Below, in pieces: positions 1-54,668 of a stretch of DNA of 54,668 nucleotides. Each line of letters begins with the position of its first letter. Positions within the stretch are counted from its first letter, which is position 1. The notes under the pieces are model-generated. The model saw only the letters and a list, made by a program, of their open reading frames with translations. It did no database searches and had not been told where the DNA came from. The DNA is from Spirochaetales bacterium (lineage in GTDB: Bacteria > Spirochaetota > Spirochaetia > JABEVK01), in the NCBI GenBank assembly GCA_947478845.1, contig CANJXC010000018.1, forward strand, positions 1 through 54,668, read 5' to 3'. The translations under genes were made by a program, and so were the position numbers.

Positions 1-37
1 CCACATCGCTGGTGGCGAGAATCCGAGACATATCCAT
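1..37 (-). CDS. 5' end of an unidentified gene (partial)
   Basis: An open frame runs off the left edge on the minus strand. It could begin at the ATG whose first base is 37 (MDMSRILATSDV) or at the ATG at 31. An AGGGG-type ribosome site lies about 6 bases upstream of 37. The N-terminus RILATSDV resembles the first strand of calcineurin-like metallophosphoesterases, but twelve residues are too few to assign a family. From 38 to 296 I see no convincing gene. Confidence 0.35.
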   Translation of the reverse strand, partial: MDMSRILATSDV

Positions 38-296
38 ATTTTACCCCTTTCCCACAGAGACAGGGAAGAAGGGGGAGCAGCTTCAAGATGCCAGAAGATA
101 AAAGTCAAAGGAAAAAGGCGACACGTCCGTTGCGACGTAGTTGCACTCGGGAGGGCGAATACTCGAGCCTGGCAAGTGCAGCCGTGGGGGCACGCCCCGC
201 CTTGATGGATTCGGGCAGGTCGCGGCACAGTTTTGTGCAGTACGATCATCCATTACACTTTTGGTCGGACCGACGGTAAAAGATGATGTTGTAGAA

Positions 297-680
297 CTAA
301 GCTTCGACTGCGAACTTTTGTATCTCCAGATTTGGAATGAACTTGTAATGTTTGTCATTGGCGGTGATCAGCAAATCACTGTTCTGGACTGCGGTGGCAG
401 CAATCAGCGCATCAGCCATCATCATTCCGTGGCTAAGACAATACTCCTGTACGTAAAACACTGCTCGGGATGAGATCTCACGGTCAATGTGGATGATTTC
501 CACGTTCCAGATCTTCATCGACCTCTGAAATCGTCGGAACTCGAGTTTGTCGCGCATACCCTGGAGCAACTCCATGTGAGTCACAGACGAGATCGAAAAG
601 GGAACACTCGCATCAACCAGTTCTTTCGCCCGAACATTGCCGCGGAGATACCAGATCAGTACGTCAGTGTCGAGAATCAA
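297..680 (-). CDS. VapC-like PIN-domain ribonuclease toxin
   Basis: The 127-residue protein begins MILDTDVLIWYL, the first strand of a PIN domain. The expected acidic residues are present: Asp4, Glu37 (HMELLQG), Asp90 (MADALIAA) and Asp109 (TANDKHY). Known VapC toxins use such a cluster to bind Mg2+/Mn2+ and cut RNA, often initiator tRNA or rRNA. The length is typical of the family. The start overlaps the stop of the upstream antitoxin by four bases, so the two are translationally coupled and were most likely acquired as a pair. The RNA target cannot be read from the sequence. Assignment to VapC rather than another PIN nuclease rests on the paired antitoxin. Confidence 0.88.
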   Translation of the reverse strand: MILDTDVLIWYLRGNVRAKELVDASVPFSISSVTHMELLQGMRDKLEFRRFQRSMKIWNVEIIHIDREISSRAVFYVQEYCLSHGMMMADALIAATAVQNSDLLITANDKHYKFIPNLEIQKFAVEA

Positions 681-919
681 TACTGTCGCCCTTTTCGTAT
701 TGTGCGGATGGTACTATCGACAGAGTCCTGACCGACAACGTCCGCCCACATCCCAAAGATCCCGTGCCCATCATCCAATTGTGCTGACTCTGCTATCCTG
801 ATTGGAACGATTCTTGCGAGAGCTTTCCCGCGAAATGTGACAGTAACTTCTTCTCCATGAACGACTTGGTCGATGATCCTTCCCGGTTGAACTCGCAGTT
901 CCTTGGTCGAAACTTCCAT
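677..919 (-). CDS. Phd/YefM-type antitoxin of the VapC-like toxin
   Basis: The 80-residue protein starts MEVSTKELRVQPGRII, has GEEVTVTFRGKALARIVP in the middle, and ends in a charged tail. This is the layout of Phd/YefM antitoxins: an N-terminal DNA-binding fold and a C-terminal toxin-wrapping tail. The ATG at 919 is chosen because GGAGG lies five bases upstream; a longer frame to 955 has no ribosome site. It overlaps the toxin gene by four bases. Antitoxins of this kind neutralise the nuclease and repress their own promoter. A candidate palindromic site lies just upstream at 943-954. Confidence 0.82.
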   Translation of the reverse strand: MEVSTKELRVQPGRIIDQVVHGEEVTVTFRGKALARIVPIRIAESAQLDDGHGIFGMWADVVGQDSVDSTIRTIRKGRQY

Positions 920-942
920 ATAGCCTCCAGTAGTCACTTTGG

Positions 943-954
943 AGTATACACTCA
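943..954 (-). promoter_or_regulatory. Candidate promoter -10/operator of the toxin-antitoxin pair
   Basis: GAGTATACACTC carries inverted GAGT/ACTC arms around ATAC and contains TATACT on the minus strand, about 25 bases before the antitoxin ATG. It could serve as the -10 box and autoregulatory operator. No good -35 at 17 bases is visible, so this is tentative. Confidence 0.35.
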
Positions 955-1139
955 AACGCGATTATCAACTACCCCGACTCGCAGCAAGTTTCTTCATATG
1001 TGCCCGAAGGGTCCGCATAACATGCTGTATGCCGTTCAGTATAACCTCGCTAAACTTGCAGGATAGCCTGCAATTGTGGCTTTTCGTACTAGGCGGCCAA
1101 AAGCAGGTTTGGAGCCGACACGACTTCTTGATCGGAGCT

Positions 1140-1270
1140 TCGCAGTTTAGGCCGTTCAGCTCCGTCGCTTCCGGCGGTATCCCGGCCGCCTCACCCTCGG
1201 GCCACTGCCCTCCGGGTCGCTCTAGCCTCGGTGCGCTTCCGGATCGAGTCCTTTACCCTGCGCATCCGCA
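1140..1270. repeat. Palindrome-rich GC repeat, copy A
   Basis: The stretch is built of short inverted repeats and GC blocks and has no convincing gene. Its right part (CCCTCCGGGTCGCTC, then CTCGGTGCGC, then GAGTCCTTTACCCTGC) matches, with substitutions, the right part of the 1400-1542 stretch (CCCTGCGGGTCGTCTC, CTCGGCGCCC, GAGTCCTGTCCCTGC). The two look like members of one degenerate intergenic repeat family. The whole interval 920-1640 otherwise holds no coding sequence I can support. Confidence 0.45.
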
Positions 1271-1282
1271 TCGCGACTACAG

Positions 1283-1371
1283 CAGTCGCGTCCATGGCAA
1301 GCATGGACGTTTCTGCTGCGCAGAAACTCCAAGCTAAAGAATAAAAAAAGGCCACCCGAAGGTGACCTTTT
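1283..1371. repeat. 89-bp direct repeat, copy 1
   Basis: This segment is identical to 1543-1631. It starts CAGTCGCGTCCATGG and ends with a terminator-like hairpin, GGCCACC-CGAA-GGTGACC, flanked by A and T runs. Each copy is followed by 9-11 bases and then a 17-bp copy of the tRNA-fMet 3' end. It therefore represents the duplicated downstream flank of the tRNA gene. Confidence 0.85.
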
Positions 1372-1382
1372 GACTTGTACTC

Positions 1383-1399
1383 TAGCAGGGACAGGACTC
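1383..1399. repeat. Extra copy of the tRNA-fMet 3' end (att-like core)
   Basis: TAGCAGGGACAGGACTC here equals the cores at 1641-1657 and 9772-9788. It lies 258 bp to the left of the element boundary and may be a scar of an earlier integration or part of a tandem duplication. Confidence 0.75.
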
Positions 1400-1542
1400 G
1401 CCCTTCGTGTCCGCACTTCCTGTGCGGACAGCCGGGCAGGCCGGCGGGCTGACGCGCGCATCCATGCGCGCTTTTCCTCGACGACAACCCTGCGGGTCGT
1501 CTCACGCTCGGCGCCCGCCTGTTTAGAGTCCTGTCCCTGCAC
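1400..1542. repeat. Hairpin-rich spacer flanked by inverted tRNA-end copies, copy B
   Basis: It contains three successive perfect or near-perfect hairpins: GTCCGCAC/GTGCGGAC at 1409-1429, GCGCGCAT/ATGCGCGC at 1453-1470, and a GACGAC/GTCGTC stem near 1479-1501. At 1526-1540 lies GAGTCCTGTCCCTGC, an exact inverted copy of the att core, followed by ACCA as in a mature tRNA end. No tRNA body precedes it, so it is not a functional tRNA. Confidence 0.6.
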
Positions 1543-1631
1543 CAGTCGCGTCCATGGCAAGCATGGACGTTTCTGCTGCGCAGAAACTCCAAGCTAAAGA
1601 ATAAAAAAAGGCCACCCGAAGGTGACCTTTT
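1543..1631. repeat. 89-bp direct repeat, copy 2
   Basis: Identical to 1283-1371. It abuts the left end of the integrated element and carries the terminator that would originally have followed tRNA-fMet. Confidence 0.85.
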
Positions 1632-1637
1632 TTTATT
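1603..1637 (-). terminator. Original terminator of the tRNA-fMet gene, now displaced
   Basis: An A7 run, the stem GGCCACC/GGTGACC with a CGAA loop, and a T run form an intrinsic terminator usable on either strand. Read on the minus strand it directly follows the tRNA 3' end at 1657-1641. This is what the uninterrupted chromosome should have had downstream of tRNA-fMet; insertion of the element moved it about 8 kb from the tRNA. Confidence 0.7.
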
Positions 1638-1640
1638 CTT

Positions 1641-1657
1641 TAGCAGGGACAGGACTC
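1641..1657. repeat. attL core
   Basis: This 17-bp duplicate of the tRNA-fMet 3' end sits next to the displaced terminator. The next bases (AACC against GAACC) differ from the right copy by a missing G, which limits the exact core to 17 bp. Confidence 0.8.
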
Positions 1658-1777
1658 AACCCTGCTAATGGAAAATGACGGAAAAGCGAATCTTAGTAAA
1701 TGCCTATCTGGTAGAATAATGACCACATTGATCTTTTCCGAACCTTTCCGTTTTCCTTCCTTTTTGTCGCAATTTTT

Positions 1778-1794
1778 GTTACCCTATTGTTACC
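1778..1794. promoter_or_regulatory. Candidate integrase arm-type site, left
   Basis: GTTACCCTATTGTTACC contains two direct GTTACC hexamers. A near-identical site, GTTACCGGATTGTTACC, lies 53 bp inside the right core at 9703-9719. Paired direct hexamers near both ends of an element are what lambda-type integrases use as arm sites. The left site also abuts the integrase ribosome site, so binding could repress integrase synthesis. Confidence 0.6.
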
Positions 1795-1809
1795 GGAGGG
1801 TTAGCAGGT

Positions 1810-2904
1810 TTGGGAGTCACCATACGAGAGAAGGAATTGGCCAACGGCCGCAAGTCACTTTACCTTGACGTTTACTTTCAGGGCCGACGGAGCTATGAGT
1901 TCCTAAACCTCCAGTTGAACGGGAACCGGCAGGAAGACAAGGAACGCCGACGGCTGGCCGAGGTCGTGAGGTCTCAGCGTGAGGTTGAACTGTTCAGCCA
2001 GGCCCACGGCCTGATACCTGAACACAAGGGCAAGATTCCTCTTTTCGCCTATGCCACCGAAAAGGCACAAGGGCACCCCAAGAAAGACCCGCTCGTGAAG
2101 AGCCTACCCTTGATCGAAAAGTACTTCGGGGAAATGCAGCTCAAGGCAGTCCACTCCAAAGCTGTCGAGGGCTATCAGACCTTCCTGCAAAGTCAGAAGG
2201 TGAGGCGGCCGGGCGCGGCCGGTGAGGCTACCCTCATGTGGTCCACGGTGGCCAACTATTTCAACGCCTTGAACACGGTGCTCAACATGGCAGTTAAGGA
2301 ACGGATTCTTATTTCTAACCCGGCCCAAGGGGTCAGGCGTGTAAAGCCTCAGGAAACCCGGCAGTTCTACCTGACCCGCGACGAAGTGGAACGACTGGCC
2401 AAGACCCCGATCATGGGTGAGGAAGGGCTGGGCGGTGAGATTAGGCGGGCCTTCCTATTCGCCTGCTTTACCGGCCTTCGGCTATCGGACATCAAGACAT
2501 TGACTTGGGGCGACATTCGCAACGGCAAGATTGAAAAGCGCATGGTCAAGACAAAGGCGATGCTCACGGTTGACCTCAACAGTACCGCGCTGGCGCTCAT
2601 GCAAGGCGATAGCCTCAAGCCCCACGATGCGCTGGTGTTCACCCTGACCGGGACTGACCCGAACCAATACCTCAAACAGTGGGGCACCGGTGCGGGCATT
2701 GCAAAGCCCCTGCACTTCCATGTGAGTCGCCACACTTTCGCCACGATGACACTGGACGAGGGCGCTGACCCCTTCACCGTCCAGAACCTTCTCGGCCACA
2801 AGGATATCAAGATGACCCAGAACTATGCTAAGGCAACCGACCGGAGCAAGAAACAAGCCGTCGGCCGGATTGAAATGGACTTGAGCAAGGCAGGAAAAGC
2901 ATGA
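1810..2904 (+). CDS. int: Tyrosine-family site-specific integrase
   Basis: This 364-residue recombinase should cut and join the tRNA-fMet attachment core. Residues 1-60 form an arm-DNA-binding segment, the middle is a SAM-like core-binding region, and the C-terminal half is the catalytic domain. Catalytic-domain signs are TGLRLSDIKTLTW (first Arg), HVSRHTFATM (His-x-x-Arg), LLGHKDIKMTQNYAK (second His and the nucleophilic Tyr). The TTG at 1810 is the preferred start because GGAGGG lies nine bases upstream. The 3' end overlaps the next gene by four bases. It is oriented inward from attL, the usual place for such integrases. Confidence 0.94.
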   Translation: MGVTIREKELANGRKSLYLDVYFQGRRSYEFLNLQLNGNRQEDKERRRLAEVVRSQREVELFSQAHGLIPEHKGKIPLFAYATEKAQGHPKKDPLVKSLPLIEKYFGEMQLKAVHSKAVEGYQTFLQSQKVRRPGAAGEATLMWSTVANYFNALNTVLNMAVKERILISNPAQGVRRVKPQETRQFYLTRDEVERLAKTPIMGEEGLGGEIRRAFLFACFTGLRLSDIKTLTWGDIRNGKIEKRMVKTKAMLTVDLNSTALALMQGDSLKPHDALVFTLTGTDPNQYLKQWGTGAGIAKPLHFHVSRHTFATMTLDEGADPFTVQNLLGHKDIKMTQNYAKATDRSKKQAVGRIEMDLSKAGKA

Positions 2905-3383
2905 TGACACTCGCCCATATTGAAGCCCGCTACCAGTCAGTGCTCGACGGCAAGGAACGTAAGGACGTCGTCATTGCCGAGTTCACCGACGAACTGGAAA
3001 TGCAGAAACACAACCGGACAAGAAAAGGAATGTACCTTGACGCTCAAGCCAATCGTCTGTCGGTATCTGACCCGGTGGAATGGTTTGCCCTGATGACCGC
3101 CGACTTTGACAGGACAATTCCGAAGCTCGAAACCTACCTCAGCCTAATGCTGCAAGGCGAAGGCGTACCGGCCCTTGACCGGGCAATGAATGAAGGGAAC
3201 CTAGTCATTCGCAAGCCGGACGGACTGTATTGGCTGGTGGGCGGCCTTGAGCCGCTGGTCATTTTCCTCAAGACAGAAGAACTTCACTTCACTGCCCAAT
3301 TCATTTTGAAGTACGTCCGGAAACACGATGGTACGAACCTTTCTGCCAAGTATGTTGAGAACGTCAAGAAGATCCAGATATAA
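2901..3383 (+). CDS. Unrecognised 160-residue protein of the element
   Basis: It starts ATGATGACA, overlaps the integrase stop by four bases, and should be translated with it. The protein is mostly helical by composition, with no signal peptide or membrane segment. It contains charged patches (DELEMQKHNRTRKG near residues 30-45) and a hydrophobic stretch around YWLVGGLEPLVIFLK near residues 105-122. I recognise no domain. Its position between integrase and Xis-like gene suggests a role in recombination control, but that is inference only. Confidence 0.7.
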   Translation: MMTLAHIEARYQSVLDGKERKDVVIAEFTDELEMQKHNRTRKGMYLDAQANRLSVSDPVEWFALMTADFDRTIPKLETYLSLMLQGEGVPALDRAMNEGNLVIRKPDGLYWLVGGLEPLVIFLKTEELHFTAQFILKYVRKHDGTNLSAKYVENVKKIQI

Positions 3384-3428
3384 GCCAGATGTTTTCCGGA
3401 CTAAGCCCAATCGAACAAAAGCAATAGC

Positions 3429-3472
3429 CTTTCCTTAGACACCGGCCGGAGTCAATCGACCACTAAGGAAAG
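3429..3472 (+). promoter_or_regulatory. Stem-loop that can mask the Xis-like gene ribosome site
   Basis: CTTTCCTTAG at 3429-3438 is a perfect inverted repeat of CTAAGGAAAG at 3463-3472. The right arm contains the AAGGAA ribosome site of the gene starting at 3477. In mRNA this 10-bp stem would hide the ribosome site. The loop holds a smaller CCGGCCGG palindrome. Confidence 0.6.
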
Positions 3473-3476
3473 CAAA

Positions 3477-3710
3477 ATGGATTCGACTCAGAACAAGCCT
3501 TTGACGATCAAAGAGGCCGCCGACTATCTCGGGCTGGCCGTCGCGACGCTCTACAAAATGACCATGCGGGGAACAATCCCGTTCTACAAGCCCAGTGGCG
3601 GCCGGGTGTACTTCAAGCAGGAAGAACTGGAAGCCTGGGTGTTCAGCAAGCGGACTTCTTCGACGGCTGAATTGCAGGCTCAGGCGCTGACTATTCGGAA
3701 GGGGCGATAG
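3477..3710 (+). CDS. Excisionase-like helix-turn-helix protein
   Basis: The 77-residue protein carries a MerR-like winged HTH (TIKEAADYLGLAVATLYKM, then GRVYFKQEELEAWV), the signature of the HTH_17/AlpA/excisionase group. Such proteins bend att DNA to direct excision or activate the integrase promoter. The short length and its place after the integrase fit this role. The start ATG has an AAGGAAAG ribosome site that lies inside a perfect 10-bp stem. The next gene follows directly. Confidence 0.85.
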   Translation: MDSTQNKPLTIKEAADYLGLAVATLYKMTMRGTIPFYKPSGGRVYFKQEELEAWVFSKRTSSTAELQAQALTIRKGR

Positions 3711-3711
3711 A

Positions 3712-4746
3712 ATGACCAGCCCAACCTTCCAACGTATCGACCTCACGAACTACCAACCCCCGCAGGGCCCGCCCGACTTCCGCGAAGTGAAGGTCCTGCT
3801 TGCCCGCCACGTCCGCGACTTTCTTCCTCTCGCCGGGCACTTTCACGACGGCACCCCGGCCCATGACAAGGGCAACGAACGCCACACGCTCAACCCAATG
3901 CGGGATGACAACCATTGTGGCAGTTTCTCGGCCAACTTGGTCACCGGCGCATGGATTGACCGGGCAACCGGCGAGGCAGGCAGCGTGCTCGACCTTTTTT
4001 CTGGAATCCGGGGCGAGACTTTGCAAGAGGCCTGCCGGAGCGCGGTGGCCGCCTACGGCATGGAATCAGCCATTTACCGACTGGAGCCACGGGAAGCCCG
4101 CCTAGAGGCCTCTGAAGGGGAGCCCGGCGAGGGAAGGATGTGGGCGAACCCGCCGGAAGGGGCGAAGCCAGTTATCCTGAGCCGCAAGGGCAAGCGGATG
4201 CACGCCGAGGCAGTTTACCGCTATGAGACCGGTGCCGGGGAGCTGGCGTTTGCCATTGTCCGGTTACACTTTGCCCCCTCGCCGAAGTTCTTCCTTTTCA
4301 TCCACTACACAACTGCCGGGGAGTGGGTCAATGAAGAGCCCGCCGAGTTCAAGGGCAGACGGCCGTTGTTCAACCTTCGGGAAGTGCTGGCCTTTCCTGA
4401 CCTGCCGGTGTTACTGACCGAAGGCGAGAAGGCCGCCCGGGCCGCCATGCAAATAAAGAGCGGTGCCGTTGTGTCAACGTGGGCCGGAGGGGCCGGTGCC
4501 GTGGGTTCGACCGACTGGAGCCCACTGTCTGGCCGTGCAGTCATCCTCTGGCCTGACAATGACCAACCGGGCCGCGACGCAATGAAAGCAATCTATCGAA
4601 TCCTCAAGGCTCAGGGGTGCACCATGTTCGCGGTGCAGGTGCCCGATGGCAAGCCGGATGGCTGGGATGCGGCAGATTGCCTTGAGGAAGACCCGACCGG
4701 AAGAGCCGGGGCCCTGCTGGTGCTGAGTGCCCGGAGGGTGCCGTGA
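3712..4746 (+). CDS. TOPRIM-domain primase-like replication protein
   Basis: This 344-residue protein has a TOPRIM core in its C-terminal half: VLLTEGEKAARAA supplies the catalytic Glu and VILWPDNDQPGRDAM the Asp-x-Asp pair, ending with DGWDAADCLEE. The N-terminal part (PMRDDNHCGSFSANL, then GSVLDLFSG) resembles the CHC2/DUF6371-like region of phage primases but lacks a clear CHC2 zinc ligand set. It overlaps the downstream ATPase gene, so the pair probably works as a primase-helicase replication module of the element. Start at 3712 follows the Xis-like stop by one base. Confidence 0.85.
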   Translation: MTSPTFQRIDLTNYQPPQGPPDFREVKVLLARHVRDFLPLAGHFHDGTPAHDKGNERHTLNPMRDDNHCGSFSANLVTGAWIDRATGEAGSVLDLFSGIRGETLQEACRSAVAAYGMESAIYRLEPREARLEASEGEPGEGRMWANPPEGAKPVILSRKGKRMHAEAVYRYETGAGELAFAIVRLHFAPSPKFFLFIHYTTAGEWVNEEPAEFKGRRPLFNLREVLAFPDLPVLLTEGEKAARAAMQIKSGAVVSTWAGGAGAVGSTDWSPLSGRAVILWPDNDQPGRDAMKAIYRILKAQGCTMFAVQVPDGKPDGWDAADCLEEDPTGRAGALLVLSARRVP

Positions 4747-5891
4747 TGGCCGGGCCTTTCGTTTTCACAAGTTCCGCTGACCTCAAGCCGACCCTCACAA
4801 AATGGCTGGTCAAAGGCCTTGTTCCAGATGACGCGCAAGGCGAACTTATCGGCCCTCCGGCAGCCGGAAAATCGTTCCTTGCGATTGATCTGGCCTTTTG
4901 TGTGGCCACGGGAACCCCGTTTCACGGCCATGCCATCAAGAGAACGGGCCCAGTGTTCTACATTGCTGGAGAGGGACACAACGGCCTCAGCAGAAGATTC
5001 GAGGCTTGGCAGAGGCACCATCGCATTAGGTCAGGCCAGGTGTTCTTATCTGAGAGGGCCTGCTCCCTGCTTGATCCTGAATCGGTAGCTTCTGTGCTTC
5101 TTTCGATAAGGGAAATTGCCGAGGTTCTCGGGACCCCGGCCCTCATAATCTTGGACACGTTGGCACGTAACTTTGGCAACGGCGACGAGAACAGCACAAG
5201 GGACATGGGCCATGCCGTCATGGCCCTAGATGAGATTCGGGGCGAGTTCGGGTGCACGATGCTTTCCCTTCACCATACCGGCCACGAGGGAACCCGGGGC
5301 CGCGGCTCTTCTGCCCTCAAGGGCGCTTCGGATTTTCAATTCAAGTTTGAAGAGGATAGAGGCGTCCGGGTGCTTTCTTCCCTGAAGGTGAAGGAAGACC
5401 GGGCACCGGAAAGGATGGCCTTCAAGTTGGTCGACATCCGCCTGGGAATCGTTGACGATGATGGCTTTGAGGAACGCAAGGCGGTGCTGGAGCTAACCGA
5501 AGCGCCGCAGCCGCCTGGGCCGGGCATGAGCGAAACTACGGCAAAAGTGTTGAAGTGGTTCCAAGATAACCCTGAGATCGAGGCAGGGCCAAAGGAGGTC
5601 TCGGCCGCCGTCGGCGTGATGCCAGACAATGCTGGGAAGTCTCTCGAAAAACTTGTCGAGGCGAGGCACCTGGAAAAGCTGAAGCGAGGAACCTATAGGC
5701 TCCTTCGGAACGAACGGAAAACTCCGGAAAATCCGGATCTTCCGGAAGCTGGGATTCAAGGAACCGATTCGGAAAACCGGAATGCACCTTTAGGTGCTTC
5801 CGGATTTCCGAACGGAGTTCCAAGTGAAGAAGTTGATTACTTTCCTCCTGGGACTGACAAGAAGTCTGCACCATGGGGGTATTTCGGGTGA
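4743..5891 (+). CDS. RepA-like AAA ATPase/helicase of the element
   Basis: The protein has about 382 residues. The N-terminal two thirds is an AAA_25/RepA hexameric ATPase: Walker A GPPAAGKSF near residues 39-47, Walker B LIILDTLARN near 137, and LSLHHTGHEGTRGRGSSALKGASD as the sensor region. Residues 260-330 look like a winged helix, followed by a low-complexity polar tail. RepA-family ATPases unwind the origin or load on primed DNA. GTG at 4743 and ATG at 4746 are both possible starts, and each overlaps the primase stop. It forms a primase-helicase pair with the preceding gene. Confidence 0.86.
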   Translation: MMAGPFVFTSSADLKPTLTKWLVKGLVPDDAQGELIGPPAAGKSFLAIDLAFCVATGTPFHGHAIKRTGPVFYIAGEGHNGLSRRFEAWQRHHRIRSGQVFLSERACSLLDPESVASVLLSIREIAEVLGTPALIILDTLARNFGNGDENSTRDMGHAVMALDEIRGEFGCTMLSLHHTGHEGTRGRGSSALKGASDFQFKFEEDRGVRVLSSLKVKEDRAPERMAFKLVDIRLGIVDDDGFEERKAVLELTEAPQPPGPGMSETTAKVLKWFQDNPEIEAGPKEVSAAVGVMPDNAGKSLEKLVEARHLEKLKRGTYRLLRNERKTPENPDLPEAGIQGTDSENRNAPLGASGFPNGVPSEEVDYFPPGTDKKSAPWGYFG

Positions 5892-5897
5892 ATAATT

Positions 5898-5945
5898 GCC
5901 CGGCAAGAGGTAAGAGGCCCGCCCGCTCTTCTCCCCTTGCCGGGC
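5898..5945. repeat. Large inverted repeat between repA-like and DUF5681-like genes
   Basis: GCCCGGCAAG at 5898-5907 and CTTGCCGGGC at 5936-5945 are perfect inverted copies with a 28-base loop that has further AAGAG/CTCTT pairing. No T run follows, so a standard terminator is doubtful. It may be a replication-origin structure or a processing site. Confidence 0.55.
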
Positions 5946-5977
5946 GCTGTTCCAGTGGACAGGGGTGTATAGGAAAG

Positions 5978-5992
5978 TGCACTATTAGTGCA
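5978..5992 (+). promoter_or_regulatory. Candidate repressor operator
   Basis: TGCACTATTAGTGCA is a perfect 7-1-7 palindrome, 24 bases before the ATG of the next gene and just after a TATAGG that may act as a -10 box. It probably binds a dimeric repressor; none is identified in the element apart from the TipAS protein. Confidence 0.45.
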
Positions 5993-6015
5993 GTCAGAAC
6001 ACGGAGGAAACACGA

Positions 6016-6432
6016 ATGTCAAACCCCATAGGAAGGCCCGGCTACACCGGCAACCCCGGCGGCCGCCCGAAAATACCCCCCGAGCTCCGTGAAGCCATTC
6101 AGGGCCACTCTGCCAAAGCGGTCGAGGTTTTGGCCGATATCCTTGCAGACCCGACGGCAAAGGCTTCTGACCGCATCCGCGCGGCCGAGGTGCTGCTAGC
6201 ACGTGCATGGGGCCTGCCGGTTCAAGCGGTCGAGGATGTCACCCCGGCCCGGAGGCCGATAGTCTTTGAAGGAATGGACGTGGACGAAGTGAAGGCCAAG
6301 GGCGGGATGCTGACCCCCGAGGGCTGGGCATGGTTCCCTTCGCCGGGGGATGGGGAGCTGCCGGACACTGCTGACCCGCTGGTGTTTAGCAGCGTGCTGG
6401 CCCGGTTGGTCGACGGAGGGCAGATAAACTGA
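6016..6432 (+). CDS. DUF5681-like phage-type protein
   Basis: The 138-residue protein starts MSNPIGRPGYTGNPGGRPK, the GNPGGRPK motif typical of DUF5681 proteins near phage terminase genes. A helical segment follows (AVEVLADILADPTAKASDRIRAAEVLLARAWG), of the kind seen in small DNA-packaging or adaptor-like proteins. The GGAGG before ATG supports the start. No terminase large subunit or portal gene follows, so its partner may be supplied by a helper phage, or it may be a relic. Exact function is unknown. Confidence 0.72.
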   Translation: MSNPIGRPGYTGNPGGRPKIPPELREAIQGHSAKAVEVLADILADPTAKASDRIRAAEVLLARAWGLPVQAVEDVTPARRPIVFEGMDVDEVKAKGGMLTPEGWAWFPSPGDGELPDTADPLVFSSVLARLVDGGQIN

Positions 6433-6534
6433 TAGTTGGTAGAAGGGGCTCTAGCTGATGAACCCCGGCAGAACGCGGTTACTTGGTTGAAAAGTGCTGG
6501 AGACACCAAATCTGTTGGAGGGTATGGGGTTAGT

Positions 6535-7167
6535 CTAGTAGGATGATGTGCTTGATGAACCCGAACCAGCGGAAGCGATAAGCACAACCACAGTCGCACC
6601 TATAATTAGTGCGCTCACCACTGTGTTGTAGCGGCCAACTTTTGCATTCAAGGCATTCCCGGTGTCGAAAACTGTCTGGGCGTCATAGGGTTCGGGCTGG
6701 TTTGGAAGGGCCTCGTTCACAAGCTGAATCCGACCGATGAAAGCTGGCTTTGTCACCGGAACCGTAACGGGCGGGGAATATGTCGTGGTTGTAGTGGTAG
6801 ACACGTTGCCGTTGAGGTAACCAAAATTGCCTATCGAATTGTAAGTTCCGGTGACGTTGCCAGTCGTTGTACTCGTTGCCCATCCGGGAATGGTGTATTG
6901 CGAGAGACTGGTCGCGTTTTGAACATCGAGAACATAAAAGGAACTGTAGCCGTTCTTGAGCGCGAGTTCTGCCGCACGAGTCAAAAAGAAGGTGTACGCC
7001 TCGTCTGAGGACGTGTAGCCATTTCCAGAGAACCCAACGGAATAGGCGTCCTTCCCGAGCTTACGGTCGGTGTAGCCACCAGTAGCCCCGTCGGGGGCAT
7101 ATGTAGTGGCACATGAGCTAACCAAGAGGGCCGCCAGTGTCAAGGCAATGGTTTGATGCTTTCCCAT
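6535..7167 (-). CDS. CC0125/CC1285-like lipoprotein
   Basis: The 210-residue protein begins with a lipoprotein signal, a hydrophobic stretch ending LLVSSC-ATTY, so Cys20 should be lipidated and the protein anchored in a membrane facing the periplasm. The mature start TYAPDGATGGYTDRKLG followed by AYSVGFSGNGYTS resembles CC0125-type lipoproteins of unknown function. A Thr/Ser/Tyr-rich middle and a C-terminal hydrophobic segment (VVSALIIGATVVVLIASAG) are unusual and may form a second membrane anchor. It is encoded against the replication genes, with GGAGA before the ATG, and looks like cargo. Confidence 0.75.
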   Translation of the reverse strand: MGKHQTIALTLAALLVSSCATTYAPDGATGGYTDRKLGKDAYSVGFSGNGYTSSDEAYTFFLTRAAELALKNGYSSFYVLDVQNATSLSQYTIPGWATSTTTGNVTGTYNSIGNFGYLNGNVSTTTTTTYSPPVTVPVTKPAFIGRIQLVNEALPNQPEPYDAQTVFDTGNALNAKVGRYNTVVSALIIGATVVVLIASAGSGSSSTSSY

Positions 7168-7255
7168 ACGTTCTCCAGTTTCGAATTAGGATTGAATAGG
7201 ACTCATAATCGTTAGAACAGCCATCCCAAAGCGAGTCCCATTACCAGTCAAGATA

Positions 7256-7281
7256 GTTTTCGCCACGAGGAGGGCGAAAAC
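7256..7281 (+). promoter_or_regulatory. Hairpin around the IS3 orfA ribosome site
   Basis: GTTTTCGCC (7256-7264) pairs with GGCGAAAAC (7273-7281), leaving ACGAGGAG, the ribosome site, in the loop two bases before ATG. Some insertion sequences use such structures to keep outside transcripts from expressing transposase. Confidence 0.55.
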
Positions 7282-7283
7282 AG

Positions 7284-7769
7284 ATGAAATACACCGACGG
7301 GTTTCGGGGATCAATCATTAGGCAGGTCGTTGCCGGAAAGAGCGCGTGGCAGGTTGCCCAGGAAACCGGCGTGAACGTGGCCACGGTTCAGAACTGGTTG
7401 TCGAAGCACAAATCCGGTAGTCTGGTGCTTGATGGAAGTGAGGGAGAACCCAAGCCCGGCAGCCGCAGTCCCGTTGAGAAGCTTGCCCTGCTGATGCAGT
7501 CGAAAGCTTTGGCGGACACTGACCGTGGTGAATGGCTGCGTCAGAACGGCCTGCACTCCCAGCACCTATCGCTTTGGGAGCAGGAACTGACAACCATGAT
7601 GAACGACAAGAAGTCCGAAGTCGATGCTGAGAACGCTGCTCTGAAGAAGCAGAACAAAGAGTTGCTGAAGGAGCTGGCAATCAAGGAAAAGGCTTTGGCG
7701 GAAGCAGCTGTCCTTCTGACGCTAAAAAAAAAGTTCCGGCATCTGTTTCAGGAGGAAGGGGAGAACTGA
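7284..7769 (+). CDS. IS3-family transposase OrfA
   Basis: The 161-residue protein starts with a helix-turn-helix (YTDGFRGSIIRQVV, then VAQETGVNVATVQNWLSKH) and ends with a leucine-zipper-like coiled coil (AENAALKKQNKELLKE, then KALAEAAVLLTLKKK). This is the layout of OrfA in IS3 elements with a long OrfA. A run of nine A (7724-7732) at LKKK is a classical -1 slippery site, and the -1 frame continues into OrfB-like sequence. OrfB is cut after some 30 residues, so the IS cannot transpose by itself. Confidence 0.82.
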   Translation: MKYTDGFRGSIIRQVVAGKSAWQVAQETGVNVATVQNWLSKHKSGSLVLDGSEGEPKPGSRSPVEKLALLMQSKALADTDRGEWLRQNGLHSQHLSLWEQELTTMMNDKKSEVDAENAALKKQNKELLKELAIKEKALAEAAVLLTLKKKFRHLFQEEGEN

Positions 7770-7873
7770 GTACTCCCGCCGAACGGGAAGAGATCCTGGC
7801 TTACGTCGCACTGGCTCAAAGAAGGTCAAGGGAACCAACGACAGGGCGCCGAGGGCAAAACGAAGACCATTGA
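7733..7873 (+). pseudogene. Remnant of IS3 transposase OrfB
   Basis: After a -1 slip on the A9 run the frame reads KVPASVSGGRGEL and then STPAEREEILAYVALAQRR, the usual start of OrfB in this IS3 group. Somewhere around 7810-7830 the sequence changes to antisense of a transporter gene, and the frame stops at 7873. The catalytic DDE domain is gone. Confidence 0.6.
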
Positions 7874-7958
7874 AGGTGAACGCCCCCAGGTTGTCGAGGC
7901 TGACGCGCTGGGCGACGAAGGCCAGGCCCCAAATCAGGGCAGCCCCGAAGAGGGCCAA
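7815..7958 (-). pseudogene. N-terminal fragment of an EamA/DMT transporter
   Basis: Minus-strand translation gives ALFGAALIWGLAFVAQRV followed by LGAFTFNGLRFALGALSLVPL, the first two membrane segments of an EamA-type permease. The rest (normally about 280 residues) is missing, replaced by the IS3 remnant. The natural start is not clear. A GGAGG lies about 35 bases further upstream, but no good start codon fits it. Edges are approximate. Confidence 0.6.
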
Positions 7959-8041
7959 GGAAGAGCGCAGGGGATGGGAAGCGATGACGAACCTCCGGAC
8001 GGACGGTCTACGATACCGAAGGAGAGCCTGTCGTTCAAGCG

Positions 8042-8593
8042 CTACCGAGGTGTTTTGGCCGCCATGCGGAGCTGCGAAGTCTCCTTGGTGTAGTCTTTCA
8101 AGCGGGAGAGGTCCACCCAGGCCAAGTCGTGACTTTCCTCGCTGATCACCAACGGGACCGCGTCATCGGCCTCGAGCAAGAAGCGCAGATCGTAGTGATC
8201 GTGGGCGGCCTGGCCGGGTCTCGCTGGTATTTCGTGAACATCGAGGTCGAACAGTCCGGGCTGCAACAGCGCCAACTGAGTAAGGCCCGACTCTTCGTGG
8301 GCCTCGCGGAGCGCCGCCTTGGTCCAGTCCTCGCCTTCGTCGGTATGCCCTCCGAGCTGAACCCATTTGTCCAATTTGGCGTGATGCGTCAGCAGGACCC
8401 GCTGGCGCGATGGATTCACGATCCACGCGCTGGCGGTGATGTGGCGGCGGGCGTTGGTTCTGCCCTGCAGAGACTCGCCGCTCATCGCGAATTCGCGGAA
8501 CCTGAGGGGGGCGGTCTCTTCAGGATAGCGTCGTGCATAGGCGTCGAGAAGAACCAGGAGCCTGCGGACCAAGGGGGCAACGGGGACAGTCAT
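8042..8593 (-). CDS. Nudix hydrolase
   Basis: The 183-residue protein contains an intact Nudix box, G-x5-E-x7-REA-x-EE-x-GL, read as GHTDEGE, then DWTKAALREAHEESGL, near residues 81-103. The Glu residues bind Mg2+ for cleavage of nucleoside-diphosphate-linked substrates. The N-terminal 50 residues are a helical extension seen in house-cleaning Nudix enzymes. Substrate is not predictable. It ends next to the transporter fragment and starts about 50 bases from the TipAS regulator gene, so the two may be cotranscribed. TAGAGT lies six bases before the ATG, which would suit a leaderless internal start. Confidence 0.88.
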   Translation of the reverse strand: MTVPVAPLVRRLLVLLDAYARRYPEETAPLRFREFAMSGESLQGRTNARRHITASAWIVNPSRQRVLLTHHAKLDKWVQLGGHTDEGEDWTKAALREAHEESGLTQLALLQPGLFDLDVHEIPARPGQAAHDHYDLRFLLEADDAVPLVISEESHDLAWVDLSRLKDYTKETSQLRMAAKTPR

Positions 8594-8644
8594 GCCCCTA
8601 CTCTAAAGAAACAGAGGAAGGGGTGCGACCCCCTTCCTCCTCGC

Positions 8645-9379
8645 CTAGCTGTCGAAATAGGCGCTGACGCAGGCCAGAATGTAGGCGGCCAGGCGCGGGT
8701 CCACCTTGTCGTAGTTGGCCTTGAAGCGCTCGTCCTGGTTGTACATTTCGGCCAGACCACGGAGGCCTTCGGGTGTCGTCGGGTAGAAGAACTCAATCCC
8801 CTTCCGCCAGTCCTCCACCATCTTCCGGGCCGCCGGGGCCGCCGGGTCGGTGCCGATGAGCGCCGCCCATGCGTGGTTGAACGCCTCGCCGTCGGTCTTC
8901 ATCCTTTGCTTTTCGGCGGGGGTCAGCCGTGCGTAGCGACGGTTCGACTCCTTGACCACGGCAGGGTCCCATTTCTGCGCCGCTTCTTCGGCGTACGCCT
9001 TCTCTTGGTCCGACAGACCGTCGAACCATTCTTCCTGTTGCATTGTCGTTTCTCCTTTTTGTTGCGCGAGAGTCTTGTCCACGGTTGCCAGCAACCGCTT
9101 GAGGCGCTCAATCCGGCGAGCGAGCGCTTTGCGGTGCGACTCCAGCGCCGCCACCACGGTGAACCCCGGCCGGCCCATCAGGTTGCCGATGGTTTCGAGG
9201 TTCATGCCCAGTTCCCGGTAGAACAGAATCTGCTGCAGCAGAAGCAGGGCCTCCTCCCCGTAGTAGCGATAGCCGTTATCGCCGGTACGGGACGGCTTGA
9301 GGAGGCCGAGGGCATCGTAGTGGTGCAACGTGCGGACCGTGATACCGGCCAACGTTGCGACTTGCTTCACCGTGTACAT
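8645..9379 (-). CDS. MerR-family regulator with TipAS ligand domain
   Basis: The 244-residue protein begins MYTVKQVATLAGITVRTL, then HHYDALGLLKPSRTGDNGYRYY, the MerR winged-helix domain. A coiled coil (residues about 75-115) follows, then a TipAS antibiotic-recognition domain (EEWFDGLSDQEKAYAEEAAQ through the C-terminus). TipA/Mta-type proteins bind multiple hydrophobic drugs and activate their own promoter and efflux genes. The ATG at 9379 is chosen because the MerR homology starts there and because a MerR-type promoter lies directly upstream. No efflux gene is nearby except the broken EamA fragment, a plausible former target. Confidence 0.88.
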   Translation of the reverse strand: MYTVKQVATLAGITVRTLHHYDALGLLKPSRTGDNGYRYYGEEALLLLQQILFYRELGMNLETIGNLMGRPGFTVVAALESHRKALARRIERLKRLLATVDKTLAQQKGETTMQQEEWFDGLSDQEKAYAEEAAQKWDPAVVKESNRRYARLTPAEKQRMKTDGEAFNHAWAALIGTDPAAPAARKMVEDWRKGIEFFYPTTPEGLRGLAEMYNQDERFKANYDKVDPRLAAYILACVSAYFDS

Positions 9380-9386
9380 ACTCCCC

Positions 9387-9417
9387 AAGATAAACCCTGA
9401 CGTTACGTTAGGCTCAA
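9387..9417 (-). promoter_or_regulatory. MerR-type promoter with 19-bp spacer and embedded operator
   Basis: On the minus strand, -35 TTGAGC (9417-9412) and -10 TATCTT (9392-9387) are separated by 19 bp. The spacer holds CCTGACGT-T-ACGTTAGG (9396-9412), a near-perfect palindrome. The over-long spacer with a centred dyad is the hallmark of promoters remodelled by MerR activators. The start codon is seven bases after the -10 box, so the transcript is predicted to be leaderless. Confidence 0.8.
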
Positions 9418-9702
9418 GCGATATCGGAAAGATTCTGAAGGTCTTCGCGGCGAATCTTGACTTCCTGTTCACCAAAGCTTTTTACCGTCCTCAGTTGATC
9501 AAAGTCCATTGGAGATACCCCCTAACTTGCCAGTGTCGACTGACGTTGGTTGATTTTCAATTGTCAAATCGCGGGGAAGGAACTGAGCTAGTGACTTACA
9601 TGACTCGATTGGACAGGGGAGGAGGGCGAGGAGGCACAACACCGAGGTTGATCATTTAGGCAGGAGATTCTTCTGCAAGTTGGCCTTCTTTTCCAACTTT
9701 TC

Positions 9703-9719
9703 GTTACCGGATTGTTACC
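9703..9719. promoter_or_regulatory. Candidate integrase arm-type site, right
   Basis: GTTACCGGATTGTTACC differs from the left site (1778-1794) only in the two central bases and lies 53 bp inside the right core. The interval 9418-9702 holds no gene that I can support. Confidence 0.6.
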
Positions 9720-9730
9720 AATCGACGGGA

Positions 9731-9766
9731 CAAAAAAATAACCCCATACCGGGTATGGGGTTATTC
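9731..9766 (-). terminator. Intrinsic terminator after tRNA-fMet, supplied by the element
   Basis: On the minus strand AATAACCCCATAC and GTATGGGGTTATT form a long stem followed by seven T. It stands six bases past the tRNA 3' end and replaces the original terminator, which was pushed to 1603-1637 by the integration. Confidence 0.85.
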
Positions 9767-9771
9767 AACTA

Positions 9772-9788
9772 TAGCAGGGACAGGACTC
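9772..9788. repeat. attR core within tRNA-fMet
   Basis: TAGCAGGGACAGGACTC, identical to 1641-1657. It restores the 3' end of the tRNA gene. Confidence 0.8.
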
Positions 9789-9844
9789 GAACCTGTGACC
9801 TTCGGGTTATGAGCCCGACGAGCTGCCAACTGCTCCACCCTGCG
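9772..9844 (-). tRNA. Initiator tRNA-fMet (CAU)
   Basis: The 73-base sequence folds as a cloverleaf. Initiator features are a mismatch at the end of the acceptor stem (C1 against U72) and three G-C pairs in the anticodon stem (GTCGGGCTCATAACCCGA). The T arm reads GGTTCGAGTCC. CCA is not encoded. Its 3' 17 bases are the attachment core of the element at 1641-9788. It begins 16 bases after the stop of the HisC-like gene and may be cotranscribed with that operon. Confidence 0.93.
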
Positions 9845-9860
9845 TCGTGTGGGGGAGATA

Positions 9861-10946
9861 CTACCTAACGGTGGGGATAGTGTCAAGGGCATGGCAGAGG
9901 GCTTTCCAGCAGAGTTGGTTCTGTTCTGGGGTGCCAGTGGTGATACGGATGGCGTTGGGGAGGCCGAAGCTTGTAAGGGGCCGAATTGTCACGCCGCCTT
10001 CGATCATCGCCGCTGCCACCGCCTGGGCGTCGCGACCCACTTCGAGGCAAAAGAAGTTCGCTTGCGTTGGATACGGGGACAGACCTCGGGTCGCTAACTT
10101 CTGGTTCCAAAACTCCAACCCTTCGCGGTTGAGAGCGAGGCTTTCGTTGACAAATTTCAGGTCGTGCAATGCCGCAATGCCGGCTTTCTGGGTCATGTTG
10201 CCCACGTTGAAGGGCTGCTTTACCACCGAAACATCGCGAATCACCGCCTCGCTGGCAGCAATAAAGCCTAGGCGCAGGCTGGCCAAGCCGTAAATCTTAC
10301 TAAATGTGCGGCTTACAACCAAATTGGGCCACCGCTCGAGCAGGGAAAACGACTGGGGGAAATCGGGCATCTGAGCATAGTGGCCGTAGGCTTCGTCGAG
10401 CACTACCAGCACCGTCGGCGGTACCCGACCCAAGAACTCTTCCAGCTGTCGCTGGTTGAAGGCCGTACCTGTGGGGTTATTAGGGTTACAGAGGAAGATA
10501 ATTCGCGTTTTGGGCTCAATAGCAGCGGCGATTGCGTCCAGGTCGTAGAAGCCCTGGGAGAGGGGCACTTTGTCCATAACCCCACCAAACAACCTGACTG
10601 CAAAGGTATACTCCGAAAAGGTTTCCTGAGCGGTCAGCCCGTGGTCGCCGGGGCGGATAAAGGCTCCTGCCAACAAGGTGAATACCTCGTCGCTGCCGTT
10701 ACCCACGAGGAAATTGCCCGGTTTGAGTTTATACAGCTCAGCGAGAGTTTTCCGCAATTCGGTCGCAGCGCCGTCAGGGTACAGGTGAAGCTCGCTCGCG
10801 GCTTGGGCTAGGGCCTCGAGCGCTTTGGGAGACGGCCCCCTAGGGTTCTCGTTTGAGCTGAGCTTCACCAGGCCGGGGATGAGTTTTCCCGCCACGTAGG
10901 GCTTTAAGTCTCGCAGGTCTTCCCTCAGGGTCAAAAGTGCACCCAT
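9861..10946 (-). CDS. Histidinol-phosphate aminotransferase-like PLP enzyme
   Basis: The 361-residue fold-type I aminotransferase has the HisC pattern: LSSNENPRGPSP, GNGSDEVFTLL, CNPNNPTG, LDEAYGHYAQ, and FSKIYGLASLRLGF with Lys217 as the PLP Schiff base. HisC enzymes convert imidazole-acetol phosphate and glutamate to histidinol phosphate; close relatives act on aromatic amino acids. No other his gene is present. It is the last gene of the PKS/carotenoid operon, overlapping the cyclase by 16 bases. It may therefore be a housekeeping gene at the operon end or supply or consume an aromatic precursor. The ribosome site is weak. Confidence 0.85.
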   Translation of the reverse strand: MGALLTLREDLRDLKPYVAGKLIPGLVKLSSNENPRGPSPKALEALAQAASELHLYPDGAATELRKTLAELYKLKPGNFLVGNGSDEVFTLLAGAFIRPGDHGLTAQETFSEYTFAVRLFGGVMDKVPLSQGFYDLDAIAAAIEPKTRIIFLCNPNNPTGTAFNQRQLEEFLGRVPPTVLVVLDEAYGHYAQMPDFPQSFSLLERWPNLVVSRTFSKIYGLASLRLGFIAASEAVIRDVSVVKQPFNVGNMTQKAGIAALHDLKFVNESLALNREGLEFWNQKLATRGLSPYPTQANFFCLEVGRDAQAVAAAMIEGGVTIRPLTSFGLPNAIRITTGTPEQNQLCWKALCHALDTIPTVR

Positions 10947-11614
10947 TTTTCAAAAAAGAGGTAGAACGCGAGGGTGAGGCCCAGGTAGCTCAGGTTGTAG
11001 AAGAAATCTTCCAGGGGGATGCTTCCGATGCGCAGTCCCCAGATGGCTTTAGGATTGTAAAAAATGGTGGGTAGCGAAGTGTACAACCCGTCCACCACGA
11101 CAAATAGCGTGAAGCTGATCGCCGTCCAGATCCAGAACGCGCTGGTGCCCACGAGCGTTGGAGCCCCGATGGCGAGGGTGGAGAGAAACACCGCTACCGA
11201 GGCCATGGCGATGAAGGTGTACCCGAGGTTGCGAAACAGCCAAGCGGCGCCCACGAAGGCCAAGGCCCCGCAATACAGCGTGACAGGGTTCACCTCGAAC
11301 CAAACGGCATTGCCAAAGTACCCAACAACGCACTCGTACACGAACAGGCAGGCGTAGGGAATGGCGATAAAGAACAGAATCTCGCCCATCGGAAGGCCGA
11401 AAATACGGAAATCACCGGTGTAAACGGGGTTGAACTGCCAGTCTCCACGCGCCGTGACGAAGGCGTCCCAGAGCAGGTAAAGCAATCCCACCGTGAGGAT
11501 CGCAAGCCCCACGGCAGGAGCGTGCGTCCAGAAATGAACCTTTTCGTCAAAACTAAGCGCCAGCGGGCCGGCTACCGACACCAAGGCTATCAGAGAGTAC
11601 AGTTGTTTCTTCAT
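10931..11614 (-). CDS. Lycopene cyclase, CrtYc/CrtYd-fusion type
   Basis: The 227-residue integral membrane protein has about six or seven hydrophobic segments and two related halves. Each half carries the lycopene-cyclase-domain signature: LLWDAFVTARGDWQF with TGDFRIFGLPMGEILFF in the first, and IWGLRIGSIPLEDFFYNL in the second. Heterodimer-type cyclases of Gram-positive bacteria have these domains as separate CrtYc and CrtYd; fused forms occur in archaea, Bacteroidota and fungi. It closes the ends of lycopene or a related carotene to beta-rings. Its start overlaps the crtB stop (ATGA). No ketolase or hydroxylase gene is adjacent. Confidence 0.88.
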   Translation of the reverse strand: MKKQLYSLIALVSVAGPLALSFDEKVHFWTHAPAVGLAILTVGLLYLLWDAFVTARGDWQFNPVYTGDFRIFGLPMGEILFFIAIPYACLFVYECVVGYFGNAVWFEVNPVTLYCGALAFVGAAWLFRNLGYTFIAMASVAVFLSTLAIGAPTLVGTSAFWIWTAISFTLFVVVDGLYTSLPTIFYNPKAIWGLRIGSIPLEDFFYNLSYLGLTLAFYLFFEKWVHF

Positions 11615-12474
11615 GGTCTCCCCTGGTTGGGCAACGGAGGTGGGATGTATAACAAATTGCCCACAAACGTCAGAAAGATTCGTACTTTGCTAGGCTTGAT
11701 CTTGCGGCGCCACACTTCCATAGGGTCACGCATGATGACTTCGGCCGTCCAGTTGTAGAGGTCGCTGGCGGTTTTCACAGCTAGTCGGAACCTCCAAGGT
11801 AAGTAGCCATAGCCGAGCTGAGCACCGTGTTGCCATTGGGAGTACAATGAGGTCTGTCCCCGCATAAAGGTACAGAACTCCGCCTCGTGTTCTTTGGCCA
11901 GTTGCGGCGTCAACCCTGGAAGGCCAGTGTTGGCTAGAGGTAGGTAGCGACGACCCAAGCGGAAGTCCTCGTCGACGTCCCGCAAGAAATTGATAAACTG
12001 CATACTGCGCCCCATCAGGCCGGCGGTTTCGCGGGCCGCTTCGGGGAGGCCAAGAATGCGTATCATGAACAGGCCGATCACCTCGGCCGAACCCCAAGTG
12101 TACTTCAGAACGTCTTCCACAGTGTTGCAGGGTTTGTGGTCAAGGTCAGACTCCATCGCGGTGAGGAAATCTTCTGTCCATTGGGGGTCGAAGCCGACCC
12201 GTTTCCCCAACTCCACGAAGGGATCAATCACCATGTCGCCGGCCGGAGTTCCTGCCAGAGCATTACGCCAACGCTGCCGGAAGGCACGAAACTCCTCGGG
12301 TTCGGGAGGCACATCGTCCACCAGATTATCAGACACCCGAACAAACGCATACAAGGTAAAGACATCCTTGCGTACTGCCTTGGGAAAAATGCGGCTGGAG
12401 TTGTAGTAAGTCTTACTGCCTTTGAGGAAGATTTGCTGATGCAGGGTACCGGTGTCTTGCTTGGGCTCAGTCAC
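11611..12474 (-). CDS. crtB: Phytoene synthase
   Basis: This 287-residue squalene/phytoene synthase family enzyme condenses two geranylgeranyl diphosphates to phytoene. Both Mg2+-diphosphate motifs are present: SDNLVDD (residues 48-54) and NFLRDVDED (162-170), followed by RRYLP. GTG at 12474 is the start and overlaps the crtI stop (GTGA), so it is translationally coupled. The length is normal. A hydroxysqualene or diapophytoene synthase cannot be excluded from motifs alone, but the neighbouring desaturase and cyclase favour a carotenoid role. Confidence 0.92.
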   Translation of the reverse strand: MTEPKQDTGTLHQQIFLKGSKTYYNSSRIFPKAVRKDVFTLYAFVRVSDNLVDDVPPEPEEFRAFRQRWRNALAGTPAGDMVIDPFVELGKRVGFDPQWTEDFLTAMESDLDHKPCNTVEDVLKYTWGSAEVIGLFMIRILGLPEAARETAGLMGRSMQFINFLRDVDEDFRLGRRYLPLANTGLPGLTPQLAKEHEAEFCTFMRGQTSLYSQWQHGAQLGYGYLPWRFRLAVKTASDLYNWTAEVIMRDPMEVWRRKIKPSKVRIFLTFVGNLLYIPPPLPNQGRP

Positions 12475-13943
12475 TGACGGGTTTCCTTCAACTTGGTAGC
12501 CAAGACGTCGCTGGCAATCAGCGTCATCGGTACCCCGACCCCGGGATGGGTGTATTGGCCAGTGTAATACAGGTTTTTCACCTTTTTGCTTTGCAGGCGA
12601 GGACGGAAAATCGCCGTTTGGAAGAGTGTGTGGCTCAGCCCCAGCGCGGTTCCCTTAAAGGCGTGATAGTCCCGGGAGAAGTCCTGCTGACTGAACACCC
12701 GGCACACGTCGATCTCGTCGCGGAAGCTTTGGCCCGTGGTCTTTTCGACGTGGGAAATGAGCGCGCTTAAGTACTTTTGACGGAACTCTTCGGGGTCGGA
12801 CAAACCCGGGGCTGCGGGCACCAGCAGGAAAAGATTTTCGCACCCTTCGGGGGCCATCGAGGCATCGGTTCGGGTGATGGCGCTTAGGTAGAAGCAAGGG
12901 TTTTCGGGCCAAGAGGGAGTTTTAAAAATCGTGTCGAAATGCTTGTTCCAATCGACGCTGAAGTAGAGGTTGTGGTGTTCCAGCCCCGGCAGGCGCTTTT
13001 TGACCCCGAGGTAGACGATGAACATGGAAGGCGCCACGACGCGCTGGTTCCAATAAGGCTGACGATAGGTCTGCCAGCGACGCTCCAACAACTGGGTTTC
13101 ACCGTGGACGTAATCGCCTGTGTTGACCACCACATCGGCCTCAAAGGTGCCCTTTTCGGTAACCACTTGTGTCACTTGGCCGTTCTCGACCTGCAGGCGC
13201 TTCACATCGTGGTTGAAATGAAGAACTCCTCCCCGCTGTTTCACCAGTTCCGCCATGGCGACGGCAACGCCATTCATTCCTCCCTTGGGGAACCAAACCC
13301 CGAGCTTGAGGTCGACGTGACTCATGAGGGAGTACATCGACGGGGCTTCATTGGGGCTGGTGCCCAGGAACACCATGGCGTACTCAAGGATCTGCTTGGC
13401 CCTTCGATCGGTAAAGTATTTGCTGACAAACTTATCGAGCGACTGGAAGATGCCCATCTGAAGGCCTTCTGTGAGCACCCGAGCGTTAAAAAAGTCAAAG
13501 ACCGACTTGTATTCCTTGTAGAGGAAAGACCCCACGGCAATGTCGTATTTCAGCTCGGCGCCCTTCATGTACGCATCCAAGCGCTTGCCGCCATTGGGCT
13601 CGAAGGAGTCGAACAGTTTTTTGGTGGCTTCCAAGTCTTCGGTGATGGTCACCGCGTTTTCGCCCTCAAAGTACACCTTGTAGTGGGTGGAAAGCTTGGT
13701 GAGTTTGAGAACCTCGGCGCAAGGGACGCCGATGCTCGCAAAAAAGCGGTCAAACACCTCCGGCATGAGGTACCAGGAAGGACCCATGTCGAAGTGGTAG
13801 CCTTTTTCTGACCACAGCCGAGCCCTTCCGCCTGGGCCCTCGTTGTTGTCGAGAACGGTGACATCCCAGCCGTCGCGAAGCATCAACAGGGCACTCGACA
13901 ACCCGGCAAAACCCGCTCCGATGATGAGTGCTTTTCTTTTCAT
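12471..13943 (-). CDS. crtI: CrtI-type phytoene desaturase
   Basis: The 490-residue flavoprotein starts with the FAD-binding motif IGAGFAGLSSALLMLRDG and the CrtI continuation VLDNNEGPGGRA. It ends with the family signature YYTGQYTHPGVGVPMTLIAS. It should introduce the conjugated double bonds converting phytoene to lycopene or neurosporene. The number of desaturation steps cannot be read off. A promoter with TATCTT six bases from the ATG suggests crtI can also be transcribed separately as a leaderless message. It overlaps crtB by four bases. Confidence 0.93.
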   Translation of the reverse strand: MKRKALIIGAGFAGLSSALLMLRDGWDVTVLDNNEGPGGRARLWSEKGYHFDMGPSWYLMPEVFDRFFASIGVPCAEVLKLTKLSTHYKVYFEGENAVTITEDLEATKKLFDSFEPNGGKRLDAYMKGAELKYDIAVGSFLYKEYKSVFDFFNARVLTEGLQMGIFQSLDKFVSKYFTDRRAKQILEYAMVFLGTSPNEAPSMYSLMSHVDLKLGVWFPKGGMNGVAVAMAELVKQRGGVLHFNHDVKRLQVENGQVTQVVTEKGTFEADVVVNTGDYVHGETQLLERRWQTYRQPYWNQRVVAPSMFIVYLGVKKRLPGLEHHNLYFSVDWNKHFDTIFKTPSWPENPCFYLSAITRTDASMAPEGCENLFLLVPAAPGLSDPEEFRQKYLSALISHVEKTTGQSFRDEIDVCRVFSQQDFSRDYHAFKGTALGLSHTLFQTAIFRPRLQSKKVKNLYYTGQYTHPGVGVPMTLIASDVLATKLKETRQ

Positions 13944-13949
13944 GTGGGT

Positions 13950-13979
13950 AAGATACTCAGGATGCCAGCGTCAGGGCAA
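13950..13979 (-). promoter_or_regulatory. Candidate internal promoter of crtI
   Basis: Minus-strand -35 TTGCCC (13979-13974), 18-bp spacer, -10 TATCTT (13955-13950). ATG follows after six bases, predicting a leaderless crtI transcript. Confidence 0.5.
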
Positions 13980-14699
13980 CATGGGCCCGGTAGCTACCCA
14001 TACCCGGGACGGGTGGGCGGTACCAAACACAAGTCGGTCGGAAAGCGGTCCCAGAATCTCCTGAAATTCCCTCAGCGTGAAGCCGCGTCGAATCGACAGC
14101 CTACCGTCGTGAAAAGCAAACGATCGGTGCAACAATAGTCCAGTGAAGATGGTATAGCCGAGGTAGCCCCATGGAGAGCGGGCCAAATCGTTGAGCAGTA
14201 TTCCTACCCGGGCACGCTTGAGAGCCTCAAAGACGGCTGCGATCACGTTGTCCCAATCAAAATGATGCAGCGTGTGGTTCGACATCACAAAGTCCCAAGT
14301 TTCACCTTCGTCTATCTCAAAAACTGACCCGTGAACCGGTGTGATCTCTGGGTAGTTGCGGCACAACTGCCGGGCCCAGGGAAGAACACGTGGGTCGACA
14401 TCGAGAGCGGTGATCCGGAGTTTGAGTCCTTTGCGCCGGGAGAGCCGAATCAGAGCCCGGTCAATATCGCCACCACCACTGCCAAAGTCGAGTAGGGTCC
14501 AAACTCGGGCCTTGTCTTTGAGCATCTGCGGCAAAAGGTGACGCCGGAACAGCCGCACCCCGGCCGAAAACAAGCGGTTGATCAGGTCAAATTGCTTTAT
14601 GGTGCGGTAGAGCTTCTTCGGGTCCGCATTTACGCTGTCCATCAGCTCTTTTTCGTAGTGGCGCTCCGATAAATCAGGGAAGAAAAGTGGCGCCTTCAA
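13971..14699 (-). CDS. Class I SAM-dependent methyltransferase linked to the PKS
   Basis: The 242-residue protein (start TTG at 14699 overlapping the PKS stop as TTGA) has SAM motif I LLDFGSGGGDIDRAL, an acidic motif II ITALDVDPRV and the post-I segment SNHTLHHFDW. The C-terminal third has hydrophobic stretches. Class I methyltransferases beside bacterial type III PKS and FAD hydroxylase genes probably methylate the phenolic polyketide, as SrsB (of a different fold) does in Streptomyces alkylresorcinol synthesis. A longer frame to 14750 lies inside the PKS coding region, and its extra residues have no family resemblance, so the TTG start is preferred. Confidence 0.82.
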   Translation of the reverse strand: MKAPLFFPDLSERHYEKELMDSVNADPKKLYRTIKQFDLINRLFSAGVRLFRRHLLPQMLKDKARVWTLLDFGSGGGDIDRALIRLSRRKGLKLRITALDVDPRVLPWARQLCRNYPEITPVHGSVFEIDEGETWDFVMSNHTLHHFDWDNVIAAVFEALKRARVGILLNDLARSPWGYLGYTIFTGLLLHRSFAFHDGRLSIRRGFTLREFQEILGPLSDRLVFGTAHPSRVWVATGPMLP

Positions 14700-15784
14700 A
14701 GCACTTCCAAAAAGGCCGACTCGACGGTGAGTCCCGGGCCAAAGGCGCAACTGAACAGCTTGCCTTTCTTGCCGCGGTCAAGAAGTTCTCGGAGAACGAA
14801 GAACACCGTTACAGAACTCATGTTTCCATAACGCCGCAAGATATCGTAGCTAACGTCAAGTTCTCCATGGGTCAAGGCCAGCACGTTGGCCATCTTGTCG
14901 AGAATGGCGCGGCCTCCCGGGTGTACTGCAAACAATTCAAGTTCTGACCGGCTCCAGCCAGAGTCGACAAAAAGCCGGTCGAGCACAGCCTGAATGTTGC
15001 CCTCGATGAGCCGGGGGACGTAACTTGAAAGTTTCATGTCGAACCCAGTTTCGCCGATGATCCACGCCATGTCGTTTTCGCTTCCCGGAATGATGTGGCT
15101 GCGAAACTCGTGGAGTTCCAAAAGACCCGGCTTGGCAGACAACAACGCCGCCGAGGCACCGTCGGCGAAAAGCGCATTAGCCACCACCACATCGGGTTCA
15201 AACGCTTTTTGAAAATGCAAGGTGCAAAGCTCCACGTCGACGACCAGCACCTGGGCCTCAGGTGTAGACCTCACAAGACTTTGAGCGAGTTTGAGTGCGG
15301 GGAAGGCTGCAAAACAACCCATGAAGCCTATGTGGAACCGGTGGATTCCCGGATTGAGCCCAAACTCGCGGAACAAATGGTAATCAAAACCGGGCGCCGA
15401 AAAGCCAGTGCAGCTCACAGTGATGAGGTGGGTGACACTCTTGGCTGAAAACTCAGGGTTCTGCTCAAAAAGTTTATGAACTGCTTGAAAAGCAAGTTTT
15501 TCAGCTTCAATAACAAACAAGGCGTTGCGTCTGGCGGTGCTGGGCTCGGGCTCGCTGCCTTCGGAGGGAGGGAAGAACTTACGTTCTCCAGCAGGCAAGC
15601 CGTAATCAGGAATCACCGAGTGGCGGGTTTCGATGGCCGAACCCTCGTAAATCTTCTGGATAAAGTTTCGTTTTTTGGGGGTGTCTCCAAGAGTTTCCAG
15701 CATGAAATCGCGGATGGCGCTCTGCGCAATGGCCGTTTCCGGTACGGCGGTGACCAGAGCATTGAGGTACACATTTGGATTCAC
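14696..15784 (-). CDS. Type III polyketide synthase (chalcone/stilbene synthase family)
   Basis: The 362-residue homodimeric ketosynthase has an intact catalytic triad: Cys125 in ITVSCTGFSAPG, His288 in LFAVHPGGRAILD, and Asn321 in RRYGNMSSVTVFFVL. HIGFMGCFAAFPALKLA is the usual second motif. Such enzymes extend an acyl-CoA with malonyl-CoA and cyclise the product to alkylresorcinols, alkylpyrones or related phenolics. Gene order with an FAD hydroxylase and a methyltransferase parallels the srs alkylquinone genes of Streptomyces. It overlaps both neighbours by four bases. The product is not determinable from sequence; long-chain alkylresorcinol-type lipids are the most likely. Confidence 0.92.
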   Translation of the reverse strand: MNPNVYLNALVTAVPETAIAQSAIRDFMLETLGDTPKKRNFIQKIYEGSAIETRHSVIPDYGLPAGERKFFPPSEGSEPEPSTARRNALFVIEAEKLAFQAVHKLFEQNPEFSAKSVTHLITVSCTGFSAPGFDYHLFREFGLNPGIHRFHIGFMGCFAAFPALKLAQSLVRSTPEAQVLVVDVELCTLHFQKAFEPDVVVANALFADGASAALLSAKPGLLELHEFRSHIIPGSENDMAWIIGETGFDMKLSSYVPRLIEGNIQAVLDRLFVDSGWSRSELELFAVHPGGRAILDKMANVLALTHGELDVSYDILRRYGNMSSVTVFFVLRELLDRGKKGKLFSCAFGPGLTVESAFLEVL

Positions 15785-16971
15785 TGGATATCCTTGAAGG
15801 AGGCTAATTCAGGGTAGCGGGCCTTGGCCTGAGCGAGGTTGCGGAACGGTATGGTCAGCATCGCGTAGTGAGCGGGAATGACGTTCCGCAACACCTGCAA
15901 AAGCCACCCGAGAAGAGCGTTACGCGGACTGGAAGCCCATCCGCGTACGGTTCCCACCGCCATCGAGAGTTCCGAGCGGGCCGCAGCCGTTTTTCCCGCC
16001 TTGCGCCGAACGCGACTGTACAGGGTATTCCAACGTTCGGCCAGTTTGCTCTTGGGTTTTTCCAGGCGAGCCTCAAGGAGAGCCGCAAGAAACTCCGCAT
16101 CGGCAAAACCCGTGTTCATACCTTGGCCACCAATAGGCGACATCTGGTGGGCGCTGTCGCCGGCGAGGTATACCCTGCCCCAGGCATAATGTTCGCTGAT
16201 CCACCGGTGAATGCCGAACGGGCTTTGCCAAGTCCGGGTTACAGGATCCAAGGCGATACCGGTACGTTCCTGCACCTGGTCTTCCAAATAAGACCCCGGC
16301 TGGTCCAGGTAAGTGGAAGTCTGCACGATCCAACGTCGTTTGCCTTGGCCCAGCGGAAACGATTCGACGGCGCCCAAAGACGTGAAAAACAGGTGGGCCT
16401 CGTCGCCCCAGCCGGTCTCGTCGAAATAGTCACCCATGAGGAAGGTCGAATCAAAACGCCTCGGCTTCCAGGCGACATCAATCGAGTCGCGGACTTTGCT
16501 GTGCACACCGTCGCAGCCAACGAGAAACAACGCGCGCTCGGCCCGCGGGTTTCCCGAGGCGTCCTGAAACAGGGCCATAAGAAACTCTGGGTCTTGATCG
16601 AAAGACTGGAATTGCCACCCATATTCGAGGGTGACGTTGGAGAGTTCACGAACCCTCTGTTCTAGGACCATCTCTGTGACACCCTGAGGAACCGACAGGA
16701 TGGGCTCGGGAAAGTTCACTTCTCCCAAAATAGTGCGTTCTTGACCATGAACATGCACCCGTTTGATCGAGGCGCCGAATTGTAGAAGTTCGGTAGCCAC
16801 ACCGAGTTTGCCCAGTAAAGCCAGACTCGGTGGCGTAACCCCGATGGCGTTGCTGGCAGAATCACGAGCAGGTTTCTTCTCGAGCACAAGCACACTGCGA
16901 CCCTGCTTACCCAGCAGGCAGGCCAATACCAAACCCACGGGTCCGGCCCCGACAATCAGGACGTCTGTCAT
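15781..16971 (-). CDS. FAD-dependent aromatic hydroxylase (UbiH/PHBH type)
   Basis: The 396-residue flavoprotein monooxygenase begins MTDVLIVGAGPVGLVLACLL, the GxGxxG dinucleotide fold, has CDGVHSKVR in the middle, and AGDSAHQMSPIGGQGMNTG as the second FAD motif. Group A monooxygenases use NAD(P)H and O2 to hydroxylate phenolic rings. As first gene of the operon followed by a type III PKS and a methyltransferase, it likely oxidises the polyketide ring, possibly to a quinone as SrsC does. Oxygen use implies an aerobic or microaerobic lifestyle. A promoter lies directly upstream with no room for a leader. Confidence 0.87.
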   Translation of the reverse strand: MTDVLIVGAGPVGLVLACLLGKQGRSVLVLEKKPARDSASNAIGVTPPSLALLGKLGVATELLQFGASIKRVHVHGQERTILGEVNFPEPILSVPQGVTEMVLEQRVRELSNVTLEYGWQFQSFDQDPEFLMALFQDASGNPRAERALFLVGCDGVHSKVRDSIDVAWKPRRFDSTFLMGDYFDETGWGDEAHLFFTSLGAVESFPLGQGKRRWIVQTSTYLDQPGSYLEDQVQERTGIALDPVTRTWQSPFGIHRWISEHYAWGRVYLAGDSAHQMSPIGGQGMNTGFADAEFLAALLEARLEKPKSKLAERWNTLYSRVRRKAGKTAAARSELSMAVGTVRGWASSPRNALLGWLLQVLRNVIPAHYAMLTIPFRNLAQAKARYPELASFKDIQ

Positions 16972-16977
16972 GGAACC

Positions 16978-17006
16978 AAAATATCCTTATTCGCGTGTAA
17001 CCTCAA
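16978..17006 (-). promoter_or_regulatory. Main promoter of the PKS/carotenoid operon
   Basis: Minus-strand -35 TTGAGG (17006-17001), 17-bp spacer, -10 TATTTT (16983-16978), then six bases and the ATG of the hydroxylase. The first transcribed base should be the A of the ATG, so the operon mRNA is predicted to be leaderless. No ribosome site is present. Confidence 0.65.
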
Positions 17007-17102
17007 GCGTTCCGAGGAAGTTCCGGTTTCAGCGCCCAAGAGGCCTCACCCTCTTACCGGGATTGACAAGTGCCTTGGTTCGCCCGCAAGCTCACAGCAC
17101 CT

Positions 17103-18122
17103 ATGAAGCCGCTTATTCTTTCGTCACCCGAGCCGCGTAGCCTCGAGATCATCTTCACCGATTCGGCCCGGGAGCGGCTGTTTGAGAAGTACCGACTGGT
17201 TGAGGTGGGCCAAAACGAAGTGGCTGCCCTCCCCGATTCTGTGCTGGCTGAAGTTCGTTATGTGCTGGGTCAGCCACCGATTCCGGCAGAACTCTTAGCG
17301 CGGATGGGGAGCTTAAGGGCAGTGTTGAACGTCGAAAGCAACCTTCTGCCCAACATGCCCTACGACCTGTTGTTTCAGCGCGGGATTTATACCCTGACCA
17401 CAGGCGCAGTGTTCGCGGAACCTGTGGCCGAAATTGGCCTTGCCTTCGCGCTGAGCTTGTTGCGCGATGTGGTGGAAGGCGATCAGGCTTTTCAAGCGGG
17501 GCGTGAGCTGTGGGGTTTTGAGGGCAACCAGCGTGCCCGCCTGTTAACCGGGGCTAAGGTCGGGCTGATCGGTTTTGGCGACTTGGGGCGGGCCGTCAAC
17601 CGCGTGCTGGAAGGGTTTCGGGTGCAGGTCAGCGCTTACGACCCTTGGTTGCCACCCTCTGTTTTGCGCGACCATCGGGTGACGCCTGCCGGTTTAGAAG
17701 AGGTTCTCACCGGTTCCGATGTGGTGTTTTGCGTGGCTTCTGTCACCGGAGAAAACGAGGGATTCCTGCAGGCGCGCCATTTTGCCATGATGCGGCAGGG
17801 AGCGGCCTTCATCCTGTTGTCGCGTGCAGGCGTGGTGGATTTTGATGCGCTGATCGCGGCGGTGGGCTCGGGTCATATTCTGGCCGCCTCGGACGTTTAT
17901 CCGCAGGAGCCTTTGCCCTTGGACCACCCGGTGCGGAAGCTCAAGGGCTTCCTGCGCTCTGCCCACCGTGCTGGAGCCCTCGATGTCGCCATGAAGCGGA
18001 TGGGCGACATGGTTCTCGAAGACATGGACCTCATGGACCGGGGCCTGACTCCCCTGCGCTGCAAACGTGCCGAGCGCGAGACTGCAGCTAAAATGCGCTC
18101 AAAACCGGTCGACAAAACCTGA
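17103..18122 (+). CDS. D-isomer-specific 2-hydroxyacid dehydrogenase
   Basis: The 339-residue protein carries the NAD-binding motif GLIGFGDLGRAVNRVL near residue 152 and the catalytic set of the family: Arg in SRAGVVDFDAL, Glu in DVYPQEPLPLDHP, His in RSAHRAGALD. Members reduce 2-keto acids or oxidise D-2-hydroxy acids; phosphoglycerate dehydrogenase-like and hydroxypyruvate reductase-like forms cannot be separated here. ATG 17103 begins MKPLILSSPEP and fits the family start. A GTG at 17070 would add 11 atypical residues. Neither has a clear ribosome site. It diverges from the PKS operon. A TipAS or other regulator link is not evident. Confidence 0.85.
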   Translation: MKPLILSSPEPRSLEIIFTDSARERLFEKYRLVEVGQNEVAALPDSVLAEVRYVLGQPPIPAELLARMGSLRAVLNVESNLLPNMPYDLLFQRGIYTLTTGAVFAEPVAEIGLAFALSLLRDVVEGDQAFQAGRELWGFEGNQRARLLTGAKVGLIGFGDLGRAVNRVLEGFRVQVSAYDPWLPPSVLRDHRVTPAGLEEVLTGSDVVFCVASVTGENEGFLQARHFAMMRQGAAFILLSRAGVVDFDALIAAVGSGHILAASDVYPQEPLPLDHPVRKLKGFLRSAHRAGALDVAMKRMGDMVLEDMDLMDRGLTPLRCKRAERETAAKMRSKPVDKT

Positions 18123-18162
18123 CCGAGGGATTTAACGAAGAGAAAAACTACAGGATAGAACC

Positions 18163-18891
18163 ATGCAAGAGAACCGAAATAACTTCGTCAGGGCTTCAGC
18201 TGTGCTCGGCTTTTTACTTCTCGTGGGGCTGTTGGGAACGGGCTATTTTATTTCCAATAGCCTGTTGACCGTGAAGGCTATGGAGCGCTCTGTAGAGGTT
18301 AAAGGCCTTGCTGAGCGAGAAGTCAAAGCAGATATTGCAATTTGGCCCATAACTTTCAACGTGGCCGACAACGATTTAGTCAAATTATCCACCACCGTGA
18401 ACAATAAAAACTCACAAGTACTCGCGTTTCTGGAATCAAAAGGCTTTCGAGCAGAAGAAATTAGCATCAACGCCCCTTCTATCATAGACAAATTAGCCCG
18501 AGAATATGATACCAACATTCCGCTCGGGTTTCGCTACAGTGCAACTTCGACTGTGACCGTTTATACAAATCAGGTCGACAAGGTGCGAGAAGCGCGAACT
18601 CAATTGGCTGATTTAGGCAAACTTGGCATTGCCGTTGGCACCGACACTATGGGCGTCGGCGTGCAGTATCTTTACAGTCATTTAAACTCAGTGAAACCTG
18701 AAATGATCGAAGAGGCCACGAAAAATGCGCGTCAAACTGCGGAAAAGTTCGCCAAAGACTCCTCCAGTCAATTAGGTAAAATCAAGCGAGCGAGTCAAGG
18801 AACCTTCAGCATTGATGATAGAGACTCGGGGACGGCATTCATTAAAAGAGTTCGGGTTGTCTCTACCGTTGAATACTATCTTTCTGATTAG
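18163..18891 (+). CDS. SIMPL-domain (DUF541) protein, membrane anchored
   Basis: The 242-residue protein has one N-terminal transmembrane segment (about residues 9-30, SAVLGFLLLVGLLGTGYFIS) and then a DUF541/SIMPL domain (SVEVKGLAEREVKADIAIWP, RTQLADLGKLGI, and NARQTAEKFAKDSSSQLGKI). Known members are periplasmic or surface proteins linked to oxidative stress tolerance or signalling adaptors; their biochemical activity is unsettled. A dT run follows the stop without a hairpin. Codon composition is more AT-rich than in its left neighbours. It stands alone between the dehydrogenase and a tRNA. Confidence 0.86.
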   Translation: MQENRNNFVRASAVLGFLLLVGLLGTGYFISNSLLTVKAMERSVEVKGLAEREVKADIAIWPITFNVADNDLVKLSTTVNNKNSQVLAFLESKGFRAEEISINAPSIIDKLAREYDTNIPLGFRYSATSTVTVYTNQVDKVREARTQLADLGKLGIAVGTDTMGVGVQYLYSHLNSVKPEMIEEATKNARQTAEKFAKDSSSQLGKIKRASQGTFSIDDRDSGTAFIKRVRVVSTVEYYLSD

Positions 18892-19028
18892 TTTTTTTTC
18901 GGCGGCCCCGTACCGCAGTCGGCTGGCCTAACCTACACCCCTACACGACAAACCCTCCGAGCTGGAAACAGCAGCCCAGGTGCGTTCGAAGCCGGAGGAT
19001 AAAACCTAACCTCAGGACTAAAAGAAAA

Positions 19029-19102
19029 TGCGCCCACTTGGATTTGAACCAAGGACCGAGGGATTATGAGACCCGCGCTCTAACCAACTGAGCTATGGGC
19101 GC
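19029..19102 (-). tRNA. tRNA with CAU anticodon (elongator Met or Ile2)
   Basis: The 74-base cloverleaf has acceptor stem GCGCCCA/TGGGCGC, D arm AGCTCAGTTGGTTAGAGC, anticodon loop CTCATAA and T arm TTGGTTCAAATCCAA. CCA is not encoded. The anticodon is CAU, but the sequence lacks initiator features, so it is an elongator tRNA-Met or a tRNA-Ile2 whose C34 would be modified to lysidine. The anticodon stem has a T31-T39 mismatch. I cannot decide between the two identities. Confidence 0.88.
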
Positions 19103-19179
19103 TAGAATACCATAAGAGGCTAGCGAATGGTGGCCTGGCTGTCAAGAATGGTCACCCAAGGCGAAGTTACCTCAGGCGA

Positions 19180-20025
19180 TTACTCTTTGACACTTCCGAC
19201 AGTCACCCCGGAAATGATGTACTTCGAGGCAAAGGCGTAGAACACCAGCAGGGGCACGACGCTCACCCCGATGCCGAGGTAAATGCTGCCAAACTCGGTT
19301 TTGTAGATGTCGGTACGCAGCAGTTGTACCAGCATGGGAAGGGTGTACAAGTTCTTATTGCTGATCAAAATGTATGGAGTGATGAAGTTGTTCCATACAC
19401 CCACAAAGGTGAAAATCCCCATGGTCGCCATGCCTGGCGCCAATATGGGCACCATGATGCGGTTGAACGTGGCGAACTCGCCGCTACCGTCAATGCGCGC
19501 CGCGTCGAGAAGATCGGGGTGAATGACGCCCTTGATGTATTGCGCCAGAAAGAACACCGTCGAAGGCGCAGCTATGGCGGGCAAAATAAGCGGCAGGTAG
19601 TTGTCCAAGAGGCCTAGGTCGGACATGTACCTATAGAATCCGATAAGACCCAGTTGTGGCGGGATGGCGATGAGCACCAAAACCAACTTGAAGAGAGCTC
19701 CGCGCCCGCGATACGTGTACATGGTAAGCCCATACGCAGTCAGGGCGGAAAAATAGACCGACAGCAATGTGGCGCTGAGCGATACAAACGTGCTGTTCAC
19801 AAAGCCCTGACTAATTTGGAAGCCTCGGTTGGTGAGGTTGGTCCAGTTCTCCACGAGGTGAGTGCTGGGCAGCAGGCTCAGCCCACCTTGGATCTCGGCG
19901 GTCGACCTGGTGCCATTGACCAGCATCAGCCAAATCGGCACTACGGTGAGTGCAAAAAACAAGACGAGCACGACATAGATCAGCAACTGATTGGTGCGCA
20001 ACAGCGCGGCGTTGTCATTCTTCAT
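19180..20025 (-). CDS. Sugar ABC transporter permease, MalG type (locus 1)
   Basis: The 281-residue inner-membrane permease has six hydrophobic segments and the cytoplasmic EAA loop DAARIDGSGEFATFNRIMVPILAP, which docks with the ATPase. It is the carbohydrate-uptake CUT1 class. The start overlaps the MalF-like gene by four bases. No ATPase gene is present in the locus, so a shared MsiK/UgpC-type ATPase elsewhere is expected. With the binding protein and divergent xylanase, xylo-oligosaccharides are the likely cargo. Confidence 0.9.
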   Translation of the reverse strand: MKNDNAALLRTNQLLIYVVLVLFFALTVVPIWLMLVNGTRSTAEIQGGLSLLPSTHLVENWTNLTNRGFQISQGFVNSTFVSLSATLLSVYFSALTAYGLTMYTYRGRGALFKLVLVLIAIPPQLGLIGFYRYMSDLGLLDNYLPLILPAIAAPSTVFFLAQYIKGVIHPDLLDAARIDGSGEFATFNRIMVPILAPGMATMGIFTFVGVWNNFITPYILISNKNLYTLPMLVQLLRTDIYKTEFGSIYLGIGVSVVPLLVFYAFASKYIISGVTVGSVKE

Positions 20026-21338
20026 TTCATGGCCTTTTTCGGTACGGCGTCGTCATCGCGCATCATGGTGTAGAGGATGCCGGCCAACACCAAGATCAGG
20101 AGGAACATTCCCACCGAGATGGTGGCTGCGTAGCTGTAGTTGTTGGCTGACGAGAACGCCTGGTTGTACAGGTAAATCGCGGTAGTAGTAATGGACCCGG
20201 CAGGGTCACCGCGGCGGTTAGTAATCAAATAGGGGATGTCGAACATCTGCAGACCACCAATAAGGCTGGTCACCAAGGTGAAGCTCATGATGGGCCTCAG
20301 AAGGGGTAGCGTAATGCGGGTGAATATCTGGCCCGGCTTCGCGCCATCAACCACCGCTGACTCAAATAAAGCCGGCGAGATACCCAAAATGCCGGCGGTT
20401 AGCACGATGATGGTGCTGCCAAACCAAAGCCAGAACTGGATAAACGACACGATGCCACGCGTCCAGATTTCACTACGGAAGAAGTTTATCGCCTCGGGGA
20501 GGTTGAGCGTCTGCACAGCGGCCTGGTTGATAGGACCCGAGGGGTACCCGAACAAACTTGCGAACAGAACGGCTACCGACGCGGAGGTGATGATGTTGGG
20601 CAGGTAGAAAATCGTCTTGAAAAACCCACCAAGACGGATTTTGAGGCTGACGTCGGTAAACCAAACCGCGAAGACCAAGGCAAAGAACAGTTGGGGAACA
20701 AAGTTGAAGAAGAACAAAATGGCCGTGTTGCTAAAGGCCTGCCAAAACTTCTGGTCAAACAGCAATCCGGCGTAGATGGTCTCGGTGGCCTTCGTCAAGT
20801 CGGCTGAGCTAACACCGGCCACCGTGAGCGTCGCGAGGGCCTTGTCGAAGGCGTCTTTCTCCAAGCCGGTCACTTTGACAAAAAAGCCGGTCGGGGCCTC
20901 GGCGTCGGTTTCGGTTCCCAGGCTGAATGCGTCGGGATTCCCCGACGACATGCCGGCATCGGCGGTGGGTGCTTCGGTGGTGGCATCCCCGAGGCTGAAG
21001 GGGTCATCGGCCGTGGAGGTTTCAGCAGGGGCCGGCGCATCGGTGTCGGCGGTGATGCCAGCGTCGGCGAGGGCCTTTACCAGCGAGTGGGCCTTTTCAG
21101 CTTCCACTCCCGTCAGATTGATCGACTGCGACGCTCGACCAAAGTTGGAGAGGCCCACAATTTGGTGCTCGGTGCTCGCGCCCTTCATGTTGGTGAAGCT
21201 CAGGTAGAAGGTATTGAGAATCGGATACAACTGGAAGGTCAGGAATATCAGAAAGAACGGCGTGATAAAGATATACCCCCAGCGGTCGAATCGGACACGC
21301 TGGATTTGTCCGGACTTGCGGACCTTCGATTGGGCCAT
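20022..21338 (-). CDS. Sugar ABC transporter permease, MalF type, with large loop insertion
   Basis: The start ATG at 21338 has GGAG seven bases upstream. The 438-residue protein has a first membrane segment (about residues 18-42), then VGLSNFGR, then an insertion of about 120 residues before LLFDQKFWQAFSNTAILFF, where ordinary CUT1 permeases continue at once. The insertion contains a low-complexity acidic/Ala/Thr stretch with two related units, DDPFSLGDATTEAPTADAG and DAFSLGTETDAEAPTG. It also has two short folded-looking repeats (TGVEAEKAHSLVKALADAGI and TGLEKDAFDKALATLTVAGV). The EAA loop ESAVVDGAKPGQIFTRITLP is intact. The insertion should face the periplasm like the MalF P2 loop. Confidence 0.88.
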   Translation of the reverse strand: MAQSKVRKSGQIQRVRFDRWGYIFITPFFLIFLTFQLYPILNTFYLSFTNMKGASTEHQIVGLSNFGRASQSINLTGVEAEKAHSLVKALADAGITADTDAPAPAETSTADDPFSLGDATTEAPTADAGMSSGNPDAFSLGTETDAEAPTGFFVKVTGLEKDAFDKALATLTVAGVSSADLTKATETIYAGLLFDQKFWQAFSNTAILFFFNFVPQLFFALVFAVWFTDVSLKIRLGGFFKTIFYLPNIITSASVAVLFASLFGYPSGPINQAAVQTLNLPEAINFFRSEIWTRGIVSFIQFWLWFGSTIIVLTAGILGISPALFESAVVDGAKPGQIFTRITLPLLRPIMSFTLVTSLIGGLQMFDIPYLITNRRGDPAGSITTTAIYLYNQAFSSANNYSYAATISVGMFLLILVLAGILYTMMRDDDAVPKKAMK

Positions 21339-21351
21339 GGGGGATCTCCTC

Positions 21352-21388
21352 AAAAAAACGGGCCGCTCCCTGTTTGCGGAGCGGCCCT
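21352..21388 (-). terminator. Intercistronic terminator/attenuator
   Basis: Minus-strand GGGCCGCTCC and GGAGCGGCCC form a 10-bp stem followed by CG and a T7 run between the binding-protein stop and the MalF start. It should reduce readthrough so that the binding protein is made in excess over the permeases. Confidence 0.8.
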
Positions 21389-21396
21389 TGTTCGAC

Positions 21397-22656
21397 TTAG
21401 TTCACTTTCAGGTCGGGGAACTGGGACGAAACGCCTTCTTTGAAGTCCTTGATGGCGGTCGCCTTGTCTTTCTCGCCGTTCTGATAAGCAGTCATCTGCT
21501 CTTGGAAGATGGTCTCGATTTCCTGGTCAAAGCCCGAAAGCACCTTGCCGCTCACGTTTTTTGCCATTTCAGCAAACTGCGCGTAGTGGTTCTGGCCGCC
21601 TAGGTAGGCTTCGGAGTAGGTGCCCTTGATGGCGTCGACAACCGTGCTCTTCGACACGAAGTCACCGGTATCCTTGGCCCAAGCGGTGAGGAACTTGTCG
21701 TTGGTAGTCAGGTACTCGATGAGCTTCTGAGCTTCGGGCTTCATCTTGCTCTTCGAGTACATGGTTAGCCACGTGCCGCCCCAGAAGTAAGGAATGGGAC
21801 CCTGAACCATGGCCCAGTCGCCGCTGGTGTCGGGAGCGTTCTGCTTCAGCACATAGGGAAGTCCCCAGGTGGGCAACAGGTAGCCGAACACGGAGATGGG
21901 GTTGCTCTTTTCGTCCTTGAGCGTGCCCTTCATGCCAGCGAACCAGCCTTCGCTCCACTGACCTTGGCGGCCTTCGTAGCCCTTGTCGTGGAAGAGTTTG
22001 ACGGTGTCAAGAAGACTGGTCATGACGGGGTCAACAATGAGCGTGTTGTTCACAACCCACGGCGCCTTGCGGCCAGACTTGAACACCTGGAACAGGTCAC
22101 CGGTGGACGCGATCATGACGGCGCTGCCCTTCGAGGCAACTTTGAGCTTGTCGGCGACAGCCACAAAGCTTTTCAGGTCCTTGATCATGGCCTGCACCTT
22201 GACCGGATCGTCGGTGCCCAAATACTGCTTGGCCAGGCTGCGGCGGTAGAAGAACGCGCCCGGAGTGGCCTGCCACGACATACCGTGGATCTTGCCATTC
22301 GCGTCGGTGACGACGTCCTTGGTGTACTGAATGGTGTTCTTGCCGGCACCGTTGGCCAAAGCTGTCAGGTCTCCCATCCAACCGGATCCTACATAGCCTT
22401 TTACGTAACCCGCTTCAAGCGAGAAGACGTCAGGGGCGCCTTGGCCACTTTGCAGCACGGGCTTTAGCTTGGACTGGTAGACGTCGTTGGGAACGAGCGT
22501 GAACTCAATCTTCACGTCTGGATTGTCCTTCTGGTAGTAGGCCATCATTTTCTGGAGTTCGTCGGTAAACGACCAAACCACCAGTTTCTTGGCATCTTGT
22601 GCCATGGCGCCGCCGGCTACCAAAAGCGACAGGGCTATCACTAAGAATCTCTTCAT
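21397..22656 (-). CDS. Sugar ABC transporter substrate-binding protein (locus 1)
   Basis: The 419-residue protein starts with a Sec signal peptide (MKRFLVIALSLLVAGGAMAQ) cut near Ala-Gln, followed by KKLVVWSFTDELQKMM, the first strand of a cluster-B (MalE-like) binding protein. It captures an oligosaccharide in the periplasm and delivers it to the two permeases downstream. The ribosome site GGAGGAG lies well placed before the ATG. It is divergent from the xylanase gene and shares LacI-type operators with it, which suggests common induction by xylan fragments. The exact ligand is not visible. Confidence 0.92.
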   Translation of the reverse strand: MKRFLVIALSLLVAGGAMAQDAKKLVVWSFTDELQKMMAYYQKDNPDVKIEFTLVPNDVYQSKLKPVLQSGQGAPDVFSLEAGYVKGYVGSGWMGDLTALANGAGKNTIQYTKDVVTDANGKIHGMSWQATPGAFFYRRSLAKQYLGTDDPVKVQAMIKDLKSFVAVADKLKVASKGSAVMIASTGDLFQVFKSGRKAPWVVNNTLIVDPVMTSLLDTVKLFHDKGYEGRQGQWSEGWFAGMKGTLKDEKSNPISVFGYLLPTWGLPYVLKQNAPDTSGDWAMVQGPIPYFWGGTWLTMYSKSKMKPEAQKLIEYLTTNDKFLTAWAKDTGDFVSKSTVVDAIKGTYSEAYLGGQNHYAQFAEMAKNVSGKVLSGFDQEIETIFQEQMTAYQNGEKDKATAIKDFKEGVSSQFPDLKVN

Positions 22657-22690
22657 GGATTCTCCTCCTCGTGTTTTTCACCATCGATTT

Positions 22691-22704
22691 TGCAATCGAT
22701 TAGA
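22691..22704 (-). promoter_or_regulatory. Half-degenerate LacI-type operator upstream of the binding protein
   Basis: TGCAATCGATTAGA shares the first 11 bases of the perfect palindrome at 22830-22843 and lies 35 bases before the binding-protein start. Confidence 0.5.
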
Positions 22705-22775
22705 AAACGTCATCTTAATTTTTCTGAATGCGCAAGAAAAAGCGAAAAAAGATCCTTCAGCTGAAAGGGAACTGG

Positions 22776-22804
22776 TTGACGGCGCAAAAGAATCGCTCCA
22801 AGAT
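22776..22804 (+). promoter_or_regulatory. Candidate promoter of the xylanase
   Basis: -35 TTGACG (22776-22781), 17-bp spacer, -10 CAAGAT (22799-22804). The -10 box is poor. The LacI-type palindrome begins about 20 bases past the predicted start, so a bound repressor would block elongation. Confidence 0.4.
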
Positions 22805-22817
22805 GACACCGTGAACT

Positions 22818-24059
22818 GTGGTCATCATTTGCAATCGATTGCACAAGGAGTTTTTCCTATGGTTCACGCGTCATTTACCTCGATTCTTGCTTTTTTTTTT
22901 GTTCTTATTGTCCGGCTGTGCCACGGCACCAAAGGTGGAGGATCCGTACAGTTTTGGAGTCGAATTGATGGCTGATTCGTCTCCCGAGTCAGCGCAGAAC
23001 GAAGGGAGTTCTCCGGCAACCGCGCACACAGCCGCCCAGGAGATTCCTCTGGTTGGGTTGAGGGGTCTGGCAGCGGCTTATCAACTGGATTTTGGCGCAG
23101 CCGTGGCCTTCAAAGCCTTGTCAATCTCGAAGTATGCGCAGATTGTCAGCTCAGAGTTCAGCACCTTAACTCCCGAAAACGAGATGAAGTGGCAGTACAT
23201 CCATCCGGTGTCAGGCTCGTACGAGTGGTTCTTTGGCGATCAACTGGTGCAATTTGCGCAGTCTCATGAAATGAAAGTCCGGGGCCACACGCTGGTTTGG
23301 CACAACCAGCTGCCCCGCTGGGTGTCGGAATCTGTGACTACCGAGGACGCCCTTCTCAAGTTGGTCACGGAACACGTTTCTACCATCGTGGGCCACTACC
23401 GGGGGAAAATCGCGAAGTGGGACGTAGCAAACGAAGTCATCGACGATGCTCAAGGAATGCGGGACACACTGTTCTACCGCTTGTCGGGAACTGAGTTCTT
23501 GAGCACGGCGTTCCGCGCCGCCCACGAGGCCGATGCCGACGCGTTGCTCTACCTCAACGACTATTCTGTGGAAGCAATCAACCCGAAGTCAAACCGCCTC
23601 TACGAGCTTTGCAAGGCCCTTTTGGCCCAGGGGGTTCCCTTGCACGGCGTCGGGCTTCAAGCACATTGGGATTTAGATGACCTCCCCTCCATGAGCTCGG
23701 TACGAAAGAACATCGAGCGTTTTGCTGCCCTCGGCCTCAAAGTCGATATCACCGAGCTCGATATCCGGATGAAAGGCGCTCCAACGCCTGAACGGCTACG
23801 CGTCCAAGCCGAAGCGTATGCGGCCTTGGTACGCGTTGTTCTTGATACCGAAGGGAGTGACTCGATTACGGTTTGGGGTGTTGATGATGGCCACTCGTGG
23901 GTACCGCAATGGATGTCAAGCTACGGCAGCGCCCTCTTGCTCGATGGAAAGTACCGCGCCAAGCAGGCCTATGCGGCCGTCGTCGGCGAGTTGTCCAAAC
24001 AGGTGATGGCTTGTTCATACTTTGGCCCAGGTCGAGAACCGGTGGGGGAGATCAGATAA
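22818..24059 (+). CDS. GH10 endo-1,4-beta-xylanase lipoprotein
   Basis: A GH10 (beta/alpha)8 catalytic domain fills most of the protein. ENEMKW and RGHTLVWHNQLP line the substrate cleft, the acid/base Glu is in WDVANEV and the nucleophile Glu in VDITELDIRM. The N-terminus LLFFLFLLSGC gives a lipobox, so the enzyme should sit on a membrane surface and cut xylan into oligomers for the divergent transporter. The open frame can start only at GTG 22818, which has no ribosome site and precedes the operator. The best start is ATG 22859 with AAGGAG eight bases upstream, but it is out of frame across a T10 run (22891-22900). One T fewer would give MVHASFTSILAFFLFLLSGC. Confidence 0.88.
   Translation: MVIICNRLHKEFFLWFTRHLPRFLLFFLFLLSGCATAPKVEDPYSFGVELMADSSPESAQNEGSSPATAHTAAQEIPLVGLRGLAAAYQLDFGAAVAFKALSISKYAQIVSSEFSTLTPENEMKWQYIHPVSGSYEWFFGDQLVQFAQSHEMKVRGHTLVWHNQLPRWVSESVTTEDALLKLVTEHVSTIVGHYRGKIAKWDVANEVIDDAQGMRDTLFYRLSGTEFLSTAFRAAHEADADALLYLNDYSVEAINPKSNRLYELCKALLAQGVPLHGVGLQAHWDLDDLPSMSSVRKNIERFAALGLKVDITELDIRMKGAPTPERLRVQAEAYAALVRVVLDTEGSDSITVWGVDDGHSWVPQWMSSYGSALLLDGKYRAKQAYAAVVGELSKQVMACSYFGPGREPVGEIR
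22830..22843. promoter_or_regulatory. LacI-type operator of the xylanase gene
   Basis: TGCAATCGATTGCA is a perfect 14-bp palindrome with the central CG typical of LacI-family sites. It sits between the predicted promoter and the ribosome site AAGGAG. The regulator may be the LacI protein at 33940 or one outside the window; the other operators near that gene have a different sequence. Confidence 0.65.
22891..22900 (+). repeat. T10 homopolymer inside the xylanase signal peptide
   Basis: Ten consecutive T in the signal-peptide region decide whether ATG 22859 reads into the GH10 domain (T9 or T12) or stops at 22973-22975 (T10). Slippage here could switch expression. Confidence 0.85.
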
Positions 24060-25182
24060 TTTCGAGTCCATTTCGGTCGGGAAGTTCCGGAAAACGTGAA
24101 TGAGGTTCTCTCTGATACCAGAAGGCTACCGAAGAAACATCATCCTGCAGCGGCAAATAGCGCCCGCCGGATCGCCAACCGAGAGCCTGAATGGTCACAG
24201 CGAAGTCGGTTGAGAACCTGACGGGGTCCATTATGTGCCAGCGATAGAGGCTGAAGCGTGTGTTGGCCTGATAGACGCCATTGGGCCGCACCACATGAGA
24301 CAGCCCGGCATACGCCGTCGAGAACTCCTGATACTGCTTAGTGGCCTTGTTCTCAAAATTATACGACCCGCAAAAGTAGTCTTCGGTACCGGTTCCGCAT
24401 ATTGTGGGAAAGTACTGACCGCCGTGTTCTCTTACATTTTTTCCGACAGTACCGTCAGGCAAGTCTCCATCGATGTAGAACTTAACCTCACCTTCGCCCC
24501 ACCAACCATTATTGTTCACCTGCCAAGCAAGATAGGTACCGACGTAATGCCCCTGCCCCTGTAATTGGTCAACTAAGGTGTGAACTTCTTTGTACTCCAA
24601 TGGTGAGCTTCGGCGAAATTGCGCGTGAAAGTAGCCACAATCCTCTGGCACGGTGGTTAAGGTATAATTGATCTGATAATAGACCCGCAGTTCCTCGGTC
24701 CCAATATTCTCCAATGTTATTTTGCAGTGGCTACGGAAGGGCATCTCCCAATAGCAGTTAAAGGCATTTCCAGGATTAACGCATACGGCTAAAGAGTTTA
24801 TGGGGGCAAAGGTATCGAAACTAGTAAAGGCACTTGCAAAAAAGTCTCCAACGGGCACTTCGATGGACGGGCTCGTCTCACCGTCCCAAAAGAACCTTAA
24901 AATGCTATGGCGGTAGTTGCCGAGTGGAGTCATCCAAATCTGTTGTATGACCCCTGAACCCTCTATCTCGGCCAGTATAAGGCTTTTTCCTGGTTCGATG
25001 TTATCGTAGGGGCGGACCTTCCATCCCTGGCCCAGTTCTTTCGCGGCAACAAAGTTCGGATCTATTCCACGACCTCCCTGTCCTTTTCCGCCCGTAGGAT
25101 TTTCTGAAGAGCACGACCTGGAAACTGCTGATGAAAGTCGTGAAAGTTGTCCAAGATTCATGCCGAGTCCGTTAAAAGACAT
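24052..25182 (-). CDS. GH172/DUF2961 family glycoside hydrolase
   Basis: The 376-residue protein lacks a signal peptide. It contains the DUF2961 pattern IEGSGVIQQIWMTP, WDGETSPSIEVPVGDFF, EMPFRSHCKITLEN, and ICGTGTEDYFCGSYNFE, the double jelly-roll fold now classed as GH172. Characterised members act on difructose dianhydride or arabinofuranosides. Asp/Glu residues in GTGTEDYF and the WDGE strand are conserved. ATG 25182 is preferred because AAGGGG precedes it. It is the last gene of the GH116 operon, and its 3' end overlaps the xylanase 3' end by eight bases. A cytoplasmic role on imported oligosaccharides fits. Confidence 0.85.
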   Translation of the reverse strand: MSFNGLGMNLGQLSRLSSAVSRSCSSENPTGGKGQGGRGIDPNFVAAKELGQGWKVRPYDNIEPGKSLILAEIEGSGVIQQIWMTPLGNYRHSILRFFWDGETSPSIEVPVGDFFASAFTSFDTFAPINSLAVCVNPGNAFNCYWEMPFRSHCKITLENIGTEELRVYYQINYTLTTVPEDCGYFHAQFRRSSPLEYKEVHTLVDQLQGQGHYVGTYLAWQVNNNGWWGEGEVKFYIDGDLPDGTVGKNVREHGGQYFPTICGTGTEDYFCGSYNFENKATKQYQEFSTAYAGLSHVVRPNGVYQANTRFSLYRWHIMDPVRFSTDFAVTIQALGWRSGGRYLPLQDDVSSVAFWYQREPHSRFPELPDRNGLEII

Positions 25183-25312
25183 AGAATACACCCCTTGTAA
25201 TTGGCAATTTGCGCCCTCAGTCATATCCCCATTACAACAGTTCTACCTGAGGCTGGATTTCAGGATACAGCAACGACACCAGTACGAATGGTCCCATGAA
25301 CTTAAGCAACTT

Positions 25313-27910
25313 CTAAGCGGTAAGTACCACGAGAACTGGATTGTTTGGCGTAATTTGGACTTCCATGTCTAAAACCAAAGTGTCGGCGTCGTCTTTAAAT
25401 GTGAGCAACCCACCTCTAGAATCCGAAATCTTCTTAGGTTTGCCTCCAAAAAAGGGTAATTTCAATTTCCTTAAGGCGAGCACACCTTGATGAACCGAAA
25501 TCTGGGCAGACTTTTCGTCCATTTCGAAAACACCCCATCCTGAATCTAAGGACCAGAAGTACTTGTGGGAGCCATGTTCCAGTGGAAGCGGATTAAAACC
25601 TATCAGCCCTTCAACGGCGTTGAACTCGAAGCCCGAAAAAGCCAGCAGCAGAGAATAAGAAGCCATTGAACGAGCATAGTTGCTTCCACATTCGAACTCA
25701 TTCCAAGGGTTGCGCTTTTCCCCGTCATAGCGGTCTCTGATTGACCTAACCACCGCGATTCCCTCGTTAACCAATCCTTCTTGAATCATCAAAGCCGCCG
25801 CTTGATACTCGTAACCATTTTGGGTTTCTTCCGAGTAAGGAAGTGGAATACGCGGTTTTTCCACGCCAGAAGGCCAAGACGCTATGACCAGTCCTTTTTC
25901 GTCATAAAGGCTATACAGACGGCACGGGTTTGCGACTTCTCTCATGGACTTAAAGTTGTTGTCAAAAAGCGAGCGAAGCGCCGTCTTGGACGAAGCTTGG
26001 TCAAAGATTCTCCCAAGTCCGGCGATATTGGCATGCCATTGCCCTACGAGTTGGTCGATCTCGCAACCTTGCCCAATCTGATACTTGATCTGATTCGACT
26101 CTTCATCCCAGTAGGCCTCTTTGGTCGATTTTCCAATGAGTGTAGATCCTTCCGCAAAACTATCTAGAACTGCTGGGTCGTGAAGGTCTATTTTCTGACA
26201 AAAGTATTTCCCGTTAAACAGATTTTCCTGAACCCACAACCTACCTCTTTCAAATAACTGGAAATAATCGTTTGAACGTTCGGAATCACCCAAAGACCTG
26301 GCCATTTCCGAGGCAGCCTTCAGTGCGGCCAAATAGAAGCCGGTAAGCCACGAGTTCGGGCCAAACAGTTCCATGTCGAGCGTATGATGTTGCCTTCCGG
26401 TAAGAATACCTTTTCGCTCTGGATCCCAGTGGTCTGGGTTAGAAGGGGACCACGCATATTCCAGAGAACGAACCACTGCCGGCCAGAGCTCCCTCAGCCA
26501 CTGAGTGTTTCCAGAAATTTTCCAGTCCCGGTAAACCTTGATGACACCCCCAAACTGTCCATCTGCACAAGGACGAAAGTCCCACTGGGGACTTCCTAAG
26601 GGGAGCATCAAGCGGAAGACCATGCCACCATCCACCTTTTGATTATAGCGAAAGTCCAAGTTTCTCATCGAGCGTTCTAATCGTGGAAAAAGAAAGGGTA
26701 ACGCATAGGCGTAGTTCCAAACATGGGTACAAGAACCCTCGCACGACCCTTCGGCACAATGGCAACCCTCCCAACCGTAAAAAGAACCATCGGTTAAGCG
26801 GAGGCAAGTGGGCGACTTAAGCACCGCCAGATTCGCGCTAACGGCTTCAAGGACCACTTCAGGAAGCGTTGAGGACGCAAGCGCATCACTGAAATCACGG
26901 GTCTCAACCTCAAGACGGTCCCAAGATTCAAAACCGTATCGCGCCGTATGACTAGCTGAAGGAAAGATGGTCGCATAATGGTTTTTCCAACTGGCGAGTT
27001 GATCAGTTTGGCCAAGGGCCCAGTAGTTGTAGGCGTTGGGGAAGTTCCAAGAGAGCAAGAACCGAAGACTCCCTTTTTCTCCCGGTGCCAACGATACGGA
27101 TCCTGCCAGGCTAGCGTGATCCTGATGGATAGCAGAAGGTTGTTCGTAGTGACGATTCTTAAATATCCCGGGAGAACTAAACTCGGTCCAATAGACAGAA
27201 ACATCATCGAACCAACTTCCGCGGTACCAGTACTCCTGAAAGCTCGTTTCAGGCGCTTCGACTCCAAGGCAAAGTTCGCCGTAACTGGTTGAGGTCTCTG
27301 GCAGGGTAGAAGTCAGTGTCAAGGTGCCACGGGAACCACGGGATGTGTCGATCTCTTGAAAGGACTGAACCGTTGTACCCATTTCGTGGGGATTAGAAAT
27401 CCCACAATTAATCGTGTATTTCAGGCTTTCTTTGCTGGAATTGACAATTTCGAACTCGAAAAAAGCAGCCGGCAGGCTTGAGTCATCTTCTTTAAGCGGA
27501 ATGAAGGGATTAAAGGCCCCCATTTTCAAATCGCCCGGAAAGTGACTATCAGCAAAACTCACTTTTGCAAATGGAAACTCAGCCGAGAACGAAGAATCTT
27601 TGAAACTGGGAAAGCCGGCCATCGTGCCTCTTTCGGGACCAAAACCGAAGCCCTTGAACTTCTCGCGTCCATACTGTCCCGAAAGTGGGAATGGCAGATC
27701 ACCCGCAATAACCCTAGCGTCCACAACTTGACCCGCCCGTTCTGCCTTGATGGCAAAATGCGTGTAGCCGTTCAGACTGCCCTTGTTGGGTCTGTTTCTG
27801 ATTTCCCAGTCAACCAACCTTCCACTTCCAGAAAGACCGATGCAACCCGTTCCTATTCCCCCTAGGGGAAAGGAAATCTCTCTGGTCTTATCCGGAGGGT
27901 AATTCTTCAT
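25313..27910 (-). CDS. GH116-like beta-glycosidase, paralogue 1
   Basis: The 865-residue protein begins with the GBA2_N-type domain (ISFPLGGIGTGCIGLSGSGR, LVDWEIRNRPNKG) and ends with an (alpha/alpha)6 catalytic domain. In the latter, CEGSCTHVWNY near residue 390 and HTLDMELFGPNS near residue 513 align with the nucleophile and acid/base regions of GH116 enzymes such as GBA2. No signal peptide is present, so it acts in the cytoplasm. It overlaps the upstream paralogue by four bases (ATGA). Known GH116 members are beta-glucosidases, beta-xylosidases or glucosylceramidases; transporter context favours an oligosaccharide. Confidence 0.87.
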   Translation of the reverse strand: MKNYPPDKTREISFPLGGIGTGCIGLSGSGRLVDWEIRNRPNKGSLNGYTHFAIKAERAGQVVDARVIAGDLPFPLSGQYGREKFKGFGFGPERGTMAGFPSFKDSSFSAEFPFAKVSFADSHFPGDLKMGAFNPFIPLKEDDSSLPAAFFEFEIVNSSKESLKYTINCGISNPHEMGTTVQSFQEIDTSRGSRGTLTLTSTLPETSTSYGELCLGVEAPETSFQEYWYRGSWFDDVSVYWTEFSSPGIFKNRHYEQPSAIHQDHASLAGSVSLAPGEKGSLRFLLSWNFPNAYNYWALGQTDQLASWKNHYATIFPSASHTARYGFESWDRLEVETRDFSDALASSTLPEVVLEAVSANLAVLKSPTCLRLTDGSFYGWEGCHCAEGSCEGSCTHVWNYAYALPFLFPRLERSMRNLDFRYNQKVDGGMVFRLMLPLGSPQWDFRPCADGQFGGVIKVYRDWKISGNTQWLRELWPAVVRSLEYAWSPSNPDHWDPERKGILTGRQHHTLDMELFGPNSWLTGFYLAALKAASEMARSLGDSERSNDYFQLFERGRLWVQENLFNGKYFCQKIDLHDPAVLDSFAEGSTLIGKSTKEAYWDEESNQIKYQIGQGCEIDQLVGQWHANIAGLGRIFDQASSKTALRSLFDNNFKSMREVANPCRLYSLYDEKGLVIASWPSGVEKPRIPLPYSEETQNGYEYQAAALMIQEGLVNEGIAVVRSIRDRYDGEKRNPWNEFECGSNYARSMASYSLLLAFSGFEFNAVEGLIGFNPLPLEHGSHKYFWSLDSGWGVFEMDEKSAQISVHQGVLALRKLKLPFFGGKPKKISDSRGGLLTFKDDADTLVLDMEVQITPNNPVLVVLTA

Positions 27911-30540
27911 GTTGCTCGGCCATTTTCCAAGTGGAGAACCAGTTCCTCGCCCTGCTGGAGTTCACAAGCAACGGCGAAAGTCAGCCGATCGCCGAGTTGG
28001 AAGAACTCAAAGTTTCGATTACCCGAACGAACCGCGACGACCTTTGAGGTTTTCAGGACTTGAGAACCGAAGGTTTTCAAAGTGAGCATTCCGGACACCA
28101 GGTTAATGGCGATCCGCTTTCCTAGCTCGAAGTCCACAAGCCCCCACGAACGATGAAGAGCCCAAAAACACCGGAACTCGGGGTCTACACTGCGCGGACT
28201 GAAGCCGAGGTGGAACTTTGCCGTGTCGTATTCCAAGCCAGAGAGAGCGTTTAAGAGACCATAGGACGCCATTGATCGGGAATAATTGCTTCCGCATTCA
28301 ATTTCATTCCAAGGATTTCGATGTTCGCCATCATACCTAGAACGGACGGCCCTGACGATTTCTAGCCCTTCTTTGGTGAAACCTTCAAAGATCAAATGGC
28401 TGGCAATCTGATATTCGAAGCCATTCATGCATTCATCCGCGTAAGGGACTGGTACTTTTGGAACACCCCCACGAGGCCAGGTGCAGATGGCAACGCCCTC
28501 TTCGTCATTCACAGCATACATACGATAGGAGTTTGAATGGTCTCGCATCGACTTAAAATTGTGCTTATGAACAGCTTTCACCGCAGATTTTACGAGTTTA
28601 GGATCAAGCAGATAACCAAGCCCGACTAAATGTGCGTACCATTGACCAAGCACCTGGTCCACATGGCAACCCTCGGCAATCTGGTACTTGAGCTCGCCGA
28701 GCTCGGCGTCCAGATGATATCGTGGATCGCGAAGGTCGACTTTCTGGTGGAAATATTCACCATTGAAGAGGTTGTTCTCAACCCAGGTTCTTCCTTTTGC
28801 TTGAAGTTCCCGGTATTCAATTCCAACGGGATCCCCCACTGCCTCAGCCATTAAGGCCGCGGACAGCAAGGCAGCGTGATACTGGGTCGTGATGTAGCTA
28901 TTAGGCCCATAAATTTCTACATCGAGGGTATGATGTTGTGCACCTTCCATAACTCCATCTCGATCAAGGTCCCAAGAATCCAAGTTGGTCGGATCCCACG
29001 CGTACTCAAGAGATTTTTTTATCTTCGGCCAAAGCGAACGCAACCACTCAGTATCTCCCGATATCTTCCATTCCCGGTAAGCCTTTATCACACCACCCAT
29101 CTGACCATCAGCTGCGGCCCGGCCACCGGAAAACGTAGGCTGTTCTTTGTTGGTACGTTCTCGCGGAAGTAGCATTCTGAAGGCCATCTTGCCATTGGGG
29201 AATTGAGTAAACGCCAGTTCCGACTCACGCATCCCACGGGCAAGTGCCGGAAACAAATGGCAAACGGCCTGTTCGTAGTTCCAAACATGGGTGCACGAGC
29301 CCTCACAACATCCTTCTTTTGCATGATTCCCTTCGAATCCGTAAAGGGTCCCGTCTGTCAATCGGATGCAGGTTGGTGACTTAAGAATAGACAAGTTTGC
29401 GGAAACAGCATCAAGCACTTCAACTGGAACTGTTGAAGCAAATAGAGTCTCCTGAAAAGCACGCGTCAAGTCCGTCAGCCGAACCCGGTTCGTCCACCAG
29501 TAGTGTGCCGTGTCTGTGGAATCCTTGAACTTCGTGGCGTAATAGTTTTTCCATTGTGGCAATTTTCCATCTGCCTTTAAGGGCCCAGGATTCCAGTAGT
29601 TCACAAAGTTTGGATAACTCCAGGACACCAAAAATCGAAATGACTTTGTCTCGCCGGGTGCAATGGTTCGCGTGACCCCAAGAGTACAGGTATCCAGCGA
29701 ATTGTATGTATTCACGCCAGTCGAGACTCGAGGGTCATCGTATTTCCGCTTGGGAAGACCACCTGCCCGTGAAAACTCTTGCCAGAATACCGTAACGTTA
29801 TCAAACCATTCTCCGCGGTACCAGTACTCCTGAAAACTCACCTCCTCAGGGAGACACTCGGAACTTAAGCTCATGTCCCCGAAGGACGGAGATTCTGGGC
29901 TTTCATCCCAAGAGTCCATCCGAATCAAAGAACTTTTTGTAGAACCGACAAAGGCGTTACGAGGTTTGTTTCTGGAAGGATTGGTCATGACTCCAGCCAC
30001 AAGACAGTCGAGAGGATGATCAAAATGGTTCGTGATTTTGTATTCAAACGACGCTAGGGGAAGTGAAGAATCATCCTCGTTCATGGGAATAAAGGGGTTG
30101 AAAGCGGTCAGTTCCACGCTCAAAAGATCTTCGCCTTCAAACTCAATCCGAGAAAAAGGAAAACGACCGTCAAACTTGGTGTTCTTAAAATGAGGAAACC
30201 CAGCTACCGTTTCTCTACTGACTCCAAAGCCAAAGCCACTAAATTGGTTGGTACCCTCTCCCATATAAGCTGCATCTAGGTCGCCATGAAGGACTTTTGC
30301 GAGCTTCACCTCACCCTTGTACTCTGCCTTGAGAGCAAAAAAAGAAAATCCGTTGTAGCTGTTCTTGTTGGGCCGGTTAAAAATCTCCCAGTCGACGAAA
30401 CGACCCGTGCCAGAAAGCCCAATTGAACCAGTTCCAATCCCTCCAAGCGGAAAAGAAATCGCCCGAGCCTTGCTTCCTGTGTAGTGGAAGGCTTCGGAGA
30501 TTGTCTGCGCTTTGCCTCCGGGATTATTTTTGAGTTTCAT
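27907..30540 (-). CDS. GH116-like beta-glycosidase, paralogue 2
   Basis: The 877-residue paralogue of the downstream gene has the same two-domain plan: ISFPLGGIGTGSIGLSGTGR with FVDWEIFNRPNKN at the N-terminus, CEGSCTHVWNYEQAV near residue 415 and HTLDVEIYGPNS near 540. The ribosome site AAGGAGAGG supports the start. It follows the MalG-like gene by about 40 bases and overlaps the next paralogue, so both should be made in comparable amounts. No signal peptide. Two adjacent GH116 genes suggest different linkage or chain-length preferences rather than redundancy. Confidence 0.87.
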   Translation of the reverse strand: MKLKNNPGGKAQTISEAFHYTGSKARAISFPLGGIGTGSIGLSGTGRFVDWEIFNRPNKNSYNGFSFFALKAEYKGEVKLAKVLHGDLDAAYMGEGTNQFSGFGFGVSRETVAGFPHFKNTKFDGRFPFSRIEFEGEDLLSVELTAFNPFIPMNEDDSSLPLASFEYKITNHFDHPLDCLVAGVMTNPSRNKPRNAFVGSTKSSLIRMDSWDESPESPSFGDMSLSSECLPEEVSFQEYWYRGEWFDNVTVFWQEFSRAGGLPKRKYDDPRVSTGVNTYNSLDTCTLGVTRTIAPGETKSFRFLVSWSYPNFVNYWNPGPLKADGKLPQWKNYYATKFKDSTDTAHYWWTNRVRLTDLTRAFQETLFASTVPVEVLDAVSANLSILKSPTCIRLTDGTLYGFEGNHAKEGCCEGSCTHVWNYEQAVCHLFPALARGMRESELAFTQFPNGKMAFRMLLPRERTNKEQPTFSGGRAAADGQMGGVIKAYREWKISGDTEWLRSLWPKIKKSLEYAWDPTNLDSWDLDRDGVMEGAQHHTLDVEIYGPNSYITTQYHAALLSAALMAEAVGDPVGIEYRELQAKGRTWVENNLFNGEYFHQKVDLRDPRYHLDAELGELKYQIAEGCHVDQVLGQWYAHLVGLGYLLDPKLVKSAVKAVHKHNFKSMRDHSNSYRMYAVNDEEGVAICTWPRGGVPKVPVPYADECMNGFEYQIASHLIFEGFTKEGLEIVRAVRSRYDGEHRNPWNEIECGSNYSRSMASYGLLNALSGLEYDTAKFHLGFSPRSVDPEFRCFWALHRSWGLVDFELGKRIAINLVSGMLTLKTFGSQVLKTSKVVAVRSGNRNFEFFQLGDRLTFAVACELQQGEELVLHLENGRAT

Positions 30541-30581
30541 CAGTCCTCTCCTTGTTTTTAACTAAGAAGCCACAAGACCCG

Positions 30582-31436
30582 CTATTGCTTTAGGCCACCA
30601 GTACTAAGGCCCTCGAGCAGATACCTTTGTCCAAAGATGTAAATAACAACACACGGCAGAAGCGAAAGCATCACCCCCGCTAAAACAGCCGAATAATTAC
30701 CCGAACCAACAGCCCCGGTGAGTGCCGTCATACCCAGAGGCAAGGTCATGTTTTCCCAAGTGTTGATGAAAAGCAGCGGCCGGAAGAAATCGTTCCAGTT
30801 TGCCACAAACCAAAGAACCGTTGAAACTGAAATCGCGGGCACCGACATCGGTACCATAATTCTTGAATAGATCCACCATCGATTTGCGCCATCCATTAAT
30901 GCGGCTTCTTCATAACTATCAGAGATAGCCATCATCTGTTGTCGGATAAGGAAGATGCCAAGCGGGTTAACCAACCAAAGCAGAACTAGTGTCCAAGTGT
31001 TATCAATCATATGGAGTTTCGCCATCAAGATAAATTGCGGAATTGCTGTGACTTGATTGGTGATCATAAGTCCTGAAAGCAACACCAGAAATAGGATGTT
31101 CCGGCCTGGAAAGCGAATACGGGCGAAAGAGTAAGCTGCCATGCTTGAGAAAATGACGTTTCCCAAAGCGACAACAACGGCGACCTTGAAACTATTGAGG
31201 AAAAACGAGAAGAACGGCACCTTATTGAAAACTTCGAAGTAGTTGCCAATTTCAAAGGCCGTAGGAAAAAGGGCAGGTGGAAGAGAGAAAGAATCCTTGG
31301 CCAAGCGGAGCGAAGTAGAGAACATCCAGAGAAAAGGGGCAAAGTACAACAGCCCGACAAGAATCAGGAACACTTGGAGAAACAATCGCCCAACATTTTT
31401 CCCGAGCATTTTAGCTTCTAGAGACTTAGTTGCCAT
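30582..31436 (-). CDS. Sugar ABC transporter permease, MalG type (locus 2)
   Basis: The 284-residue CUT1 permease has six membrane segments and the EAA loop EAALMDGANRWWIYSRIMVPMSVP. It overlaps the MalF-like gene by 11 bases and precedes the two GH116 genes. It forms the inner-membrane channel with its partner. No ATPase gene is present here either. Confidence 0.9.
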   Translation of the reverse strand: MATKSLEAKMLGKNVGRLFLQVFLILVGLLYFAPFLWMFSTSLRLAKDSFSLPPALFPTAFEIGNYFEVFNKVPFFSFFLNSFKVAVVVALGNVIFSSMAAYSFARIRFPGRNILFLVLLSGLMITNQVTAIPQFILMAKLHMIDNTWTLVLLWLVNPLGIFLIRQQMMAISDSYEEAALMDGANRWWIYSRIMVPMSVPAISVSTVLWFVANWNDFFRPLLFINTWENMTLPLGMTALTGAVGSGNYSAVLAGVMLSLLPCVVIYIFGQRYLLEGLSTGGLKQ

Positions 31437-32310
31437 AGAAGACCCATTTTTTCTGCAACTTAAATTGAAGCAGGGTGACTAATAAGATGACCAAAAACAG
31501 GCTGAGCGCTACTGCAGAACCGTAGGAATAGTTGTGGTACTGAAAGGCTGTCTCATAAATATAGAGCCCTACGGTTCGTGAAGAATCTCCCGGACCCCCA
31601 GCTGTCAGGAAGTATGGCTCATCAAAAATCTGCGCTGCCCCAATGATGAGGTTGACGACCACGAAAAACATGGTCGGCGAAAGCATGGGCAGCGTAATCC
31701 GGAAGAACCGTTGCCTCGGGGACGCTCCATCCAACATCGCAGCCTCGTAGAGTTCGACCGGGATAGACTGAAGTCCCACAAGAAAATAAATGAACGAGTT
31801 TCCGATAAACTTCCAAAGGCTAAAAATGGCTACAGCAACATAAACCCAAACAGGGGAATTGAGCCAGGGAATTGCCTTCGCACCAATTAATCCTATAAAC
31901 CAATTGATTAAGCCAAAAGACGTATCAAACATCATACCCCAAGCGATGGCAACAGAGGCCGTCGTCGCCAGAACTGGGAAGAAGAATGTGGTCCGAAAGA
32001 GGTATTTCGCCGAACCCTTTGTCAGTCCTTCAACGGAAACGGCCAGGACCAAGCCGACAATAACGTGAAGCGGAACCAGGATGAAGACGAAAAATAGTGT
32101 ATTTCCGTAAATAACACCCATCCTAGCATCCGAAAATAAGTTGAAAAAGTTTGACAAACCAACCCACCGCGAAGAACTGAGGAGACTGAACTTCGAAAAG
32201 CTTAGCAGTAGAGTTCCTACGAGCGGACCAAGAGTAAGGACGATAAAGAGAAGAAGAACAGGAAGGATGAAGAGGTACCCTGCAATGGCGTCACTAAACT
32301 TTTTATTCAC
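31426..32310 (-). CDS. Sugar ABC transporter permease, MalF type (locus 2)
   Basis: The 294-residue CUT1 permease is of normal length, lacking the insertion found in the locus 1 MalF-like protein. The first membrane segment is AGYLFILPVLLLFIVLTLGP, and the EAA loop is EAAMLDGASPRQRFFRITLPMLSP. It pairs with the MalG-like protein encoded immediately downstream and receives substrate from the binding protein at 32402-33661. Confidence 0.9.
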   Translation of the reverse strand: MNKKFSDAIAGYLFILPVLLLFIVLTLGPLVGTLLLSFSKFSLLSSSRWVGLSNFFNLFSDARMGVIYGNTLFFVFILVPLHVIVGLVLAVSVEGLTKGSAKYLFRTTFFFPVLATTASVAIAWGMMFDTSFGLINWFIGLIGAKAIPWLNSPVWVYVAVAIFSLWKFIGNSFIYFLVGLQSIPVELYEAAMLDGASPRQRFFRITLPMLSPTMFFVVVNLIIGAAQIFDEPYFLTAGGPGDSSRTVGLYIYETAFQYHNYSYGSAVALSLFLVILLVTLLQFKLQKKWVFYGN

Positions 32311-32360
32311 AAGGAACTTCCTCCATACCAGGGCAACAAAACTCTGGTAACGAATTACAA

Positions 32361-32388
32361 GGGGACGGCTTCCTTGGAAACCGTCCCC
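32361..32388 (-). terminator. Intercistronic hairpin after the binding-protein gene
   Basis: GGGGACGG and CCGTCCCC with inner TTCC/GGAA pairing form a very stable stem between the binding-protein and MalF genes. No T run follows. It likely stabilises the upstream mRNA and dampens permease expression, as the true terminator does in locus 1. Confidence 0.6.
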
Positions 32389-32401
32389 GCGTAATCATGA
32401 C

Positions 32402-33661
32402 TTACTGGTTCGCCAAAACCTTAGTGATTTCTTCGCTAGCACTCTTCATTGCAGCGCCAACTTCCAACTGGTTGGAATACACCGACGAAGTGTAGCGGTC
32501 GAAAATACTCGCTACTTCAGGGTAACCGGGCGGAGATTGAACGGCCTTGGCAAAAGCCGCACTTTCGCCATAAATCTCCCAGTTCTTCCCTGGTGTCGTG
32601 GGTAGAACTTCTTTCATTACTGAGGTTCGTGTTGGAATAGAGTCGATACTGATTCCCGTTTTTTGCGAATAGGCTCCGCTCAGGAATGCAGAAAGTCTGT
32701 AGGCTTCCTTAGGATGCTTGGTCAACTTGATGACAGGGAATGCACCCGATCCGAAGACTACCGTTCTTGGACTCTTCATGAGCGGAATGTACTGCACTCC
32801 CACCGATGTGAACTTGTTCGCCACATAGGAGCCGAATGGCCAGCGACCTGCAGCAATCATGGCAACTTTGCCGGTCATCAGAAGATTGACAGCGTCTGTT
32901 GTTGCGTTTGGAACCGGCGCAGTCTTGTCCACGTAAATCATGTCGCGGAACAGCTGAATGATCTTCTTTGCCTCAGGTGTATCTAAGGCGCCCTTCTTCA
33001 TGTCATCGGATAGAATTCCTGCTCCATTGGCATAGAGCCATCCTTCAGTCCCGAAGTAGTAGTTAGGAATGGCAAATCCATAAACCTGCTGACCGTTCAC
33101 CGTCTTAGTCATCGCTTTGGCGTACTTCGTGAAATCTTCCAAAGTCCAATTTGGCCCAGGAAACGGAAGGCCTGCAGCCTTTAGCATGTCAGTGTTGATG
33201 TGAATAACCACATTGTTCCAGTCCCAAACATAACCGTAAACCTTACCGCCAATCTCAAAGGGAGCCTGCAGCTTAGGAGCCAGATCAGCATAATTCAAGA
33301 CCGCTTGAGGATCGTCTTTTTGATATTGGTTCAGCGGAAGTGCCAAATCCCTCGCGGCAAAAGTCTGAATTCCTTCAATAGCAACACGAACCACATCGGG
33401 TGCGTCGCCACCAGCAATCATCGTCTGCAATTTGTCAAAGTAAGAACCCCAATAGGCTGCCGGGTTTGCAACCGGAACAACGATCACATTCACCTTGACT
33501 TGGTTCTTTTCTTGCTTTTCGAACTCCTTCACGATTTGCTTCATGATCTCAACCTTAGAATCGCCCGTAGGATAGGCCAAAGTCAGAGTTACCGGCTCTG
33601 CTACAGCTAACCCTACTGATACCAAGAAACCCAGCAAAATCATTAGCGTCCTTTTGTTCAT
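32402..33661 (-). CDS. Sugar ABC transporter substrate-binding protein (locus 2)
   Basis: The 419-residue cluster-B binding protein has a signal peptide ending GLAVA-EP, then VTLTLAYPTGDSKVEIMKQI. GGDAPDVVRV and MTGKVAMIAAGRWPFGSY are typical family segments. It is the first gene of an operon with two permeases, two GH116 enzymes and a GH172 protein. GGAGG is well placed before the ATG. A strong promoter with a palindromic operator at +1 lies upstream, divergent from a LacI gene. The ligand is probably the oligosaccharide split by the GH116 enzymes. Confidence 0.92.
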   Translation of the reverse strand: MNKRTLMILLGFLVSVGLAVAEPVTLTLAYPTGDSKVEIMKQIVKEFEKQEKNQVKVNVIVVPVANPAAYWGSYFDKLQTMIAGGDAPDVVRVAIEGIQTFAARDLALPLNQYQKDDPQAVLNYADLAPKLQAPFEIGGKVYGYVWDWNNVVIHINTDMLKAAGLPFPGPNWTLEDFTKYAKAMTKTVNGQQVYGFAIPNYYFGTEGWLYANGAGILSDDMKKGALDTPEAKKIIQLFRDMIYVDKTAPVPNATTDAVNLLMTGKVAMIAAGRWPFGSYVANKFTSVGVQYIPLMKSPRTVVFGSGAFPVIKLTKHPKEAYRLSAFLSGAYSQKTGISIDSIPTRTSVMKEVLPTTPGKNWEIYGESAAFAKAVQSPPGYPEVASIFDRYTSSVYSNQLEVGAAMKSASEEITKVLANQ

Positions 33662-33718
33662 CTTATGCCTCCAAACAAAATGTCACGATTCCAACTCGAA
33701 CGAGGTGGCTATATTACC

Positions 33719-33761
33719 GTGTACGTGCACTATGTATATTATGACAAATTTGATCTGTCAA
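33719..33761 (-). promoter_or_regulatory. Promoter and LacI-type operator of the GH116 transporter operon
   Basis: Minus-strand -35 TTGACA (33761-33756), 17-bp spacer, -10 TATACA (33738-33733). GTGCACGTACAC (33730-33719) starts a few bases past the -10 box, at about +1 to +12, where a repressor would block initiation or escape. It matches the perfect palindrome at 38463-38480 at ten of twelve central bases. The rest of 33762-33939 holds two GCAAAATCG repeats but no gene. Confidence 0.75.
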
Positions 33762-33939
33762 CGAAAATGCGACTTGCTTTCTTTTAAGCCACCAGAGCAT
33801 TTGCGCAAAATCGACGTTTTCTGAGCCGATCGAGAATAATGCCAAGAGTTCATGCTCGAAATTGGTTGACATGCGCATTACATTTCCGCAAAATCGTTGT
33901 CGTAAACGCTTTTGCTTGAAGTGAGGTAGAATCTAAACG

Positions 33940-34923
33940 GTGATTACTTCGAAGGACATTTCCAGGATCTGTGGCGTCTCCTTGGGTACCGTGGATAGAG
34001 CCTTGAACGGTCGACCGGGGATTTCACAGAAAACCAAGGAGAAGATCCTCAAGGTCAGCAGGGAACTTGGTTATCGTCCCCATTTGGCCGCCAGGAGCCT
34101 CAAGACCGGGAAAAATTGGACCATAGGAGTGGTTTTATTTGATCTTGATAATCATTACTTTGCCCAAGTGCTCAATTCCTTGGTGCTTTGTGCCCATGAG
34201 GAAGGCTATTTCCTCCATTTGACACTTTCTGAACACAAAGCTGAGAGAGAACTTGAGTGTCTTCATCACTTGGTTAGTCTTCCGGTCGATGGATTAATCA
34301 TTTTTCCTATCAACAAAGGAGCGGAGTTCACTCGTTTCACCCGACTGCTGAACGTTCCGTTGGTCACGCTGGGTAACAGGGTTTCTGCGTCGATACCTTT
34401 TGTTTCCATCGACGACAAGCTGGCAATGGGGAATTGCGTAGACTACCTAGTGGGAAAAGGCTACCGGCGGATTATCTATTTTAGTCCTCCGCTGGTCTAC
34501 AGGGGAAAAGAGAACACTTATGCGGTCTCCGAACGCTACATGGGCTACCGGCACGGGATGAAGTTAGCAGGTTTAGAGCCCGTCGTTCTCAATGAGAAAC
34601 ACCCTAAAAGCAAGATTCTTGAGTTGACCAAAACAACAGGCGAAAAAACAGCCGTTCTCTGCTCAAGCGATATTTATGCTTTGGAGACGCTGTCGATTCT
34701 GCGCGAGGCAGGCGCTCGCGTTCCTGAAGACGTTGGTGTCATGGGCTTCGACGACATCGATTTTTTGGCTCATACTTCCCCTCCCTTGAGCTCTGTTTCA
34801 CAAAACATCGACTTGTTGGCTCGGACGTGCTTCAATGTGCTTAAGGATTTGATGGAAGGAAAACCCGATGTTCCGCAAGTTACGCTGACCGATCACAGGA
34901 TCGTTCAGAGAAGCTCGGTTTGA
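33940..34923 (+). CDS. LacI-family transcriptional regulator
   Basis: The 327-residue repressor-type protein has an N-terminal HTH (TSKDISRICGVSLGTVDRALN), the hinge HLAARSLKTGKNWTIGVV and a periplasmic-binding-protein-like sensor domain ending GFDDIDFLAHTSPPLSSVSQ. It is divergent from the GH116 transporter operon and probably represses it and the third GH116 gene through the GTGTACGTACAC sites. The GTG start at 33940 has GAGG thirteen bases away, too far for good use. TAGAAT ends seven bases before GTG, so a leaderless transcript is likely. It is followed after eight bases by a CobW-type gene. Confidence 0.9.
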   Translation: MITSKDISRICGVSLGTVDRALNGRPGISQKTKEKILKVSRELGYRPHLAARSLKTGKNWTIGVVLFDLDNHYFAQVLNSLVLCAHEEGYFLHLTLSEHKAERELECLHHLVSLPVDGLIIFPINKGAEFTRFTRLLNVPLVTLGNRVSASIPFVSIDDKLAMGNCVDYLVGKGYRRIIYFSPPLVYRGKENTYAVSERYMGYRHGMKLAGLEPVVLNEKHPKSKILELTKTTGEKTAVLCSSDIYALETLSILREAGARVPEDVGVMGFDDIDFLAHTSPPLSSVSQNIDLLARTCFNVLKDLMEGKPDVPQVTLTDHRIVQRSSV

Positions 34924-34931
34924 GGTAGTAA

Positions 34932-36005
34932 ATGCTCATTCACCTCGTGTCCGGCTTTTTGGGTAGCGGAAAGACGACCGCTATTGCTGCTCTTGCTTCA
35001 CAATACCTGAGTGAAGGAAAACGGGTGGCTGTGGTGACCAATGACCAGGGAGTTGCCCTTGTTGATACCTCATGGTTGAGGAGCACAGGTGTCCGGGTGA
35101 GTGAAGTTCGAGGTGGTTGTTTCTGTTGTAGGTACCAGGAGTTTGACGAGGTTTTGGCTTTTCTGAGAAAGGATGGACCCTTCGATATTGTTCTTGCCGA
35201 GGCAGTTGGTTCCTGCACGGACCTTGTTGCCACGGTTGTTAAACCGCTTATTGCCGATACGAAAAATGGGGTCACGCTTGTAACCTCGACGGTTTTTGTC
35301 GACGCATCGCTGTTGTGGTTCCGACTGGCTGGTATTCCTCTGCCTTTCTCTGACTCAGTGCAATACATCTTTGAAAGGCAGTTGGAAGAAGCAGGCATCT
35401 TGATCGTCAACAAGTCAGATTTATTGAGTCCTGAAAACGCACATGAGGCCGTCGAACGAATGCGCATCCTGATTCCAGCCCGCACGGTATTGCTTCAGAA
35501 CTCCCACGACGCTAGTCAAATTGCACGATGGGGCAAGGCTCTTAATGACTTTTCTGGGGCAGTTCTCAACTCAAACCAAGTTGACTATAAATTATATGGA
35601 TCAGGGGAGGCTCAACTAGCGTGGATGGACGCCGCTGTTGAAGTTCATGGCTCCGGGGAACTACGAACCGGGTTGGTGGACGCCTTTCAACAGGCAATGA
35701 GCCGCATCCTTTCCACTGAAAAAATACCCGTCGGTCATGTAAAAGTTTTTTGGACGACTAAATCAGGCACGTGGAAAGCCAGCCTGACCACAAACCAAGA
35801 TTGGAGTGCAGATCCAGTGGAACGAGTTCTCAATGCGCCCGAGGCTTTCCTATTCAACGCTCGGTGGGAATGCTCAGCTGAAACTGCACTTCGGGTTTTC
35901 GGCGAGGTTTTGAGCGAGGTAAGAGGTCTAGGAGCAGTTCTTTCGGTTGTCCGGCAAGACGCTTTTCATCCGGGCTTTCCGACGCCAATTCACCGTCTGT
36001 CGTAA
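34932..36005 (+). CDS. CobW/G3E-family metal-handling GTPase
   Basis: The 357-residue protein has Walker A GFLGSGKTTA near residues 8-17, the CxCC-like metal motif GGCFCC near 60-65, AEAVGSCTDL as switch region and NKSD near 157 as guanine specificity motif. A CobW C-terminal domain follows. G3E GTPases insert or move metals such as Zn2+, Co2+ or Ni2+. GAGGT sits before the ATG, and it is cotranscribed with the LacI gene. No metal enzyme is obvious nearby. GH116 enzymes are often Ca2+-containing, but a link is only speculation. Confidence 0.85.
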   Translation: MLIHLVSGFLGSGKTTAIAALASQYLSEGKRVAVVTNDQGVALVDTSWLRSTGVRVSEVRGGCFCCRYQEFDEVLAFLRKDGPFDIVLAEAVGSCTDLVATVVKPLIADTKNGVTLVTSTVFVDASLLWFRLAGIPLPFSDSVQYIFERQLEEAGILIVNKSDLLSPENAHEAVERMRILIPARTVLLQNSHDASQIARWGKALNDFSGAVLNSNQVDYKLYGSGEAQLAWMDAAVEVHGSGELRTGLVDAFQQAMSRILSTEKIPVGHVKVFWTTKSGTWKASLTTNQDWSADPVERVLNAPEAFLFNARWECSAETALRVFGEVLSEVRGLGAVLSVVRQDAFHPGFPTPIHRLS

Positions 36006-36024
36006 AATCTGCAGAAAACTGGCA

Positions 36025-38439
36025 TCAGGCCTTAGGGTTTACCGTAACTCCGTCTAAAGAGCCATATTTGACATCGACCGACCAATTAACTCCTCCAGAT
36101 TGGGGGTCGACTGTTTGCCGGTATGTCCCCCAGGCTTTCCCTTGGCACCAGAAGGTTTGGAAATTGTCAGCATTGAGGGCCGGGGCAAAACTCATCGTTC
36201 CTTTGACTAAATCGCAACGGAAACCTGTTAGGGCCAAAAGGACTGACCAACTCGCCAAAGCCCGCGCATAATGGTGCCCACATTCGACCTCATCCCAAGG
36301 GTTTCTTTTGTACCCATCGTAGCGGTCGCGTACAGCCTTAACTATGCTTAAGCCTTCTTGAACCATACCTTCGTAAATTAAGTGTGCTGCGACTTGGTAT
36401 TCGATACCGGTCCATACTTCGTCGGAGTAGACAAAGGGAAGGCGAGGTCTACCGCCGCGCGGCCAAGTACACAACAACACACCTTTTTCGTCTTCGAGAG
36501 CATAAACCCGCTGGACGTTTTGGTGGCCTTTCAAGTCTTCGCAAAAGTTATACTGATAAACTGATCTCAAGGCAGTTTTGACATGATCTACCGGGAGTAC
36601 ATAGCCAAGTCCTACCACATGTGCCATCCATTGTCCGAGGAGCTGATCTGAAAGGCAACCTTCGCCATACTGATAAGAATATTCATCGGGAACGGCAACT
36701 TTTTGGCGGTAGTACTCGCCGTTCCATAGTTCTTTATCCATGCGGGCACTTCCGGCTGCCCACGCTGCGTTGTAGCGTTGAGCCCTTTGTTTGTCTCCCA
36801 TGGCCAAAGACATCTCGGAGGCCGCCCGCAGCGCTGCGTAGAATAACGAGTTAACCAGGGAGTTTGGTCCATAAAACTCTATATCGTAGGTGTTGTGCTG
36901 TTGGCCATCGAGTACCAGGTCACCGTCGAGATCCCAACGGGAAAATGTGAAATCCATAGCCAAGGCTGCTTTGTCCCACACACTTTTGAGGAAGTCTGTG
37001 TCTCCACTAAGAATCCATTCCCGGTAGAGGCGGACAATTGTCCCAAGCTGGCCATCAGCGGCAGGATGGACAGAAAACTTTGGCTTACCAAAAATTTGGA
37101 GCGTTCGAAAAGCCATGTTTCCAACTTCATCAGTTTCCAAGTTGAACTCCACGCGTCGGGCGGTGCGTTCTAATTCGGGGAAAAGATAGGCCAGCGTCTG
37201 GGCATAGTTCCACACATGGGTACAGGTTCCCTCACAACTGCCTTTTGTGTTGTGTGACCCTTCATAAGAAAGGAAAGTGCCCTCCTCGATCCGAAAGCAA
37301 GTACTGCTCCTGATGACAGTTATGTTGCTCGATACCGCGTCGAGCACTTCCTCTGGAAGGGTAGAAGAGAACAAAGCCTCGTGGAAATCCCTGGTTGACT
37401 TCTCGAGCTGGGTAAGGTTTTTTAACAGGTAGGATCCAGCATCCCACGAGTCGGTAAACCGTGTTGCGTAAAAATTTCGCACAGTACCCGATTTGGCATC
37501 TTCGTCCCAATCAGCAACTCGGTTTGGAAAATACCAAGCCAATGCAAACTCAAAGATCCCTTCCTCTCCGGGACCAAGTTTCTTAACAATACCAAGGGAG
37601 CCAACCCTTTGTGTCGGGGGTCCCACCTTGGTCTTGGTGCCTGAGGGTACACTCAACTCGAGTCGGCCGTCCGAGGAAAAATCATCCCAGAAGTCTTGAA
37701 TTCCATCCCACCAGCCGGTGTCCGCCCAAAGGGTTTTCACTGTAATTGCCGGATCGCGAGTGATGAGCGCTAGGTTTCCATATCGATGGTCATTCCGGCT
37801 CAAAGTCGAGGAAGAGAAAAAAAGCCCATGAACTCCGTCTTTTTCTCGAAACTCGTTGAGGTCACCCTCGGTTGGAATCATGTTGTCGAAGATGTCGTAG
37901 CCTCGAAACCCCGATAGGTTTGGTAGAGAACCCGCAATGGTGACATCACAAGGGGTATGAGAAACATTCTTCACTTTGTAACGAAAAACGGCGCCAGGGA
38001 TGCCAGAAGCTTCTGCGTTCAAAGGGATAAGCGGATTGAATGCTTCTAGACTCACCTGGACAGGTAGGGTTGGGTCTTCAAAGTCAATCCAAACAAATGG
38101 ATACTCCCCTCTGAGGCGAGTGCTTTCAAAATGGGGCAATCCCCGGACTTCGCCAGGATGATAGCCGTGCGCTTGGGTATGTGGACTGATCTTTGTTGAT
38201 TCTAAAACCCGTGCGGCGGGCACTCCACCTTCAGCACGTGCATACAGTGCAAAGAAACCATACGGGACCTTGCTTCCCTTTGCAGGGCGGTTAAAAATCT
38301 CCCAGTCTTTGAGTTCCCCGGTCACCCCCAGTGAAACAGTGCCTGTTCCGATACCACCAAGAAGAAAAGCAACCTCTCCTGCCTGTTGCGGAAACGACCT
38401 TTGGCCAGTGCCTAGTTCCAGACGACCCTGATTTTTCAT
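36025..38439 (-). CDS. GH116-like beta-glycosidase, paralogue 3
   Basis: The 804-residue protein starts at ATG 38439 with GGAGG seven bases upstream. It has the same domains as the other two paralogues: VAFLLGGIGTGTVSLGVTGE and LKDWEIFNRPAKG at the N-terminus, CEGTCTHVWNYAQTL near residue 403 and NTYDIEFYGPNS near 518. It is more distant in sequence from paralogues 1 and 2 than they are from each other. It has its own promoter with the same operator type. It ends 19 bases from the convergent CobW gene. Cytoplasmic; substrate unknown. Confidence 0.87.
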   Translation of the reverse strand: MKNQGRLELGTGQRSFPQQAGEVAFLLGGIGTGTVSLGVTGELKDWEIFNRPAKGSKVPYGFFALYARAEGGVPAARVLESTKISPHTQAHGYHPGEVRGLPHFESTRLRGEYPFVWIDFEDPTLPVQVSLEAFNPLIPLNAEASGIPGAVFRYKVKNVSHTPCDVTIAGSLPNLSGFRGYDIFDNMIPTEGDLNEFREKDGVHGLFFSSSTLSRNDHRYGNLALITRDPAITVKTLWADTGWWDGIQDFWDDFSSDGRLELSVPSGTKTKVGPPTQRVGSLGIVKKLGPGEEGIFEFALAWYFPNRVADWDEDAKSGTVRNFYATRFTDSWDAGSYLLKNLTQLEKSTRDFHEALFSSTLPEEVLDAVSSNITVIRSSTCFRIEEGTFLSYEGSHNTKGSCEGTCTHVWNYAQTLAYLFPELERTARRVEFNLETDEVGNMAFRTLQIFGKPKFSVHPAADGQLGTIVRLYREWILSGDTDFLKSVWDKAALAMDFTFSRWDLDGDLVLDGQQHNTYDIEFYGPNSLVNSLFYAALRAASEMSLAMGDKQRAQRYNAAWAAGSARMDKELWNGEYYRQKVAVPDEYSYQYGEGCLSDQLLGQWMAHVVGLGYVLPVDHVKTALRSVYQYNFCEDLKGHQNVQRVYALEDEKGVLLCTWPRGGRPRLPFVYSDEVWTGIEYQVAAHLIYEGMVQEGLSIVKAVRDRYDGYKRNPWDEVECGHHYARALASWSVLLALTGFRCDLVKGTMSFAPALNADNFQTFWCQGKAWGTYRQTVDPQSGGVNWSVDVKYGSLDGVTVNPKA

Positions 38440-38462
38440 CCAACTATCCTCCGCTGCCAATT

Positions 38463-38509
38463 TTCGTGTACGTACACGAACGATAGACCCATTGCAGTGA
38501 GATTGTCAA
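38463..38509 (-). promoter_or_regulatory. Promoter and perfect 18-bp operator of GH116 paralogue 3
   Basis: Minus-strand -35 TTGACA (38509-38504), 18-bp spacer, -10 TATCGT (38485-38480). TTCGTGTACGTACACGAA (38463-38480) is a perfect palindrome beginning right after the -10 box. Same architecture as at 33719-33761. Confidence 0.8.
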
Positions 38510-38671
38510 CTTAAAATCAGGTCTGCTGGGTGCCCGCCTGAGAGAGAGCAGGAGATCGGTTTCAGAATCGCTTGAGAACTTTCTCAGGCTGCGGGATTGC
38601 CAACTTTAAAAAAATAAATGAATGCCAGCCGAATTTTAGGTTGTCCACAACCGATTTTTTCTGAACGGTGC

Positions 38672-38700
38672 TTCACTTCCCTGCTCAACGTGGATATATT
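38672..38700 (+). promoter_or_regulatory. Candidate promoter of the MFS exporter
   Basis: -35 TTCACT (38672-38677), 17-bp spacer, -10 TATATT (38695-38700), then seven bases and the ATG at 38708. This predicts a leaderless transcript. Confidence 0.55.
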
Positions 38701-38707
38701 GGTCGCC

Positions 38708-40771
38708 ATGGATCAACAACAACACGAAAAACGCAACAGGACGTACACCGTTCTGGGCATCGCCTTGGCGATGTTTCTCGGAGCCCTCGACCAGACAATT
38801 GTTTCGACGGCTATGCCCAAGGTGGTAGAACAATTGGGCGGACTGGACAGGCTCTCCTGGGTCTTTACGGTCTACGTCTTGATTTCAACGCTTCTGATTC
38901 CCGTTTATGGCAAACTAGCCGACATTTTCAGCCGCAGGCTGCTGGAAATCGTCGCGGTGTCCATGTTCGTCATCGGTTCGGCCCTTTGCGGAATGGCCGG
39001 CGACCAACCTCTTTTCAATTTCCTCGGCGACGGAATGTCTCAGCTCATCGTCTTCCGTGGCATTCAGGCCATTGGCGGCGCCGGGCTCTTTTCTCTGGCT
39101 TTCATTATCGTGGCTGACCTCTACCCTCCTCGCGAGCGGGGCAAAATCAACGGCATGTTTGGAGCGGTCTTCGGGCTCGCCAGCGTGCTCGGGCCGCTGA
39201 TCGGCGGTTTTCTCACAGACAATGCGGGAGCTTGGTTGACTGGCATCGAGGGTTGGCGCTGGGTGTTCTACGTCAACCTGCCCCTCGGCATCATCGCTCT
39301 GTGGTTCATTATTACCCGCATGCCTCACCTGCAACCGCCGGACAACAGCCATGAAGTAGATTTTGTGTCTGCGTTTCTGATGATGGCCACGTTCCTTCCC
39401 TTTGTCTTTGCCCTACAGCTCGACAAGAACGACCATGCGTGGACGAGTCCGGAAGTACTCTTCCAGCTCATTGGCTCGCTGGTCATTGGCTCGGTTTGGG
39501 TTTGGCATTCGCTCAAGGTGTCCAAACACCCGATACTCGACTTGCGGTTGTTTAAGAACAACGTGTTCACTACTGCAAACATCACGTCTTTTTTCTTCGG
39601 TGCCGGTTTCTTCGTCATCCTCCAATACCTTCCTTTTTATATGGTGAACGTGCAGGGGGTTTCGGCCACTGAGGCTGGTGCAAGCCTCATCCCGATGACC
39701 ATGGGAATCGTGCTCGGCTCGGGCCTCGGTGGTCCTATTGCCAGCAAGATCGGCAAATACAAGGCCATATTGGTGGCCGGGACCGTAGTCGCGGCCATCG
39801 GAGGCGGTCTGGTCTCACTGTTTGGCCTAGACACCCCCTACTGGCAAGTGATCCTCACCATGGTCGTCGCTGGCCTAGGCTTTGGTCCCGGCATGGGCCT
39901 GTACGCCTTGGCGGTTCAGAACTCGGTTCCCCGAGAAGAAATGGGCCAAGCCACCAGTGCCAGCCAGTTCTTGCGCCAAATCGGATCGGCCGTGGGTTCC
40001 GCGATTGCCGGCTCGATTTTCTCGGCAGCGGTCCTCACTGCATCGGCTGCCCACATGCCTCAGGGCATGAACCTCAATCAAGGCATTTTGCGGGCGGGGC
40101 CTTCGGAAGTTCGTAAGTTCATCGAGTCCGGTTTCGACGAAACGACCAAAACAGTGAGTGACCTCATGGACCTGCGAGGCGCAGAAGCTCAGGCTGCTTA
40201 CAATAAAATCATGGCTGACCCAAAAACTTCTGACCAGCTGAAGCAAAACCTCAAGGATGGCACTCCTGCGATGGCCATGGAAAAGCAGTTCCAGGAGTTC
40301 CAGAGCGCTTTGGAGGACATTGTACTGACGGGCAACAAAGCTGCACTGGCGGCACTCTACGCTTCCCCAGCAGGCTCCAAAATGCTGTCAGAAGAGTCGC
40401 GCAAGGGAATCGACGCGATCATGATCCTGCCTGCACCGGCCCGCAAGGAAGCTATCCCGCACCTTCGCGAAAAGATGCAACAAGGAATGGCCATGGCGAT
40501 CAGTGTCACGAGTGAGTATGCCAAGGCCAAGATCAAGGGCGCACTTGACAGCAAGAAGAAGGAAGTTGCCGATAGCGTAGTCTCCGGTATGAGGCCTGCC
40601 GTCGTTGAGGCGCTCCAACCCGTTTGGCTGTTCAATATTCTGGTCTTCGTGCTTCTGTTTATCTTCAACTTGTTCATTCCGAGCATTCCGTTGAAGAGCC
40701 GTCAGGAGGCCACACCTGTGGTTGAAGGTCACGGCCACGGTAAGGAAGGGCCTCCTCCGGCCGCCCACTAA
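38708..40771 (+). CDS. DHA2-family MFS efflux transporter with C-terminal insertion
   Basis: The protein has about 687 residues. GALDQTIVSTAMPKVVEQLG and WVFTVYVLISTLLIPVYGKLAD are the family motifs of EmrB/QacA 14-helix exporters. After TM13 (near residue 445) about 185 extra residues appear, rich in Ala, Lys and Glu and mostly helical, before the last membrane segment WLFNILVFVLLFIFNLFIPS. The tail is His-rich (EGHGHGKEGPPPAAH). Typical members have about 500 residues. The ATG at 38708 is preferred because the homology starts there and TATATT is seven bases upstream. It likely exports hydrophobic compounds using the proton gradient. Confidence 0.88.
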   Translation: MDQQQHEKRNRTYTVLGIALAMFLGALDQTIVSTAMPKVVEQLGGLDRLSWVFTVYVLISTLLIPVYGKLADIFSRRLLEIVAVSMFVIGSALCGMAGDQPLFNFLGDGMSQLIVFRGIQAIGGAGLFSLAFIIVADLYPPRERGKINGMFGAVFGLASVLGPLIGGFLTDNAGAWLTGIEGWRWVFYVNLPLGIIALWFIITRMPHLQPPDNSHEVDFVSAFLMMATFLPFVFALQLDKNDHAWTSPEVLFQLIGSLVIGSVWVWHSLKVSKHPILDLRLFKNNVFTTANITSFFFGAGFFVILQYLPFYMVNVQGVSATEAGASLIPMTMGIVLGSGLGGPIASKIGKYKAILVAGTVVAAIGGGLVSLFGLDTPYWQVILTMVVAGLGFGPGMGLYALAVQNSVPREEMGQATSASQFLRQIGSAVGSAIAGSIFSAAVLTASAAHMPQGMNLNQGILRAGPSEVRKFIESGFDETTKTVSDLMDLRGAEAQAAYNKIMADPKTSDQLKQNLKDGTPAMAMEKQFQEFQSALEDIVLTGNKAALAALYASPAGSKMLSEESRKGIDAIMILPAPARKEAIPHLREKMQQGMAMAISVTSEYAKAKIKGALDSKKKEVADSVVSGMRPAVVEALQPVWLFNILVFVLLFIFNLFIPSIPLKSRQEATPVVEGHGHGKEGPPPAAH

Positions 40772-40797
40772 TGAATCGGCGTTTCCGGTAGCGTTCC

Positions 40798-40834
40798 AAA
40801 GCCTTCGACACTGCGGTGTCGAAGGCTTTTTTTT
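40798..40834 (+). terminator. Intrinsic terminator after the MFS gene
   Basis: AAAGCCTTCGACAC, TGC loop, GGTGTCGAAGGCTTT, then more T. This long perfect stem ends the MFS transcript. Confidence 0.92.
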
Positions 40835-40851
40835 GGTCAGTAGGTCCGTTA

Positions 40852-40886
40852 GGGACAGACCTCGGCTTTGGGGACAGACCTCGGCT
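40852..40886. repeat. Two direct copies of GGGACAGACCTCGGCT
   Basis: Copies lie at 40852-40867 and 40871-40886, right at the end of the methyltransferase gene. The same 15-mer GGGGACAGACCTCGG occurs at 10075-10089 within the HisC-like gene. It looks like a dispersed short repeat. Confidence 0.7.
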
Positions 40887-41707
40887 CAAAATTCCCACTG
40901 TAAGGCGCGGTAGGTGAACAGTCCGCGCCGATAGCCCAACACCAAAGCCGCTCCACCAACCAGATTGGCCAGCATCGGCGTCGTGGGCGGTAAACCGACC
41001 GCCAACGTAGAGCCCCAGCGGCGGAGCACCCCCCCCTGGCCCACACGCTCACTCCAATCCTCGTCGGCTACCAAAGTCCACCCATGGTTTCCCAGCCCGC
41101 TTTTCCAACCTTCGCATTTTTCGAGGGCGGGTACCTTCCATCCATCACGGAAGGCCGCCAGCCATCTTTCCTCGGTTGTGTCGGCGGGCTCCCGCGCCAA
41201 AAGGTCGTCGATGAGCAGAAAACGGTCACCAGGTCGAGCCTGCTGGGTCAGGAGGCTTCGAAACAGCTCGGGATCAGGGTTATGCGCCAAACTCTCGATC
41301 GCGTAGTACAGGGTGCGACCCGAGGACGCGGGCCAAACTTGAGCTTGCAGATACGAGCCGGTCACTATTTGTGCCCTGTGCCCCAGCCAAGTGGAAGCCT
41401 CGACAGCCTGCGAGGGACTGAGGGTGACCCCAAAAAGCTCAACCTCGGCCCCGACGGTTTTTTGCAGCGACCAGAGGGCCGCTCCCGTACCGCAGCCAAG
41501 GTCAAAGACGGCAAGGCAACCTTCAGCTGCTTCCCGGATGCGCTGGTGGGCAGTGTCAACAGTACAATCGATGCGCCGATGGATGGCCAACGGTTGGCGA
41601 GTCGGGAGGCCGCTCCAGCGAGACTCCCACGCGTTAAAACTGCCGGTGTTGGCTTCGTAGTAGCGCCGGACGCTATCTTCGTGGTCGCGGATGGTGGAAC
41701 GGCTCAT
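40886..41707 (-). CDS. SAM-dependent methyltransferase
   Basis: The 273-residue class I methyltransferase has motif I VFDLGCGTGAALWSLQ near residue 70, GVTLSPSQAVEAS as motif II and YYAIESLAHNPD after it, a pattern like small-molecule C- or O-methyltransferases acting on prenyl or sterol-like substrates. The N-terminal RRYYEANTGSF resembles geranyl-diphosphate and sterol methyltransferases. ATG 41707 is preferred: TATACT stands six bases upstream, in a palindrome shared with the divergent helicase. Substrate unknown; a pigment or isoprenoid is possible. Confidence 0.8.
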   Translation of the reverse strand: MSRSTIRDHEDSVRRYYEANTGSFNAWESRWSGLPTRQPLAIHRRIDCTVDTAHQRIREAAEGCLAVFDLGCGTGAALWSLQKTVGAEVELFGVTLSPSQAVEASTWLGHRAQIVTGSYLQAQVWPASSGRTLYYAIESLAHNPDPELFRSLLTQQARPGDRFLLIDDLLAREPADTTEERWLAAFRDGWKVPALEKCEGWKSGLGNHGWTLVADEDWSERVGQGGVLRRWGSTLAVGLPPTTPMLANLVGGAALVLGYRRGLFTYRALQWEF

Positions 41708-41727
41708 CGAAAGAGTATACTCGAGGC
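41708..41727. promoter_or_regulatory. Shared palindromic -10 of two divergent leaderless genes
   Basis: GAGTATACTC (41713-41722) is a perfect palindrome. On the plus strand TATACT (41716-41721) is six bases before the helicase ATG. On the minus strand TATACT (41719-41714) is six bases before the methyltransferase ATG. The whole intergenic region is only 20 bases and has no spaced ribosome sites. Confidence 0.7.
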
Positions 41728-42858
41728 ATGCCGTTTCCCGAACCATGGTTGACCCCTCTCGCCGGCCGGGGACTCACCGAACCCACCGAGGTTCAAGTCG
41801 CGGTTCGGCAGCCGTTTCTTGCGGGTAAGAACCTGCTGGTACAGTCGGGCACTGGAACCGGAAAGACCCTTGCCTACCTTATACCCTTGTTCGAGCGTCT
41901 CGACCCGCAGAGAAGAGACCTGCAGGGTTTGGTACTCGCCCCCACCCAGGAGCTCGCGGTGCAGATTCACCGGCAGATGGAACTGCTGGCGGCCGACTTG
42001 GCGCCGGCCCGTTCGGTGCGCACGGTATCGTTGATGGGCGGGGTGAATCTGTTGCGTCAATTGGAACAGCTCAAAGCCAAGCCCCACCTCGCCGTTGGAA
42101 CTCCGGGTAGAGTGCTTGAGCTCCTTGAGAAAAAGAAGATCACCGGTCACTTCTTGAGCAGCGTAGTACTCGATGAGGCCGATCGTCTGCTTGATGACAC
42201 CTCAGTGGTGGCCGTCAGGGCCATTCTGAAGACGACACTCAAAAGCCGGCAGCTCAGTCTGTTTTCGGCTAGCCTTCCCCCTGCCACGGTCGCTATCGCC
42301 TCGGGACTGGCCTCAGATTGGCTATCGCTTTTGTTGGAGCCCGAGATGCCTATTCCTGCAGGAATCCGACATTGGAGTTTCGCGTCGGAGCTCCAGCATA
42401 AAAACGACCTACTGCGTCAACTGCTCCATGCAATCGCTCCGAGCAAAGCTCTGGTGTTCCTCAATAAGCCCGACCAAATCGAACTCGTGGCCGCCAAGCT
42501 CCGCCACCATGGCCTCCAAGCAGAGAGCTTATATGGAACCCGGTTCAAGGAAGACAGGCAGAAGGCGATGAAGGCTTTTGCCTCTGGTAGCGCGAGCATC
42601 CTGGTAGCCAGCGACCTCGCCGCCCGAGGATTGCACATAGACGGCATAAGCCATGTGTTTCATTTTGACATCCCTGAGAACCCGCTGGACTACCAGCACC
42701 GCTGCGGCCGAACGGGCCGCCTCGGTCAGGTGGGAACCAGTGTGGCTTTGAGCACAGAGTACGAACTCGACAGGCTACGGGAGTTTGAAAAAACCTTCTC
42801 CATCACTGTGGTGCCACAGAGCCTCCACCACGGCAAGGTTCAACTAAAGAGACGGTAG
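41728..42858 (+). CDS. DEAD-box RNA helicase
   Basis: The 376-residue core helicase has the Q motif (GLTEPTEVQ), motif I SGTGTGKT, Ia APTQELAVQ, Ib TPGRVLELL, II DEAD, III SAS, IV ALVFLNK, V ASDLAARGLHIDG and VI HRCGRTGR. It has no C-terminal RNA-binding extension and is shorter than most bacterial paralogues. ATP-dependent remodelling of rRNA or mRNA structures is expected. The start lies six bases after a TATACT box. Its end overlaps the convergent cyclase gene by 19 bases. Confidence 0.93.
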   Translation: MPFPEPWLTPLAGRGLTEPTEVQVAVRQPFLAGKNLLVQSGTGTGKTLAYLIPLFERLDPQRRDLQGLVLAPTQELAVQIHRQMELLAADLAPARSVRTVSLMGGVNLLRQLEQLKAKPHLAVGTPGRVLELLEKKKITGHFLSSVVLDEADRLLDDTSVVAVRAILKTTLKSRQLSLFSASLPPATVAIASGLASDWLSLLLEPEMPIPAGIRHWSFASELQHKNDLLRQLLHAIAPSKALVFLNKPDQIELVAAKLRHHGLQAESLYGTRFKEDRQKAMKAFASGSASILVASDLAARGLHIDGISHVFHFDIPENPLDYQHRCGRTGRLGQVGTSVALSTEYELDRLREFEKTFSITVVPQSLHHGKVQLKRR

Positions 42859-44270
42859 ACGGGGGTAGGTGCCACAATCCCCTTGAGGGTGGCCATCTTG
42901 GTCTCACTCTTCAACCCCGACGCTTGGAGTATGTCGGGGACTCCCGGGCTGTTAAAGACGGCCTCCGTGATCCAAACTTCACCAGCCTCGGCTAGGCCCT
43001 GCACTCGCGCAGCAAGGTTAATGTTTTGACCGAAGTAGTCCAGCCGGTCGTCAGCGGTTACGGCCAAGGCTGGGCCCTCATGCAGACCTATCTTTATGCC
43101 CAGCTCGGTTTGGCCGCTGGAAGAGTCGAGTTTCTTCATCCGCTCGACCATAGCGAGCGAAGCCAACACCCCTTCCTGGCTGTTCGAGAACGTCGCCATG
43201 ATAGCGTCGCCCATGGTCTTCACGAGGGCACCATGGAACTCCCGGACCACTTCGGTAAGCAGGTTGAAATGCTTCTGTACCACTTCGTAAGCGGTGATGT
43301 CGCCCACGCGTCCGTACATATCAGTCGAACCCTTGAGGTCGGTGAACAACACCGTCAGGCTTTTAATTTTTAGCTTCATATCGGGAGCCCAAGCCTGCAT
43401 CCGAAAGAGTTCGCGGAACGATTGGTTGTTGAGAAAAGCCTTGCCGGTGAGAAATGGCCTCCAGACGCGCTCTGTGCGCATGTAGGGAAGGGCAATCTTC
43501 AGGAACTCTGAGGCATTCTGCAACACGATCCCTGTAGCCGCTTTGAGGCGGTTGTTGAGGTGAAACACAACGTTGCCGGGACGAAGAACCAGAGATAAGG
43601 GTGAAATGCCACCTTCCATGAGGTCGATATCGACAATTTGCTCGATAGCCAAAGGCGAGCCCTCCACTGCTATTCTGAGCTGGCTGTGGCTTTCGAGGTT
43701 GAGCAACCGGTATTGGCCCACTTCCAGCACAGCCTCCAGTTTCCCCTTCACGTCTGGAGCAATCGCGGCAAAACCCTTCATGGACGCACCGGCCCCCATG
43801 GACTCCAGATTGGGCGAAAGCAGGTTGGCCGACCTGTAGGAACGCAAGTAGGGCTCAAGGCCCGAAAGGGGCTCGGGATGACTTACGCCCAGTGCCTCGC
43901 TGCATTCAAAGGTCACCTCGACAAAATCATCCATAGAAGCTTCCCGGGAAATCGAACAAACGGTACAGGGAATCTGTTCGGAGGAGACGGCGTCGAGACG
44001 AGAATAGGCATGCTCGGAACCCCCGCAGGAGGCGCATATTTGCCCATAATGGAAGTCGAACAGCCCGATTTTGGCACCGTGGATGAAGATATCGAGCAGA
44101 ACCTCGGGGTCGAACTCGTGCTGCTGGGCAAATGCCAGCGGGTTTATGCGCACCAGATCCCATTCGCCAAGTGTCGGCAACAGGGCTCCAAGTTTGTCCA
44201 CCTCTGCCGCCTTCATGCGCGGAAAGAGCTTCAGCGCCCTGATTTTTTGATCCAAAACAGTTCGATTCAT
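42840..44270 (-). CDS. Class III adenylate/guanylate cyclase with DUF5939-like N-terminus
   Basis: The 476-residue cytoplasmic protein ends with a class III cyclase domain: VLFTDLKGSTDMY (first metal Asp), LVKTMGDAIMATF (second Asp), DYFGQNINLAARVQG (the N-x-x-x-R transition-state pair). The N-terminal region is DUF5939-like and contains a four-cysteine set, Cys79-x2-Cys82 and Cys102-x2-Cys105, which may bind zinc. No membrane segment. It is the last gene of the PDH operon, 18 bases after lpd, so cAMP signalling might be coupled to pyruvate oxidation. Nucleotide preference is not certain. Confidence 0.85.
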   Translation of the reverse strand: MNRTVLDQKIRALKLFPRMKAAEVDKLGALLPTLGEWDLVRINPLAFAQQHEFDPEVLLDIFIHGAKIGLFDFHYGQICASCGGSEHAYSRLDAVSSEQIPCTVCSISREASMDDFVEVTFECSEALGVSHPEPLSGLEPYLRSYRSANLLSPNLESMGAGASMKGFAAIAPDVKGKLEAVLEVGQYRLLNLESHSQLRIAVEGSPLAIEQIVDIDLMEGGISPLSLVLRPGNVVFHLNNRLKAATGIVLQNASEFLKIALPYMRTERVWRPFLTGKAFLNNQSFRELFRMQAWAPDMKLKIKSLTVLFTDLKGSTDMYGRVGDITAYEVVQKHFNLLTEVVREFHGALVKTMGDAIMATFSNSQEGVLASLAMVERMKKLDSSSGQTELGIKIGLHEGPALAVTADDRLDYFGQNINLAARVQGLAEAGEVWITEAVFNSPGVPDILQASGLKSETKMATLKGIVAPTPVYRLFS

Positions 44271-44288
44271 ATAACCCCCAAGATGAGT

Positions 44289-45713
44289 TTAGATGTGGAT
44301 GGCCCAGCCCTCGGCCCCGCGTGCGGCCTCCATCACGCTTTCTCCCAAAGTGGGGTGGGCGTGAACCATGGTGGCGATGTCCTCGGGAAGCAGCTCAGCT
44401 TTTTTGGCCAATAGCAGTTCGTGAATCAACTCAGTTGCACTGGCGCCCACGGTGTGTGCCCCCAAAATTTCGTGGGTGGTGGGGTCGAACAAAACTTTAA
44501 CCAGGCCTTCGGGTCGTTCTATCGCGTTGGCTTTGCCATTGCCGCTGTAAGGAAAGCTGTAGGCCTTGTAGACAAGTTTCTTTTCTTTAGCTTTGTCCTC
44601 GGTGAGCCCGAAACTGGCAATCTGAGGCTCGCAGTAGGTCGCTCCGGGAATTGCCATCGGGTCGAGCTTCTTTTCGTGCGGCGGGGTAGTTCCCTTGAGC
44701 TTGCTGGCCATGTACTCAACGGCAATTTCCCCTTCCTTGCTGGCCACATGCGCGAGCAAGGGACTAGGCAGCACGTCTCCAATGGCAAAAATGCTGGCCG
44801 CATCGGTCTGGTAGTAGTCCTTGGTGGTCACAAAGCCGCGTTCAAGCTTTACGCCGGCTTTTTCCAGCCCCACATTCGCGGTGTTGGGTACGCGGCCCAC
44901 GGCGACGAGAAGCTTTTCTGCCTGGAGGACCTCGGTTTTTCCCTCTTTGGACACCGTGAGCTCAATTCCTGTGGCAGTCTTCTTCAAGGCGCTGGCCGTT
45001 GTGCCAACAAGAAACTTCACCCCGTTTTTTACAAAAGCTTTTTCCACCACGGCGGCCGTATCGTGGTCTTCGATAGGAAGGATGCGAGGCAGCATCTCCA
45101 CCACGGTCACTTCCACGCCGAAAGTGCGCATAACAAATGCGAACTCCATGCCAATGGCTCCTGAGCCCAGAATCAGGAGGCTTTTTGGCAACGAGGTCAA
45201 GGCAAGAATGCCCGTGCTCGAGAGCACCTGTTTCTCGTCAAACTCCATGCCAGGCAACTCGCGCGGTCGCGAGCCGGTGGCAACCAAAAGGTAGTGGGCG
45301 CTGATCTTCTGAGGTGCGGCGCTCCCGGCAGGGCTGGTCACCGTTATTTCATGGGCGCCTGTGATCACCCCGGTACCGTTTACCACTTCAACCTTGTTCT
45401 TCTTCAAGAGGAACTGGACACCCTTCCCGGAGCGTTCGGCGGCGGTGCGGCTCTTGGCCTGAACCTTTGAATAGTCCAGGCCGCTCACATCCACTTTGAC
45501 GCCCATATGGGCAAGAGCTTCGATGGCGTGAAAGGCCTCTGCCTGGTTGATCAAAGCCTTTGAGGGTATGCAACCCCAGTTGCCGCAAACTCCGCCCAGC
45601 TTGTCCATCTCGATCACCACAGCCTTCAAGCCTAGCTGACTGGCCCTGATGGCCGCCACATAGCCGCCCGGTCCTCCACCCAAAATCGCCACATCGTAGG
45701 GATAATTCGCCAT
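44289..45713 (-). CDS. lpdA: Dihydrolipoamide dehydrogenase (E3)
   Basis: The 474-residue FAD disulfide reductase has GGGPGGYVAAIRASQLG, the redox pair in GGVCGNWGCIPSKALI, the NAD site LLILGSGAIGMEFAFVM and the C-terminal catalytic HAHPTLGESVMEA. The loop between the two Cys is GNWG rather than the common LNVG. It reoxidises the lipoyl arm of the E2 encoded upstream, making NADH that NQR can use. GGAGG precedes the ATG. It lacks an N-terminal lipoyl domain. Confidence 0.94.
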   Translation of the reverse strand: MANYPYDVAILGGGPGGYVAAIRASQLGLKAVVIEMDKLGGVCGNWGCIPSKALINQAEAFHAIEALAHMGVKVDVSGLDYSKVQAKSRTAAERSGKGVQFLLKKNKVEVVNGTGVITGAHEITVTSPAGSAAPQKISAHYLLVATGSRPRELPGMEFDEKQVLSSTGILALTSLPKSLLILGSGAIGMEFAFVMRTFGVEVTVVEMLPRILPIEDHDTAAVVEKAFVKNGVKFLVGTTASALKKTATGIELTVSKEGKTEVLQAEKLLVAVGRVPNTANVGLEKAGVKLERGFVTTKDYYQTDAASIFAIGDVLPSPLLAHVASKEGEIAVEYMASKLKGTTPPHEKKLDPMAIPGATYCEPQIASFGLTEDKAKEKKLVYKAYSFPYSGNGKANAIERPEGLVKVLFDPTTHEILGAHTVGASATELIHELLLAKKAELLPEDIATMVHAHPTLGESVMEAARGAEGWAIHI

Positions 45714-45743
45714 GCAAAGTCCTCCGGTTTAGATTTCAGGTCG

Positions 45744-46715
45744 TCAAACGTTTAAGAGCTTGTTCACGAAGCCGAGTTTTTCTAGGGTCTGGAAAGATTC
45801 TCCGCCCTCGTGGTGGTTGTAGGTCCAAACCCGGATTTCTTTCGGCCCTGCCCAACGGTTATAGGCCGCGAAAACCGTGCGAGGTGGGCAGATGTCATCC
45901 ATCAGGGCTACTGAAAACAGCGTCGGCATCTTGGCCCGGGAGGCGAAACTGCGCCCATCGAAGTAAGACAAGGTGTTGAAAACGGCTTCCTCCTGATGGC
46001 GGTGTCGTTTGAGAAAGTCCCGGATTTCGGCGTAGGGGTAGGCGTCAGTCGCAGTCACCGCATGGTCAAAATGCGTCAAAAACGGAACATCCGGCATGGC
46101 TGCCTGCACACGCCCGTCGAGGGCCGCAGCCGCAATGGTGATGCCGCCTCCCTGACTCCCGCCCGTAAGAAAGATTTGAGAAGCGTCGACCGCCGGGTGG
46201 CTACGGGCGGCCTCAATGGCCCGCACAGCATCGGTGAACACCCTGCGGTAATAGTAGGTTTCTTTTTTCAAAACCCCACGGGTCATGAAGCCGGGGATCT
46301 GCGGGTTTCCACCTTCAAGCTCCGGGTCGGGAGTATCGCCAGTCCTCCACGTAGATCCTTGGCCTCTGGTGTCCATGACCAGCAACGCAAAGCCGGCGCT
46401 CGGGTAGACTAGCCAATCGTGAGGAAGCCCTCGCCCACCCCCGTAGCCAATGTACTCCACCACACAGGGAAGCTTGCCCGACCTCTGAGCAGGGATCAAA
46501 AACCAGCCTTTGATGGGCTGTCCACCATAACCGGCGAAGGTGACGTCAAACACCTCGAGGGTCTTGAGTTGAGCGTCATAGGGCTTAAACTGAGCACTGA
46601 GAGGGAAACTGCGAGCTTCTGCCAAAGTGGAGGACCAAAAGGCGTCAAAATTGGCAGGTTCCTTCAAGGCGGGGTTGTATTTCTCGAGTTGGTCGAGAGG
46701 TAGGTCTACAAACAT
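45744..46715 (-). CDS. CE7 family acetyl xylan esterase / cephalosporin-C deacetylase
   Basis: The 323-residue alpha/beta hydrolase shows the CE7 signature: VMDTRGQGS, the nucleophile in [17 protein letters not shown], Asp in ALMDDICPP, His in NHHEGG. CE7 enzymes are cytoplasmic hexamers that remove acetyl groups from short xylo-oligosaccharides. There is no signal peptide. The start overlaps the E2 stop by one base (TAATG), a surprising coupling with the PDH genes. Released acetate and acetylated xylan fragments from the GH10/ABC system would be natural substrates. Confidence 0.92.
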
Positions 46716-47971
46716 TACAGCAGTACCATGTAGGGGTCTTCCATCATACGTTTGAACTCCGTTAGAAAATTTGCACCCACCGCGCCATCTACCACGCGAT
46801 GGTCGCAGCTCAGCGTCACCTTCATAATACGCCGAACCACGATGCTGTCATCAGTGGCAACCACCGGGGTCTTGATGGTGGCTCCCAAGGCCAAGATGGC
46901 CACTCCGGGTGGATTGATGATGGCCGTGAACTCCTCGATTCCGAAACTTCCCAAATTGCTAATGGTGAAGGTGGCTCCTGTGAACTCTTCGGGCTTCAGG
47001 CCGCCGGTTCGGGCGCGTTCCACTAGATCCTTGAGTTCAGCCTCAATCTGCAAGATTCCCTTGCTGCCGGCATTTTTCACAATGGGGGTGATCAGGCCAT
47101 CGGGCTGAGCCACGGCAATCCCAAGGTCTATGCTGGAATGGTTCTGAATGAACTCACCTTCCCAGCTGGAGTTCAAGGCCTGGTGGCGTTTCAGGGCTTC
47201 TGCGACAAACTTCAGGATAAACGGGTTAAGGCCCACCTTCTCCTTGCGCTTGGTATTGATGCGTTCGCGGGCCTCGAGCAGGTTGTCCATCTCGATGGCG
47301 AGAGTCAGGAAAAAATGCGGAGCGGTGAACAGGCTTTCGCCTAAGCGCTTGGCTATGGTTTGCCGTTTGCGGCTGACAGGCACCTTCTCGTCGTTGAGGG
47401 CCGAGTAACCAAAACTCACCGGAGCAAACGAGCCACTTGGGGTGGGGGACGCTGCCGGAGTGTAGCCTTCCACATCGGCTTTCACCACCCGGCCGTGGGG
47501 GCCCGAGCCGGCGATTTGAGCGATGTTGTAGCCTTTTTCGGTAGCTATCTTACGGGCCAAGGGGCTGGACTTAATGTGACCGGCGGCTGCGCCGGAACCG
47601 GCCGGAGCTGGAGCGTGCGAGGCAGGGGAGGCAGCAGCAGACTTTGCTGCGGCCACGGCGGCAGCCGAGGGAGGAGCGACAACGGCCTTGGCAACCGGGG
47701 CCGCTTCGGCAACCAATGCGGCAAAATCCTCTCCAGGTTCGCCGATGATGCCAATGGTATCGCCCACTTTGGCGCCGGAGCCTACCTCTTTTACAATGGC
47801 CAGGAGGGTGCCTTCTTGGCTGGAGAGGTAATCCATGCTGGCCTTGTCGGTCTCTACCTCGCACAAAGGCTCGTCCATCTTTACGAGGTCGCCGACCTTC
47901 TTTTTCCACTTGAGAATGCTACCCTCTTCCATGGTTGGGCTTAATGCGATCATGTAAACTTTCTCAGCCAT
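46715..47971 (-). CDS. pdhC: Pyruvate dehydrogenase E2, dihydrolipoamide acetyltransferase
   Basis: The 418-residue protein has one N-terminal lipoyl domain ([10 protein letters not shown], lipoyl-Lys43), an Ala/Pro-rich linker (about residues 85-130), an E3/E1-binding domain ([20 protein letters not shown] then [14 protein letters not shown]) and the catalytic domain ending [15 protein letters not shown]. It forms the core of the complex and transfers the acetyl group to CoA. E1-alpha/E1-beta neighbours and single lipoyl domain fit the Gram-positive/mitochondrial type. GGAGGAC precedes the ATG. Confidence 0.94.
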
Positions 47972-48000
47972 GTTGTCCTCCTCTCTTTCCGGTTTCGGTG

Positions 48001-48432
48001 TTAGGCTTTTTCCAGAGTGGCAATGTCGAGTTTGGTCATTGTCATCATCGCTGCCGTGGAACGCTGAGCTTTCTGGGGGTCTGAACTACCAATGGTAGCT
48101 GCGAGTAGGGCAACCGGCGCCACCTGCCAAGACAACCCAAAGCGATCGATCAACCAACCGCAGCGAGATTCTTGGCCACCCCCGGCGAGAAGCCGTTCCC
48201 ACAGGGAGTCGATCTCAGGCTGTGTGGGGCAATCGACCATGATGGATACAGCCGGGTTCAAGCGGAAATAGTCTCCGCCATTGAAAGCCACGTAAAGCTG
48301 CCCTCCGAGGCGAAACCGAGCCGATCGTTCGTCGGTGGCGAGGAGTTCAGCGTCAGGAAACAGCGACACGTAGAAGGCTGCCGCTTCGGGAGCCTGTGTG
48401 TTGTACCACAGGAACGTAGAAATCTTTGACAA
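48001..48432 (-). CDS. VOC-superfamily (PhnB-like) protein
   Basis: The 143-residue protein starts FLWYNTQAPEAAAFYVSLFP and has VAFNGGDYFRLNPAVSIMVDC then DRFGLSWQVAP, the pattern of the PhnB/3-demethylubiquinone methyltransferase-like VOC family. Metal or substrate residues are not obvious, and many such proteins have unknown roles. The start is TTG at 48432 with GGAGG ten bases upstream. It sits between pdhB and pdhC, an unusual insertion into a PDH operon. Confidence 0.82.
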   Translation of the reverse strand: MSKISTFLWYNTQAPEAAAFYVSLFPDAELLATDERSARFRLGGQLYVAFNGGDYFRLNPAVSIMVDCPTQPEIDSLWERLLAGGGQESRCGWLIDRFGLSWQVAPVALLAATIGSSDPQKAQRSTAAMMTMTKLDIATLEKA

Positions 48433-48446
48433 AGTTTGAGCCCTCC

Positions 48447-49427
48447 TCAGGACCTGTACAGCGCCCTCTTGGCGGCAGCCACAATTTTTGCCACGGTGGG
48501 CTGCACTTCCAATTCCAACGTGTGGTTGTAGGGCATGGGCACATCTTCGCTCGCCACAAACTCAACAGGAGCGTCGAGGTCGTCGAAGCAGTCCTGCATG
48601 ATCTTGGCCTGAATCCAGCTGCCTACCGAAGCCTTGGGCCACGCTTCGTCTACAACCACAGCCCGGTTGGTCTTGCGGACCGACGCATAGACCAATTCCT
48701 CGTCCAAGGGGACCAGCGAGCGCAGGTCGACTACTTCGGCCTGAATGCCTTCCTTGGCCAGCTCCTCGGCGGCCTGAAGGCACATGGCCACTGGCTTGCT
48801 GAAACTCACCAGCGTCACATCGTTTCCCTCGCGCTTGAGGTCTGCCTTACCGATCTCGATGAGGTACTCACCTTCGGGAACCTCGCCCTTGTGGCCGTAG
48901 TTCATTTCACTTTCCAGAAAAATAACTGGGTTGTCGTCGCGGATGGCGGACTTCAGAAGTCCCTTGGCGTCGTAGGGAGTGCTCGGAGCCACCACCTTGA
49001 AGCCGGGCACATGCACAAAGTAACTGGCAAAGCTCTGGCTATGCTGGCCACCTAAAAACTCGGCGGGACCATTGGGGCCACGTACCACCATGGGGCACTT
49101 GAACTGTCCGCCCGACATCGAGCGGTATTTAACGGCGTTGTGAATCAACTGGTCGATGGCCAAGAGCCCAAACTGAAAGGTCATCCATTCGACCACCGGA
49201 CGCATTCCTGCGAACGCAGCACCTACCGCTAAGCCCGTGAAGCCTAGCTCGGTGATTGGGGTGTCGATAACGCGATCAGGTCCGTACTTTTCCAGAAGGC
49301 CCTTGGTGACCTTGTAGGCTCCGTCGTACTGGGCGACTTCCTCGCCTAGGATGACAACTCCGGTTTCTCGGGTCATCTCTTCATCGAGCGCCTGTCGGAG
49401 CGCTTCTCGCATGGTAATGATGGCCAA
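48447..49427 (-). CDS. pdhB: Pyruvate dehydrogenase E1 component, beta subunit
   Basis: The 326-residue protein has VVILGEEVAQYDGAYKVTKG, DTPITELGFTGLAVGAAFAG and RPVVEWMTFQF, the beta-subunit signatures that complete the thiamine diphosphate site. VVVDEAWPKASVGSWI is typical of the C-terminal domain. TTG at 49427 with GGAG seven bases upstream is the start. It follows pdhA by 11 bases. 2-oxoisovalerate dehydrogenase is an alternative but less likely substrate class. Confidence 0.93.
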   Translation of the reverse strand: MAIITMREALRQALDEEMTRETGVVILGEEVAQYDGAYKVTKGLLEKYGPDRVIDTPITELGFTGLAVGAAFAGMRPVVEWMTFQFGLLAIDQLIHNAVKYRSMSGGQFKCPMVVRGPNGPAEFLGGQHSQSFASYFVHVPGFKVVAPSTPYDAKGLLKSAIRDDNPVIFLESEMNYGHKGEVPEGEYLIEIGKADLKREGNDVTLVSFSKPVAMCLQAAEELAKEGIQAEVVDLRSLVPLDEELVYASVRKTNRAVVVDEAWPKASVGSWIQAKIMQDCFDDLDAPVEFVASEDVPMPYNHTLELEVQPTVAKIVAAAKRALYRS

Positions 49428-49438
49428 TTCAGGTCTCC

Positions 49439-50413
49439 TCAGACGTAGATGTCGGTATAGATTTCTTCATAGCCGGGTTCCGGGCTGGCTTCGGCAAACT
49501 CGACGCACCCCATTACAAGGTCTTTGAGCTCCCTGTCGAGGTCTTTGTATTGGTCTTCGGTGAGCAACTTCGCTTCTTCCATGCGGCCTTTGAGCAAGAG
49601 AATGGGGTCTTGGGCCAAGAAGGCTTCGGTTTCTTCTTTGGTACGGTACTTGGCTGGGTCTGACATCGAATGCCCTTTGTACCGGTAGGTTTTGATCTCG
49701 AGGAAGCTCGGCTCGAACTTGGTGCGAGCGGTATCCATAGCAGCTTTCACCTCTTCATACACGGCGATGACGTCCATGCCGTCCACCATTTTGGAAGGGA
49801 TATTGTAGGCTTGCCCCTTCACATACAGGTCGGTGACCGAACTGACGCGATCGACCGCACTCCCCATTCCATACTGGTTGTTTTCGCACACAAAGACCAC
49901 GGGAAGTTTCCACGTCGCGGCTAGGTTCATGGCCTCGTGGAAGGCACCCTGATGGATGGCGCCGTCGCCAAAAAAGACAATGGTCGCCCCGCCGTCTTTT
50001 TGACTCTTCTGAGCAAAGGCCGAACCGGTGGCCAAAGGAATCTGACCACCCACGATGCCGTTTCCACCCCACATGCCTTTGGCGTAATCAAACATGTGCA
50101 TCGACCCGCCCTTGCCTTTGGAACAACCGGTGGCCTTGCCGTACAACTCCGCCATGAGAGTCTTCGGGTCGAGGCCTAGGCTAATCGCGTGGCCGTGGTC
50201 TCGGTAACCCGTGAGGAGACGGTCGAGCCCACGCTGCATTCCTGCTGCCGCACCAGAACATACGGCTTCCTGCCCGTTGTACAAATGGCAGAAGCCTCCG
50301 ATTTTTTTCAGGCCGTACATCTGGCCCGCTTTCTCCTCAAACCGCCGAATCAGCAACATCTCCCGAAGGAGAGCGCTCAGAAACGGTTTGTCGTAACCTT
50401 TGATGGGTCGCAA
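49439..50413 (-). CDS. pdhA: Pyruvate dehydrogenase E1 component, alpha subunit
   Basis: The 324-residue protein carries the thiamine diphosphate motif FFGDGAIHQGAFHEAMNLA plus CENNQYGMG, and the regulatory loop YRYKGHSMSDPAKYRTKEE of PDH alpha subunits, which is absent from shorter homologues. HLYNGQEAVCSGAAAG is the N-terminal signature. TTG at 50413 with GGAGG five bases upstream is the start. It decarboxylates pyruvate and acetylates the E2 lipoyl group together with the beta subunit. Confidence 0.94.
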   Translation of the reverse strand: MRPIKGYDKPFLSALLREMLLIRRFEEKAGQMYGLKKIGGFCHLYNGQEAVCSGAAAGMQRGLDRLLTGYRDHGHAISLGLDPKTLMAELYGKATGCSKGKGGSMHMFDYAKGMWGGNGIVGGQIPLATGSAFAQKSQKDGGATIVFFGDGAIHQGAFHEAMNLAATWKLPVVFVCENNQYGMGSAVDRVSSVTDLYVKGQAYNIPSKMVDGMDVIAVYEEVKAAMDTARTKFEPSFLEIKTYRYKGHSMSDPAKYRTKEETEAFLAQDPILLLKGRMEEAKLLTEDQYKDLDRELKDLVMGCVEFAEASPEPGYEEIYTDIYV

Positions 50414-50425
50414 GGAAGCCTCCGC

Positions 50426-50863
50426 TTAAAAGTCGGTATGGAATTTCTCCGCTGTCTTGGGGTTGAAATATTCCCCGGAAGACAGTTTAGTTTCAAGACA
50501 AATCAAATCAGACGGATCATCGTTGAGTTTCCAAAAGGTCTCAAGCCCTTGCCCCAGCTCTTCGAGCAGTTCCGACTTAAACCGGGGATCTTCCACGAGG
50601 GTTACCTCGCCACGGAAGGAAAAGGTCTCTCGCGTCTTAGGAGAAGTCAACAGCCAAGAGACTTTGGGATATCTGCTTAACTCGGCCACCTTCGGAAAAG
50701 CTGCGGCGGTGATCGCGTAGAGGTAAGTCTCCCTCCCCTTGATCATCGCTGGAGTCATGTACCTCATCGCAGGAAAGCCCTCGGGAGTCACCGTAGCCAA
50801 AATGGCCATCGGGCTGTCTTCGAGAGTCTGGCGGAACTTCGTGAGCAGGCTTTCCGCGGTCAT
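50426..50863 (-). CDS. Pyridoxamine 5'-phosphate oxidase-like flavin-binding protein
   Basis: The 145-residue split-barrel protein (MAILATVTPEGFPAMRYMTP, SRYPKVSWLLTSPKT, FRGEVTLVEDPRFKSELLEE) resembles general stress protein 26/PNPOx-like proteins that bind FMN or F420. It is too short and lacks the C-terminal dimer region of true PdxH. The ATG overlaps the lipoate ligase stop (ATGA), with GAGGAG before it. Function within the PDH operon is unclear; a redox or flavin role is possible. Confidence 0.8.
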   Translation of the reverse strand: MTAESLLTKFRQTLEDSPMAILATVTPEGFPAMRYMTPAMIKGRETYLYAITAAAFPKVAELSRYPKVSWLLTSPKTRETFSFRGEVTLVEDPRFKSELLEELGQGLETFWKLNDDPSDLICLETKLSSGEYFNPKTAEKFHTDF

Positions 50864-51747
50864 AGGAACTCCTCAAGATCGAAAAACTCAGAAGAAAAGA
50901 AACTCTTGCCCACCATTCTACTCAGATTTTGGGTTTCGTCACCCAGTGAATGACTCAAGGCTTCCTGTATGAGCCCGTCCTCGACCTTGACCTTAAGCTT
51001 TCCCACAAGGGTTTCACCTGCCCAGGTGAAAGCAGGTGTCCGATCCCAAGTCCAGTCTCGGCTCCGCAAAACGCCCTCAAGCGTACCGGCTTGCTCCCCA
51101 ATTGGACCGGCGGACAAGCTTGCCCACTCTTGAGGCTGCCCACCCCAGCGTTGGTGGAACCCGGCTACCAAGGCCTGTACCACATCGGCCACGCCAAGGT
51201 CCAAATTGGCTACCAAGCTCGGCCGGGAAGCCACACCGACAAACTTCTCTAGTTCACCCGTGGGGCCCAAGAGCCCGTGGAGCCCGACAAGATCTGCGCA
51301 GCAGAGCAGCGTTCCGTGCACCATCGAGCGTTCACGGTGAATCTGCGACGCCGTTCCCGAGACCTTGGCGGCTCCCAACAGCAGATCACCCGCGGTAGTG
51401 AGCGTAAGCGGTTGACCAAAATTACTGATAGTCTGTTCCACAAACTTCAAAAACATAGCTTTGTTGAACTCCTCTTTCGGGGCCAAGAACGAGTAGTTGA
51501 GATTGCCTTCGTCGTGGTAAACCGTGCCACCGCCTGAAAAACGACGCAATACGGGAACTTTGTGTTTACGAAGGGCCTCGAAACGAACCTCTCGCAAGGG
51601 GTTCTGATGCTTGCCCATCACAACACAGCCACGGTTGACATACAGCACCATAATCACACCCCGGTCTCCAAAGGCGCGGAACAGGGTTTCCTCGCGGGCA
51701 AGGTTGATCCAAGGGTCGGTGCTTGGGAGGACAAAACTCTGTACCAA
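50860..51747 (-). CDS. lplA: Lipoate-protein ligase A
   Basis: The 295-residue protein has VVMGKHQNP, VLRRFSGGGTVYHDEGNLNY and KVSGTASQIHRER, the lipoyl/octanoyl-binding motifs of the LplA/LipB fold, and a small C-terminal domain (GETLVGKLKVKVEDGLIQEA). It attaches lipoate to Lys43 of the E2. TTG at 51747 with AAGGAG five bases upstream is the start, and it is the first gene of the operon, so PDH is made together with its own lipoylating enzyme. Confidence 0.92.
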   Translation of the reverse strand: MVQSFVLPSTDPWINLAREETLFRAFGDRGVIMVLYVNRGCVVMGKHQNPLREVRFEALRKHKVPVLRRFSGGGTVYHDEGNLNYSFLAPKEEFNKAMFLKFVEQTISNFGQPLTLTTAGDLLLGAAKVSGTASQIHRERSMVHGTLLCCADLVGLHGLLGPTGELEKFVGVASRPSLVANLDLGVADVVQALVAGFHQRWGGQPQEWASLSAGPIGEQAGTLEGVLRSRDWTWDRTPAFTWAGETLVGKLKVKVEDGLIQEALSHSLGDETQNLSRMVGKSFFSSEFFDLEEFL

Positions 51748-51783
51748 GGCAACTCCTTGAGTGTGGTATGCTGGTATCTTACC

Positions 51784-52620
51784 ATGAAGGCGTTACTGCT
51801 CAGCCGATCGGGCGATTTTGGCAGTCTGGAAGACCACTGGCCGCATCATCCTTTGACTCTTCCTGTTCTTGGCCTTCCTTTGTACCAAAGGTTCGCCGAC
51901 TACCTAGGGGGCCTGGGTATCCGAGAAATCCGCATTCTGCGGGCCGGCAGTGCCATCCTGACCCCTGCCGACCTAGCCCTTGAGGCCCAGCTCAAAAAGA
52001 ACCCGGGAGTGACGGAATGGTCGTTGCGCGCGTGGCCAACCGACCCCTACCCAGCGGGCCGCACTCTGCCGGATATCCTCAGAGAACAGCGACTTTTTCA
52101 GGACGGAGAGGACGTGTTGGTTCTTTCGGCACCCCTGCTGCCCCTGGTTCAGCTGACGGGCCCTAAAGTGCCGGCCCAGTTCCCTCTCAGCACTTCCCGC
52201 CTGCTTGCCCCTAGATTGTTATCCCTGAAAGGCGTTGTTTCACAAACCGACCCTGGGCCTTTCGCATCGATGACGACCCCGCTTGAGTTCTACCGAACCC
52301 AACTTAGGCTTCTCGCCACAGTTCCACCCGCCTCCGCGTCGCTCAAAGGGGTGCACCGACAGGCGCGAATGGAGGCGCCTTTGTGGCTCGGTTCCAAAGT
52401 GCGGATCGCCGCCGGAGCCCAAGTAGGTCCTGAAGTAATCCTAGCCCCCGGGGCCACGATCGGAAAGGGCGCCCGGATCAAGGCTACAGTGGTTCTCACA
52501 AAGTTAGTGATAGGATCGGGAGCCGAGTTTGAGGGCAAACTGATGATCGGGAACACCGTCATTGCCCCCGAAACCGGCGACAGCGTCCTCATTACCGACC
52601 GGAACATCCTGCGCCCTTAA
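51784..52620 (+). CDS. Nucleotidyltransferase-like protein with LbH domain, catalytic loop degenerate
   Basis: The 278-residue protein aligns with sugar-phosphate nucleotidyltransferases (MKALLLSRSGDFGSLEDHWP, HHPLTLPVLGLPLYQRF, LGIREIRIL). The Gly-rich loop usually LAGGxGTRL reads LSRSGDFGSL, and the PKP lysine motif reads HHP. The middle domain is shorter than usual. The C-terminus is a left-handed beta-helix of hexapeptide repeats (VRIAAGAQVGPEVILAPGAT). A pseudo-enzyme or altered specificity is likely. An extended -10 TGGTATGCT precedes the start by 11 bases, and no ribosome site is visible. Confidence 0.75.
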   Translation: MKALLLSRSGDFGSLEDHWPHHPLTLPVLGLPLYQRFADYLGGLGIREIRILRAGSAILTPADLALEAQLKKNPGVTEWSLRAWPTDPYPAGRTLPDILREQRLFQDGEDVLVLSAPLLPLVQLTGPKVPAQFPLSTSRLLAPRLLSLKGVVSQTDPGPFASMTTPLEFYRTQLRLLATVPPASASLKGVHRQARMEAPLWLGSKVRIAAGAQVGPEVILAPGATIGKGARIKATVVLTKLVIGSGAEFEGKLMIGNTVIAPETGDSVLITDRNILRP

Positions 52621-52650
52621 AGAGCCAGCACATGGAAGAGTTTTGGGCAC

Positions 52651-52682
52651 AAAAAAAGGCCAGCCGAAGCTGACCTTTTTTC
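52651..52682. terminator. Bidirectional intrinsic terminator
   Basis: A7, the stem GGCCAGC/GCTGACC with a CGAA loop, then T6. It ends both the plus-strand nucleotidyltransferase-like gene and the minus-strand gene ending at 52699. The same loop and arrangement occur at 1603-1637. Confidence 0.88.
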
Positions 52683-52698
52683 CTGAGCCTAAACTATT

Positions 52699-53175
52699 TC
52701 AGCCCCACATTCCCAATACCGTCTTGACGTCTGACGGCTCGAGCCGGAAATGACTTCCACGTCCCTGCAGAAAATGGTGCTTCTCCAGCATGTTCAGACT
52801 CAGCTCGTTAAAAAGCAGAATCTTACCTTCCGGCTTGCCTTCCTTGTCCAGCCGGCGCACTTCGCAGTTCACCTTATGAAAAATCCCCTCTCCGGCCCAA
52901 GGAGACGGAAGGGTGCCACGGGTTTCATCCACATGGACCAGCCACTTCTTGTCGACCGAGATCGGTTCCCCTAAACCATCCGACCCTTTTTTGAGCAGGT
53001 CGTGCATGGCCTGGCCTACAACTTCCCAATCAAGATTGAGCCGCGCCATTTCTTCCTCATCGTGCTGGATGATGGTAGCCAAGTCGCGATCGTCGTAACC
53101 AAGAAATCCCTCAACCGTAATCACGCCAGACTTCATCTGGGCCTGAGCCTTCTTCAGATCCTCGTTCATCTTCAT
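52699..53175 (-). CDS. Unrecognised protein downstream of nqrF
   Basis: The 158-residue soluble protein begins with a charged helix (NEDLKKAQAQMKSGVI) and then TVEGFLGYDDRDLATIIQHD. It has no signal peptide or membrane segment. The ribosome site AAGGAGG is well placed. It follows nqrF by 12 bases and should be cotranscribed. It might be an accessory or regulatory protein of the NQR complex, but I recognise no domain. Confidence 0.75.
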   Translation of the reverse strand: MKMNEDLKKAQAQMKSGVITVEGFLGYDDRDLATIIQHDEEEMARLNLDWEVVGQAMHDLLKKGSDGLGEPISVDKKWLVHVDETRGTLPSPWAGEGIFHKVNCEVRRLDKEGKPEGKILLFNELSLNMLEKHHFLQGRGSHFRLEPSDVKTVLGMWG

Positions 53176-53186
53176 GGCACGCCTCC

Positions 53187-54311
53187 TTAGGCGAACTTGT
53201 CGAAAAAGATTCTCTCTTCAGGCATTTTATTCTTTTTCATCACAACCATGCAAGCATCCAGCATGCCAGGAGAACCGCAAAGGTAACCTTCCTTAACATC
53301 TGTCAGAGGAATCTTGGTCTGCAGGTATTCGTCCAACACGGTGGTGATAAGTCCCACCGGCCCTTTCCAGTCTTCATCCGGCCCAGGCTCAGATAAGGCA
53401 GGCACAAAATGGAAGTTGGAATACTTAGCATCAAGCTCCCAGAGCCAATCAAGGTAGAACATATCCTTCGTGGTACGGGCGCCGAAGAAATACCAGATCG
53501 GCCGGTCGTTGATGACGCCTCGAGCTATACGGTCGTTGAAGATCGATTTCATCGGAGCCATGCCGGAACCACCGGCGACGCAGATCATGGAAGCGTCGGT
53601 GTCTTTGACGTTAAAATCTCCCACCGGCGCAATCACGTTGATCTTTTGGCCTTCCTTGAGAAACTTGTGCACGTAGGTCGTTACCGCACCACCCGGAACC
53701 AGGCGAATCAGAAACTCCACATGCTCTTTCATCTGCGGGTTGGAACTAAAGGAATAGGCACGCGCCGTTGGTTCCTTGATGTCGCCATACTTGGGAACCT
53801 CGAACTGGCCGTATTGTCCCGAAACATAGTTCAGCTCGGTTCCGGCCGGCATACGCACCAACACTTCTTTGATGTCGTAGGTCAGTTCGACGATCTTCTC
53901 AACCACGCATTCCATTTTGCGAATATTGAACAGTTCTTCCGGAATATGCACCTTGATGTCGGCCTTGACCTTCACCTGACACGCTAAGCGTACATTGTCC
54001 TTGATTTCTTTGTCGGTCAGGTAAGGGGTCTCTGTAGGAAGGTGAGGACCAACATCGCTTTCCACCTGGCACTTGCAAGCGCCGCAGGATCCTCGGCCAC
54101 CGCAAGCCGACGGAAGAAAAATCCCTTGGTCGGCGAGTGTGCCAAGCAACTTGGTACCGCCTTTAACGGTCATCTGCTTCTTGCCGTTCACATCCACCAC
54201 GACATCGCCGTAGTTATTTACGATGCCGTCGATGATGGAAATCATCACCGCCATGAGAACACTCACCAAGCCAACCAACAAAGTCTGCAGGATCAAAAGA
54301 TCAGTTGTCAT
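53187..54311 (-). CDS. nqrF: Na+-translocating NADH:quinone reductase subunit F
   Basis: The 374-residue protein has one N-terminal membrane anchor (LLILQTLLVGLVSVLMAVMI), a 2Fe-2S ferredoxin domain with CGGRGSCGACKC and a fourth Cys in RLACQVK, then FAD (RAYSFSSNP) and NADH-binding (GGSGMAPMKSIF) domains ending CGSPGMLDACM. It takes electrons from NADH into the sodium pump. ATG 54311 with AAGGAG upstream is the start; a longer frame upstream lies in another reading frame of nqrE. Length is near the usual about 400 residues. Confidence 0.94.
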   Translation of the reverse strand: MTTDLLILQTLLVGLVSVLMAVMISIIDGIVNNYGDVVVDVNGKKQMTVKGGTKLLGTLADQGIFLPSACGGRGSCGACKCQVESDVGPHLPTETPYLTDKEIKDNVRLACQVKVKADIKVHIPEELFNIRKMECVVEKIVELTYDIKEVLVRMPAGTELNYVSGQYGQFEVPKYGDIKEPTARAYSFSSNPQMKEHVEFLIRLVPGGAVTTYVHKFLKEGQKINVIAPVGDFNVKDTDASMICVAGGSGMAPMKSIFNDRIARGVINDRPIWYFFGARTTKDMFYLDWLWELDAKYSNFHFVPALSEPGPDEDWKGPVGLITTVLDEYLQTKIPLTDVKEGYLCGSPGMLDACMVVMKKNKMPEERIFFDKFA

Positions 54312-54325
54312 TTTCAGGCTACTCC

Positions 54326-54537
54326 TTATTGCACCCGCAGGATTCCTGAGAATCCTACGAAGGCCATGGACATAAATCCCATGGTGATGAGGGTGATGCC
54401 AGGCCCCTGCAGTCCGGCCGGAACTGGGTTCTTGTCGATCCTTTTGCGCATAGCCGCGGCTGCGACAATGGCAATCCACCAGCCAATGCCAGAGCCAGCT
54501 CCGAAGATGATAGACTGGCCTGTCAGCACCGACGATA
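54326..54537 (-). pseudogene. nqrE: nqrE C-terminal fragment
   Basis: Minus-strand translation VLTGQSIIFGAGSGIGWWIA, then VPAGLQGPGITLITMGFMSM and FVGFSGIL, matches the last about 70 residues of NqrE (normally about 200), a six-helix subunit of the sodium pump. Upstream of about 54537 no frame continues the protein: the same frame meets TGA within a few codons and the other frames lack membrane segments. Either the gene is interrupted (rearrangement or insertion) or the sequence end is misjoined. It precedes nqrF by 14 bases as in intact nqr operons. Confidence 0.75.
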
Positions 54538-54668
54538 GACTTCCTCAATACACCGACGAGGCGCTTCCGCTTTTGACGTAGAAAAGCGGCGGGACATCTC
54601 TATGATGGGTTTACCACAACTACAACATGGAGAGCCCGCCAATGCGTCAGAAGGAGAGGAGGATGCAC
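54538..54668. other. Non-nqr sequence at the right edge
   Basis: This stretch does not encode the missing NqrE part. It contains a perfect hairpin, CCGCTTTT/AAAAGCGG (about 54570-54592). A plus-strand frame opens at about 54604 with MMGLPQLQHGEPANASEGEE, and a minus-strand frame includes CCSCGKPI. None is recognised. Confidence 0.4.

Follow-up and report, generated by a model that had tools for sequence, protein, structure and literature searches.

A type III polyketide synthase module joined to carotenoid genes in a plausible single transcription unit of a spirochaete

The DNA analysed here is a contig stretch of 54,668 nucleotides from a Spirochaetales bacterium (hereafter the window). On its minus strand, seven genes run head to tail from 16971 down to 9861 in the order MOX-PKS-MT-crtI-crtB-crtYcd-hisC. 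The sequence, Pfam and NCBIfam matches all confirmed the original prediction that these seven genes share one direction at this position. The GC content of the unit (0.55-0.59) is similar to that of its flanks. A hairpin beyond the tRNA-Met that follows hisC is the probable end of the unit (Table 1).

Table 1. Features of the seven-gene unit and its 3' end, with window coordinates.
Feature	Coordinates	Strand	Evidence
MOX, FAD monooxygenase, first gene of unit	15781..16971	-	PF01494 157 bits
PKS, type III polyketide synthase	14696..15784	-	PF00195 and PF02797
MT, class I SAM methyltransferase	13971..14699	-	PF13649, PF08241; PRK06202-like, under cut-off
Gap between MT and crtI, 27 nt	13944..13970	-	sequence
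crtI, phytoene desaturase family	12471..13943	-	TIGR02734 467 bits (cut-off 238)
crtB, phytoene synthase (squalene/phytoene synthase family)	11611..12474	-	PF00494 152 bits
crtYcd, fused two-domain lycopene cyclase, CrtYc/CrtYd (CarR) type	10931..11614	-	PF18916, TIGR03462
hisC, histidinol-phosphate aminotransferase	9861..10946	-	TIGR01141 314.7 bits (cut-off 276.55)
tRNA-Met, directly 3' of hisC	9772..9844	-	ARAGORN
Strong terminator-like hairpin, 14-bp stem and T tail	9736..9766	-	sequence

Strict coupling had been proposed for the whole unit. This was borne out within the modules, where 4-nt overlaps join MOX to PKS (GTGA), PKS to MT (TTGA, provided that MT uses as its start the TTG overlapping the stop codon of PKS), crtI to crtB (GTGA) and crtB to crtYcd (ATGA), with a further 16-nt overlap between crtYcd and hisC. 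It did not extend to the MT-crtI joint, whose 27-nt gap is the only joint without an overlap and coincides with the boundary of the two pathways. The tight overlaps fall inside the modules, and the weakest joint is where the PKS trio meets the carotenoid genes. No sigma-70-like promoter was detected within the seven-gene unit, and between the two modules neither a promoter-like site nor a convincing terminator was detected. Co-transcription of the seven genes is plausible from this arrangement. A tRNA-Gly called by ARAGORN inside crtI (window 13206-13303) was taken as a probable false positive. Past the tRNA-Met lies a MerR-type regulator with a TipAS antibiotic-recognition domain (window 8645-9475), which might respond to small molecules. 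A D-2-hydroxyacid dehydrogenase (window 17070-18122) is divergent from MOX; none of the close relatives read has it beside the trio.

MOX has the fold of the PHBH/UbiH/rifampin-monooxygenase group, and among PDB entries its profile is nearest to rifampin and polyketide monooxygenases. It is 65% identical to its counterpart in G005, a member of the same genus, and 53% identical to that of G003, a member of the same family. The PKS keeps the Cys157-His288-Asn321 triad, invariant in an alignment of 23 homologues, and its W241 is likewise invariant in 23 of 23. In PDB alignments W241 aligns with Gly256 of CHS and Leu266 of PKS18. W241 and M250 appear to occupy the positions of ArsB W281 and ArsC M293; the two residues lie nine apart, the same interval as ArsC Gly284-Met293 (PMC6274091), and the ArsB match rests on this spacing rather than on a direct alignment. 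Trp281 of ArsB favours resorcinol over pyrone formation (PMC6274091, PMC9927152). The equivalent Trp also occurs in PKS11, which the PDB names an alpha-pyrone synthase, so a resorcinol product is favoured for the window PKS but not proven. DpgA (3,5-dihydroxyphenylacetyl-CoA synthase) was rejected as the identity of the PKS, with an NF042429 score of 130.5 bits that falls far under the curated 425.

The PKS product could instead be an alkylpyrone, O-methylated by MT. Besides the Trp of PKS11, the presence of PKS18 among the nearest solved relatives and the methylation of polyketide pyrones by MMAR_2193 (PMC8730385) point this way. The hydroxylase partner and the invariant Trp fit resorcinol-to-quinone chemistry better, however, and we regard an alkylpyrone as an unlikely product.

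The PKS-MT-MOX trio is one co-inherited module across several phyla. A scan of approximately 85,000 species genomes yielded 27 loci in Spirochaetota, Bacteroidota, Deinococcota, Actinomycetota and Pseudomonadota, with PKS, MT and MOX together in nearly all of them. Distance matrices of the three proteins correlated at r = 0.87-0.90 over 25 loci, and none of 2000 permutations reached as high a value. The order is PKS-MT-MOX in most non-spirochaetes, including annotated megaplasmids from Roseomonas and two Deinococcus species, whilst on a Psychrobacter plasmid the three genes are adjacent, MOX and MT being encoded on the opposite strand. At none of the 27 loci were crtI, crtB or crtYcd found near the trio.

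Within Spirochaetota, a close PKS (E below 1e-80) was found in 8 of 393 sampled genomes and was adjoined by an MT in seven of the eight; G026 has a lone PKS without MT. Close MT homologues in the same sample all adjoin a PKS, the locus of G006 (described below) aside; the MT genes of L067, L111 and L112 were located by tblastn. In the stretches read around the PKS in these 393 genomes, only the window joined PKS to crt genes, and the PKS-crt neighbourhood was seen in no other genome examined. The original prediction had a phenolic lipid and a carotenoid made in fixed proportion, or a hybrid or shared membrane-protective system. Neither a fixed proportion nor a hybrid finds backing: in all the other genomes read the trio has no crt genes beside it, and the two loci lie apart in G003 and G005.

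Other genes beside the trio were also noted. In five other spirochaete loci (L004, L006, L007, L008 and L027), a UbiE-like methyltransferase gene, encoded on the opposite strand, separates MOX from PKS, which suggests further methylation of the product. In G003 an EmrB-type efflux transporter directly follows the trio (L003 8835-9932), which suggests that the product is exported. Both neighbours would be in keeping with a lipid that is quinone-like or exported. A different type III PKS, approximately 29% identical and with other neighbours, is common in two Spirochaetota families (f25 and f49, L115-L128). These enzymes were rejected as members of the window PKS family, since the two tested were nearest to PKS11.

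The assignment of crtI, crtB and crtYcd as carotenoid genes held in both Pfam and NCBIfam. CrtI passed TIGR02734 and scored 639.3 bits against NF058655 (CrtID, a bifunctional desaturase), 0.7 bit short of the curated cut-off of 640. CrtB matched the phytoene-synthase equivalogs of NCBIfam, all under cut-off, and CrtYcd matched PF18916 and TIGR03462 above cut-off (87.5 and 90.9 bits) in two stretches each. The crtI-crtB order is conserved in the family. In G001 and G002 the crt operon stands alone: a second, CrtI-like desaturase comes after crtI-crtB-crtYcd and, in G002, is directly followed by cruF (PF04240). The window matches this family-wide crtI-crtB-crtYcd-crtD-cruF operon, complete in G002, in its core genes and their order. 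Unlike that operon, its crt genes end at crtYcd, the PKS trio lies upstream, and the CrtD-like and CruF genes are elsewhere. The carotenoid module of the window is a shortened form of the family-wide operon.

The carotenoid pathway of the host is scattered over the genome. Outside the window we found a second CrtID-type desaturase (C1:163920-165368), a CrtD-like desaturase (C3:273588-275048) and CruF (C4:170877-171347). The same gene set in Nonlabens gives a 1'-hydroxytorulene-type product (PMC11855829). By analogy, with CruF and the CrtD-like desaturase, a carotenoid of the 1'-hydroxytorulene type would be expected here.

The host genome (2.99 Mb in 22 contigs, approximately 99.75% complete) has Spirochaetota metagenome genomes as its nearest relatives by sequence. 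The hisC product is the only match to TIGR01141 above cut-off in this genome, and hence most likely serves histidine synthesis. The terminal aminotransferase had been put forward as a possible pathway member. As the only curated-quality HisC of the genome, it is most likely a housekeeping enzyme that belongs to neither pathway and was carried along. The genome also encodes COX1 and cytochrome bd, so the host can probably respire oxygen. Four UbiA-family proteins are present, of which at least two are most like menaquinone prenyltransferases (under cut-off) and one is a heme O synthase. With this set, cytochrome bd and COX1 all present, the trio product is unlikely to be the sole respiratory quinone.

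Relatives of the host were then compared for the history of the junction. In G003, MOX-PKS-MT is followed by the exporter, and crtI lies elsewhere behind a gene whose translation looks RecQ-like. The trio is also missing upstream of crtI in G004. In G005, the gene after MOX-PKS is glyoxalase-like and lies on the other strand, and MT was found neither there nor elsewhere in the assembly; crtYcd, a CrtD-like gene and a hisC 61% identical to that of the window stand consecutively at the end of a contig. In both G003 and G005, PKS and crt loci are apart. A different picture was found in G006, a further member of the genus (approximately 80% complete), where MT lies about 50 nt before crtI (L067, contig C98, 2079-3035), a gap comparable to the 27 nt of the window. 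This MT is intact and keeps the conserved residues of its family. A divergent gene precedes it, with a translation that resembles SlyD, and PKS and MOX were found neither upstream of MT nor elsewhere in the approximately 80%-complete assembly. No MT was found in G001, G002 and G004, which have crtI.

The adjacency of MT and crtI in both the window and G006 indicates that this joint is older than the species. The original prediction had turned on whether the gene order is conserved beyond this strain. For the PKS-crt linkage it is not, as this was seen only in the window, but the MT-crtI joint is common to G006. In the simplest history, the trio was set before the crt operon in an ancestor of the genus, and MOX-PKS was later moved or lost in G005 and G006. 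These assemblies are 80-90% complete and other histories may apply.

Taken together, we consider it probable that two independent pathways share one transcription unit after a rearrangement at the level of the genus, giving a quinone-type module, a carotenoid module and a housekeeping HisC side by side. The PKS would make a probable long-chain alkylresorcinol, which MT would methylate and MOX would hydroxylate or oxidise, to give a methylated phenolic lipid or a benzoquinone of the polyketide-quinone/hierridin type. In the membrane, this product could act as an alternative electron carrier or a protective lipid. CrtI, CrtB and CrtYcd would make a carotenoid with one cyclised end, converted to the 1'-hydroxytorulene type by CruF and the CrtD-like enzyme, and HisC would serve histidine synthesis. 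The chemical products, the co-transcription and a shared expression context (oxygen or membrane stress) are what we infer. The G006 locus counts against this account: an MT that stays with crtI where no PKS or MOX was found is its one loose end, and may mean that MT has a role on the carotenoid side in this genus.

It is also conceivable, though we think it improbable, that co-transcription was itself selected, with both membrane protectants needed together, for example on exposure to oxygen, and no chemistry shared between them. A single unit whose modules are separated by neither a promoter-like site nor a convincing terminator would suit such a regulon, as would an MT-crtI adjacency common to two species of the genus. 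So would the COX1 and cytochrome bd genes, and flavin monooxygenases of the MOX type use O2. Carotenoid production is oxygen-induced in some spirochaetes (PMC4511686). By contrast, PKS and crt genes are unlinked outside the window in every genome read, including G005, where both sets occur. A still less likely proposal, which we hold to be very doubtful, is that the carotenoid pathway of this genus has taken over or shares the MT, which would stay with crtI and give a methylated carotenoid or act on two substrates, or that MT (or MOX) also acts on the carotenoid or links both products: the intact G006 MT directly before crtI speaks for it, but every other close MT in the phylum sample adjoins a PKS, three relatives have crtI and no MT, and PKS may simply be missing from the incomplete G006 assembly.

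The junction of trio and carotenoid genes offers a natural experiment in how operons merge. The G006 locus leaves room for an MT that serves both pathways, in which case phenolic-lipid and carotenoid chemistry would be connected in a way seldom seen. A module of the polyketide-quinone/alkylresorcinol type is also now placed in Spirochaetota, where a search of the literature turned up no account of such genes.

The first three genes of the unit had been said to parallel alkylresorcinol/alkylquinone genes, and this likeness was upheld by comparison with published operons. In Mycobacterium, Streptomyces, cyanobacteria and planctomycetes, PKS-methyltransferase-oxidoreductase operons are reported to produce alkylresorcinols, methylated alkylresorcinols or polyketide quinones (PMC8730385, PMC9927152, PMC8086630, PMC10896814). 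The window shares with clusters of the pkq and hid type the PKS triad and the adjoining methyltransferase and FAD oxidoreductase. A phenolic lipid or quinone of the membrane is the probable product of the trio. In gene content it resembles pkqABC of Mycobacterium smegmatis and Streptomyces sp. MNU77, likewise a type III PKS, a methyltransferase and an oxidoreductase, and a Trp at the ArsB-281 position, if W241 does correspond to it, would be a further likeness; the window differs in its order of MOX-PKS-MT and in the carotenoid genes that follow. The hierridin operon hidABC of cyanobacteria and the planctomycete mtr-fdo-T3PKS operon hold the same three activities, in the order MT-oxidoreductase-PKS rather than MOX-PKS-MT. 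In Streptomyces griseus, srsABC also combines a PKS, a methyltransferase and a hydroxylase, and makes alkylresorcinol-derived quinones. SrsB is described as an isoprenylcysteine-type methyltransferase (PMC6669644), whereas the window MT is a class I SAM enzyme with Methyltransf_25/11 domains.
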